DNA from: Candidatus Zixiibacteriota bacterium
GTDB taxonomy: Bacteria > Zixibacteria > MSB-5A5 > GN15 > FEB-12
Assembly: GCA_024276275.1 (NCBI GenBank)
Contig: JAJRXM010000056.1
Coordinates: 1-39,501 of the forward strand
Length of the DNA: 39,501 nucleotides
Direction: 5' to 3'
A model generated the notes under the pieces. It saw only the letters and a list, made by a program, of their open reading frames with translations. It was not told the DNA's origin and did not search any database. Both the position numbers and the translations under genes were made by a program. Below are positions 1 through 39,501 of the stretch, piece after piece. Within the stretch, counting starts at the first letter, position 1. Each line of letters starts with the position of its first letter.

Positions 1-146
1 GACGAACTCAAACCGAGCTTATCAATACAGCCGCCGACTACACAAAGAGAAATACCAAAACCACCCAACAAGATAGTGAATAATATCACAAAGAGGTTCG
101 GGGTGGTTGCTCCATCTCTTTTATTAGAAAACCGAAGAAAGTACAA
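1..146 (-). CDS. Possible 5' end of a membrane protein running off the window
   Basis: A minus-strand frame stays open from a TTG at 144-146 to the window edge (48 codons). It reads as a basic, polar N-terminus followed by a strongly hydrophobic stretch (LFVILFTILLGG and onward), then GGCIDKLG, which loosely resembles the G-x3-D-[RK]-x-G loop after helix 2 of major facilitator transporters. There is no clear ribosome site, and the TTG directly follows an in-frame stop. It could be the start of a transporter gene or a chance frame. The plus strand also has a 49-codon open frame from the left edge ending at 150, but its composition is less protein-like. Confidence 0.2.
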   Translation of the reverse strand, partial: MYFLRFSNKRDGATTPNLFVILFTILLGGFGISLCVVGGCIDKLGLSS

Positions 147-149
147 TTA

Positions 150-485
150 AAAGTAGCCGATATAACGGGGCAGTAGTAAAACAAGATATAAGTAGTATGG
201 TAATTGCCGGTAAAAAGGCTACACTACAGATGTGTCCCTGGAAGCAGTTTATAATACTGAAATGTACTATATGTAGAAATATCAAAAAAGTCGGGTTTGC
301 CTGAAAGGAGAATAGCTCAAAAGAAGGGGGTTGAAGGTGTAAGTAGATTTGATTATGTAAGCCCGATTTGACAATAAATTGAAATTTAAATAAAGGTTTG
401 AAAATCTGAAAATCTGAAAATCATCTGATAAAATTACCGGAATGACAACTTTTAAAACTATCTAGGGTCTGCCAAAATGACATAG
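150..485 (+). other. Gene-free stretch with decayed coding fragments
   Basis: No intact gene is visible. Two short plus-strand frames, 214-273 and 261-371, read as protein-like peptides in different phases (...TDVSLEAVYNTEMYY and then VEISKKSGLPERRIAQKKG...SRFDYVSPI, stop). A change of phase near 265-273 would join them. The second part has the feel of a helix-turn-helix. This may be the 3' remnant of a lost gene. The octamer TGAAAATC is repeated three times head to tail at 399-422. No terminator is evident for the methyltransferase gene that converges on this stretch. Confidence 0.25.
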
Positions 486-1697
486 TTAGTCTGTAAGATC
501 TAAAGGAATCAGTTTCCAAAGTTCAGTTTTTGAAAGTTGAGTATTACCGGAAATCAATCGAATAAGCTCCCCTGTCCGGTCAGATGAAACCTGTTTTACA
601 ATTGATTTGAGTAGTTTCGAAGTCACTTTTTTACCTGAAAATTCGGTTGGAGGATAGATAATATTCACATGATTTTCAGCTAAAAATTGAGTCGATTTTG
701 GGATATAGCAAGCTCTTATTTTAGTCTGCGATGATGTTCCGGTGATACGATTTACTAAAATAACTGGTCCAAATTCGGCTTTTGGAGAAATGATAAATTG
801 CGGTTTTGCATGATTATGCAAAGTCAATTTTCCTTTTTGAATATTAGCAGCCCAGATTAGGAGTTTCCCTTTTTTGGCCGAATCGGTCAGATTATCTTTT
901 TCGTTGTTCCAAACAATTGAGCCTGTTTTTACTCTGAAACCAGATTCAAATAATGTTGATTTGTTACTAAATGCTTGTTTTAGTTCGGTCGGATTTGGAG
1001 AAAAAATGGTGATATTGTTTTTTTTGAAAACGTACTTTTGCCTATTTTTACGTTTTTTAAGGATTAGTATCATCACTTGCTGTTGGGCATTTGAAAAAAT
1101 TGCGGATGAGGAAATAATTTTCAAATTGACAATATCAGCATGAGCTAAAATATATTCTCTCAACTTCCTAAAATATGCTCCATTATTCATAGACGGTGGG
1201 ACAACAAAACCGAGATAGCCGTTTTCTTTGAGAAGGTCTAAACTGAGCTTAATAAACAATGAGAATATATTTACTCTACCGTTCAGTATTTCCTCATATT
1301 GCTTCTTTTGAATTTCGGTAAGTTTCATCTCAAAATAAGGTGGATTTCCGATGATAAAGTCAAATTTATCGGACATTTTAGCTTTTAAGCTGTCCTTTTT
1401 GAGTATTTTTGCTTTGGGTATTATTTCTTTTGCAGTCCTAATCAATTTTGAATCAATTTCCCATCCATACAATGAAGCATCATTCCAACGTTCTGATGCT
1501 GAGAGTAAAAACTCACCGGTTCCACAGGCAGGGTCTAAAATCTTTGGTGATTTAATTTTAGGCAAAAGGATCAAAAGCTGTTCTCGAATAGGTTTTGGAG
1601 TAAAGTATTGCCCGAGTTTTTTACGGTGTGACAGCTTTGTCTTATCAATATAATTTTGAGAGAGTTGATGTAATTCTGAGGGTTTTCTCTTTCGCAT
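486..1697 (-). CDS. N6-adenine DNA methyltransferase (M.TaqI/Eco57I-like)
   Basis: Probably transfers a methyl group from S-adenosylmethionine to adenine N6 in a specific DNA site. Counting from the ATG at 1697 (403 aa), residues 29-34 (GQYFTP) fit motif X, LDPACGTGEF (54-63) is the SAM-binding motif I, and NPPY (118-121) is the catalytic motif IV of N6-adenine enzymes. The motif order and length match gamma-class enzymes such as M.TaqI (about 420 aa), with a C-terminal half left for target recognition. A TTG start at 1730 would add 11 residues (MHSSNFCVFSA), but they look unconserved. No restriction endonuclease gene lies beside it, so it may be solitary or its partner may lie outside the window. 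The target site cannot be read from sequence. Confidence 0.85.
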   Translation of the reverse strand: MRKRKPSELHQLSQNYIDKTKLSHRKKLGQYFTPKPIREQLLILLPKIKSPKILDPACGTGEFLLSASERWNDASLYGWEIDSKLIRTAKEIIPKAKILKKDSLKAKMSDKFDFIIGNPPYFEMKLTEIQKKQYEEILNGRVNIFSLFIKLSLDLLKENGYLGFVVPPSMNNGAYFRKLREYILAHADIVNLKIISSSAIFSNAQQQVMILILKKRKNRQKYVFKKNNITIFSPNPTELKQAFSNKSTLFESGFRVKTGSIVWNNEKDNLTDSAKKGKLLIWAANIQKGKLTLHNHAKPQFIISPKAEFGPVILVNRITGTSSQTKIRACYIPKSTQFLAENHVNIIYPPTEFSGKKVTSKLLKSIVKQVSSDRTGELIRLISGNTQLSKTELWKLIPLDLTD

Positions 1698-1743
1698 AGC
1701 TGAGAATACACAAAAATTTGATGAATGCAAAATATAAAATCAG

Positions 1744-1771
1744 TTGTAGAGCTAATTTATTTCGATATATT
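1744..1771 (+). promoter_or_regulatory. Candidate sigma-70 promoter for the phosphatidyltransferase gene
   Basis: TTGTAG (1744-1749) and TATATT (1766-1771) are spaced by 16 bp in the short divergent region, about 20 bp before the ATG at 1791. The -35 match is weak and the region is AT-rich. Confidence 0.3.
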
Positions 1772-1790
1772 GTTTTAAGATGGTGCTTAT

Positions 1791-2435
1791 ATGTTAAAAG
1801 AAATCAGACAAATTCCTAATTTAATATCGCTTTTTCGAGTATTGATAACTCCCGTAATCGGATATTATCTCTATTTGGATAACCCTCAGGCGACCCTTGT
1901 GGCAGTAATTCTGATGTTTATAGCGGGAATTTCAGATGCCTTGGATGGATATGCTGCCAGAAAAATGAATTTAGTTTCTGATTTCGGAGTCGCTTTTGAC
2001 CCTGTTTGTGATAAAGTATTTGCTCTGATAATGCTCGGATTTTTAATTCTATTTCGAGAGTTTCCGCTTTGGCTGGCAGCACTGATTTTAGGTCGTGATC
2101 TATTAATACTGTTTGCTGGTTGGACTCTTTTGAAAGGTCATAAGATAGTTGTACCGTCTAATTTGACAGGTAAATATACATTTGCAGCAATAGCTTTATT
2201 ATTGGGATCATCTACAATCAGATTTCAGTTTGGAATTGAAACAACGACATATCTTACAATTATTTTTACGATTTTATCATTGTTAGTCTATTATAGAGTT
2301 TTTCTAAAAGTTAAAAAAGGTCAGCCTGCTCCATCGTTTCAAGATTCTAAAACATATATGCTGATACGTACCGGTTTGGTAGTTCTCTATGTAGCATATT
2401 TTGCCTATAAATTATCGATTTTTCTTTTCGGGTAG
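1791..2435 (+). CDS. CDP-alcohol phosphatidyltransferase (PgsA-like)
   Basis: Integral membrane enzyme that swaps the CMP of a CDP-alcohol (usually CDP-diacylglycerol) for an alcohol such as glycerol-3-phosphate, making phospholipid headgroups. The family signature D-x2-D-G-x2-A-R-x8-G-x3-D-x3-D is complete: SDALDGYAARK begins near residue 48 and FGVAFDPVCDK follows; the four aspartates bind the metal ions. About six hydrophobic helices flank it, and 214 aa is slightly longer than typical PgsA (about 180-200). The gene is divergent from the methyltransferase and has no partners. The substrate (glycerol-3-phosphate, serine or other) cannot be decided from the motif alone, so no gene symbol is given. 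Confidence 0.88.
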   Translation: MLKEIRQIPNLISLFRVLITPVIGYYLYLDNPQATLVAVILMFIAGISDALDGYAARKMNLVSDFGVAFDPVCDKVFALIMLGFLILFREFPLWLAALILGRDLLILFAGWTLLKGHKIVVPSNLTGKYTFAAIALLLGSSTIRFQFGIETTTYLTIIFTILSLLVYYRVFLKVKKGQPAPSFQDSKTYMLIRTGLVVLYVAYFAYKLSIFLFG

Positions 2436-2457
2436 ATAGAAAAAATTCAGACAGAAA

Positions 2458-4797
2458 TCAGTATTCAAGTTCAGAATGGAATTGATTCACAAAGTCAGTA
2501 TAGGAGTCACTCACCGGTATTCCTAAAGAGTGAACAATTTTTGCCATTGCAGAAAAATAGTTATATCTGATTTCTATAGATTGTATATCGGTTTCAAGGG
2601 TTGTCTGTAAAATTTCCAGAAAATCGGTAGTTGAAAGAGTTGATTTATTGAAGTTCTCATTGGCAATTTGCAAAGTACTGTAAGCTCGTTGTTTTGCCTG
2701 ATATGCCGGTGTCATCTGCTCAGTATATTGGACAAAATTATGATAATTTGCGAGACCGATTTGCATTACGGCTAGAGAAGATACATCTTTTAAATATTCA
2801 GATTCACTGATACGGGCTAACGCTTGTTTTTTCTCTTTAAATCGTTTACCGCCTAGGTAGATAGGAAGGGTTACTTTACCACCAACATACCAGGATTGTT
2901 TTCTTGTTTGAAAAAGATCGCTCTCTTTTTGAAAATCATTATAATAAAGTGAACCTTGCAGCGATACTTCAGGGTAAAATGATGATTTATTTTTGTCCAG
3001 TAAGGTTTTATTATATGCAATATCCATATCAGACTTTAATTGATTTGGATTCTGTTTCAGTATTTTGTCTAAAAGCTTATTGCCGATTTTTTCTTGAGAG
3101 CTATGTGTCAGTAGTTTTCCGATAACCGGTGATTCAAATTGTATAAACTTATCTTCAGAAAAGTAATCTTCCTGTAAAAGGAATTCAGTCTCGGGGGGTA
3201 GATTGAGAAGACTATTTAAAAGAACTTGAGCTGTTTGTAAGTCTCTGTGATTTTTAATATATGCAAGTGTTAGATTGTAGCGGTAGTTATCGAGTCTTAA
3301 ATAATCAAGAGAATCCGGGTTATTGAGCAGTTGTTTAGCGTGTAGAATTTCTAAGTTATAAGAAACCATACTACGGATATTATTTATAATCTTACCTTGT
3401 TCTTTAATCTTTAAGTAGTCTACATAGGCTTGAGAAACAGCAAGTTCCAAATCAAGTTGAGTAGTTAGCTTATTTATCTCAACTATTTTTTTTATCTCTT
3501 TAGTCGATTTTATTTCTTTCAGTTTCTCTTTAGAAAAAAGGGTTTGCGAGAAGTTAAGAGAGGTTCTTAGGGCTTCTTTTTCTATATTGTATTGATAATT
3601 ATGGCGGTAGTTATCATCTAAATAATCTAATTGAGCTTCACCATAAATCTGAGGTTTGAGGGTTGATTTTGCTATAGCAACCTTAGCATCGGCAGCATCC
3701 AGTTTATCAAAGTGAGATAATATTAAAGGGTTTTGATTAAGAGCCAGGTTGACAACTTCGCTTAAGGTCGAAACAGGAAGATGCTCATTATTCTCTTCAC
3801 CGATTAGTTGATAGCTGTTAAAAATATCAGCTCGCAATTCTAAACCGCATTTTTGTGCTGAGAGTTTGTTTATTGCAACATGATACTCGCCTCGAAAAAT
3901 GACGGGTAGGTCAGCAGGTACAGCTCCATTAAGTATTTCAACTGTTTTAAAAGCATTAAAATATGCTTCGGATACAACACCATAGTAATTGTTAGTAGCG
4001 GTTGCTCCTTTTTGTATTAATATAGAACCTTCATCAGTGAATGTCGGTACCTTATCTCTGTCGAGCATTTGAAAAAATTCAGATATTTCACTAGAGTTTA
4101 ATCCCCAAAGTGGAGATAAGTACAGGGCATCAACTCGTTGTTTTTTTATTTTGTTATATGATTTAAAAAAAGCATAAGTACCTTCATTATCATATGCAGT
4201 GGCTGTGACAACTTCGAATCCAAAACGATCACCTAAAGATTTGATATGGTTGTAAAATGAGTTTGAGTTATCCTCGGATGGAAAATATAATAGTCCAAGT
4301 TTTTTTAGAGGGAGCAGTTTTGCTAGTGTGCTTATATCATCAATAGCTTTTCCCGGGCGGAAATGGACTGTTAAATTATCAGCAATCGGTCGGTCATTTT
4401 TCCCTAAGAATCCATCTGCTTTTGGATTAAACTGGTGCATCCCGATAATAGGTTTTTTAAATCCTGCATCAAGTAAATCTTGTACTACCCAAGGTCCGAC
4501 AGCTACAACAAAATCAAGATGTTTGATATCAACTAACTGCTTTGCCATCTTTTTAGAATTTTCACGATTCCATTCGGCTGAGCGGTATCCTTCGGGGATT
4601 GCAACTATTTGAACAGAGTCGGGTAGCAGCATTTCCAACTGCTTGGAATACTCATCTCGGAGAACTTCATGTACATCATATTGTCCCGCCTCAAAAAAAC
4701 CTACATTATATCTTTTAATATCTTCAGCGTATGTAGAGAAATTTATGGCAAACAGGAGTACGAGAATTGTAGTGAAAATTTTTAATCTATTATACAT
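2458..4797 (-). CDS. ABC-type substrate-binding domain fused to TolC-like outer-membrane protein
   Basis: A 779-aa exported protein with two parts. After a signal peptide (residues 1-24, ending STYA) comes a region to about 330 resembling the periplasmic ABC substrate-binding family (DUF534/TrpX type), with alternating strand-helix segments such as DFVVAVGPWVVQDLL and KLGLLYFPSE. From about 345 to the end it reads as an outer-membrane efflux protein: TLSEVVNLALNQNP, long heptad helices and two internally similar halves with VSLQGSLYY-type strands. TolC proteins are usually 420-500 aa and carry no binding domain. A good ribosome site (AAGGAAAG) precedes the ATG. The response regulator gene lies 81 bp upstream on the same strand. 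Ligand unknown; inferred to link periplasmic sensing or capture to an outer-membrane duct. Confidence 0.8.
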   Translation of the reverse strand: MYNRLKIFTTILVLLFAINFSTYAEDIKRYNVGFFEAGQYDVHEVLRDEYSKQLEMLLPDSVQIVAIPEGYRSAEWNRENSKKMAKQLVDIKHLDFVVAVGPWVVQDLLDAGFKKPIIGMHQFNPKADGFLGKNDRPIADNLTVHFRPGKAIDDISTLAKLLPLKKLGLLYFPSEDNSNSFYNHIKSLGDRFGFEVVTATAYDNEGTYAFFKSYNKIKKQRVDALYLSPLWGLNSSEISEFFQMLDRDKVPTFTDEGSILIQKGATATNNYYGVVSEAYFNAFKTVEILNGAVPADLPVIFRGEYHVAINKLSAQKCGLELRADIFNSYQLIGEENNEHLPVSTLSEVVNLALNQNPLILSHFDKLDAADAKVAIAKSTLKPQIYGEAQLDYLDDNYRHNYQYNIEKEALRTSLNFSQTLFSKEKLKEIKSTKEIKKIVEINKLTTQLDLELAVSQAYVDYLKIKEQGKIINNIRSMVSYNLEILHAKQLLNNPDSLDYLRLDNYRYNLTLAYIKNHRDLQTAQVLLNSLLNLPPETEFLLQEDYFSEDKFIQFESPVIGKLLTHSSQEKIGNKLLDKILKQNPNQLKSDMDIAYNKTLLDKNKSSFYPEVSLQGSLYYNDFQKESDLFQTRKQSWYVGGKVTLPIYLGGKRFKEKKQALARISESEYLKDVSSLAVMQIGLANYHNFVQYTEQMTPAYQAKQRAYSTLQIANENFNKSTLSTTDFLEILQTTLETDIQSIEIRYNYFSAMAKIVHSLGIPVSDSYTDFVNQFHSELEY

Positions 4798-4878
4798 ATT
4801 TTTACTTTCCTTCTTAAGTGACGTAGGGAAGTGAAAATATATAAAATAATTATATGAAGTGGTAATGAAAAATTAAAA

Positions 4879-5241
4879 TTAGGAGAGGATAGAATTTACT
4901 AATTCAGATAATTGTGATGCTTTGTACGGTTTTTGAAGGAAATATATATTTTGTTTTAAATCTTCAGGTAAATCATTGTCATTATAAATGTTACCGCTAG
5001 AAATAACTCCGGGGATATTTGGGGCTATTTTTCTAATTTCGCTAAGAATATCAAATCCGTTCATATCATCTAGAAGCATATCAACCAAAATAATATCCGT
5101 TGAATTACTATGTTCTTTGAACAATGAAATTGCGTTTGCGGATGTTTCAGCTGTTAAAACAGTATGTGAATCTCTTTGGAGTATTCTCTCTGCCAGCGAT
5201 CTAATCATTTCTTCATCATCAATAACAAGTATTTTAGCCAC
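4879..5241 (-). CDS. Single-domain response regulator (CheY-like)
   Basis: A 120-aa stand-alone receiver domain. The acidic pocket is D8-D9-E10, the phosphoacceptor is D54 (ILVDMLLDD), the switch position lies in VISSG and the conserved lysine in LQKPY. It has no output domain, so it must act by protein-protein contact or phosphotransfer. No kinase is adjacent. It is transcribed ahead of the substrate-binding/TolC fusion gene with an 81-bp gap, so they may share a transcript. Confidence 0.9.
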   Translation of the reverse strand: MAKILVIDDEEMIRSLAERILQRDSHTVLTAETSANAISLFKEHSNSTDIILVDMLLDDMNGFDILSEIRKIAPNIPGVISSGNIYNDNDLPEDLKQNIYFLQKPYKASQLSELVNSILS

Positions 5242-5381
5242 TTTTTTCCTTAAAAGATATAAATATTTATTTATTAATATATCGGAAGCTTACAGTTAAA
5301 ATTGACTAATAAGAATATAAACTATTTTGATTTAAGTGTTGTATTTACAGTAAGAAATCAAAGCTTTTTTAATTTAGCTCG

Positions 5382-5409
5382 TTGACTTTTAATAATATCA
5401 TCGTACTAT
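5382..5409 (+). promoter_or_regulatory. Candidate sigma-70 promoter upstream of nitrilase gene
   Basis: TTGACT (5382-5387) and TACTAT (5404-5409) with a 16-bp spacer, in the 261-bp divergent gap between the response regulator and nitrilase genes. This would give a leader of about 85 nt before the ATG at 5503. The rest of the gap is AT-rich. It includes GTAC-N5-GTAC around 5467-5480, which could be an operator, but nothing supports that further. Confidence 0.4.
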
Positions 5410-5502
5410 ATAAAATCAATGTTTTTTACTGTTTAATGACAGATTTTCACCCAAATATAGAGAAATGTACATTTTGTACCAATCAAAATATACCTGTTTA
5501 CG

Positions 5503-6171
5503 ATGAAACTAAGCATAGTTCAAAAAAATATTAATGACATCAACTATATTGAAGTCTTAGATGATCTCAAGGAATCAGGTACAGATATAGTCTTGTTTGG
5601 AGAATTGGCTGTTTCCGGTTGTCTCTATAATGGATTGGAAAACAGAAAATTAAAAACAGTGCAGACTCTTTCAGAAGAATTTCAAGAGTATCCTTTTGAT
5701 GTTATGATAGGGGTTCCACGAGTTGAGCGGGATAATATCTATAATTCTTATATCTATTTTGCCAAATCAGGCAGTCAGATTTACAATAAAATTAATCTTT
5801 TTGAACCTATGAATGAGACAAAACATTATAAACCGGGTGAAAGTTCTGTTATTTTTGAAGTAGGGTCTAAAAAATTTGGAGTATCAATTTGTTATGATAT
5901 TCGCTTTCCAGTACTGTATGACGAGTTACAAGAAAAGGGAGCAGATATTATCATAATACCTGCAGCTTTTCCACGGATAAGAATTTCTGTATGGAAACAA
6001 CTATTGGTCGAACGGGCTATACAAACCGGTCTGACTGTTATCGGTATAAATTCTGTAGGTAATGACGGAACAAACGAATTTGGCGGTTCTTCAATGGTAA
6101 TTGCTCCTGACGGTTCTATTATTGCCCAAGCTGATGAAATAAATGAAACTATTATAGAGGTAGAACTATGA
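5503..6171 (+). CDS. Nitrilase-superfamily amidase, possibly omega-amidase
   Basis: Carbon-nitrogen hydrolase of 222 aa with the full catalytic triad: E34 (LFGELAVSG), K96 (YNKINLF) and C130 (VSICYDIRFP). Family members are usually 250-280 aa, so this one is compact but looks complete at both ends. Its stop overlaps the aminotransferase start as ATGA (6168-6171), implying translational coupling. In E. coli and mammals, Nit2/YafV-type omega-amidases work with glutamine or methionine transaminases to hydrolyse 2-oxo-acid amides; the pairing here suggests the same role. Other nitrilase activities cannot be excluded. Confidence 0.85.
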   Translation: MKLSIVQKNINDINYIEVLDDLKESGTDIVLFGELAVSGCLYNGLENRKLKTVQTLSEEFQEYPFDVMIGVPRVERDNIYNSYIYFAKSGSQIYNKINLFEPMNETKHYKPGESSVIFEVGSKKFGVSICYDIRFPVLYDELQEKGADIIIIPAAFPRIRISVWKQLLVERAIQTGLTVIGINSVGNDGTNEFGGSSMVIAPDGSIIAQADEINETIIEVEL

Positions 6172-7331
6172 ACAACCAATTGAGGGATATAATTTTCTCA
6201 GGCATTGTGTCGGTGCGGGATAGGCTCCTGCAACTTGACAATCCGCTCCGTCTGGAATCCGGAGAGCCGTCGTTTGACACTCCACAGCATATTAAAGAGG
6301 CAATGGCAAAAGCCTTAGTTGATAACCATACACATTATGCCGCTTCAGCGGGAATCAAACCGCTTCGAGAGGCAATTCTTAAAAAAATAACCGAGAAAAA
6401 TAAAATCGGTTATATCGACGGCCTAGATAAAATTGTAGTTACCAACGGTGGTATGCATGCGTTGTACTGTACATTTCAAACTATTTTAAATGAGGGGGAT
6501 GAAGTAATTATCCCTCAACCGAATTGGACAGCTACCGGGTCGATGATTGAGCTTGCCGGAGGGATACTTGTAAAGGTGAAACTCAAACCGGAGCTTGCAT
6601 ATCGTTGGGATATGAATGAAGTAGAATCTAAAATAACAACTAAAACAACTGCTATCTTAATCAATACACCTCATAATCCGACCGGTGGGGTTATGACAAG
6701 AGACGATTTAAAAGCTCTGCTTGAGATTGCCGAAAAGCATAACTTATATATTATTTCAGATGAAGCGTACGAAGATATATTTTATGACCAAAAACATATT
6801 TAATTAGGTGAAATAGCGAACGATTTCCCTAAAAAAGTTCAAGATAAAATTATTACTGCTTTTACATTTTCAAAGTCATTCGCAATGACCGGATGGCGAG
6901 TCGGCTATACAGTATGTTCCTCAGATGATTTTGCCGATAATATGAAAAAGATGATTCTCTATTCTATTAACGGTGTCTCAACACCATCACAATATGGTGC
7001 AATAGCTGCTTTGGAAGGACCTCAGGATTGTATCGTTGAGATGGGAGATATTTATAGAGAACGCCGTGATATTTTATTTGAAGGTGTAAATCAAACACAA
7101 TTTTTGAGATGTGAAACTCCTCCGGGTGGGGCATTTTATTTATATGCGAGAATAACCGATGCATGGGATAAATCAGCATGGGACCTAGTAAATTACCTGA
7201 TAGATAACTACTCAATGGGGTCTGTTCCGGGTGATATTTTTTATGATGATGAGCCGTCAATTCGTTTTTCCTATGCATGTGAAACTTCTATGATACAAAA
7301 GGCGATTGAGAACTTAAAACAGCCTGCATAA
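6168..7331 (+). pseudogene. Class I/II PLP aminotransferase interrupted by one in-frame TAA
   Basis: Read through, the frame gives 387 aa, the normal length for fold-type I aminotransferases of the aspartate/glutamine/methionine group. It shows NTPHNPTGG, ISDEAYEDIFYD, the PLP lysine K236 in FTFSKSFAMTGWRVGY, and SIRFSYACE near the end with the carboxylate-binding arginine. A TAA at 6801-6803 interrupts the same frame after DQKHI, just before LGEIANDF. A single C to A change from TCA (Ser) would create it. There is no phase shift and both sides are well preserved, so a sequence error or very recent mutation is likely. It is coupled to the upstream nitrilase. Expected role: transamination of glutamine or a related amino acid, producing the amidase's substrate. 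Confidence 0.85.
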
Positions 7332-7439
7332 CCGAGTTATAGGCATGTTTGTAAGTGCTTGTCTCTTAGTGTGTTGTGAGCTGTCTTTGAGGTGTCGTTT
7401 TTTAGCTGTTAATTATTTTCTCCTTTTTGATAATTGGGC

Positions 7440-7468
7440 TTGACGATAGTCTTTTTTTACTATATTAT
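7440..7468 (+). promoter_or_regulatory. Promoter of tRNA-Ile2
   Basis: TTGACG (7440-7445) and TATTAT (7463-7468) with an ideal 17-bp spacer. The predicted start is near 7475, about 16 nt before the mature tRNA 5' end. Confidence 0.6.
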
Positions 7469-7490
7469 CAGAGACTTGGCTTTATTTTTC

Positions 7491-7564
7491 GGGCCCTTAG
7501 CTCAGTTGGTTAGAGCAGCTGACTCATAATCAGCGGGTCGCAGGTTCGAGTCCTGCAGGGCCCA
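7491..7564 (+). tRNA. tRNA-Ile2 (CAU anticodon, probably lysidine-modified)
   Basis: A 74-nt cloverleaf: acceptor GGGCCCT/AGGGCCC, D-stem GCTC/GAGC, anticodon stem GCTGA/TCAGC with loop CTCATAA, variable loop GGGTC, T-stem GCAGG/CCTGC with TTCGAGT, discriminator A. The anticodon is CAU. The pattern TTAGCTCAGTTGGTTAGAGC with GGTCG and the GGnCC-type acceptor resembles tRNA-Ile2 of E. coli and B. subtilis more than elongator or initiator tRNA-Met. TilS would then convert C34 to lysidine so that it reads AUA. The 3' CCA is not encoded (ATTT follows the discriminator). Elongator tRNA-Met remains possible. Confidence 0.9.
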
Positions 7565-7569
7565 TTTAA

Positions 7570-7595
7570 GTTGCCCCGCTGGATTTGTGGGCAAC
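7570..7595 (+). terminator. Hairpin just downstream of the tRNA
   Basis: GTTGCCC (7570-7576) pairs perfectly with GGGCAAC (7589-7595) around a 12-nt loop, six bases after the tRNA. No U-tract follows, so it may be a processing or pause hairpin rather than a true intrinsic terminator. Confidence 0.4.
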
Positions 7596-7665
7596 AAAGC
7601 CGATAGAGATAGAAATGGTTTTATCTGAAAGGTTGTAAGTTAATTTTAGTTTTACCGGTAAAAAT

Positions 7666-7752
7666 ATGATTGTAATACATAAAAAAATAATATTGCGAGA
7701 CAAAAGAGAACAGCTCATTGGAATGGCAAACCATATGAGGAAAAAAAATTAA
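7666..7752 (+). CDS. Possible 28-residue basic peptide
   Basis: An ATG at 7666 opens a 28-codon frame ending TAA at 7750-7752. The peptide starts MIVIHKKIILRDKREQLIG and ends HMRKKN, so it is short and very basic. Its stop lies two bases before a clear intrinsic terminator, so transcription through here is plausible. There is no convincing ribosome site (the upstream bases are CCGGTAAAAAT). It may instead be part of a small RNA, or chance. Confidence 0.2.
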   Translation: MIVIHKKIILRDKREQLIGMANHMRKKN

Positions 7753-7754
7753 AG

Positions 7755-7790
7755 CGCATTCATCTGGTAAACAGATTGGATGCGTTTTTT
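7755..7790 (+). terminator. Rho-independent terminator before the zinc-ribbon gene
   Basis: CGCATTCATCTG (7755-7766) pairs, with a small internal mismatch, with CAGATTGGATGCG (7772-7784), followed by six T. It ends whatever is transcribed from the tRNA promoter or from within 7600-7750. Confidence 0.8.
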
Positions 7791-7835
7791 AGTATATGAA
7801 AAAAATATTTTATACATACCTGCTGGAGGTCTATA

Positions 7836-8551
7836 ATGCAGCAAGACTTATCAAACTTACTTAAATTGCAGGAAATTGATTACTTTCTTGGCGAATTAGA
7901 ACGCTCAAAAGAGTATCTTCCTGATATGATGGAAACCTTAAACGAGAACTTGCAGAATCTCAACTGAAATATGAAACTGCTCTCTCGGATTTGGAAGATT
8001 CCAAACTTAAACAAAAAAATCTTGAACTCGAAGTAAAAACCAAAGAGGCCGATTTACAAAAATATCAACAACAGATGATGTCTATAAAAACCAACAAATA
8101 ATATGATGCGTTGGTTGCTGAAATAGATATGATTAAAACCTCAATTTCTTCAATGGAAACAGAACTTCTTGAAACTATTGATTTGATTCAAACTATAGAA
8201 TCAAATATCGACGAGTATAAAGAAAAATTGTTGCAGACCAAAGATAATAACGGAAAACAATTGGCTATCTTACAGGAAAAAATTGACACTATCGGTGATA
8301 AAGTTTCTGAAAAAAACGGTGAACGTGAAAATGTGACAACAGAAATATCCCGTCAGATTTTTTCGGTTTATGACAGAGTCAGAAAAGGTAAAGGCGGTTC
8401 TGCTGTTGTTCCGGTGAAAAGCCGTGCCTGTGGAGCCTGTTTTAAAGCATTGACTCCAAAAAAAGTACAGGAAATTAGAAAAGCAGTTAAAATTTTAACA
8501 TGTGATAACTGTGGTAGATTATTATATTGGGATGCTGATATTTCAGCATAA
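7836..8551 (+). pseudogene. C4-type zinc-ribbon coiled-coil protein, two disruptions
   Basis: Read across its lesions this is a protein of about 238 aa. The N-terminal coiled coil (LLKLQEIDYFLGELERSKE...) leads to a C-terminal C4 zinc ribbon: CGACFKALTPKKVQEI, then CDNCGRLLYWD. This family is common in bacteria and often sits near rnpB, as here; a nucleic-acid or ribosome-associated role is presumed but not proven. The ATG at 7836 follows a strong GGAGGT. The frame breaks near 7946-7950, where restoring one A in GAGAA(A)CTTGCA brings back the correct phase. A TAA at 8099-8101 then replaces the Glu expected in TNKEYDAL (GAA to TAA). A TTG at 8111 could start a truncated 146-aa protein. Sequence errors are a real possibility. 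Confidence 0.8.
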
Positions 8552-8580
8552 CTGTTTTTAAACTCAGGTAATTGATTGAA

Positions 8581-10050
8581 ATGACTAAAAAAATTCTCGA
8601 TGATATAGCCTTGACATTTGATGATGTCTTAATGGTTCCCGCATACTCCAATGTTCTTCCCAAAGATATTGATATATCAACTACGATAGCTAAAGGAATA
8701 ACTCTGAATATACCGATTGTTTCTTCTGCGATGGATACTGTAACAGAAACTCGTTTAGCGATAGCTTTAGCCCGTCAAGGCGGTATAGGTATTGTGCATA
8801 AGAACCTTTCACCCGAAGCTCAAGCTGCCGAAATTGATAAAGTTAAACGGTCTGAATCTGGAATGATTGTTGACCCGATTACGATGACTCCTCATAAAAC
8901 TATCGGAGACGCTTTAGAAGTAATGAAACGTTTTTCTATCTCCGGAATTCCAATTACCGAAGAGGGAAAACTTGTCGGGATTCTTACGAACCGTGATCTT
9001 CGTTTTCAGAAAGAAAGTAATCGTCTGATTTCTGAAATAATGACTACTGAAAATTTAGTGACGGTAAAAGAGGGAACCGACTTAGATACTGCCAAAGAAA
9101 TATTGCATAAACATCGTATAGAAAAACTTTTGATAGTTGATAACAATAAAATGCTCAAAGGTATGATTACTGTTAAAGATATCATGAAAAAAATTCAATA
9201 CCCAATCGCTTGCAAAGATAGCCGAGGACGTTTACGGGTCGGAGCAGCTGTTGGGGTTGGTGCTGATTTAGAAATCAGAGCAGAACAGCTGGAACAAGCC
9301 GGTGTTGATATATTAGTTGTTGATTCTTCACATGGACATTCAGAAGGTGTCCTTCGTGCCGTTTCGCTTTTGAAAAAGAAATTTCCCGATATTCCTGTTA
9401 TGGCCGGTAACGTGGCAACATCTGAGGGTACTAAAGCTCTAATAGATGCCGGTGCCGACTCAGTAAAAATAGGAATCGGTCCGGGTTCGATTTGTACGAC
9501 AAGAATTGTAACCGGTGGTGGTGTACCTCAAATTACCGCAATAATGGATGCGGTAAAAGAAGCGGATAAACAAAATATCCCGGTTATTGCAGACGGTGGA
9601 ATTCGTTATTCGGGCGATGTTGTAAAAGCAATGTCGTGCGGAGCATCTGCCGTGATGCTCGGTTCTCTTTTTGCAGGTGTTGAAGAATCACCGGGTGAAA
9701 CAGTTCTGTTTGAAGGACGTACTTTTAAAGTGTACCGTGGAATGGGTTCTGTCGGAGCTATGAAAGACGGCAGTAAAGATAGGTACTTCCAGGACCATCA
9801 GAGTGAAAGCTCGAAATTTGTTCCGGAAGGTATAGAAGGAAAAGTTCCTTTTAAAGTAATGTTGGCTGATACCGTTTATCAAATGATAGGTGGTCTTCGC
9901 TCCGGAATGGGTTTATGCGGTTCAGCTAATTTAAAAGAATTAAAAGAGAAATCACAGATGGTTCGTATTTCTCCGGCAGGTATGACAGAGTCACATCCTC
10001 ATTCAGTTTCTATTACAAAAGAAGCTCCTAACTACCGCCGTATGTATTAA
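8581..10050 (+). CDS. guaB: Inosine-5'-monophosphate dehydrogenase
   Basis: Oxidises IMP to XMP with NAD+, the first committed step to GMP, in the cytosol. From the ATG at 8581 it has 489 aa, the normal length. An N-terminal barrel start ([13 protein letters not shown]) is followed by two CBS domains (about residues 95-200; [10 protein letters not shown] marks the second) and the rest of the catalytic barrel. The active-site loop [15 protein letters not shown] places the catalytic cysteine at residue 305, the same number as in E. coli. The flap ([10 protein letters not shown]) and the C-terminal GGLRSGMG are also present. A TTG nine bases upstream could extend it by three residues, but ATG is preferred. 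It lies downstream of the zinc-ribbon gene and ahead of rnpB, with no terminator seen. Confidence 0.97.
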
Positions 10051-10091
10051 GTGAAGTAAGTAGATGTTATATAAATTGAAGTCTTGAGAAA

Positions 10092-10446
10092 GCAGGAGGA
10101 GCAGTCGCGCATTAAATGAAAGTTTGATGTGAGGAAAGTCCGAGCTCCAAAGAATTACGGTGCCCGGTAACACCGGGGCGGAGAAATCCGACGGATTAGT
10201 GCCACAGAAAATATACCGCTCGCCTTGGCGAGTAAGGGTGAAAACGTGGTGTAAGAGACTACGAGCAGCAGTAGTAATACTGTTGTTGGTAAACCCCGCC
10301 GGGAGCAAGACCAAATAGGGGAAGAAGGAGTTGATTCGCTCCGTTTGATTCCCGGGTAGGTCGCATGAGCACTCAGGTAACTGTGTGCCTAGATAAATGA
10401 CTGTTGTTCGCCTCGGCGAAATACAGAACTCGGCTTATACTCCTGC
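10092..10446 (+). ncRNA. rnpB: RNase P RNA (bacterial type A)
   Basis: Catalytic RNA that trims tRNA 5' leaders. The ends pair as GCAGGAG (10092-10098) with CTCCTGC (10440-10446). Universally conserved elements appear in order: GAGGAAAGTCCGAGCTCC from 10131, CGAGCAGCAGTAG near 10262, GCAAGACCAAATAGGG near 10305 and ACAGAACTCGGCTTATA at 10423-10439. Length (about 355 nt) and layout fit type A. It is encoded between guaB and recJ. An open minus-strand frame across it is a shadow. Confidence 0.95.
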
Positions 10447-10477
10447 ATTTTTCTAAGTCTTCAGGTTTGGAGGCTTT

Positions 10478-12220
10478 ATGAGCTGGCTAAAGAAATCAAC
10501 CCAGCTGAAATGGGTTCTTGCGGAAGCTGTTGAAACTGAGAAATTAGTTTCGCTTGCAAAAGAAACCAATTTACCGATGAGTGTTGTCAAAATTCTTTGT
10601 AATAGAAATCTTGATGATACTGAATCTATTCAAAAATTTTTACATCCGGATCTTAATGATTTGATTGATCCGTTTGAACTTATCGGTATGAAAAAAGGTA
10701 TCGATAGGTTAACTCAAGCCCTTTTTAATAATGAAAAGGTTTTGGTATTCGGCGATTATGATGTAGACGGTATTACCTCTACAACTTTGTTATACATGAT
10801 ATTCAATAAGCTAGGTGCCAATGTAGATTTTTATCTCCCGAACAGACTTACCCAAGGGTATGGTTTGGCTGAAGTGTCAATTGATAAGGCAAAAGAAAAA
10901 GGTGTTTCTCTCATTGTAACAGTTGATACCGGAATTACTGCTGTTGAGGAAGTCGCTTATGCAAACTCGGTCGGCATTGATGTGATAATCACAGACCACC
11001 ATGAACCGGGGGAATCACTTCCTGAAGCTGTTGCTATAATTAACCCAAAACAACCTGATTGTAATTATGTCTCTGAATTATCGGGAGTAGGGGTTGCATT
11101 TAAATTTGCTCAAGGTTTGTACCGAACATTAAATCAGGATGAAAAGGAATTAGAAGAACATCTTGATTTGGTTGCTTTGGGTACTACCGCAGATATCGTT
11201 CCTCTTGTAGGGGAAAACAGGATATTCACAAAATTTGGTATTAAACAAATCGCCCGTACAACAAAACCCGGATTAAAATCATTGGCTTTTGTCTCCGGTT
11301 TAATGGGAGAAGATATTTCAACCGGTCAGGTTGTCTTTATTTTAGCACCGAGAATTAATGCATTAGGTCGTTTAGGCGATGCTGACCAAGCAGTACGACT
11401 GCTTGCTACAAAAGATGAAAAACTTGCCTCTGAAATAGCACGTAAACTTGATGAAGAAAATAAACGTCGGCAACAAATCGACGAAAAAACTTTAAAAGAA
11501 GCACTAATACAAATGGAAGAGATTGTTGATGTCAGTGAAGATAATGCGATAGTTCTTGCGGGTGAAGGATGGCATCAGGGCGTTATTGGAATCGTGGCAA
11601 GTCGATTGGTAGAAAAATATCATTTGCCGACAGTTATGATTTCACTAAATGACGGTGAAGGAAAAGGGTCTGCTCGTTCTATACCGGGATTTCATTTGTG
11701 TGAAGCATTAAAAAAATGTGAAGACCTTCTTATTCGTTACGGTGGACATAAATATGCTGCCGGTCTGTCTATAAAAACTGAAAATGTAGAAGAATTCCGT
11801 AGAAGGTTTGTAGAAGTTTCTAATGTCAAGCTGTCAGATGATGATATTATTCCAAAGCTCAATATTGATTTAGAAATTGAACTTACTGATATCGATGACA
11901 GTTTTATGGATTCAATCGAAGCTTTTGCTCCGTTTGGACCTCATAATATGCGTCCGATATTTATGACTCGTAATTGTGAGGTAGTGAATCAACCGTATGT
12001 CGTCGGAAAAAATCATCTCAAAATGAAAGTTCGCAAAGGTGATGCACTTTTTGATGTTATCGGGTTTGGTTTTGGTGATATGGCTCGACTGATTTCATCA
12101 AAGGGATGTTTAGTTGATATTGTCTATGTAATTGAATATAATACATACAACGATATTACCCGTAAACAAATTCGCTTAAAAGATATTAAATTAACTGTTG
12201 GATCTATGCCGGCTGTTTAA
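10478..12220 (+). CDS. recJ: Single-stranded-DNA-specific exonuclease RecJ
   Basis: 5'-3' single-strand DNA exonuclease of recombination and mismatch repair. The 580-aa product has the DHH-family motifs: GDYDVDGIT (D93, D95, D97), VDTGI, DHH at 173-175, LGTTADIVPL, and RINALGRLGDADQAVRLL. The DHHA1 part contains RYGGHKYAAGLSI and GWHQGVIGIVASRL, and a C-terminal OB-like domain follows. The ATG at 10478 has a strong TTGGAGG site. It lies 31 bp after RNase P RNA and 18 bp before meaB. Confidence 0.96.
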   Translation: MSWLKKSTQLKWVLAEAVETEKLVSLAKETNLPMSVVKILCNRNLDDTESIQKFLHPDLNDLIDPFELIGMKKGIDRLTQALFNNEKVLVFGDYDVDGITSTTLLYMIFNKLGANVDFYLPNRLTQGYGLAEVSIDKAKEKGVSLIVTVDTGITAVEEVAYANSVGIDVIITDHHEPGESLPEAVAIINPKQPDCNYVSELSGVGVAFKFAQGLYRTLNQDEKELEEHLDLVALGTTADIVPLVGENRIFTKFGIKQIARTTKPGLKSLAFVSGLMGEDISTGQVVFILAPRINALGRLGDADQAVRLLATKDEKLASEIARKLDEENKRRQQIDEKTLKEALIQMEEIVDVSEDNAIVLAGEGWHQGVIGIVASRLVEKYHLPTVMISLNDGEGKGSARSIPGFHLCEALKKCEDLLIRYGGHKYAAGLSIKTENVEEFRRRFVEVSNVKLSDDDIIPKLNIDLEIELTDIDDSFMDSIEAFAPFGPHNMRPIFMTRNCEVVNQPYVVGKNHLKMKVRKGDALFDVIGFGFGDMARLISSKGCLVDIVYVIEYNTYNDITRKQIRLKDIKLTVGSMPAV

Positions 12221-12238
12221 TTGATTTGTTGATAGAAT

Positions 12239-13183
12239 ATGACAGTACTGGAAAATTTTTATAAAGGTGATAAGCGGGCTTTATCCAAGATCATCAGTTA
12301 TATAGAAGATCGCAGGGAGGGGTACCGTGAACTTTTAGGTAAACTCTACTCTAAAAGCGGTAACGCAATTCGCATAGGTGTAACCGGACCTCCGGGGGCA
12401 GGGAAATCGACTTTGGTCAATGCTCTTTTACACCGGTTTCTCAAAGAAAAGAAAAAAGTTGGTGTCATCGCGGTCGACCCGTCATCGCCGTTTACCGGTG
12501 GTGCTTTATTAGGTGATAGAGTTCGGATGAATGAGTTTCCCTTAGACGGTGATATTTATTTTCGTTCAATGGCAACAAGGGGGGCATCGGGCGGATTGGC
12601 TGCCTCGACAAATAATGTCTTGGTTGCTTTGGATGCTTTCGGTTTTGATGTTACTATCGTCGAAACCGTAGGAGTTGGTCAGGTTGAATTAGATATTATT
12701 GATGCCTGTGATTCTGTGGTTGTGGCACTTGTACCTGACTCGGGTGATGCGGTGCAGACTATGAAAGCGGGGTTGATGGAAATTGCCGATGTTTTTGTTG
12801 TTAATAAAGCAGACCGTCCGAATTCAGACAGAATTGTTACCGACTTGCGGACTGCTCTTGAATTTAAAGCTCATGATGAAAATACCTGGATGATACCTGT
12901 AATTCCGACTGTAGCAGTCGAGAAGAAAAATATAGAAGAATTATATAATAAAATTTTTGAACATATTGCTTTTATAAAAGCAAACAAACAATATGAAGCT
13001 CACCGTCGGTTGCAGATAGAAAAAAAGATAATAGCAATTCTAAGAAGTCGGTTTGAAAAAGAATTTGTAAGTAATCTATCTGAAATAGTAAATCTGGACA
13101 ATATCATAGAAGAAATCTCTTTGGGGAATACAAATCCATATACGGTTGGGAAAGAGCTTTATGAAAAATTTCATAAACTATAA
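12239..13183 (+). CDS. meaB: MeaB/ArgK-type GTPase, chaperone of B12-dependent acyl-CoA mutases
   Basis: G3E-family P-loop GTPase that gates loading of adenosylcobalamin into methylmalonyl- or isobutyryl-CoA mutase and protects the enzyme from inactivation. The 314-aa length is typical. Walker A is GPPGAGKST (residues 50-58). DPSSPFTGGALLGDR, MATRGASGGLA, ETVGVGQVE and VNKAD (the base-recognition NKxD) follow in order. The gene heads the acyl-CoA mutase region; both mutase large subunits lie downstream on the same strand, so it probably serves one or both. Confidence 0.95.
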   Translation: MTVLENFYKGDKRALSKIISYIEDRREGYRELLGKLYSKSGNAIRIGVTGPPGAGKSTLVNALLHRFLKEKKKVGVIAVDPSSPFTGGALLGDRVRMNEFPLDGDIYFRSMATRGASGGLAASTNNVLVALDAFGFDVTIVETVGVGQVELDIIDACDSVVVALVPDSGDAVQTMKAGLMEIADVFVVNKADRPNSDRIVTDLRTALEFKAHDENTWMIPVIPTVAVEKKNIEELYNKIFEHIAFIKANKQYEAHRRLQIEKKIIAILRSRFEKEFVSNLSEIVNLDNIIEEISLGNTNPYTVGKELYEKFHKL

Positions 13184-13200
13184 TTTCTAAGAGTTAAAAG

Positions 13201-14334
13201 ATGAGAAAAGAAATTTTATATTCTCTTTTTTTAACGGCAGTAATTTTTTGTATCAATTTTTCATTAAGAACTATGATTTACTATGATGGCGATACAATTG
13301 TATCATCATACTATCTACATCTCACAGAATATCCTTTTAAATTAAGACCCTTTACTAATATCTCTATATATTGTTTATCTAAATATCTAAATTTCTCATT
13401 GTTTTATGCATTTTTAATTAATCAGTATACTCTTCTTTTTACCTTTTTTGTTTCGTTTGCTTATTTCCTTAAAACTATAAAATTTACTATGACTGAACGA
13501 CTTATCGGGCTTTCTGTTACAGCGTTTCTTTTCCCTATCTTATGTCTGCATTTTATTCCGGTATATAGTTGGGATGATATCTGGGCGTATATTTTTATCG
13601 TCTGGTTTATGCATTTTATTGTTAAAGAGAAATTTTATATAGCCTCATTTTTACTTTTTTTATCATTAGTTTCAAGAGAAAGTATTGTACTAGTTCTGCC
13701 TGTTTATTACATCTTCCGAAATAAAAACTGTAAGAATAAAAACTGGTTAATCCCGATGGTTCTTCCGATTTTAGCTTATGGAACAATACGAATAATTTTC
13801 TATCCCGATATTTTAGACGGAAGGTTTACAAGGCTTGCTGTAAACTTTGAGGATGCCGATGCAACAAGACAAACTTTATATTCTCTGTTTGTTTCTTTTG
13901 GTTGGATGTGGGCTGTGTTAATTTTGAGCTTGAAAAAAGAAATGCGTTATCTCGTGCAAGATAATTTAAGTGAAAAATTTAGAATTTCAGCACTTCTTGT
14001 TTCTATTCTCACAGTTCTTATAGTTTTAAATACTGCTTTAGTGCGTGAAACGAGGTTGTTGTTTACCCCGTTTATATTTATAATCCCGTTTGTTTTGTCA
14101 CAATTAGCGTTGTACAAAAAACAGTTTCTTAATTTTAGTAACTGTTTAGGTAAATCAAAGTTGTTTCTATTAACTTTTTCTGTTATAGCTCTATCAGTTT
14201 TACTGACAGTTTTTGTTTTCCCGTCATTTTCGTATCTCCCGATTATAGATTTTCACCGTGTCTATTTTGCCCTCAATTTTGCGATTTCAATAATTTTGGT
14301 TATTACTCTGTTTTCTTCAAAAACAGCCAAATAA
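13201..14334 (+). CDS. Polytopic membrane protein of unknown function
   Basis: 377 aa with about nine to ten hydrophobic helices, a very short N-terminal cytoplasmic tail and Lys/Arg-rich short loops. The first loop is long and polar (YYDGDTIVSSYYLHLTEYP), which is reminiscent of GT-C glycosyltransferases, where a first-loop acidic residue is catalytic. No recognised signature confirms that. Composition is more AT-rich and Phe/Ile-rich than its neighbours. It starts 17 bp after meaB, so it may be co-transcribed, but a separate promoter precedes icmA. No link to acyl-CoA metabolism is evident. Confidence 0.7.
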   Translation: MRKEILYSLFLTAVIFCINFSLRTMIYYDGDTIVSSYYLHLTEYPFKLRPFTNISIYCLSKYLNFSLFYAFLINQYTLLFTFFVSFAYFLKTIKFTMTERLIGLSVTAFLFPILCLHFIPVYSWDDIWAYIFIVWFMHFIVKEKFYIASFLLFLSLVSRESIVLVLPVYYIFRNKNCKNKNWLIPMVLPILAYGTIRIIFYPDILDGRFTRLAVNFEDADATRQTLYSLFVSFGWMWAVLILSLKKEMRYLVQDNLSEKFRISALLVSILTVLIVLNTALVRETRLLFTPFIFIIPFVLSQLALYKKQFLNFSNCLGKSKLFLLTFSVIALSVLLTVFVFPSFSYLPIIDFHRVYFALNFAISIILVITLFSSKTAK

Positions 14335-14441
14335 AGCCAAGAAAATCTTATTCCAACCCCGTATTTCAATATAGGTTAATAACACGTTATCAAACAACAG
14401 TTTAAACCTGAAGCGTTACGGTAAAAAGAAAGACCGTATCC

Positions 14442-14470
14442 TTGATTTTTCGTATGTAATGATGTATTAT
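14442..14470 (+). promoter_or_regulatory. Candidate promoter of the acyl-CoA mutase operon
   Basis: TTGATT (14442-14447) and TATTAT (14465-14470) with a 17-bp spacer. The start would fall about 22 nt before the icmA ATG at 14499, which has a GGAGA ribosome site. The rest of the 164-bp gap after the membrane protein gene shows no other structure. Confidence 0.5.
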
Positions 14471-14498
14471 GAAGCTTAATTTTTAATTGGAGAATTAT

Positions 14499-16195
14499 AT
14501 GTTTAATAAGAGTTTTATAGCACGGCTTAAAGAGAAATTAAAATAATGGGATAAATCTTCCGAACGGTTTCGGGCAAAAAAATCGATGCCTCGTTTTTTT
14601 ACTGTATCAGGTGAAGATATCGATGAGCTTTATACTCCCGATTCAATAAAAGGCGGCGATTACGAAAATTATTATGACGAAAATATAGGACTACCGGGGC
14701 AGTTTCCGTATACACGCGGTGTGCATCAAACTCTCTACCGTTCTAAACTCTGGACTATGCGTCAGTTTGCCGGAATGGGTACGCCCGAACATACTAACGA
14801 ACGGTTCAAATATATTTTAGCTCAAGGCGGTACAGGACTTTCGACAGCATTTGACCTTCCGACTCTGATGGGCTATGATTCCGACCATGAACGCTCACTC
14901 GGTGAAGTTGGTAAATGCGGTGTTGCTGTTGATACTCTTGCCGATATGGAAATTATTTACAAAGATATCGACCTCGCCAAAGTTTCTACGTCAATGACTA
15001 TTAACTCACCTGCTTCGATGGTTTTGGCTATGTATTTGGTTGTAGCCGAAAAACAGGGTGTTGATTTCAAAGATGTTCGCGGGACTCTCCAGAATGACAT
15101 CTTAAAAGAATATATCGCTCAAAAAGAATTTATCTTCCCACCGAAACCTTCTATCAGACTTATTACCGACATGATGTCATACTGTACAAAGCATGTTCCT
15201 CAATGGAATACAATTTCTATCTCGGGTTATCATATTCGCGAGGCAGGGGCAACAGCGGTACAGGAGTTGGCGTTTACTTTGGCAGACGGGTTCTGCTATA
15301 TTGAATCAGCTATAGCCGACGGACAGGATGTTGACGATTTGCTCCGCGTCTTTCGTTTTTCTTTAACGCTCACTCTGACTTCTTTGAAGAGATCGGTAAA
15401 TACCGAGCCGCACGCAGAATTTTTGCTAAACGTATGAAAAACAAGTACGGTGCCAAAAATCCAAAAAGCTGGCTTCTTCGGTTCCATACCCAAACAGCAG
15501 GATGTTCACTCACCGCACAACAACCTGAAAATAATATTGTCCGTACTGCCATTCAGGCCCTTTCGGGTGTTTTAGGCGGAACACAGTCGCTGCATACAAA
15601 TTCGATGGATGAAACCTTAGCGTTACCGTCTGAAAAAGCCGCACTTATCGCTTTACGTACGCAACAGGTTATTGCCTATGAAACAGGTGTAGCCAACACC
15701 GTTGACCCTTTGGGCGGTTCGTATTTTGTTGAGGCTATGACTGATAAAATGGAAGCAGAAGCAGAAAAATATTTTGATGAAATTGATAAACGAGGCGGAG
15801 TGCTTCAGTGTATCGAAGACGGCTTTTTCCAAAAAGAACTTGCCCGCTCGGCATATCAGCATCAGATGGAACTTGAGAAAAAAGAACGGGTTATCGTCGG
15901 GGTGAATGATTTTATTTTAGAAGATGAAAAGATTGATATCCCGGTTCTAAAAATTGATAAAAATGTTGAAAGAGACCAATCAGCATTTTGTAAAAAGATT
16001 AAAGCGGAACGTGATAACGATAAAGTAAAAGAAACTCTTGCTATGCTTCGTGATGCTGCCAAATCTGACGGTAATACTTTTGAGGCGATGATGGAATGTG
16101 CCCGAGCGTATGTTTCGGTTGGCGAAATGTGTGATGTGCTTCGTGAAGAATGGGGTGAATATTCTGAAACCCAAGCCGCAATGAGTGCATCGTAA
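14499..16195 (+). pseudogene. icmA: Isobutyryl-CoA-mutase-type large subunit, stop plus frameshift
   Basis: Read through two lesions this is a 565-aa acyl-CoA mutase catalytic (substrate) subunit without its own B12 domain. [17 protein letters not shown], the catalytic-His loop [11 protein letters not shown] and LRFHTQTAG are all present. Substrate-selecting positions match isobutyryl-CoA mutase: Phe90 (TMRQFAG; Tyr89 in methylmalonyl-CoA mutase), Gln208 (KEYIAQKEF; Arg207 there), and Ala in GLSTAFD, where 2-hydroxyisobutyryl-CoA mutase has Asp. Expected reaction: isobutyryl-CoA to n-butyryl-CoA. Lesions: TAA at 14544-14546 (GAA expected, ...KLKEWDKS) and one T missing from the run at 15338-15340, after VDD and before FAPRLSFFF. 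Without repair, internal starts would give 283- and 253-aa pieces. The ATG at 14499 has a good ribosome site. Confidence 0.88.
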
Positions 16196-16237
16196 ACTGT
16201 ATATAATAAAATTGATATAGATTCACACAAGGAAACT

Positions 16238-16657
16238 ATGGATAAGAAAATAAGAGTATTACTCGCAAAACCCGGACTTGACGGTCATGACCGCGGAATC
16301 AAAGTTATCGCTGCCGCACTACGTGATGCCGGAATGGAAGTTATCTATACCGGTCTCAGACAGACTCCGCAGATGATTGTTGATGCTGCTATTCAAGAGG
16401 ATGTTGATGCTATCGGTGTCTCGATTCTTTCGGGTGCCCACATGACACTTTTTCCGGCGATACTGGATGTCTTAAAAGAAAAGAACGCATCCGATATTAT
16501 TTTGTTCGGCGGCGGAATTATTCCCGATGATGACAAAGCTGAACTGGAAAAAATGGGAGTTGCCAAAGTGTTTACTCCGGGAGCACCGACTGAAGAAGCT
16601 ATCTCATTTTTAAGAGATGCTATGAAGTCAAAAAAATCAGATGAAAATATAATGTAA
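16238..16657 (+). CDS. icmB: B12-binding small subunit of acyl-CoA mutase
   Basis: 139-aa Rossmann-like cobalamin-binding subunit, equal to the C-terminal domain of single-chain methylmalonyl-CoA mutase. The base-off/His-on motif DGHDRG supplies cobalt ligand H17. The following SILSGAH and [10 protein letters not shown] form the rest of the nucleotide-tail pocket. It lies 42 bp after the icmA-like large subunit, so that is its likely partner. No second copy is visible near the methylmalonyl-type large subunit at 22484, so it may serve both. The name icmB rests on the neighbour's specificity; mcmB is equally fair from sequence alone. Confidence 0.93.
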
Positions 16658-16692
16658 CTTAATAATAATTATCAGTATCTCAGGGAGATAAT

Positions 16693-17835
16693 ATGAACAA
16701 AAATGTAGATCCAAGACAACAGGAAGTTCGTGATCTTGTTAAAGTATTTGCCGATAAAGAAATTTATCCGATCACACGTGAATTAGACCAAATGCCGGAA
16801 CCGAGAATGTTTCCGAGAGAACTATACGGTAAACTAGGGCAGGCAGGTTTTATCGGATTTGGAATGCCGAAAGAACTTGGCGGTCAAGGTCGGTCGCATC
16901 TTGAGTATATTACCTTAGTCGAAGAACTCTGCTACCATGACCCTGCTGTCGGTTTATTGACCGCAGTCGGAGAACTGGCAACATACCCGATTATTTATTT
17001 TGCCAATGAAGAACAAAGAAAAAAATATGTGCCTGATTGTGCCGCAGGTAAAATTGTTCCTGCATTTGTTCTAACTGAACGGAATGCCGGTTCCGATGCT
17101 GCCAATCTAACTACTGTTGCTGTTGAAGACGGTGACGATTATGTCTTAAACGGCGAAAAGATTTTTATCATGCATGGTGATACTGCTGATTTAGCAGTTG
17201 TTTTTTGCAAGATTGAAGGCAAACCTAAATTGTCGGCAATCATTGTAGAAACTGATACGCCGGGTTGGGAAGGACGCACCCTTGTAAATAAAATGGGAAT
17301 GCGTGCCGCAACGACCGGTGAAATCAAAATGAAAGATGTCCGTGTACCGAAAACAAATTTACTCGGTGATGTCGGTCGCGGTTTCCGCTATGCGATGATA
17401 ACTCTTGACTCTGCCCGTGTCGGTGTAGCTGCTCAAGGATTAGGACTTGCCCAAAGAATGCTTGATGAATCTATTGCCTACGCAAAAAAACGCATTGCTT
17501 TTGGAGCCCCTATTGCAAAACTACAGGCTATTCAATGGATGATTGCTGATATGGCTACTCGGGTTGAGGCAACCAGAGCTTTAACATACAAAGCCGCCCA
17601 GATGCAGGATAAAGAAGAAAAATATTCTACCGAAGCTGCTATGGCAAAACTGTATTCTTCTGAAACTGCCAATTTCTGCTGTCAAAAAGCAATGCAGATT
17701 CATGCCGGCTACGGTTTCATAGGTGAATTTTCAACAATTGAAAAATTCTATCGTGACCAACGTGTACTTGAAATTTATGAAGGTACTTCCGAAGTTCAGC
17801 GTTTAGTTATCGCAGGATCTGTCATAGGACGCTAA
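16693..17835 (+). CDS. Acyl-CoA dehydrogenase
   Basis: FAD enzyme that introduces the alpha-beta double bond in an acyl-CoA, passing electrons to ETF. At 380 aa it has the family length. FVLTERNAGSDA is the substrate/FAD signature, LDSARVGVAAQGLGLAQ starts the C-terminal helical domain, and the catalytic base is E363 in IYEGTSEVQR. This position is used by short- and medium-chain enzymes (isovaleryl-CoA dehydrogenase has it elsewhere). Beside an isobutyryl/butyryl mutase, butyryl-CoA or isobutyryl-CoA are attractive substrates, but that is inference. It overlaps the next gene by one base (TAATG). Confidence 0.95.
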   Translation: MNKNVDPRQQEVRDLVKVFADKEIYPITRELDQMPEPRMFPRELYGKLGQAGFIGFGMPKELGGQGRSHLEYITLVEELCYHDPAVGLLTAVGELATYPIIYFANEEQRKKYVPDCAAGKIVPAFVLTERNAGSDAANLTTVAVEDGDDYVLNGEKIFIMHGDTADLAVVFCKIEGKPKLSAIIVETDTPGWEGRTLVNKMGMRAATTGEIKMKDVRVPKTNLLGDVGRGFRYAMITLDSARVGVAAQGLGLAQRMLDESIAYAKKRIAFGAPIAKLQAIQWMIADMATRVEATRALTYKAAQMQDKEEKYSTEAAMAKLYSSETANFCCQKAMQIHAGYGFIGEFSTIEKFYRDQRVLEIYEGTSEVQRLVIAGSVIGR

Positions 17836-18671
17836 TGAAATTTGGTGACTTTGAAATTACAACCTTCGTCGAGCACCGCTTTAAACTCGACGGAGGTTCT
17901 ATGTTTGGGGTTATTCCCCGTTCGATGTGGCAGAAATTTGCTCCACCGGATGAAAATAATCTTGTTGAGATGACAAACAATCTGTTTGTTTTAAAAGCTC
18001 ACGATAAAAATTTTATTTTCGATATCGGCTTAGGAGATACTCTTTCTGACCGTGAGAAAAAAATCTATGGCGTTGTAGGTGAATCTACCTTGTCAGAAGG
18101 TTTGCAGTCAGTCGGTTTAACCGAGGATGATATAGATTATGTTATTATGACACATCTGCATACTGACCATGCCGGCGGTGCCGTTAAATTTGAGGATGAA
18201 AATTTTATTCCACGCTTTAATAATGCTACCTATGTTGCTTCTCAGATTGAATACGATGTAGCCACACATCCGAACGAACGAACATCAGCTGTTTATGTAC
18301 CCGAAAGATACTATGCTTTAAAAGATTCAGGTCAGCTTCAGTTGATAGACGGTAACTATGAATTTATGTCGGGTATTAATTTTGTACATACCGGTGGTCA
18401 TACCGAAGGTCATTTTGCTATCGAAATGGAATCCGGCGGACAAAAAGTTTTTTATTATGCTGATATTTTTCCGTCATCGCATCATATACCGGTTCCGTTT
18501 ATTCCTGCGACCGATTTATACCCTCTTGACACTATGGGAATAAAACGCAAAAAATTACCTGAGATTATTGAAGATAATATTATCATGGCTTTTGACCATG
18601 ATATGGATAAACCGTTTGCCCGTGTTATAGCAGAAGGAAAAAGATTTAAAACTGAAAAAGTAGACGGATAA
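17835..18671 (+). CDS. Metallo-beta-lactamase-fold hydrolase
   Basis: 278-aa binuclear metal hydrolase with THLHTDHAGG (H107, H109, D111, H112), HTGGHTEGH, ADIFPSSHH and a late FDHD supplying the remaining ligands. The arrangement resembles lactonase-like or thioesterase-like members (AHL lactonase and glyoxalase II relatives). Translation appears coupled to the acyl-CoA dehydrogenase (TAATG), which suggests an acyl-thioester or lactone substrate in the same pathway. No exact substrate can be named. There is no signal peptide, so it is cytoplasmic. Confidence 0.9.
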   Translation: MKFGDFEITTFVEHRFKLDGGSMFGVIPRSMWQKFAPPDENNLVEMTNNLFVLKAHDKNFIFDIGLGDTLSDREKKIYGVVGESTLSEGLQSVGLTEDDIDYVIMTHLHTDHAGGAVKFEDENFIPRFNNATYVASQIEYDVATHPNERTSAVYVPERYYALKDSGQLQLIDGNYEFMSGINFVHTGGHTEGHFAIEMESGGQKVFYYADIFPSSHHIPVPFIPATDLYPLDTMGIKRKKLPEIIEDNIIMAFDHDMDKPFARVIAEGKRFKTEKVDG

Positions 18672-18682
18672 AAAAGTAGGGA

Positions 18683-18859
18683 AGGTCTCGCTTTTGAGAC
18701 CTGCCAAACTGAATATTGTAGGGAACAGGCTTACCTGTTCCGTTGAATGATTGTAGAAAGTAGGTCGGTGTTCCGATTCATAAAAGTATAATTGTGAGAA
18801 ACCCGACAAAAAAATATAATTGATTTAAAAATAAGTCATGCTGAGCTTGTCGAAGTATG
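18683..18859. repeat. Cluster of intergenic palindromic repeats
   Basis: Three hairpins sit in the 214-bp gap before the carboxyltransferase gene: AGGTCTC/GAGACCT (18683-18702), GGAACAGG-CTTA-CCTGTTCC (18722-18741), and an imperfect one opening GTAGGTCGG (18760) and closing CCCGAC (18802-18807). The first two are each preceded by GTAGGG. A TGCTGAGCTTGTCGAAG-type stretch (18836-18859) follows. Such GTAGG-headed palindromes and the CTTCGACAAGCTCAGCAT motif recur in intergenic DNA of many bacterial genomes. Related units lie at 31261-31393. Confidence 0.65.
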
Positions 18860-18885
18860 CACCTTGTAAAATAAAGAGATACAAA

Positions 18886-20436
18886 ATGTCGCTTGAAGAA
18901 AAATTAAATAAACTCGAAGAGATGAGAACCGAAGCTAAACTCGGCGGCGGTGAAAAAAGAATTGAGTCCCAACACAAAAAAGGCAAACTGACCGCCAGGG
19001 AACGTATTGAACTTTTAGTTGATGCAAATTCATTTGAAGAATTTGATATGTTTGTCACTCACCGTTCAACACAGTTCGGACTTGAAAAACAAAAGTTTCT
19101 GGGAGACGGTGTCGTAACAGGATGCGGGAAAATCAACGGACGGATTACTTATATTTTTTCGCAGGACTTTACTGTCTTTGGCGGTTCACTTTCAGAAGCT
19201 CACGCAGAAAAAATTTGTAAAATAATGGAAATGGCTATGAAAGTCGGTGCTCCGGTTGTCGGTCTCAATGATTCCGGCGGTGCCAGAATACAGGAAGGTG
19301 TTGTCTCTCTCGGCGGCTATGCCGACATTTTTCTTCTCAATACTTTGGCATCGGGTGTCATTCCGCAGATTTCTCTTATCTTAGGTCCTTGTGCAGGTGG
19401 TGCGGTTTACTCTCCTGCTATAACTGATTTTACATTTATGACCAAAGGGACATCATATATGTTTGTCACCGGTCCTAATGTTGTTAAAACTGTAACCCAC
19501 GAAGATGTCACTTCCGAAGAACTCGGCGGTGCTATGGTACACGCATCAAAATCAGGTGTGGCACATTTTGCCTGTGAAAATGAAGCAGATACGATTACAA
19601 AACTCAAACAAATGATGCGATATATTCCGCAAAATAATTTGGAAGACCCACCTTTTGTAGAATGTACCGACCCTCTTACACGCGAAGATGATTCGTTAAA
19701 TAAAATTGTTCCTGAAAATCCAAACCAACCGTACGATATGAAAGATGTTATTAATGCGATTGTCGATAAAGGTTCTTTCTTTGAAGTACACGAAGAGTAT
19801 GCACAAAATATTCTTGTCGGTTTTGCACATCTCGGCGGTCGTTCAATCGGTATTATCGGTAACCAGCCGGCAGTCATGGCAGGTGTACTTGATTCGGATT
19901 CCTCTATGAAAGGTGCCCGCTTTATTCGATTTTGTGATGCTTTTAATATCCCGCTTCTTACACTTGAAGATGTTCCGGGATTTTTGCCGGGAGTAGATCA
20001 GGAGCATGGCGGTATAATTAAAAATGGTGCCAAATTATTGTATGCATACTGTGAAGCAACTGTTCCAAAAATTACCGTTATCACCCGCAAAGCATACGGT
20101 GGTGCCTACGATGTTATGAATTCCAAGCATGTCCGTGGCGATATGAACTATGCCTGGCCGACTGCTGAAATTGCGGTGATGGGATCCAAAGGTGCCGTTG
20201 AAATCATATTCAAAAAAGTAATTGCTGATTCAGACAACCAAGAAGCAAAACTGCAGGAACTTACCGATGATTATCAAAAAGAATTTGCCAATCCGTTTAA
20301 TGCTGCTTCGCGTGGATATGTTGATGATGTCATCGAGCCAAAGACAACTCGTCCTCGTTTGATACGTGCTTTTGAAATGCTTGAGACAAAGCAAGATTCC
20401 AACCCTCCTAAAAAACACGGCAACATCCCGTTGTAG
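18886..20436 (+). CDS. pccB: Acyl-CoA carboxylase, carboxyltransferase subunit (propionyl-CoA type)
   Basis: Transfers CO2 from carboxybiotin to an acyl-CoA, most likely propionyl-CoA, giving methylmalonyl-CoA. From the ATG at 18886 ([14 protein letters not shown]) it has 516 aa, the usual length for PccB/MmdA. Crotonase-fold marks include [43 protein letters not shown] and [11 protein letters not shown], whose glycines form the two oxyanion holes. An earlier ATG at 18838 lies within a dispersed repeat and adds 16 unrelated residues, so it was rejected. Biotin carboxylase and biotin carrier genes follow directly. A decarboxylase (MmdA) role is possible, but the adjacent biotin carboxylase favours a carboxylase. 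Confidence 0.95.
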
Positions 20437-20447
20437 GGGGAAACAAT

Positions 20448-21974
20448 ATGCCTAAAATAAAAAAAATACTTATAGCCAATCGCGGTGAAATTGCCGTTCG
20501 GATTATACGGGCTTGTCGCGATATCGGAATTATTTCAGTAGCCGTCTATTCAGATACTGACGCATCTGCTTATCATGTTCGTATGGCAGATGAAGCATAC
20601 CATATCGGAGCATCACCTTCATCTGAGTCATATTTAGTACACGACAATATTCTCAAAGCCGCAAAGCAATCAGGTGCCGATGCTATCCATCCGGGGTACG
20701 GCTTCCTTGCTGAAAATGCAACTTTCGCTCAGCGATGTATCGACGAAAATATAATTTTTATCGGACCGAAACCTGAGACTATATCTTTACTTGGTGATAA
20801 ACTTCAGGCAAGACAGGCAGCGATAAAAGCAAATCTTCCGCTTGTTCCCGGTTGTGAATTCGATAATGAAAACATGACAGATGCTTTAAAAAAAGCAGGT
20901 GAAATCGGTTATCCGATTTTAATTAAAGCTGCAGCCGGTGGTGGCGGAAAAGGTATGCGGGTTGTTGAGAAACCGGAGGATTTTGAGGAGTCTCTCAAAC
21001 GGGCATCATCAGAAGCGGTTTCCGCATTCGGTGACGGTCGGGTGTACATAGAAAAATATCTGCTGCGTCCTCGTCATATTGAAATACAAATTCTTACCGA
21101 CCAACATGGAAACGGTATACATCTAAATGAACGTGAATGTTCTATTCAACGTCGACACCAGAAACTTATCGAAGAATCCCCGTCACCTGTTATGACAGGT
21201 TCCCTTCGCAAAGGAATGGGAGATGCTGCCTTAAGTATTGCGAAACAGACAGACTATGTCGGAGCAGGTACAGTTGAATTTATGGTCGATGAGGATATGT
21301 CGTTTTATTTCTTAGAAGTAAACACACGTCTGCAAGTAGAACATCCTGTTACCGAACTTGTCACAGGAGTCGATTTAGTAAAAGAACAGATAGCGGTAGC
21401 TGAAGGTGCAAAGCTTAGGATTACGCAAGACGATATAGCAATCAACGGTCATGCTATTGAGTGCCGTATCTGTGCCGAAGACCCTCAGCAAAATTTTATG
21501 CCGTGTACCGGAACTCTTAAAAATTACCGTCTTCCGGCAGGTCCGGGTGTACGGGTTGATTCGGGTGTTGTTATATATTCCGAAGTGCCTATTTATTATG
21601 ACCCTATGATTGCTAAAATGATAGTCTGGGGTAAAGACAGAAGTGAAGCTATCGAGCGATGTAAACGTGACTTGGAAGAATACCGTGTTTCCGGTTTAAA
21701 AACTACTATAGGCTTTTGTCGAGTAGTTATGGACAATAAAAAATTTATCAGCGGTGATATCTCTACTGCCTTTATTAAAGAGGAGTATCCCGAAAATAAT
21801 TTTGTACTTTTAAGTGATGAACTGAAAGAACAAGCTGCTCTTGCGGTCGCAGTAGATACTTTTATTAACGAACGAAAAATTCGCTTAGATGAAGAGCAGA
21901 AACATACCAAAGAATCCGGATGGAAAAATTATCACCGTAAACAATCAGTAACCCGATTGGGAGGTGAGAGCTAA
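20448..21974 (+). CDS. accC: Biotin carboxylase subunit of acyl-CoA carboxylase
   Basis: Carboxylates biotin with ATP and bicarbonate. The 508-aa product has the N-terminal KILIANRGEIAVRIIRA, HPGYGFLAEN, the ATP-grasp glycine loop KAAAGGGGKGMR, NERECSIQRRHQK, and EVNTRLQVEHPVTE with catalytic residues. It lacks the biotinyl domain found in fused PccA chains; that is supplied by the next gene, which overlaps its stop (TAATG at 21974). It lies 11 bp after the carboxyltransferase gene with an AGGGGGAAA ribosome site. The biotin carboxylase of a propionyl-CoA carboxylase is the likely role; acetyl-CoA carboxylase is possible. Confidence 0.95.
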   Translation: MPKIKKILIANRGEIAVRIIRACRDIGIISVAVYSDTDASAYHVRMADEAYHIGASPSSESYLVHDNILKAAKQSGADAIHPGYGFLAENATFAQRCIDENIIFIGPKPETISLLGDKLQARQAAIKANLPLVPGCEFDNENMTDALKKAGEIGYPILIKAAAGGGGKGMRVVEKPEDFEESLKRASSEAVSAFGDGRVYIEKYLLRPRHIEIQILTDQHGNGIHLNERECSIQRRHQKLIEESPSPVMTGSLRKGMGDAALSIAKQTDYVGAGTVEFMVDEDMSFYFLEVNTRLQVEHPVTELVTGVDLVKEQIAVAEGAKLRITQDDIAINGHAIECRICAEDPQQNFMPCTGTLKNYRLPAGPGVRVDSGVVIYSEVPIYYDPMIAKMIVWGKDRSEAIERCKRDLEEYRVSGLKTTIGFCRVVMDNKKFISGDISTAFIKEEYPENNFVLLSDELKEQAALAVAVDTFINERKIRLDEEQKHTKESGWKNYHRKQSVTRLGGES

Positions 21975-22483
21975 TGCGTTACTCTGTAAAAATAGAAGAT
22001 AAAGAATTTGATATTGATATCGAATATAAGTCTGAAAAATATATTGCAACTATTAACGGCAAAGAAGTTATTATTGAATCTCACAAGTTAGGGGAGAGCA
22101 GGTCGATAATGCTTTTGAATAACAAGTCATTTGAAGTTGATGTACGCTCAAACGGTTACGATAATGCAAAAACAGTTTTTGTTTTAGGACAGGAAATTCC
22201 GGTTGAGATTGAAAACTATAATCTGGCGCAACTGAAGAAAAAAGCAGGAATGTCGTCAGCATCTAAAATGGATTTAACTCTTAAAGCTCCTATGCCGGGT
22301 TTAATTTTAGAACTCAAAACTACTGTCGGAGATTCTGTTAAAAAAGGTGACGCGCTGGTTATTATTGAAGCTATGAAAATGGAAAACGTTATCAAAGCAT
22401 CGGGTGACGGCATAATAAAATCTATTTCGGTAGAGAGTGGTCAATCGGTTGAAAAAGGTGATATGATTTTGGAGTTTGAATAA
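21974..22483 (+). CDS. Biotin carboxyl carrier protein of acyl-CoA carboxylase
   Basis: 169-aa biotinyl-domain protein. The C-terminal half is a lipoyl/biotinyl barrel beginning LKAPMPGLILE, with the biotinylated lysine K135 in EAMKMEN. The N-terminal half is a small beta-rich region. This layout is typical of the detached carrier of propionyl-CoA or oxaloacetate-type carboxylases. It overlaps the biotin carboxylase stop by one base, and its own stop directly abuts the second mutase (22484). Confidence 0.94.
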   Translation: MRYSVKIEDKEFDIDIEYKSEKYIATINGKEVIIESHKLGESRSIMLLNNKSFEVDVRSNGYDNAKTVFVLGQEIPVEIENYNLAQLKKKAGMSSASKMDLTLKAPMPGLILELKTTVGDSVKKGDALVIIEAMKMENVIKASGDGIIKSISVESGQSVEKGDMILEFE

Positions 22484-24061
22484 ATGAGTGAGATTAAAAA
22501 GACAACATCTGAGATTGAAATTCCTATTTCTATTTCACCTGATGATGTTATTCCTTCTAAAGAATCTCCAACATTACCGGGCGAATTTCCATATACACGT
22601 GGAGTATATCCAAATATGTATCGGGGTCGCTACTGGACTATGCGTCAGTATGCCGGTTTCGGAACTGCGACAGAATCAAATAAACGTTACAAGTATCTTC
22701 TTGAACAGGGACAGACCGGACTCTCGGTTGCTTTTGATTTAGCTACTCAAATCGGTTATGACTCCGACCATCCGATGGCAAATGGCGAGGTCGGCCGTAC
22801 CGGAGTTGCGATTGATTCTTTGGAGGATATGGAAACTTTATTCGACGGTATCCCTCTTGACAAAGTGTCAACATCTATGACTATTAATTCCACGGCAGTT
22901 ATATTGCTGGCTCTGTATATTACTGCGGGGAAACGTCAGGGAGTGTCACAAGATAAACTGATGGGAACTATCCAGAACGATATTCTAAAAGAATTTATCG
23001 CACGTGGAACTTATATCTATCCTCCGACACCATCAATGAGAATTATTACCGATATTTTTGACTATGCCAAAGAAAACCTTCCCAGGTTTAATACTATTTC
23101 TATTTCAGGTTATCACATTCGTGAGGCAGGTTCAACAGCTGCACAGGAAGTTGCTTTTACATTATCTAACGGAATTGCGTATGTTGAAGCAGCTATTAAG
23201 GCAGGGCTTGATGTCAACGAGTTTGCCCCAAGACTTTCGTTCTTCTTTGCATCGCACTCTAACCTTTTTGAAGAGGTTGCCAAATTCAGACTTGCCCGAA
23301 AATTCTGGGCAAACATTATGAGGAACAGGTTTAAAGCAACTAATCAAAAAGCGATGCTTCTTCGGTTTCATACCCAAACAGGTGGTTCTACACTTACGGC
23401 ACAACAACCTGAAAACAATATCATCCGAACTACTATACAGGCACTTGCCGCAGTCTTAGGCGGAACACAGTCATTGCATACAAATTCATTTGATGAAGCG
23501 TTGGGACTACCGACCGAAAAATCAGCAGAGATTGCTCTTCGTACTCAGCAGGTTCTAGCGTATGAAAACGGTGTTGCCGATACTGCCGACCCGTTGGCAG
23601 GGTCTTACTACATGGAATATCTTTCAAAAGAGCTTGAAATAAAAATTCAAAAACTGCTTGATGAAATAGAAGAAAAAAATGGTTCGGTTGCTTGTATCGA
23701 ATCAGGGTATTTCAGAGATGAAATTGCTCGCTCGGCGTATACCTATCAAAAAGATATAGAGAAAGAGAATATCGTAGTTGTTGGAATAAATAGATTTCAA
23801 ACGACATCACCTCGGATACCCGATATCTTAAAAGTTGATCCGAACTTAGAAAAAGAACAAGTTGAAAAATTAACAGCACTAAAAGCAAGACGAGATAACA
23901 GTAAAGTTACCGAATTATTACAGAAACTAAAAGATACTGCTCCCAGCAACAGAAACATTGTACCCGATGTTATTAAAGCAGTTGAGAACTATGCTACCGT
24001 TGGAGAAATCGCAAATGCACTACGAGACGTATGGGGTGAATATAATGAAAAACATATCTAA
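22484..24061 (+). CDS. Methylmalonyl-CoA mutase large subunit
   Basis: 525-aa catalytic subunit that converts (R)-methylmalonyl-CoA to succinyl-CoA with adenosylcobalamin. Both classical specificity residues are present: Y56 (TMRQYAG; Tyr89 of Propionibacterium) and R174 (KEFIARGTY; Arg207), 118 residues apart as in the reference. TIQND, the catalytic-His loop [11 protein letters not shown] and LRFHTQTGG are also intact. It ends before the B12 domain, so it needs a separate small subunit; the only visible one is at 16238. It is intact, unlike the icmA-type gene. It abuts the biotin carrier gene and overlaps the following lipoprotein gene by 17 bp. Confidence 0.95.
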
Positions 24062-24617
24062 AAGATTTTTATTACTCATATTATTATTGACTGTTTCAAT
24101 ATTTTATGGATGTTCAAGCGACAACAAAGAAAAAAAAGAAACTATAAACGGCGATAAAACTGAAACTCAACAGTTAGTAATCGACTCTACATTTTCACAT
24201 AAAGAATTAGTGACTGTCCAAGATACTATAGAAGCTGCACTAATAGATGCCATGGAACGACTGAGAAATTATGACAACTCTGGATTATATGAAAACGAAT
24301 TTGCCTACCTTACCGACGAAACAACATTTGATGAATATCTTAAATTCGGACAAATTATGCACCATCCCCCGGGAGATGTTATTGCTTTGGCGGTAGATTC
24401 TTTGTCGTTGTTTGCTCATGACTCCGCATCGGTATGGTTGACCATTTCGTTAGAATTTCAAGACGGTAAAGTTCAAGAATTAACAGACCAGAACTTAATA
24501 GTATATTATCATAAGAATAGATGGATCAAACCGACTGTCTCTGTAATTAAGTTTCAAGCCGAATACGATGACTTGATAAGACAGGCTGAAGAAGCATCAG
24601 AATGGGAAGATGAATAA
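24045..24617 (+). CDS. Lipoprotein of unknown function
   Basis: From the ATG at 24045 it has 190 aa. The N-terminus is a lipoprotein signal ([15 protein letters not shown]... with the lipobox cysteine in FYGCSSD), then a Lys/Glu/Thr-rich linker and an acidic globular domain with a two-strand pattern ([31 protein letters not shown]) and an acidic tail. No family was recognised. It sits inside the methylmalonyl-CoA operon, overlapping the mutase end by 17 bp and the epimerase start by one base (TAATGG), so it is translationally coupled to cytoplasmic enzymes despite being exported. An upstream in-frame ATG at 23958 would bury the signal and lie deep within the mutase gene, so it was rejected. 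Confidence 0.8.
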
Positions 24618-25045
24618 TGGATATCCCGCTAATTTCACATGTAGGTATTGCAGTTAAGGATTTTGAAAAGTCATTAAAAAAATATGCACTTATAAACGGC
24701 GAAGACAGACCACCGATACATGATGTTGCTGACCAAAAAGTAAAAGTAGCAATTTTTAAAGGTGGATGTTGTGGCGGCGGAGCGAGAGTTGAACTCGTAA
24801 CTCCGACAGAAGATGATTCACCGGTTGCTAAATTTCTAGAATCAAAAGGGGAAGGGTTGCATCATATTTGTTTGTATGTAGAAGATATAGATGCAAAACT
24901 TGCTGAACTAAAAAAAGCCGGTGTACGTCTTATTGATGAAACACCTCGGATTGGTGCCGAAGGAAATAAAATTGCATTTGTGCATCCAAAAGATATGAAC
25001 GGTGTGTTGATTGAATTAGAGGAATTTCCTAAACCGACTCTGTGA
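24617..25045 (+). CDS. mce: Methylmalonyl-CoA epimerase
   Basis: Interconverts (S)- and (R)-methylmalonyl-CoA, linking the carboxylase to the mutase. The 142-aa vicinal-oxygen-chelate protein shows two beta-alpha-beta-beta-beta units: HVGIAVKDFEKSLKKY with metal ligand H8, LVTPTEDDSPVAKFL, HHICLYVEDI with the second His, and VLIELEE with the C-terminal Glu. A glycine/cysteine insert (KGGCCGGGARVEL) before strand three is unusual. It overlaps the lipoprotein gene by one base and ends tail to tail over the convergent minus-strand gene by 17 bp. Confidence 0.95.
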   Translation: MDIPLISHVGIAVKDFEKSLKKYALINGEDRPPIHDVADQKVKVAIFKGGCCGGGARVELVTPTEDDSPVAKFLESKGEGLHHICLYVEDIDAKLAELKKAGVRLIDETPRIGAEGNKIAFVHPKDMNGVLIELEEFPKPTL

Positions 25046-25790
25046 TTTCATGCTTTTTCCCACATCTTCGACAGGCATCTTGACTGTTATGGTTTTGCCG
25101 ACCGCAAGAACATCGCCAAAAATGTGATTCTTCTGAAAAATTGATTTTGTCGGAAGATTTATATTTTTTAAATATAAAAAGTGTCAAAACTATTATAAAT
25201 AGTACTAAAATATATATTTGCCAATCTCTGTATTCTTCAATTGGAAAAATAATACTGTTTGATTCACCATAATATGAAAAATTACTTTGCATAAATGAGA
25301 TTTCATTTTGTAGAATATCTTTGTCTGCCTGGTTTGTCTTTCCCCATAGAATAAAAAATAGTTGTTCTCCGTTTGGGTGGTCATACAGAATTCCACTCAG
25401 TCGATGAAAAACTTTTCCTGCTGAAGAGGTGTCGGTAGATACAAATTCAACTGAAAAAATAGCTCGGTTTTCATCTATTCTACCTGTATTAGTTAATATC
25501 TTTGCCTCAGGTAGAGTAAGGATAACATCCTCAACTAAAATATATACCGATTCTTTAAGTTCTCTTTCGTTTGTAACTCTCTGTTCTTTATCTATCAAGG
25601 ACTTGTATATCAATAGTTCAGCAGATTGTTCCTGATTGATTATTTGAAAAGGAAATTTTCCACTATCTCCGGATACATCCCAATTTTCAGGTACAGGTAT
25701 ACGAACTTCACCTGCTAAATCAACAATATCAGAGGCTAAGATGTTGACAGGTAGAAATAGTAATAAGATGTAGATAAGAATAGTTTTCAT
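25029..25790 (-). CDS. Exported protein with one late membrane helix and C-terminal zinc ribbon
   Basis: 253 aa. A signal peptide (MKTILIYILLLFLPVNILA) is followed by an extracytoplasmic domain of about 170 residues, a transmembrane helix (IYILVLFIIVLTLFIF) and a short tail carrying a zinc ribbon, WRCSCGRQNHNSQDACRRCG. The tail would face the cytoplasm. The outer domain resembles no family I can name with confidence. It is 26 bp downstream of the BlaI-type regulator gene, so it is probably part of that minus-strand operon and may be under its control. It converges on the epimerase gene. Confidence 0.7.
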   Translation of the reverse strand: MKTILIYILLLFLPVNILASDIVDLAGEVRIPVPENWDVSGDSGKFPFQIINQEQSAELLIYKSLIDKEQRVTNERELKESVYILVEDVILTLPEAKILTNTGRIDENRAIFSVEFVSTDTSSAGKVFHRLSGILYDHPNGEQLFFILWGKTNQADKDILQNEISFMQSNFSYYGESNSIIFPIEEYRDWQIYILVLFIIVLTLFIFKKYKSSDKINFSEESHFWRCSCGRQNHNSQDACRRCGKKHEITESV

Positions 25791-25816
25791 GCAGTTTATA
25801 TCGGTAGAAACCTAGA

Positions 25817-26134
25817 TTATGTAAATTGTTTTAAAGCAGATTTTATAAGTGAAATTCTTTTTTTTAGAAATTGTTCTTTAGTCATAGCGGGTGTATAGAT
25901 AAAAGACTTTCCTACTTTTTTTCTTTCGAGTATTTTTTTATCAGCGAGGCGACTGAGTATAGTCATAATAGTTGTATAGGCGGGTTTATTTGACTTATCA
26001 AAATAAAACAAAGCAGTTTTTACCGAAATTTCTCTATGTTCCCAAGCAATTTCCATTAATTTTGCTTCGGTTGAACCTAAAAATACCGAGAGACCTTTTT
26101 CGTTTGGGTTAAAATAAAATTTAGATTCAGGCAT
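25817..26134 (-). CDS. BlaI/MecI/CopY-type transcriptional repressor
   Basis: 105-aa winged helix-turn-helix protein: LGSTEAKLMEIAWEHREISVK, then TTIMTILSRLADKKILERKKVG, then a wing strand KSFIYTPAMTKEQFLKK. This is the penicillinase-repressor pattern. Classical BlaI is about 125 aa and is cut by a BlaR1 membrane protease; here the dimerization tail is short and no BlaR1 gene is adjacent. Its start directly follows the stop of the 51-aa membrane protein gene with no gap. It could autoregulate the small operon 26290-25029. Confidence 0.85.
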   Translation of the reverse strand: MPESKFYFNPNEKGLSVFLGSTEAKLMEIAWEHREISVKTALFYFDKSNKPAYTTIMTILSRLADKKILERKKVGKSFIYTPAMTKEQFLKKRISLIKSALKQFT

Positions 26135-26290
26135 TTAACACTTGTTCTTGTTTTTTTCAAAAATCATCGACGCACCCAATGCTACCAATGCAATCGGTAC
26201 AATAAAATCACCGAAATCACCACGAATAATACCGAACTGTTCGAGTAGCATCACTACACCCATCAGTAAAACTAAAACTCCTAAAAACAT
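26135..26290 (-). CDS. Small two-helix membrane protein (51 aa)
   Basis: An ATG at 26290 with a strong AAGGAG seven bases upstream opens a 51-codon frame: a first helix (MFLGVLVLLMGVVMLLEQFG), a polar turn (IIRGDFGDF) and a second helix (IVPIALVALGASMIF) ending in a basic, Cys-terminated tail. The pattern recalls LiaI/LiaF-like (DUF5668-type) membrane hairpins. Its stop (26137-26135) abuts the BlaI start (26134), so the two are almost certainly translated together. Confidence 0.7.
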   Translation of the reverse strand: MFLGVLVLLMGVVMLLEQFGIIRGDFGDFIVPIALVALGASMIFEKNKNKC

Positions 26291-26372
26291 AATTACTCCT
26301 TCTTATTGAGTCTCCTTAATTACAATATGTTATGATGATGAAATCAAGAAAAAACTTAAAGAACTAAATAAA

Positions 26373-26861
26373 TTATTTCCAGTAAAAATTATAAAATGGG
26401 TCTTGAGAAATTCTCATACCAACTGTGTCTTTGTAGTCAGTAATTATTTCGACTTGATAGACAATGTAGCTGATACCGTCATTTTTCCAACCGCCATCAA
26501 TTTTTCCCTGAGGATGATAGATTAACCAATTACGTTCATCAAAATATGACCATGTTGCAACCGGTGTATTTTGTTCAGTTATTGGTGCATGAACCCCGTT
26601 ATAATTGATCGGAATTGTTGTTAAATCATCAAATGGGTTGTGAACTTCGGGGCGATTTCCGTGGACAAATTTATTTGCCGAATAAATATATAGAGCTGAT
26701 TCCAATGAGCTGATTGTAGCTAGTACCGATGATTTTTCGGCTTCATCCCGCAATTCTATAAATCTTGGAATAGCGATTGCCGCCAGTATTCCGATTATGA
26801 TGATTACCGAAACTACTTCTATGAGCGTAAATCCATCATTTTTTTGAAATTGAAACTGCAT
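26373..26861 (-). CDS. Type IV pilin-like / pseudopilin protein
   Basis: 162 aa with a class III prepilin signal: a short basic leader then G|FTLIEVVSVIIIIGILAAIA, with the conserved Glu5 after cleavage. The exposed domain is unlike the three pilins at 30-32 kb: it lacks their DDDATIDTW segment and has an internal Asn/Pro-rich region (NPFDDLTTIPINYNG). It would be cleaved by a prepilin peptidase and assembled into a type IV pilus or type II secretion pseudopilus. It stands alone on the minus strand, flanked by 82 and 68 bp gaps. Confidence 0.88.
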   Translation of the reverse strand: MQFQFQKNDGFTLIEVVSVIIIIGILAAIAIPRFIELRDEAEKSSVLATISSLESALYIYSANKFVHGNRPEVHNPFDDLTTIPINYNGVHAPITEQNTPVATWSYFDERNWLIYHPQGKIDGGWKNDGISYIVYQVEIITDYKDTVGMRISQDPFYNFYWK

Positions 26862-26929
26862 CAGACCCTTTCTGCCTATTTATAGAATATCGGAGTATTC
26901 AGGAGATGCTTTAGAGTAACTCTATTTGC

Positions 26930-27397
26930 TTATTCAGATATTGATTTTAGTTTCAAGACAACAATTTCGGCAATTTGTTCAAGCATCAATTTGTCATCTT
27001 CTCTGAAAAACGCCGGTTCATTGGAATCAATGTCAATTTCGCCCAAACATTTTTCTCCATCCATAAGAGGAACAACTATTTCAGATTTTGTTGAAATAGA
27101 GCATGATAAAAACCGAGGATCAGCATTAACATCATCAACTACAATAGACTTTTTCTGAGATGCCGCGGCTCCACAGATACCGGAATGTAATTCTATTTTA
27201 GTATGAGGTGTTTCAGGTCCGACGTAGGGACCTACTTCCAGATGTTCTCCTTGTATCATATAATAACCGGTCCAATTATACCCGTCAGAAAAATTATCAA
27301 TCAATTTTATTGAAACTTCCAGCACATCGTTTTCAGTGTTTAAATTCTGTATAGCATTTTGAATATCTATTATAAGTTGTTTTCGTTTGCTATTCAT
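26930..27397 (-). CDS. GAF-domain protein, probable free-methionine-(R)-sulfoxide reductase
   Basis: 155-aa single GAF domain. GPYVGPETPHTKIELHSGICG and ADPRFLSCSISTKSEIVVPL match the free-Met-(R)-sulfoxide reductase family (YebR), with C75 and C99 spaced 24 residues like the redox Cys94/Cys118 pair of E. coli; the third cysteine (Cys84) is not conserved. The closing GEIDIDSNEPAFF also fits. Role: cytosolic repair of oxidised free methionine. Its ATG overlaps the stop of the upstream URO-D-family gene (ATGA), so they are coupled. Confidence 0.8.
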   Translation of the reverse strand: MNSKRKQLIIDIQNAIQNLNTENDVLEVSIKLIDNFSDGYNWTGYYMIQGEHLEVGPYVGPETPHTKIELHSGICGAAASQKKSIVVDDVNADPRFLSCSISTKSEIVVPLMDGEKCLGEIDIDSNEPAFFREDDKLMLEQIAEIVVLKLKSISE

Positions 27398-28392
27398 AAT
27401 TTTTTCCGTATCGCATGTAAATTTTCAAATGAAACTGTCGGCTCAACAGCACATCCGGGACCTATAATAAATCGCGATGAATCGGTTTTTTCTTTTATCT
27501 CATCAATCTTATAACCGACCTCATCAGGAGGAGAGTGCAGAAGCCATCCGTTATGATCTACACCTCCTAGAATAACTTTATTCGGAAATGTTTTAAGACC
27601 GATGTCCAGGGGCATGTTGGTCGGATCATCAGTTTCCCAGTTTATAATTTGAGCGTTAAAATCATTTTCCATAATTTTTGTAAGATAATTGTTTGATGAA
27701 CATATATGGAAAACATTCAGAGCATCATCACCGGCTGCCTCAAGAAGTCGTAAATCAAACGGCAGTCCGAATTTTTGATATTCTTCCCAACTGATTAAAT
27801 TTGTTGTTGCCCATTGAGTAGTCGCATAAAAAATTCCGTCAGCACCGGCATTGCGAAGTTCTATTATGTACTTTTCAAATGTATTAGCTATATGCGTTAC
27901 AGCTTCAAATACTATTTCAGGATTAGTATGAATATGTTCTGCCATAATAGACCTGTCTGAAACCATACGCCCGGCTATAGCAACAGGTGAGAAGATAGTC
28001 ATCAAAATAGGCAATTCTTTATCAGACCCTTTGCGAATCAAAGATACCATCTGTAAGTGTTCATCAAGTGCTTTAGAACGAATATCTATTTCTTTAATTT
28101 TTTTCCAATCATCAATGGTTGAAATCGGAAAATGAGTTTTTGTGTGTTTGGTAAATTCATCGGTAGAAAAGATATGAGTGAACCCGTAATCTTCAATATG
28201 AAAATCAGCTCTCGGATTTATTTTCATAAAATCCCATTTAAATTCTTTTTGAAAATAAAGCATAGCCTCGGCGGTACCTTTGGCATTATTTTCCAGATGA
28301 AAAAAATGTCTCCAAAAAGATGCTGCATATCTATCCGGTTTTTCACCGGCTATTATCATTTCAATCCGTTCCCGCGGGGAGTATTTTTCCAT
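27394..28392 (-). CDS. Uroporphyrinogen decarboxylase (URO-D) family protein
   Basis: 332 aa in the URO-D/cobalamin-methyltransferase superfamily: MEKYSPRERIEMIIAGEKPDR at the N-terminus, DGIFYATTQWATTN, NVFHICSSN, INWETDDPTN and FIIGPGCAVEP near the end. It lacks the N-terminal RQAGRY signature of true HemE, so haem synthesis is unlikely. Relatives include methyltransferases such as MtaA/CmuA that act on corrinoid proteins, which would suit a B12-using organism, but the substrate is unknown. Its start overlaps the 3' end of the upstream zinc-ribbon gene by 37 bp. Confidence 0.85.
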   Translation of the reverse strand: MEKYSPRERIEMIIAGEKPDRYAASFWRHFFHLENNAKGTAEAMLYFQKEFKWDFMKINPRADFHIEDYGFTHIFSTDEFTKHTKTHFPISTIDDWKKIKEIDIRSKALDEHLQMVSLIRKGSDKELPILMTIFSPVAIAGRMVSDRSIMAEHIHTNPEIVFEAVTHIANTFEKYIIELRNAGADGIFYATTQWATTNLISWEEYQKFGLPFDLRLLEAAGDDALNVFHICSSNNYLTKIMENDFNAQIINWETDDPTNMPLDIGLKTFPNKVILGGVDHNGWLLHSPPDEVGYKIDEIKEKTDSSRFIIGPGCAVEPTVSFENLHAIRKKL

Positions 28393-29105
28393 AAAAATCT
28401 CTTATTTTTTGTTTTGAGTTTTGTACCGTCCCAAGGACAGAATTTAAATTTTCCGCTCATACTTTTATTACATTTAGAACAGTTTTTAGTTGGCAGAACA
28501 GAATCTAAAGGCAGTTCCCAGGAAAGTTTTTTTTCTCCGATAAGAATTGTTAAATTTCCATCTTTATAAATGTCAGCAATTTTATTGTTATTTTTATCAT
28601 ACGCAGGGAATAAATAAAAATTCATATTTTCACGCATTGCACCAATCATATTAGCAAGAACCGGTTTAAACGTTCCTAATAGTATTTTTAAATCCCCTCC
28701 AAGTTGATCTTCAAGAACAGGTAAATAAATATTACTATCTTTATCTATGACTTGTATAGTACTAAGAATTTCATTGTCGGATTTATAGTATATGCTGCCG
28801 AACGGGCTTACATTTCCGTCAACTACCGCAAACATGATGTATGGATCGAATTGTTTTAACATGTTGGTAATATCATCAGCAGAAAGGGATTTCTCTTTTT
28901 CAAAGCTTGCTTTCCAGAATTCAGTAGGCATCCACCATGCAATTGTCAATGTCTTGTCACGATCATCAACTATTTGAGTTTCTTTGATAAGTTTATTTAC
29001 ATCAACTTTATGTTCAGATTCAGATGCGATTACTCTTGTAGAAAGAGAAAATAAAATTATTATAAGAATTACTTTATAATTAAAATACGATTTCTCTAAA
29101 CTCAT
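28356..29105 (-). CDS. Exported protein with C-terminal zinc ribbon
   Basis: 249 aa. A basic N-terminus and hydrophobic signal (YKVILIIILFSLSTRVIAS) precede a domain of about 160 residues with no recognised family (DKTLTIAWWMPTEFW, FAVVDGNVSPFGSIYYK), then a zinc ribbon, CSKCNKSMSGKFKFCPWDG. There is no second membrane helix, so the ribbon should be periplasmic, which is unusual for this fold. An analogous layout occurs in the gene at 25029-25790. The last 37 bp overlap the URO-D-family gene start, and it is divergent from the sigma-54 regulator. Confidence 0.65.
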   Translation of the reverse strand: MSLEKSYFNYKVILIIILFSLSTRVIASESEHKVDVNKLIKETQIVDDRDKTLTIAWWMPTEFWKASFEKEKSLSADDITNMLKQFDPYIMFAVVDGNVSPFGSIYYKSDNEILSTIQVIDKDSNIYLPVLEDQLGGDLKILLGTFKPVLANMIGAMRENMNFYLFPAYDKNNNKIADIYKDGNLTILIGEKKLSWELPLDSVLPTKNCSKCNKSMSGKFKFCPWDGTKLKTKNKRFLWKNTPRGNGLK

Positions 29106-29135
29106 AAATCCACCCGTTATTAGAATATTTAATTA

Positions 29136-29163
29136 TTGGTATAATATAACTTGGTTATACCAA
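29136..29163. promoter_or_regulatory. 28-bp perfect dyad in divergent promoter region
   Basis: TTGGTATAA (29136-29144) is an exact inverted repeat of TTATACCAA (29155-29163), about 30-58 bp upstream of the minus-strand gene start at 29105. It is placed like a repressor operator over that gene's promoter; half-sites contain -10-like TATAAT and TTATAC. Confidence 0.5.
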
Positions 29164-29185
29164 AATCAATTATTATTTCTTACTC

Positions 29186-29204
29186 CTGCTCAATCCTTGA
29201 GCAG
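29186..29204. promoter_or_regulatory. 19-bp dyad upstream of the sigma-54 regulator gene
   Basis: CTGCTCAA (29186-29193) and TTGAGCAG (29197-29204) form a perfect inverted repeat with a 3-bp centre, about 90 bp before the ATG at 29294. With so small a loop it is more likely an operator than an RNA hairpin. Confidence 0.4.
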
Positions 29205-29293
29205 ATTTATACTTGAATATAAAGGGATTTTTCTCTCTGCCGAAAATATAAATGATAATTCTTATGAGATAAAAACGAATATTTAGGATAAAT

Positions 29294-30676
29294 ATGCCAA
29301 CTAATATATTAGTTATCGACGATGAAGATTCCATGTGTAACTTTCTTGAAATTATGCTCAAAAAAGAAGGATATAGTGTAGATACTGCCTGTGATGGGTT
29401 TTCAGCTGTTGATTTATTAAAAGAAAATAACTACGACCTTGTCATTTCTGATATGAATATGCCGGGTATGAGCGGCCTGGAAGTTTTACAGGAAGTTAAA
29501 TCATTTAAGTCAGATCAGGATTTTATTGTAATGACTGCTTTTGCGACGGTTGACTCCGCAATTGAGGCGATGAAACTTGGTGCCGCAGACTATATTACAA
29601 AACCTTTTAAAGTTGATGAAATTAAGCTGACAATAGAAAAATCAATTAATAGAAAACAGCTTGTTTCAGAAAATAAAGTTCTTAAAAAACAACTGCAGGA
29701 TGATAATTCTTTTAGCAACTTTATCGGTAATTCAGAACCGGTTGTCAAACTCAAGAAATTAGCCTCTCGGGTAGCTTCATCTGACTCTACTGTTTTAGTA
29801 CTAGGAGAATCCGGTACTGGTAAAGATTTCATTTCAAAAGCTATCCATCATTTATCTCCCCGATGCAATGCACCTTTCATAACAATAAACTGTGGAGCAA
29901 TTCCTGAGAATTTGCTTGAGTCTGAACTGTTTGGACATAAAAAAGGTGCCTTTACCGGTGCTATTAAAGATAAAGACGGACTTTTCAAAGTTGCCGATGG
30001 TGGAACTCTATTTTTAGATGAAATCGGAAATACATCTTTAGCAATTCAGGTAAAACTTCTACGGGTGCTTGAGGATAAAATTATTACACCTTTAGGGGAT
30101 ACCAACCCGATAGAAGTAGATGTCCGGTTGATAGCAGCAACCAATGCTCATTTGGAAGAAGATGTTAAACTGGGGCGGTTTCGTGAAGATCTCTTTTACC
30201 GTCTAAATGTCATACCGATAGAGATTCCTTCATTACGGGAAAGAAAAGAAGATATCCCATTATTAGTTGATTTTTTTATACGAAAATTTTCAGAAAAAAT
30301 CTCAACAGAGATAAAAACAATTTCAAAGGATGCTTCTGATATTTTACTTTCATATCAATGGCCCGGAAATGTACGAGAACTTGAGAATACATTAGAAAGA
30401 GCAGTTCTTTTAAATCGAACTAACAAATTAGAGGTCTCTGATTTCCCTGAAAAACTTTCAAAGACCGAAAACCTATCGGTAGTTGCTGATTCAACACCTT
30501 TAAACCCAACTCTTGAATCGATGGAAAAAGCATATATCCATTTTGTAATGAGTCAAACAGGCGGGAAAAAACGACAGGCGGCAAAAATTTTGGGTATTGA
30601 TACTTCTACATTATATAGAAAAATAGAACGGTATTCATTAAAAGACTTACAAAACAAAGAAAATATAGATGAATAA
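29294..30676 (+). CDS. Sigma-54-dependent response regulator (NtrC/PilR family)
   Basis: 460 aa with three domains. The receiver (1-120) has D9-D10 and phosphoacceptor D53 (VISDMNMPG). The AAA+ activator domain has Walker A GESGTGKD from residue 171, the sigma-54 contact loop GAFTGA at 218-223, and the later LFYRLNVIPIEIPSLRER. The Fis-type helix-turn-helix ends the chain (RQAAKILGIDTSTLYRKIERY). It lies 84 bp before three pilin genes whose upstream DNA carries sigma-54 promoters and paired dyads, so a PilR-like role controlling them is strongly suggested. No sensor kinase gene is adjacent. Confidence 0.95.
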   Translation: MPTNILVIDDEDSMCNFLEIMLKKEGYSVDTACDGFSAVDLLKENNYDLVISDMNMPGMSGLEVLQEVKSFKSDQDFIVMTAFATVDSAIEAMKLGAADYITKPFKVDEIKLTIEKSINRKQLVSENKVLKKQLQDDNSFSNFIGNSEPVVKLKKLASRVASSDSTVLVLGESGTGKDFISKAIHHLSPRCNAPFITINCGAIPENLLESELFGHKKGAFTGAIKDKDGLFKVADGGTLFLDEIGNTSLAIQVKLLRVLEDKIITPLGDTNPIEVDVRLIAATNAHLEEDVKLGRFREDLFYRLNVIPIEIPSLRERKEDIPLLVDFFIRKFSEKISTEIKTISKDASDILLSYQWPGNVRELENTLERAVLLNRTNKLEVSDFPEKLSKTENLSVVADSTPLNPTLESMEKAYIHFVMSQTGGKKRQAAKILGIDTSTLYRKIERYSLKDLQNKENIDE

Positions 30677-30704
30677 TATTCTGTTATAATTTTGAACAGA
30701 AAAA

Positions 30705-30720
30705 CGGAATAAGAATTGCA
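30705..30720 (+). promoter_or_regulatory. Weak sigma-54 promoter for pilin 1
   Basis: CGGAATAAGAATTGCA has the -24 GG (30706-30707) and -12 GC (30718-30719) at the exact 12-bp sigma-54 register, about 40 bp before the ATG at 30761. The -24 element is poor (CGGAAT rather than TGGCAC). Confidence 0.4.
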
Positions 30721-30760
30721 AAAGATTTTAGGTAATTAGAAAAAATACCGAAAGGATTGT

Positions 30761-31186
30761 ATGAATAGAGCAAAAAGAGAAGATGGATTTACGCTGATTG
30801 AGCTTATGATAGTTGTTGTTATCATTGGTGTATTGGCAGCCATGGCTATTCCTAGGTTTATGGAAGCCTCTACAAAAGCCAAGCAATCAGAAGTAAAGTT
30901 GATTATGAAGCAAATCTATGTTAATGAGCGTACTTTCCGTCAGCAATCAATAGCCAATACATATTATCAACCGGCAGGACCAGCTTCTTCGGCCACTCCA
31001 CAGGCATTTGCTGAGCTATGGATTGAAATTATGGCCGGATGTAGATACTCATTTGCTATAGTAGCAACAAACAATACATTTGTGTGTACTGCTACCGGTA
31101 ATATCGACGATGACGCTACCATTGATACCTGGACTATAGATCATACCGGAACTCTGACTAATACAATCAATGATGTAGGTGCTTAA
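30761..31186 (+). CDS. Type IV pilin, copy 1 (divergent)
   Basis: 141-aa prepilin with a 9-residue leader and G|FTLIELMIVVVIIGVLAAMA, Glu5 present. The head domain has two cysteines (MAGCRYS, FVCTATG) that could form a disulfide, unlike the two later copies with one cysteine. The C-terminus keeps the shared DDDATIDTWTI...GTLTNTINDV. Ribosome site AAAGGA. It lies 84 bp after the sigma-54 activator and is followed by a strong terminator. It may be a minor pilin or an alternative major subunit. Confidence 0.94.
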   Translation: MNRAKREDGFTLIELMIVVVIIGVLAAMAIPRFMEASTKAKQSEVKLIMKQIYVNERTFRQQSIANTYYQPAGPASSATPQAFAELWIEIMAGCRYSFAIVATNNTFVCTATGNIDDDATIDTWTIDHTGTLTNTINDVGA

Positions 31187-31216
31187 TAGACAGTTCTTAT
31201 ACCTTTTTCATACCTC

Positions 31217-31247
31217 AAAAAAAACCCGCTCTCAGGCGGGTTTTTTT
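31217..31247 (+). terminator. Rho-independent terminator after pilin 1
   Basis: An A-tract, then CCCGC (31225-31229) and GCGGG (31236-31240), then seven T. Confidence 0.9.
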
Positions 31248-31260
31248 GTAAATGAATATA

Positions 31261-31393
31261 CTTCGACAAACTCCGTAGCTAGGACAGACATTCCTGTCTG
31301 TCGTGTAGTCGGACAAGAATGTCCGACCTACCAAAGATTTATTTCGTAGGTCGGGTTCACAACAATCACCGATAGGTGGTTATAGAACCCGAC
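31261..31393. repeat. Cluster of intergenic palindromic repeats
   Basis: CTTCGACAA (31261) is followed by three hairpins: GACAGACA-TTCC-TGTCTGTC (31283-31302), GTCGGACA-AGAA-TGTCCGAC (31308-31327) with flanking GTA/CTAC, and a long one closed by GTCGGGTTC (31350-31358) and GAACCCGAC (31385-31393) with an inner AATCACC/GGTGGTT stem. GTAGGTCGG heads the last unit, as it does at 18760. The family resembles REP-type extragenic palindromes. It lies just after the terminator and so does not appear to be transcribed with pilin 1. Confidence 0.7.
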
Positions 31394-31413
31394 TATTATC
31401 TATTCTATTTCTA

Positions 31414-31445
31414 TCGCAAAATGCAATAAGTATGGCAAAATACAA
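31414..31445. promoter_or_regulatory. Paired activator-binding dyads upstream of pilin 2
   Basis: Two 13-mers, TCGCAAAATGCAA (31414-31426) and TGGCAAAATACAA (31433-31445), start 19 bp apart. Each is a dyad around GCA-N3-TGC. They lie about 145-175 bp upstream of the sigma-54 start, the usual place for NtrC-class enhancer sites. The same pair, with the same spacing, precedes pilin 3. Confidence 0.6.
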
Positions 31446-31561
31446 CATCCTTTTTTTAATACAACGATAGAACTTTTGGAGTAGTACCTATAAAGCTGCT
31501 AAAACATTTGATTTCGTTTAAAAATTCAATTACAAAATTGCTCAAATTTTGGGCAAAAGAA

Positions 31562-31577
31562 TGGCATAAAACTTGCC
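31562..31577 (+). promoter_or_regulatory. Sigma-54 promoter of pilin 2
   Basis: TGGCATAAAACTTGCC matches the -24/-12 consensus (TGGCAC-N5-TTGC) with GG at 31563-31564 and GC at 31575-31576. The predicted start is near 31588, about 53 nt before the ATG at 31641. Confidence 0.85.
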
Positions 31578-31640
31578 GATATTTTTAAAAAAAATTGGAA
31601 GTTGAAATCTATTAACAAAAAAGACCTGTAGGAGGTTCAA

Positions 31641-32066
31641 ATGTTCTCAAAGTTCCGTAACCGTGAAAAAGGCTTTACACTTATCGAATTGATGATTGTT
31701 GTCGTAATCATTGGTATCTTAGCTGCTTTGGCGATTCCTCGTTTCATGCAAGCTACAACAAAATCAAAACAATCAGAAGCCAAACAGATTTTAAAACAAG
31801 TTTACACAATGCAACGTACATTCCGTCAAGGTGACATCTCTAATGCCTATGGTGATAATGCTGTAACAGCTGCCGCAAACCAAAACTTCCCACAAATCGG
31901 TGTTGAAGTAATGGCCGGTGCTATATATTCTTATACTATGGTTGCTGCTGCTAATACATTTACATGTACAGCTACGGCAGATCTTGATGATGATGCTACT
32001 ATTGATACCTGGACAATAAATGAGCTGGGTACATTGACAAATACAATTAACGATGTAACTACCTAA
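31641..32066 (+). CDS. Type IV pilin, copy 2 (probable major pilin)
   Basis: 141-aa prepilin with leader MFSKFRNREKG, cleaved before FTLIELMIVVVIIGILAA; Glu5 is present. Head region: QRTFRQGDISNAYGDN, one cysteine (FTCTATA), then DLDDDATIDTWTI and GTLTNTINDVTT. It differs from copy 3 at only six of 141 residues. AGGAGG lies at an ideal distance before the ATG. It has its own sigma-54 promoter, upstream dyads and terminator. The aspartate-rich DLDDDATID may bind calcium, as in related pseudopilins (inference). Confidence 0.96.
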   Translation: MFSKFRNREKGFTLIELMIVVVIIGILAALAIPRFMQATTKSKQSEAKQILKQVYTMQRTFRQGDISNAYGDNAVTAAANQNFPQIGVEVMAGAIYSYTMVAAANTFTCTATADLDDDATIDTWTINELGTLTNTINDVTT

Positions 32067-32090
32067 TTGTAGCTGAAATCTGGGATTATG

Positions 32091-32116
32091 AAAGCCCGCT
32101 TCGGCGGGCTTTTTTT
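32091..32116 (+). terminator. Rho-independent terminator after pilin 2
   Basis: AAAGCCCGC-TTCG-GCGGGC followed by seven T: a strong tetraloop hairpin, nearly identical to the one after pilin 3. Confidence 0.93.
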
Positions 32117-32171
32117 CAAGTAAAATTTAAATTGAGTAAGACAAATAAAGAAAACTAAATCATTATTTCCA

Positions 32172-32203
32172 TCGCAAAATGCAATAGAGTTGGCAGAACG
32201 CAA
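32172..32203. promoter_or_regulatory. Paired activator-binding dyads upstream of pilin 3
   Basis: TCGCAAAATGCAA (32172-32184) and TGGCAGAACGCAA (32191-32203), again 19 bp start to start and about 145-175 bp before the sigma-54 start. The first 13-mer is identical to that before pilin 2. Confidence 0.6.
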
Positions 32204-32319
32204 TTTCAATTATCTAAAAAAAAGATATAAAAGTATAGGGTCCTTCCTACACCGCTTCTTAAGCTATCAAAAAAGATACCTACTGCTTGAGTAATCTGTT
32301 CAAAATTTAGGCGGAAGAA

Positions 32320-32335
32320 AGGCATAAAACTTGCC
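32320..32335 (+). promoter_or_regulatory. Sigma-54 promoter of pilin 3
   Basis: AGGCATAAAACTTGCC has GG at 32321-32322 and GC at 32333-32334 in perfect register. It is identical to the pilin 2 promoter except for the first base. The predicted start is near 32346. Confidence 0.8.
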
Positions 32336-32397
32336 GATAGTATTAGACAAATACTAAATTGAAAACCATTAACGAACAAGACCTGTAGGAGGTTCAA

Positions 32398-32823
32398 ATG
32401 TTCTCAAAGTTCCATAACCGTGAAAAAGGTTTTACACTTATCGAATTGATGATTGTTGTCGTAATTATTGGTATCTTAGCTGCTTTAGCGATTCCTCGTT
32501 TCATGCAAGCTACTACAAAATCAAAACAATCAGAAGCCAAACAACTTTTGAAACAAGTTTACACAATGCAACGTACATTCCGTCAAGGTGACATCTCTAA
32601 TGCCTATGGTGATAATGCTGTAACAGCTGCTGCTGGAGCAACCTTCCCGCAAATCGGTGTTGAAGTAATGGCCGGTGCATTATATTCTTATACTATGGTT
32701 GCTGCTGCTAATACATTTACATGTACAGCTACGGCGGATCTTGATGATGATGCTACTATTGATACCTGGACAATAAATGAGCTGGGTACATTGACAAATA
32801 CAATTAACGATGTAACTACCTAA
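32398..32823 (+). CDS. Type IV pilin, copy 3 (near-identical to copy 2)
   Basis: 141-aa prepilin with leader MFSKFHNREKG. It differs from copy 2 at an Arg/His in the leader, Ile/Leu at about residue 50, NQN versus GAT near residue 80, and Ile/Leu in MAGALYS. The nucleotide sequence, leader and terminator are also nearly the same, indicating recent duplication or gene conversion. All differences are conservative or in a surface-type loop, so both copies look functional. Confidence 0.96.
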   Translation: MFSKFHNREKGFTLIELMIVVVIIGILAALAIPRFMQATTKSKQSEAKQLLKQVYTMQRTFRQGDISNAYGDNAVTAAAGATFPQIGVEVMAGALYSYTMVAAANTFTCTATADLDDDATIDTWTINELGTLTNTINDVTT

Positions 32824-32847
32824 TTGTAGCTGAAATCTGGAATTATG

Positions 32848-32874
32848 AAAAGCCCGCTTTGGCGGGCTTTTTTT
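32848..32874 (+). terminator. Rho-independent terminator after pilin 3
   Basis: AAAAGCCCGC-TTTG-GCGGGC followed by seven T. Confidence 0.93.
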
Positions 32875-32976
32875 ATAAATTATTTAATATAAAAAACCGA
32901 TACTATGAATGATTATTGTTTAAATCCATTGATTTTAGAAAATTTGTTGATTCTACGGTAAAAGCAATCATATACT

Positions 32977-34920
32977 ATGAATATGAAAATTATAATAGCA
33001 ATTTTATTCTGTCTGGCTCCTTTCTCGATTTCAGCACAAGAGGATGAAAAACCTGAACAGTTTGGTTTGAATCATTTAACAGAATATCTTTCATTAAAAC
33101 AGTCAGATATTTCATTTCGGTCCGATTATACTGAGCCCGATTTATTTCGTTTAAAAGTTATAGCAGATTTAATGAATCAGCCGCTTGAAATGATTAGCTA
33201 TGTCGATAATCTGAAAAGCAGTTTTGTCAAGAAACAACCGGGACTGGTTGCATCATATTTGTTTCAGGATTTACAAAAAGCAAATCAGACATACAGAGAA
33301 AAAGCATACTTTGCCGATATTTCAGAAATTCAACGAAACTATAATCTATATTATACTGATATAACACTTAATCAATTGTTGACCAGAGCTGCTGTTTATC
33401 TTGATGTAGTTTTCCCTCGGTCTATTGATAAATCATTGGCTCTTCTTTCTAAAGATGAAAAGAAATTTTTAACAAATCAGTTCAAAGAACTGTTGGTACA
33501 AAGAGTCGATGATGAATTTCTTTCTGTTGAAGCAATGGACTCCCTTGATAAAATAGAAGAAGTGTATATCGAAGAGTTTGTTGCTTTTGGTAACAAGATT
33601 GATAAAGACCCTATTATTGATGCCGGTATTAGTTCTGTGAAAGAGTTGATGCTAGAAATAAACAGCCTGAGGCAACTTTTAAAATCTAAAGTAATATCTT
33701 CTGAAAAAATTCTAAATGATGCCGTTTATCTTCCCAAAAATGCGAACCTGGATGCATATCTCGGTCGTCAATCCGGTTGGAAAATAGGAGGAACAGGAAA
33801 TGATTATTATTCAGGCGATTATAAATTTATCTTAGATTTTGGGGGTGATGATGTCTACGACCTTTCCTATGACCCCGAAAATCCACATGGAGTCATTATT
33901 ATAGATTTAAGCGGAAATGACACCTATAGGTCACAAACAGATTTTACTCTCGGTTCAGGATGTTTATCAGTCGGACTGCTTTTTGATTTTGAGGGAAATG
34001 ACAGGTACGATGCAAAATCATTTTCTATAGGTTCCGGTTTCTTCGGAATGGGTATGCTTTATGACGTTTCAGGTGATGACCGTTATGACGGTGATACTCA
34101 TATACAGGGAGCAGGTTCTTTCGGGTTGGGACTGTTAATTGATGAAGACGGCAGAGATATGTATAATGCTGCTTTGTACTCACAAGGGTTTGGATTTATT
34201 GAGGGGCTTGGCTCTATCTTTGATATTAAAGGTGCTGACTCCTATTACGCCGGAGGTAAGTATAAAGATATTCTGCGGTATGATGAACATTATCTTTCTC
34301 TTTCTCAAGGATTCGGTTATGGACTCAGACCGTATGCCTCGGGAGGTATCGGAGCAATTGTTGATATGCAAGGGAACGATTCTTACTATTCTGATATTTT
34401 TGCCCAAGCAGCCAGTTATTGGTGGTCGCTTGGCGTAATTTATGACTCATCAGGAAACGATAGCTATAACTGTTTTCAGTATGGTCAGGGTTGCGGAACG
34501 CACATGACTTTAGGGGTATTAATTGATGACTATGGAAACGATGTCTACTTCGGAAAAGGATTAATGCAAGGGGTCGGACATGATTATTCCTGCGGGCTCC
34601 TTCTTGACCGTCACGGTAATGATACTTATACAGCCTATGATTTATCGCAGGGGGCAGGTTCTGCCAACGGTGCAGGACTGCTGATTGATAATGAAGGGGA
34701 TGACCGCTATTTTATTAAAAACAAGAAAAACACTCAAGGATACGGTAACCCCAGGAGAGATTTTGGGTCTATCGGTTTGTTTATAGATTTAAGTGGGACA
34801 GACCAGTATTACGGTAATGGAAAAGATAATTTCTACTGGAAAACTAAATCCAAATGGGGTGGGGGGATGGATATTGAAACTATTAAAAAAGATTCATCAG
34901 AGGTGAAAAATGAGAAATAA
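32977..34920 (+). CDS. Secreted protein with GxDxY tandem repeats
   Basis: 647 aa. A signal peptide (MKIIIAILFCLAPFSISAQ, ATG at 32977 or 32983) precedes an alpha-helical region of about 230 residues. From about residue 275 to 630 there are roughly ten repeats of about 25-35 residues, each built as G-[ND]-D-x-Y, a polar segment, Q-G-x-G-x3-G-x-G, then a hydrophobic L-[IL]-[DY]-D-x-x-G that leads into the next GNDxY (for example LLIDNEGDDRYF, VIYDSSGNDSYN). The repeated Asp/Gly turns suggest a calcium-binding beta-solenoid, loosely like RTX repeats, but the consensus differs. Function unknown. It overlaps the HEAT-repeat gene by 11 bp. Confidence 0.75.
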   Translation: MNMKIIIAILFCLAPFSISAQEDEKPEQFGLNHLTEYLSLKQSDISFRSDYTEPDLFRLKVIADLMNQPLEMISYVDNLKSSFVKKQPGLVASYLFQDLQKANQTYREKAYFADISEIQRNYNLYYTDITLNQLLTRAAVYLDVVFPRSIDKSLALLSKDEKKFLTNQFKELLVQRVDDEFLSVEAMDSLDKIEEVYIEEFVAFGNKIDKDPIIDAGISSVKELMLEINSLRQLLKSKVISSEKILNDAVYLPKNANLDAYLGRQSGWKIGGTGNDYYSGDYKFILDFGGDDVYDLSYDPENPHGVIIIDLSGNDTYRSQTDFTLGSGCLSVGLLFDFEGNDRYDAKSFSIGSGFFGMGMLYDVSGDDRYDGDTHIQGAGSFGLGLLIDEDGRDMYNAALYSQGFGFIEGLGSIFDIKGADSYYAGGKYKDILRYDEHYLSLSQGFGYGLRPYASGGIGAIVDMQGNDSYYSDIFAQAASYWWSLGVIYDSSGNDSYNCFQYGQGCGTHMTLGVLIDDYGNDVYFGKGLMQGVGHDYSCGLLLDRHGNDTYTAYDLSQGAGSANGAGLLIDNEGDDRYFIKNKKNTQGYGNPRRDFGSIGLFIDLSGTDQYYGNGKDNFYWKTKSKWGGGMDIETIKKDSSEVKNEK

Positions 34921-35851
34921 ATTTCTTTTATTGACACTCCTGATAATCATATCTATTGTCGGAAATATTTCAGCTCAATCGTCATTTAAAAAACAAGTCG
35001 ATTCTTTGTTTGTGATAGCATCATCAGGTGAGTTAAAATATCGTGACTTAATAAAACCGACTATTGAAGAACTTGCCGAACTGGGCAAAGATATTGTACC
35101 GATTTTAGTAGATAAATTAGATACAAAATCAGCCCGCGAAAGATTAACCATTATAAATATCTTTAAGAAAATCGGTTCCGATGCTGTCCCGTATTTGATA
35201 ACCTCTTTAAAAAATCCTAACGGTTTAATAGTCCAGCGGGTTTGTTGGGCAATAGGTGATATTAAAGATTCATCGGCGGTAGATGCTCTTATAGGTGTTA
35301 CTTCGCATACACGTTGGCAGGTGCGTGACCAGGCTGTCGGTGCCTTGGGAGATATAGCTGATAACAAAGCTGACGATGCTGTCCTGTGTGCTCTGCATGA
35401 TTCAATAGGGCAGGTACGAAAAGCAGCAGTTGTTTCTGTAGGGAAAATGCGAATTATTGAATCGGTTTCTCAGCTGATACATCTTTTAGGTGATGATTTT
35501 TATGGTGCCAGAATGTCGGCGGCTGAAGCGTTGTTAAAACTCGACTCAAACTATGTCGCAGAATCTCTTGCTGACTCTCTTAAGTCTACCAATACATTTG
35601 TACGTTCTTTAGGTTGTTTCATCTTAGGTGAAATAGCTACAGATTATGCTGTTGATATTCTCCATCGTACTTTCCTCAATTCTACAGGAGACTTAAAACT
35701 CCATACATCACTGGCATTAATTAATGCCGACCCAAATGATTTGTGCGGATATCAAAATCTGATTGTTAATGCTGATTTTGATAAGTTTTCAATGCTTAAA
35801 ATCAAATCAGCAATTTCAGCAGTACAAGATGCTGATAATTCTCTAAAATAA
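34910..35851 (+). CDS. Exported HEAT-repeat protein
   Basis: 313 aa with a signal peptide (MRNKFLLLTLLIIISIVGNISAQ) and then about six to seven HEAT/PBS-lyase-type repeats: SDAVPYLITSLKNP, VQRVCWAIGDIKDSSAVDALIG, VRDQAVGALGDIADNKADDAVL, VRKAAVVSVGKMRIIESV, ARMSAAEALLKLD, VRSLGCFILGEIATDYAVDIL. Such solenoids are binding scaffolds; here the location is periplasmic or extracellular. Its GAGGTG ribosome site lies within the end of the GxDxY gene, whose stop it overlaps by 11 bp, so the two are translationally coupled and may form a complex. Confidence 0.88.
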   Translation: MRNKFLLLTLLIIISIVGNISAQSSFKKQVDSLFVIASSGELKYRDLIKPTIEELAELGKDIVPILVDKLDTKSARERLTIINIFKKIGSDAVPYLITSLKNPNGLIVQRVCWAIGDIKDSSAVDALIGVTSHTRWQVRDQAVGALGDIADNKADDAVLCALHDSIGQVRKAAVVSVGKMRIIESVSQLIHLLGDDFYGARMSAAEALLKLDSNYVAESLADSLKSTNTFVRSLGCFILGEIATDYAVDILHRTFLNSTGDLKLHTSLALINADPNDLCGYQNLIVNADFDKFSMLKIKSAISAVQDADNSLK

Positions 35852-35931
35852 AGTGAAAAATCAAGTAATTTAGCCTATCTTTGTTAATCAATATCTCTGT
35901 TTGCCGATATTATCGGTAAGAAGGAAATTTG

Positions 35932-37245
35932 ATGAATACAGATATTTATAACAAAATTATTGAAGATCACAAAGAGTTGACATCTCTCCCGCAAACCTTA
36001 ACAGAGGTATTACGGATTTTAAAAGATGAAAATTCGAACTCAAATGAATTAGCAAATGTCATTTCACGTGATCCTGCATTGACAGCAAAAATGCTCAGAA
36101 TTGTGAACTCGCCGTACTATGGTGCAGGTCGTGAAATCTCAACTTTATCTCAAGCTGTAATGACACTCGGTACAAGAGCTGTATCTGCCCTTACATTATC
36201 TACTTCAATTTATGATATGACCGAAAAATGGGATACAACGCTTGACAGGGTTAGATTTTGGAGACATTCTCTTGAGGTTGCTGTAGCCGCTCGTACTATT
36301 GCCGAAATGATACATTATCCAAAAGTAGAGGAAGCATTTATTTCGGGTATTTTACATGATATCGGGCTTTTAGTTCTAGAAAAATCATTTCCTGATAAAT
36401 TCAAATCTCTTTGGAACCAAGCCGAATCAGGCGAACATTTGATAGAACTTGAAGAAAACAGTTGGAGTACAAACCACGCACGTGTAGGTCAATTTTTACT
36501 CGACCAGTGGAATATACCTTCTGTTATTTCAGAGTCAGTAGGACAGCATCATAATAATTTTCCTCTCTTAAATGATGAAGAAGATTTTCTACTTCCGCAG
36601 ATAATCGCACTTGCTAATAAAACAGCAAAATTTTCAACTCAAACAATAAGTCATGAATCAGTGTATAATGTCGAACAGAAGATAATACTACAGAAAAATC
36701 TTAAATTATCCTCTGAGCAAATGAGAGATTTGGAAGAAAATCTGATTACAAATGTTGTAGATGAAGCGTCATATCTGGAAATAGAAATCGGTTCGACAAG
36801 TGAGATATTGATGGAAGCAAATAAAATGCTTTATCGACAGTATATGATAGTTGAAAATTTACTATCTGAAAATGCCAAGATGCAAAAAGAAGCTACTCAG
36901 GCAAAGATTGAAAAAGCCTCACTTGAAGCTGTGAATACTATAACAGCAACATTTAATCACTATATTAACAATGCTGTTGCAACTATCCTTGGAAGAACTC
37001 AACTTCTGGAACTGGCTTTATCAAAAGGACAAATTGCAGACAGCCAGAATAAAATGGAATTTTCATTAGATGTTATTATTTCAGGTGTAAATACTATTCA
37101 GATGGTTTTACAAGAACTACGCAATCTCTCCGAATTTAAAACTATAGTATATCATGATGATACATATATTTTAGATATAGATAAGAAAATCAAAAAAGCT
37201 CTGAATCAACTCAAAGAACAAGATAAAAAACTTATTGCTTCGTAA
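35932..37245 (+). CDS. HDOD-domain signalling protein with lone DHp-like helix
   Basis: From the ATG at 35932 (AAGGA site) it has 437 aa. Residues 10-220 form an HDOD domain (LTEVLRILKDENSNSNELANVI, LTAKMLRIVNSPYYG, HDIGLLVLEK with H142-D143). A helical linker follows. Residues about 330-420 look like the dimerization/phosphoacceptor helix pair of a histidine kinase (TFNHYINNAVATILGRTQLLEL, with H343 where kinases have H-E-x-N-N-P). The ATPase domain is absent: the chain ends naturally before a terminator. HDOD proteins act as signalling scaffolds, often for motility or pili, which fits the nearby pilin cluster. Confidence 0.85.
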   Translation: MNTDIYNKIIEDHKELTSLPQTLTEVLRILKDENSNSNELANVISRDPALTAKMLRIVNSPYYGAGREISTLSQAVMTLGTRAVSALTLSTSIYDMTEKWDTTLDRVRFWRHSLEVAVAARTIAEMIHYPKVEEAFISGILHDIGLLVLEKSFPDKFKSLWNQAESGEHLIELEENSWSTNHARVGQFLLDQWNIPSVISESVGQHHNNFPLLNDEEDFLLPQIIALANKTAKFSTQTISHESVYNVEQKIILQKNLKLSSEQMRDLEENLITNVVDEASYLEIEIGSTSEILMEANKMLYRQYMIVENLLSENAKMQKEATQAKIEKASLEAVNTITATFNHYINNAVATILGRTQLLELALSKGQIADSQNKMEFSLDVIISGVNTIQMVLQELRNLSEFKTIVYHDDTYILDIDKKIKKALNQLKEQDKKLIAS

Positions 37246-37276
37246 AAGTATAATAACAATTTTAAATGATTTTATG

Positions 37277-37300
37277 AACCGGCTAAATGGCCGGTTTTTT
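37277..37300. terminator. Terminator between convergent genes
   Basis: AACCGGC (37277-37283) pairs with GCCGGTT (37290-37296) around a 6-nt loop, followed by T4 on the plus strand. It ends the HDOD gene transcript and lies just past the end of the minus-strand gene, so it could serve both, although the minus-side U-tract is poor. Confidence 0.8.
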
Positions 37301-39410
37301 ATTTACGGTCTTTAATTGTAATTGTTGTATTTGTACCTGTTACTTGAAGTTTTTTTGATTTGTCACCGAGTCCAACTGTTGTAGTGGTCAAAAAATCATC
37401 TTTTACAATTTTTGCTTTATAGCTGCTGACAATAGACCCACCTTCAGTTGATGCTTTCAGTTGGATATTAGATTGTTGAGGCACAATGATATTTACCATA
37501 CCGTAATCGGATCGTATAATAGAATTTCCGCTAAATGATTTATCAATTATAAAATAAGTTTCTCCGCCATAACTGGAAAAATCAATCGGACCTTGTAAAT
37601 TATATGCTTTAATTTTTCCATTTTTATTCATAACAATCGATTCACCTGAAATCTCGGATAAATCTATAGTAGAGTTTTTATTTACAATATCAACAGAACC
37701 GTTTATAGAACTTATAACAAAAGGTTTGTAAGAACCGGACAAAGTTAAATCACCGTCAAGAGAATTTATGGTAGTCTGACCGTTTTTATTTATTATATCA
37801 ATATCTCCGATATGATTATAAATTCCAATTTGACCGGAGTTTACCAATGATATATCCCCTCTGCTATCTATGATATTCACCGGAGTATGAGAACCTGTTA
37901 TTTTAATTGCCGAAAGAGCATTTTCAATATCTACTTTACCGCGTTTACTTGTGATATTCAAGTCACCTATAATGTTTTTGAAAGAGGTACTCCCATATTT
38001 ACTAACTGAAACAATATCACCTATAATATCCTTTATAAATACATCTGAGTTCTTTGTCGTGACTGTTACATTGTTTTTAATACGTGAAATTTCTGTTTTT
38101 CCAAATGAATTAGTAATATTAACAACATTTTTCTTTGGGAGATACAGAATCATCTTACTGTTTTCTACCTGACGTTTTGTATTATGCAAACTTGGAATAT
38201 CCGAAGTTATATGAATTCCCGATTTTTCTTCTGACATATCCAATGTTATCGAATTCAAGAAATCTTTTGAGTCATAATATGAACCCGCAGTTACTTCATA
38301 AGAGTATCTGGCAACAACTTTATTTTTATCCCATCCTTGAACTATTAAATTCCCTAGTTGATTATGAATATAAATTGGAATACGAGATGACTTTACGAAA
38401 ATAGAATCATTGAATTCATTTGATAAACTTTTATTGTCTTCAAAATCCTTTTTGTCAGGGAAAATTGATTGTGTATTGGAAGAAACATCTTGTCTCGGCG
38501 GCTCAGGATAAGACGGAGGGGTTGGAGGAGTTGGCGAGGGGATAACATCGCTAAGCAATGAATCAGTATTAACTGTTAAAGAAATTGTCTTTCGTAAACC
38601 ATCTTGAGAAAAAACAATACTGAGAATTTCCGATAGCTCTTTTTGAAATTCTTCTGCTTTAAGCAGTTCCTTCATTTGAGTTTTATCAAATGTAAAATTT
38701 AAACTATCTTGGATTTGTATAAAACTATTTATCCCATTTTCAAGTTGGATTTGAAGCTCATATAATTTTAACTGATGTTCTTCTTCTTGTTTTTTGATTT
38801 CCCATTCTTTGTGCAAATATATTTCAACAGCTTTTTGAGATGATTTAAGATTGTGCAGTTCTTCGGCAATATCTTCAGTTAGAATATCATTAATTACTTC
38901 GATATCATCACGAAGTGTATATACATTTTTGTATAATTTACGTAATGATAAGTCTTTCCTGAGTTCTCTTTCTTCTTTTTTTAAAGACTTTGTCAGCTTA
39001 GAAAGGTCTTTTGAGAGTCTGTCAACATCAACACAGTATGTTCCTTTTTCTAAGTTGAGAAGAGTTTCTAATAATAAATTTTGATACTTTAATCCTTCAA
39101 ATTTTTTATATTTTGAAAAATAATCTAAATGGTTTCGGATGAAGAATTCTAATTTTGAAATTGTTTCCTGATAGTCTTCGGCAGTTTGTATTTCTGATCT
39201 TGATAATTGTAACTCAATTTTAATATTATCATTCTCAGAATTACCTGAGTTTGAAACGGCGATTACTTTTTGAGCTGATGAAGGTTGATACATTAGTGCT
39301 AAAAGAGCAACAAGCAGGAGAGAGAACCGCAACTTTCGTGGGAGAAGATCATCAATATCTCCGTCCCATGGATGGGTTTTCGTTTGAGCTCTTTTGAACA
39401 TTTGCAACAT
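37299..39410 (-). CDS. Exported coiled-coil protein with DUF4097-like beta-repeat domain
   Basis: 703 aa. After a polar N-terminus comes a basic-hydrophobic signal segment (RKLRFSLLLVALLALMYQPSSA), a Lys/Glu-rich coiled coil (about 90-260), a proline-rich hinge (PSPTPPTPPSYPEPP, about 297-311) and a long repetitive beta region of about 330 residues. The repeats (GDIDIINKNGQTTINSLDGD, SINGSVDIVNKNSTIDL) are typical of DUF4097/putative auto-adhesin solenoids. A TTG codon at the KLRF leucine would start right at the signal peptide, so the true start is uncertain. DUF4097 proteins often lie beside sigma-factor/anti-sigma genes, and a candidate gene tail overlaps the 5' end. Confidence 0.72.
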   Translation of the reverse strand: MLQMFKRAQTKTHPWDGDIDDLLPRKLRFSLLLVALLALMYQPSSAQKVIAVSNSGNSENDNIKIELQLSRSEIQTAEDYQETISKLEFFIRNHLDYFSKYKKFEGLKYQNLLLETLLNLEKGTYCVDVDRLSKDLSKLTKSLKKEERELRKDLSLRKLYKNVYTLRDDIEVINDILTEDIAEELHNLKSSQKAVEIYLHKEWEIKKQEEEHQLKLYELQIQLENGINSFIQIQDSLNFTFDKTQMKELLKAEEFQKELSEILSIVFSQDGLRKTISLTVNTDSLLSDVIPSPTPPTPPSYPEPPRQDVSSNTQSIFPDKKDFEDNKSLSNEFNDSIFVKSSRIPIYIHNQLGNLIVQGWDKNKVVARYSYEVTAGSYYDSKDFLNSITLDMSEEKSGIHITSDIPSLHNTKRQVENSKMILYLPKKNVVNITNSFGKTEISRIKNNVTVTTKNSDVFIKDIIGDIVSVSKYGSTSFKNIIGDLNITSKRGKVDIENALSAIKITGSHTPVNIIDSRGDISLVNSGQIGIYNHIGDIDIINKNGQTTINSLDGDLTLSGSYKPFVISSINGSVDIVNKNSTIDLSEISGESIVMNKNGKIKAYNLQGPIDFSSYGGETYFIIDKSFSGNSIIRSDYGMVNIIVPQQSNIQLKASTEGGSIVSSYKAKIVKDDFLTTTTVGLGDKSKKLQVTGTNTTITIKDRK

Positions 39411-39495
39411 TTTTTACTATTCTTTCATCAGTTAAAGTATTAACACTTAACTGTTTTACGACTTTTTCATGTAGAAGTTTCTTAAGTTGTTTAAA
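39352..39495 (-). CDS. Possible 3' end of an upstream gene, partial
   Basis: A minus-strand frame reads FKQLKKLLHEKVVKQLSVN and continues to NENPSMGRRY, stop at 39354-39352. It is charged and helix-forming, like the C-terminus of a regulatory protein. A TAG lies in frame at 39498-39496 beside the window edge, so either the frame is chance or that stop is another lesion (GAG to TAG is one G to T change). It would overlap the start of the DUF4097-like gene by about 59 bp. Confidence 0.2.
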   Translation of the reverse strand, partial: FKQLKKLLHEKVVKQLSVNTLTDERIVKNVANVQKSSNENPSMGRRY

Positions 39496-39501
39496 CTACT
39501 C

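Follow-up and report, generated by a model that had tools for sequence, protein, structure and literature searches.

Outer-membrane factors (OMFs) are described as 472 ± 30 amino acids long, and fusions of outer-membrane pore proteins to other domains as rare (PMC4827864). In current models of tripartite systems, substrate choice lies with the pump and the adaptor, and the OMF serves as a conduit (PMC7396618). In CusCBA the periplasmic protein that recognises the substrate, CusF, is separate (PMC8277102). The lipoprotein YbjP binds the equatorial belt of TolC at 3:3 and remains bound during opening (PMC13095208). TrpX and CD0873, substrate-binding proteins (SBPs) of the PF04392 family, belong to uptake systems, and the ligand-contact residues of the TrpX type and their numbering have been described (PMC6816091, PMC9382623). 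The protein described here is a member of the TolC/OMF family (TCDB 1.B.17) with an architecture for which we found no description; no publication on an SBP–OMF fusion was found in the open-access literature. Such an OMF, with a binding protein built in, occurs in more than one phylum, and in one lineage the binding part is under stronger selection than the duct. It makes it directly testable whether an outer-membrane duct can choose, or be controlled by, its cargo.

The window is the whole stretch of DNA that was analysed, 39,501 nucleotides of contig JAJRXM010000056.1 from a Candidatus Zixiibacteriota bacterium. The open reading frame at 2458-4797 on the reverse strand encodes a 779-aa chain consisting of a signal peptide, a PF04392 SBP domain and a full TolC-type OMF. 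The features of the locus are as follows.

2458-4797, reverse strand: SBP–OMF fusion gene, 779 aa (open reading frame call, Pfam and AlphaFold2 model).
4726-4797, reverse strand: predicted Sec-type signal peptide, aa ~1-24 (..NFSTYA/ED), without a lipobox Cys (direct reading of the sequence).
3799-4716, reverse strand: PF04392-type bilobed substrate-binding domain, aa 28-333 (Pfam and structural alignment).
4483-4497, reverse strand: clade motif G-P-W-V-V, aa 101-105 (alignment of window-type fusions).
2482-3771, reverse strand: entire TolC-type OMF domain, aa 343-772, with two OEP repeats (Pfam and structural alignment).
3289-3342, reverse strand: first periplasmic helix-turn-helix tip, aa ~486-503, weakly conserved in the window type.
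2605-2652, reverse strand: second periplasmic tip, aa ~716-731, partly conserved in the window type.
4879-5241, reverse strand: single-domain response regulator (receiver), 120 aa (PF00072, 62.9 bits), 81 bp upstream of the fusion.
1791-2435, forward strand: convergent downstream neighbour outside the system, predicted to be PgsA/CDP-alcohol phosphatidyltransferase-like from the appearance of its sequence.

Pfam detected PF04392 (ABC_sub_bind) at aa 71-324 with 48 bits (cut-off 25.9) and PF02321 (OEP) in two stretches with 98.5 bits (cut-off 22). The AlphaFold2 model, a monomer prediction with 37 homologues as input, has a mean pLDDT of 89.4 and a pTM of 0.79 and is one continuous chain with a linker of ~10 residues between the two domains. 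The signal-peptide region is modelled as a helix at aa 2-18 followed by a low-confidence segment at aa 19-23 that contains the putative cleavage site. In structural alignments, aa 28-333 matched the solved PF04392 proteins 3LKV, 6HNI and 3LFT with Z scores of 28.3, 27.3 and 26.8, respectively, and each of these structures holds aromatic amino acids. The C-terminal part (aa 343-772) matched TolC (1EK9) with a Z score of 30.4 and an rmsd of 3.5 over 402 aligned residues (Z ~30-31 to TolC), and the beta-hairpins, long alpha-barrel helices and equatorial helices of TolC are all present in the model. Thus, Pfam and the model both agree with the original prediction that a single 779-aa chain joins a bilobed binding protein to an outer-membrane efflux protein of TolC fold, and we regard the two-domain architecture and the OMF origin of the protein as highly probable.

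The concern that the fusion is an assembly artefact or a chance read-through of two genes finds some support in the close relative G002, where the frame falls into two parts of 434 and 330 aa (L064 9811-12145), either an error or a pseudogene. Against it, one full-length uninterrupted frame is present in ~55 of 98 related genomes, which are independent assemblies belonging to three families of one order, and the model is continuous through a short linker. A scan of named records with the pattern GPW[VT]VxDLL, which possibly left the record of the window itself outside its scope, gave 28 loci, most of them labelled Candidatus Zixiibacteriota; of the others, a few carry just the label "bacterium", one is named candidate division GN15 and one Ignavibacterium sp. 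Close relatives of the window among these loci settle its phylum. These loci and the ~55 genomes rule out the artefact, whose probability we consider vanishingly small. The record named Ignavibacterium sp. (L129, DYGG01000013.1) carries a window-type fusion and groups with Zixibacterial genomes, and its label is probably wrong. The sole match in a plasmid collection was a plain TolC (23%).

The protein resembles the TolC/OMF family in its two OEP repeats and the whole fold of aa 343-772 (Z ~30) and differs from it by an extra binding domain of 305 residues ahead of helix H1. Residue 343 of the model aligns with residue 1 of mature TolC, and H1 forms part of the equatorial belt in this family (PMC8277102). 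The SBP domain therefore does not sit at the mouth of the channel, as had been proposed, but joins just before H1; because of this position, it is expected to be periplasmic and outside the duct wall. An added periplasmic domain, expected at the equatorial belt, is also what YbjP provides for TolC, although YbjP is a separate lipoprotein and the added part of the fusion is a fused SBP fold.

Among window-type fusions, conservation is higher in the SBP half than in the OMF half (2.50 versus 2.03 bits per site, 30 proteins, Mann-Whitney p 8e-11), which indicates that the SBP half is under selection. In the related type encoded with RND pumps (see below), the order is opposite (2.46 bits per site for SBP versus 2.60 for OMF, 12 proteins). 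In the clade motif, G101, P102, W103 and V105 are invariant in 30/30 window-type fusions and V104 is found in 26/30. The S. pneumoniae TrpX contacts T119, A138, T140, D163 and N244 correspond to P102, H121, F123, R147 and G232 of the fusion in an alignment of ~22% identity, where single positions could be shifted by one. All four positions in contact with the ligand's amino and carboxyl groups (T119, T140, D163 and N244) are thus replaced, and P102 occupies the position of the ligand-contacting Thr. Across the window type, the T119 position is an invariant Pro, the D163 position is mostly Arg or Gln, and the N244 position is Gly. The invariant residues G101, P102, W103, N141, L142 and Y226 include several that align with or adjoin ligand-contact positions of TrpX. 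This pattern suggests an altered ligand rather than decay, and the domain probably still binds some ligand. A purely structural role, in which a non-binding SBP fold would position or brace the equator of the duct as YbjP does for TolC (PMC13095208), fits the loss of the TrpX contact residues, the missing lipid anchor and the coincidence of the fusion point with the belt where YbjP sits. However, the new residue set is invariant and not drifting, and we consider this role rather unlikely.

The fusion has the fold and the family profile in common with TrpX, CD0873 and VC1101, and solved PF04392 proteins bind aromatic amino acids, as would suit an outer-membrane-assisted import in which the duct admits a ligand and the SBP passes it to an ABC importer. 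Unlike these proteins, the SBP of the fusion is neither a lipoprotein nor free. TrpX-type systems use a PF02653 permease. A search for an orphan permease of the same ABC family, as the original prediction had suggested, gave no PF02653 match in the host genome (95% complete) or in three genus-mates, and PF06541 had no match in the host genome either, nor in any of 61 genomes; an orphan ABC importer was accordingly rejected as the partner. PF02653 was found in 22 of the 61 relatives, with no visible relation to the fusion. The fusion lacks two defining features, the contact residues and the PF02653 permease, and so falls outside the TrpX importer group. The second PF04392 gene of the genome stands alone (L079 5223-6173); it overlaps a sensor-kinase-like gene (6170-7228) at the latter's start and has a TonB-receptor-like gene on its other side, with no ABC permease near.

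A second, sister type of fusion has the same layout and is 17-20% identical to the window protein. PF04392 scores over the cut-off in L049 and L150 and under it or not at all in the others tested. The model of L086 (pLDDT 84) gave Z scores of 23.4 to 3LKV for the SBP and 28.4 to TolC. In eight loci (L049, L057, L086, L088, L148, L150, L152 and L153), two of them outside the phylum, the genes are arranged in the order fusion, adaptor and RND pump. Two more (L087 and L151) follow the same order with the contig ending inside, and among further loci two outside the phylum have no adaptor or RND neighbours and one lies at a contig edge. This type is present in 7/132 genomes of the phylum, counted where E-values were far below those of the window type, and in 6 of ~250 genomes searched outside it, and three genomes (G018, G022 and G046) contain both types. 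In the L088 operon (1010-8259), a large receiver-PAS-histidine kinase gene shares 4 bp with the end of the RND gene. Maximum-likelihood trees were built separately for the SBP domain (supports 100/98, 99/97 and 100/100) and the OMF domain (a quick tree with SH-aLRT only); in both, window-type, RND-type and stand-alone sequences form one group each. A single ancient fusion event would fit these trees but is not proven by them, since the stand-alone sequences are all from this phylum and the branches are long.

The sister fusions resemble RND tripartite pumps (AcrAB-TolC, CusCBA) in that genes for a periplasmic adaptor and an RND pump accompany them. A domain of the kind that is separate as CusF in CusCBA lies within the OMF in the fusion, and the window copy differs further in having no adjacent pump. 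The operons of the sisters favour export with ligand recognition, and the absence of PF02653 from the genome and of PF06541 from 61 genomes, together with the replaced contact residues of TrpX and CD0873, disfavours import. Of the two options originally imagined, outer-membrane-assisted import and ligand-gated export, the former is hence very improbable, and the RND operons speak for export with ligand recognition, in which gating would be one possibility. It is quite likely that the protein works in export rather than import, and ligand-dependent control of that export is a nearly balanced question, leaning slightly to the negative.

In agreement with the original prediction, no inner-membrane pump gene is adjacent to the fusion in the window, where no adaptor or RND gene was found among the open reading frames beside it, and a receiver gene precedes it on the same strand. 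The receiver carries D9, D54, S82 and K104 of the standard set, and its ortholog lies directly upstream of the fusion in 12/37 loci. A promoter scan gave a result near the shuffled expectation. The adaptor-docking periplasmic tips hardly vary in the RND type (IGxxGPxEVYRWE and YSRGxVSIxDLLDAQN) and relaxed in the window type (mostly 0.5-3 bits for tip 1), so that docking of the AcrA-TolC kind is doubtful for the latter. The shortened fusions L055 (8084-9943, 619 aa) and L056 (7778-9628, 616 aa), both from one genus, are an SBP on a helical stalk: both beta-hairpin segments are missing and the SBP and the receiver are kept. The channel is therefore dispensable in that lineage.

These features bear on the strongest alternative for the window type, an envelope sensor in which the TolC part would serve mainly as a trimeric outer-membrane anchor and the SBP as a periplasmic receptor signalling to a pathway that includes the receiver. 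The conservation of the SBP half above the duct half, the relaxed tips, the upstream receiver, the hairpin-less proteins and the overlap of the stand-alone PF04392 gene with a sensor-kinase-like gene all point in this direction. On the other hand, the fusion has no linked inner-membrane receptor or kinase, the whole TolC fold is kept in most members, and the RND-type sisters clearly lie within pump operons. We consider a sensor unlikely, with the purely structural role ranking next.

In 17 genomes from two families, a heterodimeric ABC exporter lies head-to-head (divergent) with the fusion and within 3 kb of it. The receiver and this exporter recur most regularly beside the window type, by counts of loci that share ancestry and are not independent events, synteny being slow in general here. 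In the host genome, the orthologous ABC pair is located away from the fusion (L158 6388-9970). The exporter is present in 84/98 genomes and equally so in the fusion-less family f2; its presence in genomes without the fusion rules it out as an obligate partner and makes it a lead only, and it is the leading candidate for the inner-membrane partner of the window type. The PgsA-like downstream neighbour (cluster c1) likewise shows conserved synteny, at 25 loci, and other neighbours found in some relatives are lineage-local. Elsewhere in the genome, a separate contig (C83, L099 6209-10977) encodes a MarR-like protein, an adaptor and an RND pump, and no OMF gene lies alongside. This adaptor-RND pair (6728-10977) was rejected as an obligate partner: its pump is only ~24% identical to those of the fusion operons, and the pair occurs in 32/98 genomes irrespective of the fusion, including family f2. 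On another contig (C5, L100 5424-9977), RND pump and OMF genes are interrupted by stops and are apparent pseudogenes or errors.

The best explanation for the fusion, which we hold at a little less than an even chance, is an export duct of the TolC family whose equatorial belt bears an integral module for ligand recognition, re-specialised from its relatives. If the protein forms a trimer like TolC, three binding domains would ring the belt in the periplasm. A small periplasmic molecule, other than an amino-acid zwitterion of the TrpX/CD0873 type, would close the lobes of the SBP, and closure could either capture the export substrate or promote duct opening or recruitment to an inner-membrane exporter encoded elsewhere. 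The sisters would use the RND pump and its adaptor as this exporter, and the window type possibly the ABC exporter, and the adjacent receiver probably connects the duct to a signal pathway. Several observations weigh against this explanation, namely the window copy without an adjacent adaptor or pump, the adaptor tips relaxed relative to the RND type, the ABC exporter equally present in family f2, the slow synteny that also preserves the downstream gene, and the loss of the hairpins with retention of the SBP in L055 and L056. More tentatively, the two types may represent a class of export systems whose outer-membrane duct, and not the pump or adaptor, bears a dedicated periplasmic domain for ligand recognition, by which cargo is selected or the duct gated; the RND-linked form reaches beyond the phylum and the Zixibacterial form would be a divergent branch without a linked pump.

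Two other genes of the window, both on the forward strand, have disturbed frames. The aminotransferase gene (6168-7331) contains an in-frame TAA at 6801-6803; its relative in L059 is a single 387-aa frame, 87% identical across the TAA site, and the interruption would be either a sequencing error or a pseudogene. The zinc-ribbon protein gene (7785-8548) shows a frame change near 7934 relative to its 257-aa relative in L059.
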